A stretch of DNA of 11,613 nt from an uncultured Porphyromonadaceae bacterium (lineage in GTDB: Bacteria; Bacteroidota; Bacteroidia; Bacteroidales; Paludibacteraceae): assembly GCA_937898265.1 (NCBI GenBank), contig CALEJM010000110.1, positions 1-11,613 on the forward strand, given 5' to 3'. Of this stretch, positions 1 through 11,613 are shown in pieces; positions within the stretch are counted from its first letter, which is position 1, and each line of letters begins with the position of its first letter. The translations under genes and the position numbers were made by a program. The notes under the pieces are model-generated. The model ran no database searches and was not told where the DNA came from. It was given only the letters and a program-made list of their open reading frames with translations.

Positions 1-2
1 AC

Positions 3-1106
3 AATCTCCCAGACAACGTGCCTGCCAACGAGTTCCTCAACCTTGAGGGTAACAAAATCTCAACTTCAAAGAACTGGGCCGTATGGTTGCACGAGTTCTT
101 GGAGGATATGCCTGGCCAACAAGATGTGCTCCGTTACGTCTTGACTGCCAACGCTCCTGAGACCAAAGACAACGACTTCACCTGGAAAGACTATCAGACA
201 CGCAACAACAGCGAGTTGGTGGCCATCTACGGCAACTTCATCAACCGTGCTTTGGTGCTTACCCACAAATACTTCGAAGGCAAAGTGCCAGTGCGTGGCG
301 AGTTGACCGACTACGACAAGGAGACCCTTGCCGAGTTTGCCAAGACCATTGAGAACATTGCCGCCAACATCGACAACTTCCGTTTCCGCGAGGCACAACG
401 TGAGGCTATGAACCTTGCCCGCATCGGCAACAAATACCTTGCCGACATGGAGCCTTGGAAACTCGCCAAGACCGATATGGAGCGCACCGCAACCATCATG
501 AATATCGCACTTCAGATTGCTGCCAACCTCTCTATCGCCTTCGAGCCATTCCTTCCATTCAGTTCAAAGAAACTCCGCGACATGCTCCACCTCGGCAATA
601 TCGACTGGACCATGCTCGGCAACTTCGACCTCATGGCTACAGGTGCTGAGATTGCTCAACCTGAGTTGCTCTTCAACAAGATTGAAGACGACCTCATCAA
701 CCTCCAACTCCAGAAACTTGAGGACAAGAAGAAAGCCAACGAACTGGCTGCCTTCCAACCAGAGCCTATCAAAGCCAACACCACCTTCGAGGAGTGGGAG
801 AAGAACGATATCCGCGTAGCTACCGTCAAGGCTTGCATCAAAGTGCCTAAGGCCGACAAACTCTTGCAGTTCACCCTCGACGACGGCACAGGCACCGACC
901 GCACCATCGTTTCCGGCATCGCACAGAGCTATCCAAACCCAGAGGAGTTGGTAGGCATGCAGGTGCTCTTCATCGCCAACTTCCCACCACGCAAACTGAA
1001 AGGTGTGGAGAGTCAAGGCATGATTCTCTCTGCCGTGGATGCCGATGGCAAATTGGTGCTCGTCACCCCTTCCAAACCAGTTCACGCTGGCGTAACCGTA
1101 GGATAA
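3..1106 (+). CDS. metG: Methionyl-tRNA synthetase, C-terminal part (5' end outside window)
   Basis: This is the 3' portion of class I methionyl-tRNA synthetase, which charges tRNA-Met with methionine in the cytoplasm. The reading frame is already open at base 3, so the gene starts upstream of the window; the GTG at 18 is internal. KISTS (bases 54-68), in the context [12 protein letters not shown], is the second signature of class I enzymes, and this variant of KMSKS is normal in Bacteroidetes. An all-helical anticodon-binding domain follows. The last 105 or so residues (from [16 protein letters not shown]) form the EMAP-II/Arc1p-like tRNA-binding OB-fold domain, with [12 protein letters not shown] and the conserved stretch around [15 protein letters not shown]. 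The stop is TAA at 1104-1106. The identification is secure; only the catalytic HIGH half is missing because of the window edge. Confidence 0.97.
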
Positions 1107-1132
1107 TTCTTCGAATCAACACCTTGGCAACC

Positions 1133-1402
1133 ATGAAAGCGAAGAAGAAAGCAAGCAAGAAAGAGCCTCTGATGAGACAACCGCTGAAACGCGAGCATCG
1201 CCTCAGCATCCTCCTCAACGATCAGGAGAAGAAGATGTTGGAGCTCTACGTGAAGCGTTTCCGCATCCGCAACACGTCTAAATGTGTACGCGAGATTTTG
1301 ATGCGAACGGTTTTCGAACAGATGGACTCTGCCTGCCCTACCCTCTTCGACCAAGGCGACTTGACTCAACCGATAAAAACACAAAACGAGACAACATTAT
1401 GA
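1133..1402 (+). CDS. Small basic protein, ribbon-helix-helix/MobC-like
   Basis: An 89-residue protein with a lysine-rich N-terminus (MKAKKKASKKEP) followed by REHRLSILLNDQEKKMLELY and a helical stretch ending in VREILMRTVFEQMD..PTLF. This layout, one basic strand and two helices, matches small Bacteroidetes proteins resembling ribbon-helix-helix regulators or the DNA-binding part of MobC. DNA binding is inferred, not shown. The ATG at 1133 is chosen; a TTG at 1124 would add three residues. Its TGA stop overlaps the next gene's ATG (ATGA, 1399-1402), so the two are probably translationally coupled. It begins 26 bases after metG and may be read through from it. No mobilisation genes are nearby, so a regulatory role is more likely than a relaxosome role. 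Confidence 0.7.
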   Translation: MKAKKKASKKEPLMRQPLKREHRLSILLNDQEKKMLELYVKRFRIRNTSKCVREILMRTVFEQMDSACPTLFDQGDLTQPIKTQNETTL

Positions 1403-1764
1403 AAAAGATTATCGCAATTCTCTGCCTCTGGCTCCTTGCCACGGGCGCAGTTTTTGCCAACAACAGCGGCGTGCCTGCCCCACCTTATCCTATTGAGGTG
1501 ACACTTCCCGATGGCACCATTCTCACCATCCGTCTGATTGGTGACGAGCGCGGCCACAAGACCTACACCGTTGACGGCTGGCAGATTCTTCAAGGCGAAG
1601 ACGAATTCTACTACTACGCCAAAGAAGAGAAAGACGGCACCATCGTGATATCGGGCAACAAAGCCAAAAACGAACAAGACCGCAAAGGGAAAGAACGCCG
1701 TTTCCTCAAACGCAAAGGCATCTTCCGCGAATTGCCCCCTTGTCGTGGACAAGAAAACAAATAA
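1399..1764 (+). CDS. Small secreted protein resembling the N-terminal domain of M6-family metallopeptidases
   Basis: A 121-residue protein with a clear signal peptide (MKKIIAILCLWLLATGAVFA, cleavage probably after the last A). The mature part starts VPAPPYPIEVTLPDG and continues with IRLIGDERGHKTYTVDGW, DEFYYYAKEEKDG and a basic tail GNKAKNEQDR...RRFLKRKG. This order, V-P-A-x-P, a PDG strand, GDE..H, an aromatic strand, then a basic helix, is what is seen at the start of large Bacteroidetes M6-type secreted metallopeptidases. Those proteins are several hundred residues longer. Here the gene stops right after this module: there is no HExxH, and nothing in the 39 bases to the next gene continues it. 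It may be a stand-alone inhibitor-like or binding domain, or a decayed remnant. The ATG lies in the ATGA overlap with the upstream gene; a longer frame upstream is only the overlapping sequence of that gene. Confidence 0.75.
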   Translation: MKKIIAILCLWLLATGAVFANNSGVPAPPYPIEVTLPDGTILTIRLIGDERGHKTYTVDGWQILQGEDEFYYYAKEEKDGTIVISGNKAKNEQDRKGKERRFLKRKGIFRELPPCRGQENK

Positions 1765-1803
1765 AATCAACATTATAATTAACTCTTCAAACAATCAAAC
1801 ATT

Positions 1804-2313
1804 ATGAAGAAATTATTCGCAATCCTCGCGCTCTGCCTCACAATCGGCACAGCAGCAAACGCTCAATGGTATTTGGGCGGTTCAGCAGGCATCGGAACAG
1901 CTGACAGAAACTTCGCTTTCACCCTCTCTCCAATGGCCGGCTATGAGTTCAATGACATGATGGCCGTTCAAGCTGGTCTTGGCGTCATCACCACCAACTA
2001 CTTCGGCACCCACGGAACAGCTCAGGCTTGGTTCCGTTTCACTCCTTGGAACAACGGCACCGTCTACATCGACCTCTTGGCTGGCGGCGACCTGATCTTC
2101 GACGATTATGCAGATATTGCATGCATCGGCATTCGTCCACAACTTCGTTTCCGAGTTCATCCACAAGTAGACTTCTCAGCTACTGTTGGTCTCCTTGGTA
2201 CAGTTTACAACCCAAGTTATGGTTGGGCTTTCGCTTGCGGCGTAGCAGGTCTGTCTACCCACACCACCTCATTCATGGATGACATTTCCTTGAATGTCGT
2301 TTACAGATTCTAA
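1804..2313 (+). CDS. Small outer-membrane beta-barrel protein
   Basis: A 169-residue protein with a signal peptide (MKKLFAILALCLTIGTAANA, cleavage before QWYLGG). The mature protein consists of alternating amphipathic strands rich in glycine and aromatic residues (YLGGSAGIG, MAGYEF, AVQAGLGV, TAQAWFRF, YIDLLAGGDL, IRPQLRF, FSATVGLLG). It ends in a C-terminal strand with final phenylalanine (LNVVYRF), the usual outer-membrane insertion signature. The size fits a small porin-family/OmpA-like barrel of roughly eight strands. It has no periplasmic OmpA domain, and its ligand or role is not recognisable. It sits 39 bases downstream of the small secreted protein, so both envelope products may share a transcript ending at the hairpin at 2328-2359. 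Confidence 0.8.
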   Translation: MKKLFAILALCLTIGTAANAQWYLGGSAGIGTADRNFAFTLSPMAGYEFNDMMAVQAGLGVITTNYFGTHGTAQAWFRFTPWNNGTVYIDLLAGGDLIFDDYADIACIGIRPQLRFRVHPQVDFSATVGLLGTVYNPSYGWAFACGVAGLSTHTTSFMDDISLNVVYRF

Positions 2314-2327
2314 TTATCAACCAATAC

Positions 2328-2359
2328 GGGCTTATCGCTTCGGCGGTAAGCCCTTTCAT
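2328..2359 (+). terminator. Rho-independent terminator with UUCG loop
   Basis: Bases 2328-2338 (GGGCTTATCGC) pair with 2343-2353 (GCGGTAAGCCC) as an 11-bp stem with one T·G wobble, closed by a TTCG tetraloop. The stem is followed by TTTCATT. It starts 14 bases after the stop of the outer-membrane protein gene and separates it from the DUF4254 operon. Confidence 0.88.
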
Positions 2360-2387
2360 TCTTTCATTCTAACCACTATTACTTAGT

Positions 2388-2993
2388 ATGACTTTCACAG
2401 AACAAAGCATACAAATCTTCCGCGAAGCTATCAACAACTATCACAAAACCGATAACGTTGATACCCCGATGTCCAATCCGTATGCCGCAGCCACCATCGA
2501 GTTCCACCTCTATCACAAAGCATGGATAGATACCGTTCAATGGCATCTGGAAGATATCATCCGCGACCCACAAATCTCACCAGCAGAGGCTTTGGTCATC
2601 AAACGCAGAATCGACAAGTCAAACCAAGACCGCACCGACCTCGTGGAGATGATTGACAGCTATTTCTGGGAGAAATACCACAACATAGCTCCAAAAGCCA
2701 ACGCCCGCCTCAACACCGAGACACCTGCCTGGGCTTTTGACCGCCTCTCTATCCTCCAACTCAAAATCTACCACATGAACGTGGAAGTGGAGCGCACAGA
2801 GGCAACGGCTGAACACCGAGAGAAATGTCAAGCCAAGCTCAACGTCTTGCTTCAGCAACAAGAAGACCTCTCCACCGCCATCCAGCAACTCATGGAAAAC
2901 CTTGAGAGCGGCGAGGTGGTGATGAAGGTTTACAAACAGATGAAAATGTACAACGACCCAGCCTTGAACCCTGTGCTCTACGCTGGCAAGTAA
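2388..2993 (+). CDS. DUF4254 domain-containing protein
   Basis: A 201-residue, mostly helical, soluble protein without a signal peptide. It matches the DUF4254 family of Bacteroidetes: an N-terminal FHLYHKAWIDTVQWHLED.IRDP block, the segment IKRRIDKSNQDRTDLVEMID, then ETPAWAFDRLSILQLKIYHM and a C-terminal coiled-coil-like helix (CQAKLNVLLQQQEDLSTAIQQL). The biochemical function is unknown. It is the first gene after a terminator and lies 6 bases before a family 9 glycosyltransferase. From memory, DUF4254 genes commonly sit beside such transferases, which suggests work on lipopolysaccharide or another envelope glycan. The family call is strong, the pathway is inference. No clear promoter consensus was seen in the 28 bases between the upstream terminator and the start. 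Confidence 0.88.
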   Translation: MTFTEQSIQIFREAINNYHKTDNVDTPMSNPYAAATIEFHLYHKAWIDTVQWHLEDIIRDPQISPAEALVIKRRIDKSNQDRTDLVEMIDSYFWEKYHNIAPKANARLNTETPAWAFDRLSILQLKIYHMNVEVERTEATAEHREKCQAKLNVLLQQQEDLSTAIQQLMENLESGEVVMKVYKQMKMYNDPALNPVLYAGK

Positions 2994-2999
2994 CACGAT

Positions 3000-4010
3000 A
3001 TGAACAAACTGCTCGTCATACGATTTTCCGCCCTCGGCGATGTGGCCATGTCGATACCTTTGGTACTGGCCATTGCCCGTCAGTATCCCGACACGGAGAT
3101 TACGTTTCTGAGCAAGAAAAACTGCGCCCCACTCTTTGCCACGATGCCCGAGAATGTCAAGTTTCTCGGCGCCGACTTCAAAGGAGAGCACAACGGGCAT
3201 TTCGGTTGGCAGCGACTGATGCGCGAGTTGAACATCCGTCAGTTTGACGCCGTTGCCGACCTCCACGGATTGTTCCGTTCCCGTCGCATCGCCCTCAATG
3301 CCTGGCTGCGAGGCAAAAAGATTGCCACCATCAACAAAGGGAAACGGGAACGCAAGCAACTCACCCGCAAGAAGGACAAAGTCTTTGCCCCTATCCGTCC
3401 CGTCATCGAACGCTATCAGTCGGTGTTCAAGAAATTGGGCTACGATATTCCATTGGATTTCCCAACCCCAATCTATCCGAAACAGACTCCAACCGAAGGC
3501 ATCGAGATAGGCATTGCCCCTTTCGCCCAACACCAAGGAAAAATCTATCCGCTGGAGAAGATGGAGAAAGTGGTGGAGTTACTTAGTCAGCAACCCAGCA
3601 CCCGCATCTTACTGTTTGGCGGCGGAAGTAAAGAGATGGAAGTCATCAACGACTGGTGCAGCCGCTATCCCAACACCCAATCGGCAAAACAGTTAGGTGG
3701 CATGGAAGGAGAACTAAAACGTATGGCTCAACTGGACGTGATGCTCTCTATGGACTCAGCCAACATGCACTTCGCTGCACTCACCCACACCCCAACGGTC
3801 TCCATCTGGGGGGCCACCCATCCCTATTGCGGCTTCTTGGGTTGGCAGACGAAAGATGCCATCCAACTGCAGACGGAGTTACCCTGCCGTCCTTGCTCCG
3901 CCTATGGCAACAAACCTTGTCTGCGTGGCGACTACGCCTGTCTTCACGCCATTGCACCCGAACAAGTGGTTGAGGCTATCAACCAACTGATTCAACAACG
4001 AAAATCATAG
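3000..4010 (+). CDS. Glycosyltransferase family 9 (heptosyltransferase-like)
   Basis: A 336-residue GT-B-fold transferase of family 9, which in characterised members moves heptose from ADP-heptose to the lipopolysaccharide core at the inner face of the inner membrane. The N-terminal Rossmann half opens with LLVIRFSALGDVAMSIP; D14 is in the position of the catalytic acid of WaaC-type enzymes. The C-terminal half has ILLFGGGSKE, then MDSANMHFAALTHTPTVSIWGATHP, the usual nucleotide-sugar-binding block. A cysteine-rich end (CRPCSAYGNKPCLRGDYACLHAI) is common in family 9. The length is normal. The actual sugar donor and acceptor cannot be read from sequence. The gene lies 6 bases after DUF4254 and 4 bases before DUF4954, in one operon. 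Confidence 0.9.
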   Translation: MNKLLVIRFSALGDVAMSIPLVLAIARQYPDTEITFLSKKNCAPLFATMPENVKFLGADFKGEHNGHFGWQRLMRELNIRQFDAVADLHGLFRSRRIALNAWLRGKKIATINKGKRERKQLTRKKDKVFAPIRPVIERYQSVFKKLGYDIPLDFPTPIYPKQTPTEGIEIGIAPFAQHQGKIYPLEKMEKVVELLSQQPSTRILLFGGGSKEMEVINDWCSRYPNTQSAKQLGGMEGELKRMAQLDVMLSMDSANMHFAALTHTPTVSIWGATHPYCGFLGWQTKDAIQLQTELPCRPCSAYGNKPCLRGDYACLHAIAPEQVVEAINQLIQQRKS

Positions 4011-4014
4011 TCTC

Positions 4015-5988
4015 ATGCGAATCGATACCTACAGACATCTCAGTACACAAGAGATTGCAACGTTAGAGCAACAACACTGTAAAGCCTCCGACTGGAATCT
4101 TATTCAGGTGAAAGACAGTTTTGACGTTACACGCCTGGAAAGCGTGACTCTTATCGGTTCCAACACCATCGGCAACTTCTCCGATTCAACAACCACTTCG
4201 GAAGGACTCGTTCTCCCCAACGGCATCTACCATGCCACGTTGCAAAACTGTGTTGTTGACGACGAAGTACTCATCTATAATATCGAACGCGCCATCGTCA
4301 ACAGTCATATCCAACACCACGCCGTTGTGCTCAACTGCGAGAGCATAGCTTGCGTAGGTCAAAGTTCTTTTGGCTGTGGCACAACGGTCTCTGTGCTCAA
4401 CGAAACTGGTGGCCGCGAAGTAAAGCTCTGTCCGGAGCTCACGGCTCAGGTGGCTTATCTCCTTGCGTTCTATCGCAACAACGAACCACTTGTCCAAGCC
4501 CTCAACCGAGCCATCGACGAACAGACCAAACTCCACACATCAGATTTTCTTACGATTGGCGAACACGCCACGGTTGTAGGTTGCAAAGAGATACGCAACG
4601 TCAACATCGGTCCTTACGCCAACATCCATAACGCCACACGACTTCAAAACGGCACCATCGTCTCCGACCAAAGTTTTCCCGCCGAGGTGGGCGACAACGT
4701 GATTGCCAAAGACTTCATCACCCTTTGGGGAAGCCAAATCACCGAAGGAGCTCTTTTGGAACGCACCTTCGTTGGCGAAGGCAGCATCGTAGGCAAACAG
4801 TTCTCCGCTGCCGAATCGCTCATCTTTGCCAACTGCCAACTCTTCCATGGTGAATCGTGTGCCATCATTGCAGGTCCGTTCACCGTCAGTCACCACAAAT
4901 CAACACTCCTCATCGGTGGCTACTACTCCTTCTTCAACGCTGGCAGCGGAAGCAACCAAAGCAATCACATGTATCGCCTCGGCGCTTCACATCAAGGCAT
5001 CTGCGAGCGTGGCGTCAAGACCACCAGCGACTCCTACCTCCTTTGGCCAGCCCGTTTTGGTGCTTTCTCGTTGGTAAAGGGTCGTCATCAGAAACATAGC
5101 AACACAGAAAACTACCCATTCAGCTATCTCATTGAGAGCAACGGTAGTTACTCCATAAAATTAGGCGCAGCCCTTCAGTCGGCAGGTGCCTTACGCGATG
5201 AGCGAAAATGGCAGAAGCGCGACCTCCGCAAACCACTCCATCAGCACGACATCATCAACTTCGAGATGCTCTCGCCATACACCGTCGGCAAGATGTGTAA
5301 GTCGCTGTTGACGCTTCGTCAGTTAGACCAAATGCTTGGCAACAACGAATCAACCAACTTCGACATCAACGGTTACGCCATCACCCCACGTCATCTGCAA
5401 ACGGGCATCACGCTCTATCAGCAAGCCATCAGTCGTTTCCTCACAACAGCTTTGATGAAACGTCTGAAAGGCAAATCATTCTCCAATCAGCAGACTTTGA
5501 ACTCTCTGCTTCAAACCTCAACAGAAGGAAAAGCGCAAGAGTGGATTGACGTGTTGGGCATGACGACAACCAAAGAAGCGATTCAGACGCTTTGTGAGCA
5601 TATCGTCAAAGAACAACTCTCCCTCAACGACATCAATCGCGAGTTTACCCAACTCAACGCACGCCATGACGAGATGGTCTGGGAGTTTGCTGCCACGCTG
5701 CTCCACTCTACCAACAAAGAAGATCTCATCGCCTTGCTGTCGGACTACCCAGCTGTCTGCGAGCAACATCTTACTGCCGTTGAACACGACGTGCGTAAGG
5801 AGTTTGCCGAAAACATGCAGGTGGGCTACGGCATCGACGGCAACCACACGACAACACAAGAGGATTTCACCGCTGTTCACGGCACTGCCGCCAACGAGCC
5901 ATTCCTCCAAGACTACAAGACCGAATTGTTTGCAACCATCAACGATTCCCAACAACTGCTTCAACAACTACAATCTTTAGAATCATGA
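4015..5988 (+). CDS. DUF4954 family protein with beta-helix (hexapeptide-like) repeats
   Basis: A 657-residue protein matching the DUF4954 family of Bacteroidetes and spirochaetes. Residues of about 45-135 and 180-310 show the stepped short repeats of a left-handed beta-helix (for example HATVVGCKEIRNVNIGPYANIHNATRLQNGTIV), as in nucleotidyl- and acyltransferases acting on sugars. A conserved block follows with GGYYSFFNAGSGSNQSNHMYRLG and LLWPARFGAFSLVKGRH. The last 250 residues are mainly helical. There is no signal peptide, so it is cytoplasmic. The catalytic activity is undetermined; a sugar-nucleotide or acyl-transfer role is inferred from the fold and from the neighbouring glycosyltransferase. 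Its TGA stop overlaps the ATG of recF (ATGA, 5985-5988), implying translational coupling. Confidence 0.88.
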   Translation: MRIDTYRHLSTQEIATLEQQHCKASDWNLIQVKDSFDVTRLESVTLIGSNTIGNFSDSTTTSEGLVLPNGIYHATLQNCVVDDEVLIYNIERAIVNSHIQHHAVVLNCESIACVGQSSFGCGTTVSVLNETGGREVKLCPELTAQVAYLLAFYRNNEPLVQALNRAIDEQTKLHTSDFLTIGEHATVVGCKEIRNVNIGPYANIHNATRLQNGTIVSDQSFPAEVGDNVIAKDFITLWGSQITEGALLERTFVGEGSIVGKQFSAAESLIFANCQLFHGESCAIIAGPFTVSHHKSTLLIGGYYSFFNAGSGSNQSNHMYRLGASHQGICERGVKTTSDSYLLWPARFGAFSLVKGRHQKHSNTENYPFSYLIESNGSYSIKLGAALQSAGALRDERKWQKRDLRKPLHQHDIINFEMLSPYTVGKMCKSLLTLRQLDQMLGNNESTNFDINGYAITPRHLQTGITLYQQAISRFLTTALMKRLKGKSFSNQQTLNSLLQTSTEGKAQEWIDVLGMTTTKEAIQTLCEHIVKEQLSLNDINREFTQLNARHDEMVWEFAATLLHSTNKEDLIALLSDYPAVCEQHLTAVEHDVRKEFAENMQVGYGIDGNHTTTQEDFTAVHGTAANEPFLQDYKTELFATINDSQQLLQQLQSLES

Positions 5989-7088
5989 ATCTGACGTTGC
6001 AACAACTCACTCTGCTCAACTATCGCAACATCGCCGAATGTACGATAATCTTTTCCGACAAGATTAACTGTTTTGTTGGCAACAACGGCATGGGCAAGAC
6101 CAACCTCATCGACGCCATCTATCATCTCTCGTTCTGCAAGAGTCGTCTCAACCCGATTGACGCACAGAACATACGTCATGGCAATGAGGTGTTCATGATT
6201 CAAGGCGAATATCTCCGCGGTGAGCAGATTGAGGTCATCAACTGTGGTGTAAAGCCTCGTGTGAAGAAGCAGTTCTCACGCAACAAGAAACGCTACCCTC
6301 GCATGGCAGACCACATCGGATTCCTGCCGTTGGTTATCATCTCTCCTGCCGACGAAGCACTCATCAAAGACGGCAGCGAGGAACGAAGGAAATTCCTTGA
6401 CAGCGCCATCTCGCAATACGATGCCAACTACCTCGCATCGCTCACAGCCTACAACACTGCCCTCTCCAACCGCAACGCACTGATGAAGGAAGAGGTGGAA
6501 CCTGACTCCACTGTTTTAGAGATCATCGAGATGCAGATGGAGCAAGCAGCCAACTATATCTATGCCCGTCGACGTGAGTTCATCGAGAAGTTCACTCCGC
6601 TGTTTGAGAAATACTACCAACTGATTTCACAGAGCACCGAGGAGGTGACACTCAACTATGTCTCACACCTCGCCAAGCCTGTCTCGCTCTCCGAGCAGTT
6701 GAAAGAGGTCTATCTTCGCGACCGTATCCTGGGCTACACCACTCGAGGCAGTCATAAAGATGACATCGAAATCTATATCAACAGTCACCCCATCAAACAC
6801 ACCGCTTCACAAGGACAAAACAAAAGCACCTTGATAGCGATGAAGATGGCACAGTTCTCACTGCTGAAACAACACTGCTCGGCAACACCGCTATTTCTCC
6901 TCGACGATATTTTCGACAAACTCGATGCCCACCGTGTGGCACACATTATAGATATAGTATCAGGCGACGAGTTCGGACAGATCTTCATCACCGATACCAA
7001 CCGCTTGCATATCGACCAACTACTTCAACATGCCAACTGTCCTGCCCGACTCTTCCTGGTGGACAATGGCGAGATAACTCCGCAATAA
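5985..7088 (+). CDS. recF: DNA replication/repair protein RecF
   Basis: A 367-residue SMC-like ATPase that, with RecO and RecR, helps load RecA at single-strand gaps. Walker A is GNNGMGKTN (residues 32-40), right after the family-typical LTLLNYRNIAECTIIFSDKINCFVG stretch split over residues 8-31. FLPLVIISPADEALIKDGS.ERRKFLD is the conserved RecF central motif. The ABC signature is TASQGQNKST near residue 270, and Walker B with D-loop is PLFLLDDIFDKLD near residue 305-317. The length is normal and all ATPase motifs look intact. It overlaps the DUF4954 stop by 4 bases and is followed after 12 bases by a lipoprotein gene. In many Bacteroidetes recF is followed by a DUF721 (DciA-like) gene; that gene is not here. 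Confidence 0.97.
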   Translation: MNLTLQQLTLLNYRNIAECTIIFSDKINCFVGNNGMGKTNLIDAIYHLSFCKSRLNPIDAQNIRHGNEVFMIQGEYLRGEQIEVINCGVKPRVKKQFSRNKKRYPRMADHIGFLPLVIISPADEALIKDGSEERRKFLDSAISQYDANYLASLTAYNTALSNRNALMKEEVEPDSTVLEIIEMQMEQAANYIYARRREFIEKFTPLFEKYYQLISQSTEEVTLNYVSHLAKPVSLSEQLKEVYLRDRILGYTTRGSHKDDIEIYINSHPIKHTASQGQNKSTLIAMKMAQFSLLKQHCSATPLFLLDDIFDKLDAHRVAHIIDIVSGDEFGQIFITDTNRLHIDQLLQHANCPARLFLVDNGEITPQ

Positions 7089-7100
7089 TACACTTTAGAT

Positions 7101-7676
7101 ATGAGAAACAAACTCTTTTACCTCCTCTGCCTTTTGCTTGCCTTCGTTGCCTGCAAGAAGACAGAAGCAACACAAAACGAATCTGAGGCCAACGCCGAAG
7201 AAGAATGGGTTGAGAACGAAGACCGCGACTACATCGTCAAGGTCGGCGATATGGCTCCCGACTTCACCCTCGTTGACATGGAAGGCAACGAAGTAACACT
7301 CTCCTCACTACGTGGCAAAATCGTCATGCTCCAATTCACAGCCAGTTGGTGTGGCGTATGCCGTAAGGAAATGCCTGAGATTGAGAAACAGATTTGGCAG
7401 AAACACAAAGACAACCCCATGTTTGCCCTCTATGGCGTTGACCGCGAAGACGACTACGAGACCACCGAACTCTTCATCCAAAAAACCGGTATCACCTATC
7501 CTATGCTTCGCGACACCACAGCCACAGCCTTCGATCTCTACGCTATCCACGACGCTGGCATCACCCGCAACGTCATCATCGACACCGACGGACACATCGT
7601 TCTCCTCACCCGTCTCTACAACGAAGATGAGTTCCAAACCATGTGTCATACCATCGACTCTTTGTTAAACAAATAA
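7101..7676 (+). CDS. TlpA/ResA-like thioredoxin-fold lipoprotein
   Basis: A 191-residue protein. The N-terminus (MRNKLFYLLCLLLAFVACKK) is a lipoprotein signal with lipidated C18. Residues 21-45 are a highly acidic linker (TEATQNESEANAEEEWVENE). The rest is a thioredoxin fold of the AhpC-TSA/Redoxin type: VGDMAPDFTLVDMEGNEVTLSSLRGK, then TASWCGVCRKEMPEIE with redox pair C84 and C87, then the cis-proline region (GITRNVIIDTDGHIV). Such proteins act as thiol-disulfide reductases in the periplasm, or may sit on the outer membrane. The substrate is unknown. It follows recF by 12 bases and probably shares its transcript. The isomerase/reductase direction cannot be decided from CGVC alone. Confidence 0.9.
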   Translation: MRNKLFYLLCLLLAFVACKKTEATQNESEANAEEEWVENEDRDYIVKVGDMAPDFTLVDMEGNEVTLSSLRGKIVMLQFTASWCGVCRKEMPEIEKQIWQKHKDNPMFALYGVDREDDYETTELFIQKTGITYPMLRDTTATAFDLYAIHDAGITRNVIIDTDGHIVLLTRLYNEDEFQTMCHTIDSLLNK

Positions 7677-7704
7677 CCCTGCATCGTAATTACATATTTT
7701 TTTG

Positions 7705-7712
7705 TACCTTTG
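7705..7712 (+). promoter_or_regulatory. Probable Bacteroidetes -7 promoter element for the thioesterase gene
   Basis: TACCTTTG fits the TAnnTTTG -7 consensus of Bacteroidetes sigma-ABfr promoters and is preceded by a run of seven Ts. It lies 24 bases before the ATG at 7737. A good -33 TTTG at 19-21 bases upstream is not visible, so only the -7 element is called. Confidence 0.6.
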
Positions 7713-7736
7713 CAGCAAGTAATTATCCTCTGACTT

Positions 7737-8162
7737 ATGGAAGAACTCATTTTCAAACATAGCGTGCCCATTCAGCTTCGCTTCAACGACACCGACAGCC
7801 TTGGACACGTCAACAACTCAGTTTACTTCACCTTCTACGACCTCGGCAAGACATCCTACTTCTCCGCGCTCCGTGGCGAGTTTATGACACCACAGCGTGT
7901 TGATGTTGTGGTTGCACATGCCGAAGTCGACTTCCTCAAACCAGTGTTCCTCGACAGCAACGTCGAAGTGCAGACCACCGTTAGCCACATCGGCAACAAA
8001 AGCTTCACCCTCGTTCAACGCATTATCGACGTGGAGCACAACGACGTGAAATGCATCTGCAAAACCATCATGGTAGGCTTTGACTACAAAAACAACGTCA
8101 CCATCCCTATCACCGACGAATGGCGTCAGATGATTGAGCAGTTCGAAGGACGCAAATTCTAA
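7737..8162 (+). CDS. Acyl-CoA thioesterase, hotdog fold (4HBT/YbgC-like)
   Basis: A 141-residue single hotdog-fold domain. The N-terminal motif RFNDTDSLGHVNNSVYFTFYDLGKTSYF (residues 15-42) is the catalytic signature of the 4-hydroxybenzoyl-CoA thioesterase family. By alignment, D20 occupies the position of the catalytic Asp17 of the Pseudomonas enzyme. VVVAHAEVDFLKPVFLDSNVEV and SFTLVQRI follow as the central strands. The enzyme presumably hydrolyses acyl-CoA or acyl-ACP thioesters in the cytoplasm as a homomultimer. The substrate cannot be inferred. It has its own promoter element and a 60-base gap from the lipoprotein gene, so it is a new transcription unit, possibly with the aquaporin gene 44 bases downstream. 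Confidence 0.92.
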   Translation: MEELIFKHSVPIQLRFNDTDSLGHVNNSVYFTFYDLGKTSYFSALRGEFMTPQRVDVVVAHAEVDFLKPVFLDSNVEVQTTVSHIGNKSFTLVQRIIDVEHNDVKCICKTIMVGFDYKNNVTIPITDEWRQMIEQFEGRKF

Positions 8163-8206
8163 CACTCCTCAGACAATCGTTTTATAAACCCTTAATTTTT
8201 ATAACA

Positions 8207-8908
8207 ATGAAACTTACTAACAAAATGTTTGCAGAATGTCTCGGCACATTCTGGCTCGTTTTAGGTGGTTGCGGAACCGCATTGTTCGGTCACGTAGGCT
8301 TCCTCGGCGTATCATTGGCATTCGGTCTCACCGTAGTGGCTATGGCTTATGGCATCGGTCACATCTCAGGTGCACACCTCAACCCAGCAGTATCATTCGG
8401 TTGCTTCGTCAACGGTCGCATGTCTGTAACAGAGATGTTGGCTTACTGGGCAGCTCAAATTGTTGGTGCTATCATCGCAGCTGGCGTATTGTTTGCCATC
8501 GTAAAAACAGCAGGCATGGAAGTTGGCACATTCGCTGCCAACGGTTGGGGCGACTTCTTCAACGACGCTGACGTAGCTGGCGGTTATCTCCGTACCAACG
8601 CTTGCGGTGCATTCATCGTTGAGGCTGTACTCACCTTCATCTTCTTGTTGGTAATCCTCGGCTCAACCGACGAACGCGCCAACAACAAATTCGCAGGTCT
8701 TGCCATCGGTCTCTGCCTCACACTCATCCACCTCATCAGCATCCCTTTGACCAACACCAGCGTCAACCCAGCCCGTTCAATCTCACAAGCCATCTTCTCT
8801 GAGAACGCATTGGCATTGCCACAACTCTGGTTGTTCATCGTTGCTCCATTGGTAGGTGCTTGCCTCGCAGGCTTGGTTTACAAACTCCTCTCTTGCGAGA
8901 AGAAATAA
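8207..8908 (+). CDS. aqpZ: Aquaporin Z family water channel
   Basis: A 233-residue member of the major intrinsic protein family, with six membrane helices in the inner membrane. Both half-helix motifs are present: HLNPAVS (NPA at 59-61) and TSVNPARS (NPA at 187-189). By alignment the selectivity filter is F39, H175, T184 and R190, the combination of water-selective AqpZ rather than glycerol facilitators. FAECLGTFWLVLGGCGTALF and FGLTVVAMAYGIGHISGAH are typical first- and second-helix sequences. The insert at residues 104-130 (MEVGTFAANGWGDFFNDADVAGG) is the extracellular loop C region. The start is ATG at 8207 after an AT-rich leader. A strong terminator follows 50 bases after the stop. Expression may come from the thioesterase promoter or a local one that is not recognisable. 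Confidence 0.95.
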   Translation: MKLTNKMFAECLGTFWLVLGGCGTALFGHVGFLGVSLAFGLTVVAMAYGIGHISGAHLNPAVSFGCFVNGRMSVTEMLAYWAAQIVGAIIAAGVLFAIVKTAGMEVGTFAANGWGDFFNDADVAGGYLRTNACGAFIVEAVLTFIFLLVILGSTDERANNKFAGLAIGLCLTLIHLISIPLTNTSVNPARSISQAIFSENALALPQLWLFIVAPLVGACLAGLVYKLLSCEKK

Positions 8909-8958
8909 TCCCGTCACATCCTGAGGAACGAATCATTTGATTCCTCACCTCACAACAT

Positions 8959-8993
8959 AGCCCGACAGCATGAAACTGTCGGGCTTTTCTTTT
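8959..8993 (+). terminator. Rho-independent terminator after aqpZ
   Basis: AGCCCGACAG (8959-8968) pairs perfectly with CTGTCGGGCT (8976-8985), a 10-bp stem with loop CATGAAA, followed by TTTCTTTT. It closes the conserved part of the window; everything after it differs in base composition. Confidence 0.9.
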
Positions 8994-9042
8994 CCCCACA
9001 AAGCATTCTCAAGAATAGTTCACTAAACCTTAGTTGTTAAAC

Positions 9043-9073
9043 TTGGTCAAATCAATACATTATAGTAACTTTG
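9043..9073 (+). promoter_or_regulatory. Probable Bacteroidetes promoter for the 9090 gene
   Basis: TAACTTTG at 9066-9073 matches TAnnTTTG. TTG at 9043-9045 lies 20 bases upstream, a suitable place for the -33 element. Transcription would start about 10 bases before the ATG at 9090, giving a very short leader. Confidence 0.6.
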
Positions 9074-9089
9074 CAAAAAACAACAAACT

Positions 9090-9722
9090 ATGGATAGAAA
9101 AATCATATTTATCGTTTTGATGCTCATCTTGACTTTGACCTTTAATAAGGCTGAAGCGCAAAGAATTATTGTAAGAATTCTGGATAGCACCTACATACCT
9201 TCAATTGTAAAAGAAAAGTCCATTATAAACGAAGTTGATTGGAAAGCAGAGTTACAGAAAGTGGATAACGATAAGGACCGTTTATGTTTTCAATGCATCG
9301 TCAAAGAAAACAACAGAAAGAATCGGGTCTATCTAACCTGTGACAATCCAGAATTCAGAAACTACCTTGCTGCTTTCGTCTTTGAAAATTTTGAGCAATC
9401 ATTTCCAGGAAAGAAAGGGATAAGTCGTCAGTTATCGGAAGCCTATACATTTTATTTCCTTTCAAATGCAGAACGGGATGTGTTTGTCCGTTTTTTGGAG
9501 CAACATCCATTACAATTTGAAGATATAAGTATTCTGGGACCCAGCGTTTCCATACCCGCATCATCAAATTTGACATTTAATGACACATATCAAAATGTGC
9601 AAACATATTTGGACTATATCAAATTTCCAGAGGCTTATTCATTTGTAAAAGAAAAAGAAAAGTCTAATCAGTTTGAGATAGTAAATGTTGGTATCCAATC
9701 AGTCAAGCCAACGGCACACTGA
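9090..9722 (+). CDS. Secreted protein; probable N-terminal remnant of a subtilisin-like (S8) protease
   Basis: A 210-residue ORF with a signal peptide (MDRKIIFIVLMLILTLTFNKAEA, cleaved before QR). Residues 25-150 resemble no motif I can name and would fit a prodomain. Residues of about 160-203 (FNDTYQNVQTYLDYIKFPEAYSFV, then FEIVNVGI) read like the entry to the catalytic domain of Bacteroidetes subtilases, where N-D-x-Y, an I-x-x-P-E-A segment and a V-x-V-x-I-I-D strand come in that order. The ORF ends just before the expected catalytic Asp. It ends in SVKPTAH with a TGA, while an apparently type IX secretion-like tail continues in another frame (9677-9817). It is AT-richer and uses AGA/ATA/AAA codons more than its upstream neighbours, suggesting transfer. 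The start and signal peptide are solid. The protease origin is inference; it could also be an unrelated secreted protein. Confidence 0.6.
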   Translation: MDRKIIFIVLMLILTLTFNKAEAQRIIVRILDSTYIPSIVKEKSIINEVDWKAELQKVDNDKDRLCFQCIVKENNRKNRVYLTCDNPEFRNYLAAFVFENFEQSFPGKKGISRQLSEAYTFYFLSNAERDVFVRFLEQHPLQFEDISILGPSVSIPASSNLTFNDTYQNVQTYLDYIKFPEAYSFVKEKEKSNQFEIVNVGIQSVKPTAH

Positions 9723-9817
9723 CCATTTCCGTGGACAATATGCCTAAAGGTGTCTACTATGTAACGCAGAATGTAGAAGGCACGGTTGCTGATACGAAAT
9801 CGCTGATAGTTCAATAA
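9677..9817 (+). pseudogene. Out-of-frame C-terminal tail, type IX secretion sorting-domain-like
   Basis: The frame one base behind the 9090 ORF is open from 9677 to the TAA at 9815-9817 without a start of its own. From 9707 it encodes a segment starting ANGTLTISVDNMPKGVYYV, continuing to VADTKSLIVQ. An L-x-I-S-x-x-x-x-P-x-G-V-Y-x-V strand followed by a K-x-L-I-V end is the pattern of the last part of type A type IX secretion (Por_Secre_tail) domains. Base composition here is closer to the upstream genes than the AT-rich ORF it abuts. The simplest reading is that an internal deletion joined a 5' part to this 3' end and changed the frame. A plain one-base frameshift in a shorter gene is the alternative. 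Confidence 0.5.
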
Positions 9818-9842
9818 ACGACAGACATATAAAACACAAGTT

Positions 9843-9884
9843 ATCCCCACCTACAATACAATATTGTATCATGTAGGTGGGGAT
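9843..9884. terminator. Long hairpin after the remnant gene, possible terminator
   Basis: ATCCCCACCTACA (9843-9855) is perfectly complementary to TGTAGGTGGGGAT (9872-9884), a 13-bp stem. The space between is itself a 14-base palindrome (ATACAATATTGTAT, 9856-9869) plus CA, so the hairpin can extend further. It lies 25 bases after the tail's stop. A long U-run is lacking, so the terminator role is likely but not certain; it would look similar on either strand. Confidence 0.5.
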
Positions 9885-10232
9885 TGCTTTATTCGGATTA
9901 TGGCACAGTACATCAGCCGAAGCAAATCAACCCTCACAAACCCTGACCTACATAGCTTTTCGCAAAAATTGTCGGAGACCATGCAAGGCTTGCACGATGT
10001 CGCTTGCAGAAAAGGACCTGTCATGAAAAACAAAAACCGAGATCACAAGAGATCACAGTTGAAAGTCGTGATTCCCTGATGATCAATGATTTCTCATTAC
10101 AATTTCTACATTTACACGTAGCACCGGAAAGAATTTCTTTATCGTAATCTCTTCACTCCAATTTCTTGCGCAAGCAATACCCCATTCCACAACCGAAACA
10201 CTCTTTTTGCCAAGTGTACGCGAACAAAAACT
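9885..10232. other. Intergenic stretch without recognisable gene
   Basis: No credible coding sequence was found. A 71-codon frame (9864-10079) begins with a TTG inside the hairpin and has no recognisable motif. The only structure seen is one copy of a 22-bp direct repeat at 10037-10058, followed at 10068-10084 by a partly complementary stretch (GTGATTCC...GATGATC). Confidence 0.6.
10037..10058 (+). repeat. 22-bp direct repeat, left copy
   Basis: Two head-to-tail near-identical 10-mers (GAGATCACAA, GAGATCACAG) preceded by CC. The right copy at 10603-10624 has the same layout with GAAATC in place of GAGATC in both halves, so 20 of 22 bases match. Similarity extends weakly upstream (TGAAAAACAAAAA versus TGAACAAAAAGACC). 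The two copies bracket the 42-bp array. Confidence 0.75.
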
Positions 10233-10520
10233 GTCGTGCACAGAGTTTGTGCAAGGTGACACAAACATAAAACTCTAATACATGTTAAAAAGGACGATTG
10301 ACAGTTAATGCATGCACAACTTCCCAAACTTTGTGCGAGTTGACACAGACGCATGTAAGTCGTGCACAGACTTTGTGCGAGGTAGCACAAACCCATGTAA
10401 GTCGTGCACGGACTTTGTGCGAGTTGACACAAACGCATGTAAGTCGTGCACGGACTTTGTGCGAGGTAGCACAAACCCATGTAAGTCGTGCACGAACTTT
10501 GTGCGAGGTAGCACAAAAGG
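10233..10520. repeat. 42-bp tandem repeat array with a hairpin in each good unit
   Basis: Units begin every 42 bases at 10233, 10275 (badly decayed), 10317 (diverged first 11 bases), 10359, 10401, 10443 and 10485 (incomplete). A good unit starts GTCGTGCAC, has TTTGTGC at unit positions 14-20, then a 6-base loop, then GCACAAA at 27-33, and ends in CATGTAA. Units at 10359 and 10443 differ at one base only. Two loop types alternate: GAGGTA with a 7-bp stem (10359, 10443, 10485), and a type with GTTGACAC and a 6-bp stem (10317, 10401, with 10233 similar). There are no unique spacers, so it is not a CRISPR. Since 42 is divisible by three, several frames on both strands stay open, and none looks like a protein. 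The function is unknown: an RNA with serial hairpins, a protein-binding site array, or a BIME/REP-like element are all possible. Confidence 0.93.
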
Positions 10521-10532
10521 TATGCACCTCGC
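10503..10532. repeat. Closing inverted repeat at the 3' edge of the array
   Basis: In the last, incomplete unit, GCGAGGT (10503-10509) can pair with ACCTCGC (10526-10532) just outside the array. This pairing competes with the usual TTTGTGC/GCACAAA hairpin and occurs only at this end. Confidence 0.5.
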
Positions 10533-10602
10533 CTCTCTCCCACGGCCACTTGACTAAGTTTTCTTGAAGATTGATTGTGACTCCTGAACAAAAAGACCAA
10601 AG

Positions 10603-10624
10603 CCGAAATCACAAGAAATCACAG
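10603..10624 (+). repeat. 22-bp direct repeat, right copy
   Basis: Two 10-mers, GAAATCACAA and GAAATCACAG, preceded by CC; 20 of 22 bases match the left copy at 10037-10058, in the same orientation. Its first 11 bases are also exactly complementary to 10670-10680. Confidence 0.75.
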
Positions 10625-10695
10625 CAGAAACCGTAAATCTGCAATGATGTTTCAATCCTCATGACGAACTGTGATTTCGGGTTTTCTTGTTTTTT
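10615..10695 (+). terminator. Stem-loop with T-rich tail between the array and hsdM
   Basis: GAAATCACAG (10615-10624) pairs with CTGTGATTTC (10669-10678), enclosing a small GCAGA/TCTGC hairpin (10624-10642). The right arm is followed by GGGTTTTCTTGTTTTTT. It could end a transcript coming from the array before hsdM. The long loop makes this weaker than the other two terminators. The outer bases can alternatively pair as CCGAAATCACA (10603-10613) with TGTGATTTCGG (10670-10680). Confidence 0.45.
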
Positions 10696-10759
10696 GCTTC
10701 TTAATCTCCGTCCAGCCAAAATAGTTCCCTTTTTCGTTCCCGTTCCCACCGAAAATATG

Positions 10760-10767
10760 TATATTTG
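10760..10767 (+). promoter_or_regulatory. Probable -7 promoter element for hsdM
   Basis: TATATTTG matches TAnnTTTG, 53 bases before the hsdM ATG. No convincing TTTG is found 19-21 bases upstream. AAGGA at 10812-10816, 4 bases before the ATG, is an unusually clear Shine-Dalgarno site for this group and supports the start at 10821. Confidence 0.55.
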
Positions 10768-10820
10768 TGCCGTAATTTAGGATTATTCTATACATCAGCA
10801 AAAACAAACATAAGGACATC

Positions 10821-11613
10821 ATGACAGACAAGATAAATATCCGCAAACTTGAAGCAGACCTTTGGGAGTCAGCAGATTTACTTCGTGCAGGTTCAAAACT
10901 GACCAGCAGTCAGTATTGTATGCCGGTGTTGGCGTTGCTCTTTCTTCGCTATGCCTACAGCCGTTTCAAGATGGTGGAGGCAGAACTGCTGAAGAACCGA
11001 CCAAGCCGTGGCGGACGAGTCTTACCTGTAGAGCCAAGCGATTTCGCGGCAAAGAGTGCCCTCTATCTGCCTCGTGAGGCACAGTTCGACTATCTTGTCA
11101 ATCTCTCCGACGACCAGCCATTGGGCGAAGCGGTCAATCATGCGATGTCTCTCGTGGAGGAGCAAAGCGAACAACTGACAGGTATCCTACCTAAGACATA
11201 CACGATGTTCAGCGATGAATTGTTGCGTGAACTCCTTCGCATCTTCAACAACAAGACGCTCGACGAGATTGGTGGTGATGTGATTGGTCGTATCTATGAG
11301 TATTTTCTCTCCAAGTTTGCCAAGGCTGTAGCATCAGACGATGGTGTGTTCTTCACCCCAAAGTCTTTGGTCAAGATGCTTGTCAATGTACTGGAACCAG
11401 AACAAGGTGTGATGCTTGCCCCCGCTTGTGGTTCGGGCGGTATGTTCGTTCAGACGGGTGACTTCGTGAATGCAGGAGGCATGAACGCCAACACCCAGAT
11501 GACCTTCTACGGTCAGGAGAAAGTGGAGTACAATGCTCAGCTCTGTTTGATGAACATGGCAGTTCATGGATTGAATGGTCGTATCGTCAGTGGCGATGAA
11601 GCCAATTCATTCT
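10821..11613 (+). CDS. hsdM: Type I restriction-modification system DNA methyltransferase subunit HsdM (3' end outside window)
   Basis: The frame is open from ATG 10821 to the window end (264 codons, no stop). The modification subunit transfers a methyl group from S-adenosylmethionine to adenine and, with HsdS and HsdR, forms the type I complex. The N-terminal HsdM_N helical domain starts INIRKLEADLWESADLLR and contains SSQYCMPVLALLFLRYA. The linker (LDEIGGDVIGRIYEYFLSKFA) leads into the N6-Mtase domain: DDGVFFTPKSLVKMLV, motif I LAPACGSGGMFVQTG (APACGSGG at residues 200-207), then FYGQEKVEYNAQLCLMNMAVHGL. The catalytic NPPF motif would lie beyond the window. The usual Asp before PACGSGG is Ala here (GCC at 11418). 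The hsdS and hsdR genes are expected downstream but cannot be seen. Composition returns to about that of the upstream genes. Confidence 0.95.
   Translation, partial: MTDKINIRKLEADLWESADLLRAGSKLTSSQYCMPVLALLFLRYAYSRFKMVEAELLKNRPSRGGRVLPVEPSDFAAKSALYLPREAQFDYLVNLSDDQPLGEAVNHAMSLVEEQSEQLTGILPKTYTMFSDELLRELLRIFNNKTLDEIGGDVIGRIYEYFLSKFAKAVASDDGVFFTPKSLVKMLVNVLEPEQGVMLAPACGSGGMFVQTGDFVNAGGMNANTQMTFYGQEKVEYNAQLCLMNMAVHGLNGRIVSGDEANSF

Follow-up and report, generated by a model that had tools for sequence, protein, structure and literature searches.

A hairpin-bearing 42-bp array upstream of hsdM and a class of intergenic tandem arrays with near-constant unit length in uncultured Paludibacteraceae

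The array and its neighbourhood

The stretch of DNA analysed here (11,613 bp, hereafter the window) carries an aquaporin gene (8207-8908; MIP, Pfam) and, at its right end, the beginning of an hsdM gene. Between the two lie a tandem array of 42-bp units, whose sequence family we call f2, and one unit of a second family, f1. For comparison we refer throughout to G001, a draft Paludibacteraceae MAG from horse feces (Horse_feces161, JAKSNW01). The features of this region are as follows.

9959-10000, + strand: single unit of the second 42-bp family (f1); 9959-9999 matches units of arrays on five G001 contigs (C13, C4, C37, C35, C34) at 98-100% identity
10233-10327, + strand: left composite unit, GTGCAC and a hairpin motif (10246-10265) followed by a diverged, hairpin-less 42-bp unit (10286-10327, by eye)
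10328-10369, + strand: 42-bp unit 1, loop variant GAGTTGA
10370-10411, + strand: 42-bp unit 2, loop variant GAGGTA, full 7-bp stem
10412-10453, + strand: 42-bp unit 3, loop variant GAGTTGA
10454-10495, + strand: 42-bp unit 4, loop variant GAGGTA
10496-10517, + strand: terminal partial unit, stopping at the hairpin
10718-10823, + strand: hsdM promoter segment, resembling the promoters of both G001 HsdM genes (C39, C5)
10821-11613, + strand: hsdM, type I DNA methyltransferase, cut by the window end (Pfam HsdM_N and N6_Mtase)

In the window, TRF reports a period-42 tandem at 10328-10517 (4.5 copies, score 296) and an 84-bp higher-order period over the same array (2.2 copies, score 341), the latter arising from the alternation of the loop variants GAGTTGA and GAGGTA. 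A scan of the window for TTTGTGCRAGNTNRCACARA with two mismatches allowed gave nine matches, of which six are exact hairpin motifs on the + strand, starting at 10246, 10330, 10372, 10414, 10456 and 10498, and three are the same palindromes read on the - strand; 200 dinucleotide-shuffled controls gave no match. Successive motif starts are 84, 42, 42, 42 and 42 bp apart, so that the whole run, 10246-10517, keeps a 42-bp register, and all units stand head-to-tail in a single orientation. With six motifs in register and none in shuffles, the array of hairpin units described in the initial annotation is real, and its start at 10233 is also right, since the 84-bp gap holds one diverged unit. That description and its coordinates are correct. 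GTGCAC precedes five of the six motifs (by eye) and is missing before the motif at 10330, and the stem reaches its full 7 bp (TTTGTGC/GCACAAA) in three of the six units, the innermost pair being lost in the others.

Open reading frames cross the array (for example 10139-10612, - strand, 157 aa), which they can do because 42 is a multiple of three; the existence of sister families with 41-bp units argues against coding as the reason for the array class. A CRISPR array was considered and rejected, as the whole unit repeats, 84-nt copies agreeing with the reference copy at 71-96% identity, and there are no unique spacers.

The window is syntenic with G001 over 3001-9080 (C34:91125-97217) at 83% identity and thus comes from a sister species; the next closest of 60 relatives, G002, matches at 75% over 3.1 kb. 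Beyond the aquaporin gene lies what remains of a longer gene (8955-9800). Window 8955-9694 aligns at 97% identity with the 5' portion of a G001 ORF of 973 aa (C2:53885-54624), and 9692-9800 matches the last codons of that ORF at 89%; the roughly 2.2 kb in between are missing. As the surrounding synteny reaches 83%, much less than 97%, this remnant looks recently exchanged. Three related arms of the AAATCACAAG type, one of them inverted, flank the window array at 10028-10060, 10590-10630 and 10667-10699; the inverted arms 10028-10060 and 10667-10699 have only weak matches in G001, more than 1 kb from any array.

Arrays with units of 40-43 bp in the sister genome and its relatives

Scanning genome contigs for TTTGTGCRAGNTNRCACARA gave six stretches, with multi-copy arrays of this kind in one assembly, G001. 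Arrays of the window family lie at five places there (two on C35 and one each on C29, C11 and C1), units of 42 and 43 bp coexist among them, and the longest opens with the same type of composite unit as window 10233-10327; at three of these arrays the right end likewise stops at the hairpin. The array at C1:78674 is a singleton in our clustering, yet it shows similarity to f4 as well as to the window family, of which it is probably a distant member. One short, weak match each was also obtained in G022 and G040. Matches on viral contigs (the seven of L007-L013) and at L004-L006 proved to be single motifs and not arrays, and were set aside; a search for a plasmid or phage origin gave no match, which counts against one. 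The suggestion that the array belongs to a dispersed repeat family was supported by same-family arrays at five places and by many other arrays with units of 41-43 bp.

These other arrays make up a class with many members and many unit sequences per genome, in mixed gene orientation and with at least one block copied, and their unit length is 40-43 bp almost without exception. In 838 kb of the roughly 1.7 Mb of draft G001 we counted 53 arrays, 51 of which have units in this range, with lengths of 42 (28 arrays), 41 (19), 43 (3), 40 (1), 84 (1) and 124 bp (1). The count admitted periods of 38-46, of which 38-39 and 44-46 did not occur; within the 838 kb, 226 kb had been picked for motif or element matches and two stretches for Y1_Tnp genes. 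TRF detected 28 tandem arrays with periods of at least 10 in a 390-kb sample of G001, made up of 19 contig starts and a single contig end. The period is 41, 42 or 84 in 20 of them, or in 12 of 20 once eight arrays cut by contig ends are removed, and other periods are also present among G001 tandem arrays. The arrays also break the assembly, with 23 of 49 examined G001 contig ends lying inside one.

When units were compared on both strands and in all rotations, with the 124-bp array left out, the 52 G001 consensus units fell into 17 sequence families at a joining threshold of 17, against a top score of 11.5 in 1500 comparisons of shuffled units. Most family pairs score like shuffles, and 9 of 171 reach at least 12 where 2.15 would be expected. 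Similarity between families is therefore slightly above chance, so that some of them are distant kin, and part of the length they share could be due to common descent. By eye, f1 and f2 have a common core, CATGYAAG..TGCACG.

In G002, also a draft assembly, one 41-bp array has 51 matches at about 40 places, many of them at contig ends; this is a lower bound, from 40 scored candidates, with the period checked at two places and the places counted from a list. Aligned with gaps, its unit resembles f1 weakly (score 13). Across 794 kb from 44 relatives, TRF found only two further period-41 arrays of non-coding appearance, in G002 and in G023, besides a G034 repeat of 42 bp (21 bp) that we take as coding; in a further 142 kb of G002 and G023 it found no array of this period. 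TRF misses arrays cut at contig ends, and the roughly 40 places in G002 indicate that such sampling under-counts. A search with 10 of the 17 family consensus units and two scored candidates per genome returned one in 300, a weak negative.

Placement, copying and turnover of the arrays

The arrays are head-to-tail units of tens of base pairs lying between genes, as in intergenic minisatellites, with the qualification that they were masked before gene calling and are "intergenic" partly by construction. Gene calls were longest ORFs and not the output of a trained gene finder. Of 25 G001 arrays with genes on both sides (arrays masked), 14 lie between co-directional, 7 between divergent and 4 between convergent genes, proportions close to those of background gaps (82, 28 and 25, respectively). 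In unmasked calls, 8 of 40 arrays fall inside a longer ORF, which we take to be an ORF opened by the repeat. The class sits beside housekeeping and accessory genes alike: a Pfam scan of 39 of the 78 flanking ORF entries, some of which repeat, found tRNA synthetases (AspRS, HisRS, CysRS), FtsK, SufB, a SpoU methylase, transporters, peptidases and two HsdM, and several flanking ORFs without a Pfam match look lipoprotein-like by eye.

Given the position of the window array, a local role at hsdM had been proposed, and this fared unevenly. An array lies 180-400 bp upstream of the window hsdM and of both G001 HsdM genes, the latter being the two that also carry HsdM_N among the four N6_Mtase matches of that genome. 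We found no DNA-level match to the window hsdM gene in G001. A promoter segment around GAAAATATGTATATTTGTGCC recurs before the window hsdM gene and the hsdM genes of G001 at C5 and C39 (L203, L141), although the three genes differ, and C1:39927 gives a weaker third match to it. However, the arrays at the three loci belong to different families (f2 in the window, f9 at C39, f5/f4 at C5), so that, as a candidate regulatory array of type I restriction operons, the array sequence is not conserved upstream of the three HsdM genes, and HsdM accounts for only 2 of the 39 G001 flanking ORFs scanned. Finding an array at three of three hsdM genes is suggestive of a link, though each array differs, and the position before hsdM is probably incidental. 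A role confined to hsdM was weakened, since arrays stand beside many other genes and the C5 array is part of a dispersed composite.

This composite, which joins f4 and f5 units, occurs at three G001 places (C37, C21 and C5; approximate bounds L091:9503-10731, L137:18567-19585 and L203:4938-6000) and is the most MITE-like part of the class. A tail of about 200 bp is common to all three, and a leader of about 116 bp is found at C37 and C21, with a further copy at C2 that precedes f4-like units and an f9 array. The C5 tail reaches the hsdM promoter, and block copying is therefore the probable origin of the C5 array. Next to each of the three leader copies stands, by eye, a palindrome like those around the C1 Y1_Tnp gene. 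Inverted repeats that would link leader to tail are weak: shuffled sequences do as well in 13 and 10 of 300 cases, and in 12 of 300 for the flanks of the window array. The window array and the C11 array have 39 bp of left flank in common (85%, E 0.002) and no common tail. Together, the composite and this left flank make a mobile history like that of the BrickBuilt element plausible for some arrays.

In a comparison of 86 flanks, the sequence common to arrays of the other families is either short (28-51 bp in f0) or not family-specific. A second long flank is common to arrays of f3, f9 and f11, and a 130-bp promoter-proximal element has an array within 400 bp upstream in 9 of its 24 copies (three f2, four f1, one f6 and one 124-bp array); where one flank or element stands beside several families, the same setting evidently accepts different arrays. 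The 24 copies of the 130-bp element in G001 stretches (L001:5137-5450 and 23 other places) lie upstream of ORFs, many of which look lipoprotein-like by eye and have no Pfam match where scanned, and the element looks like a promoter region common to the members of an expanding gene family.

The aquaporin locus is, on sequence comparison, the clearest case of one place with different arrays. On the 3' side of this gene, the f2 array of the window is preceded by a single f1 unit (9959-10000); in G001 an f1 array runs into the contig end (C34:97725-97898, the syntenic place for the window f1 unit), and G002 carries a 41-bp array of its own (L224:1358-1617). At the syntenic place there is one f1 unit in the window versus about four in G001, which, with one assembly per species, is the sole hint of copy-number variation. 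Conservation of array position between G001 and G002, which would have been expected, was not found as a rule: 10 of 34 G002 array flanks have a homologue in the sampled part of G001, and 8 of these 10 homologies end within 400 bp of the G002 array. For those eight, a G001 array lies within 700 bp in one case and within 2 kb in four, where overall density predicts about one within 2 kb.

Within families, array orientation in G001 follows the 20-kb GC skew (p = 0.0006 by contig-sign permutation over 30 contigs with 46 arrays). The test was run at three thresholds, and at 0.02 and 0.04 gives p = 0.004 and 0.035. The relation to neighbouring gene strands in G001 is weaker (p = 0.05 and 0.30). A link that is strongest with skew at 20 kb and weaker with gene strands is what would be expected if polarity reflects replication. 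In G002, with flanks of mostly 1-2 kb, 16 of 28 arrays agree with skew (p = 0.57). We regard replication polarity of the arrays as a lead.

What may hold the unit length

The initial annotation had offered a serial-hairpin RNA as one reading, which would make the array a small RNA, an attenuator or an mRNA stabiliser. The window array folds better than its shuffles on both strands (z = -2.9 and -3.9), but shuffling also destroys the repetition, and these values are therefore inflated. When consensus units were compared with shuffled units, the mean z was -1.17 and 7 of 19 families fell below -1.64. In f2, 91.8% of stem cells are paired, with the innermost pair broken in 12 of 26 distinct units; across these 26 units none of the seven pairs is changed on both sides, as compensatory change would require, and three never vary. 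None of 4227 Rfam models matches at its gathering score. As the relation to gene strands is also not firm, an RNA role, and with it that part of the annotation, now seems very unlikely.

Hairpins are thus frequent in the class and not defining. The 10.5-bp phasing of A/T-rich steps was not seen either; that harmonic is depleted, which speaks against A-tract curvature as the basis of the arrays, and the harmonics that are raised are the first and sixth (p = 0.008 and 0.003 among 36 tests). With hairpins not universal and phasing absent, unit length is the one feature common to all arrays. We therefore somewhat favour a model in which the window array is a member of a class of fast-evolving intergenic minisatellites, held under a length constraint, in a small group of uncultured Paludibacteraceae. 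Under this model, replication slippage or unequal recombination would lengthen, shorten and homogenise the arrays, blocks would sometimes be copied elsewhere, and an array could be replaced by one of another sequence. Counting against it are the partial kinship of the families, the lack of skew polarity in G002, array positions that mostly differ between G001 and G002, the few such arrays found by TRF in the sampled relatives, and the other periods present in G001. Length stays steady while most family pairs look unrelated, which argues that length itself is constrained, and the ruler might lie in the machinery making the repeats, or in a reader of sites four helical turns apart. Of these, a replication-linked maker is favoured over a dedicated regulator. 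The strongest form of the idea would be a sequence-independent ruler, under which nearly any sequence is made or kept provided that its unit is 41-43 bp (four helical turns) and its orientation to the replication fork is fixed, through a lagging-strand process or a novel DNA-organising protein; we consider this form distinctly doubtful.

A length constraint might be unnecessary if all families descended from one ancestral 42-bp array, as a library of satellites whose sequences were changed by concerted evolution while their length was kept because single-base indels are rare. The resemblance of C1:78674 to both the window family and f4, the slight excess of similarity between families, the f1/f2 core and the weak match between the G002 unit and f1 all point this way. 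Most family pairs nonetheless score no better than shuffles, and the coexistence of 42- and 43-bp units within the window family indicates that length can change, yet none lies outside 40-43 bp within the 38-46 filter. We judge common descent without a ruler to be somewhat doubtful, yet one of the two main alternatives, the other being a mobile repeat. A mobile repeat of the REP/BIME or MITE type, in which leader-array-tail blocks resembling BrickBuilt are spread by a transposase acting in trans, would account for dispersal within the G001 and G002 genomes, for the common leader and tail of the f4-f5 composite with its adjoining Y1_Tnp-type palindrome, and for the left flank common to the window and C11 arrays. 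It is harder to reconcile with the short flanks of other families, the elements that stand behind several families, the weakness of the leader-tail inverted repeats and the weak G001 matches of the window arms, and a transposase acting on the arrays is putative. Two Y1_Tnp genes are present in G001 (L203 on C5 and L204 on C1), each with palindromic repeats of its own and one within a type I restriction operon after hsdM. For these two genes we did not find the flanking by array repeats that a RAYT would show, nor, in the window, the alternating orientation of a BIME. The REP/BIME membership entertained in the initial annotation is therefore not established, one such palindrome adjoining the composite leader notwithstanding. 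On these comparisons both the REP/RAYT and the MITE readings appear weakened, and we judge spread as mobile blocks to be rather doubtful for the class.

The same unit length could instead reflect protein binding at sites four helical turns apart, by a nucleoid organiser, a silencer or a regulator of type I restriction: 42 bp is four turns of 10.5 bp, and all three hsdM genes combine an upstream array with mutually similar promoters. However, unit sequences differ even among these three loci, one of which probably received its array with the dispersed composite, and arrays also stand between convergent genes (4 of 25) and beside FtsK, AspRS, HisRS, CysRS and SufB. Together with the missing 10.5-bp phasing, this makes a multi-site binding array unlikely. 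An hsdM-specific switch and a hairpin RNA are both less likely than the satellite and MITE-like alternatives.

Returning to the favoured minisatellite class under length constraint, parallels exist in both bacteria and eukaryotes. Mycobacterial MIRU/VNTR loci are intergenic tandem repeats with units of 40-100 bp and one kind of repeat; the present arrays are likewise many, intergenic and built of units of tens of base pairs, with copy-number variation expected, but they comprise many families near 42 bp. In eukaryotic satellite DNA, monomer length is conserved while sequence turns over. The arrays resemble it in kept length, sequence turnover and higher-order (84, 126 bp) repeats, and differ in being short (about 2-11 units) and dispersed between bacterial genes.

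The nearest described element that we found is BrickBuilt of Porphyromonas gingivalis, a minisatellite-MITE that has a 23-bp unit, a leader and a tail, and small inverted-repeat ends, is always intergenic and is present in 19 copies in one strain (PMC4596501). Like it, the arrays occur in Bacteroidales, run head-to-tail without spacers, and are dispersed and intergenic, and a leader and a tail also occur in the f4-f5 composite; unlike its single 23-bp unit, theirs is 41-43 bp with many sequences, and leader and tail are found for one composite only (compare PMC4596501). REPs carry a GTAG or CGTC tag and alternate in orientation within BIMEs (PMC2817692, PMC3733652). The arrays are similar in being extragenic, palindrome-bearing, regularly spaced and present in many copies per genome, but their units are direct and tandem, several families have a weak palindrome or none, and the Y1_Tnp genes lie among other palindromes. 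In titles and abstract openings of the open-access literature, we found no report of 41-43-bp arrays in this Paludibacteraceae group.

Tandem repeats are usually explained by their sequence, as a binding motif or a mobile element, or by chance slippage with free unit length. Here, about 17 unit families in one genome lie within a base or two of one length, and a sister species has another sequence at the same length. At a practical level, the arrays break assemblies of this group. If the pattern is true in closed genomes, what sets the length of bacterial repeats would become testable.
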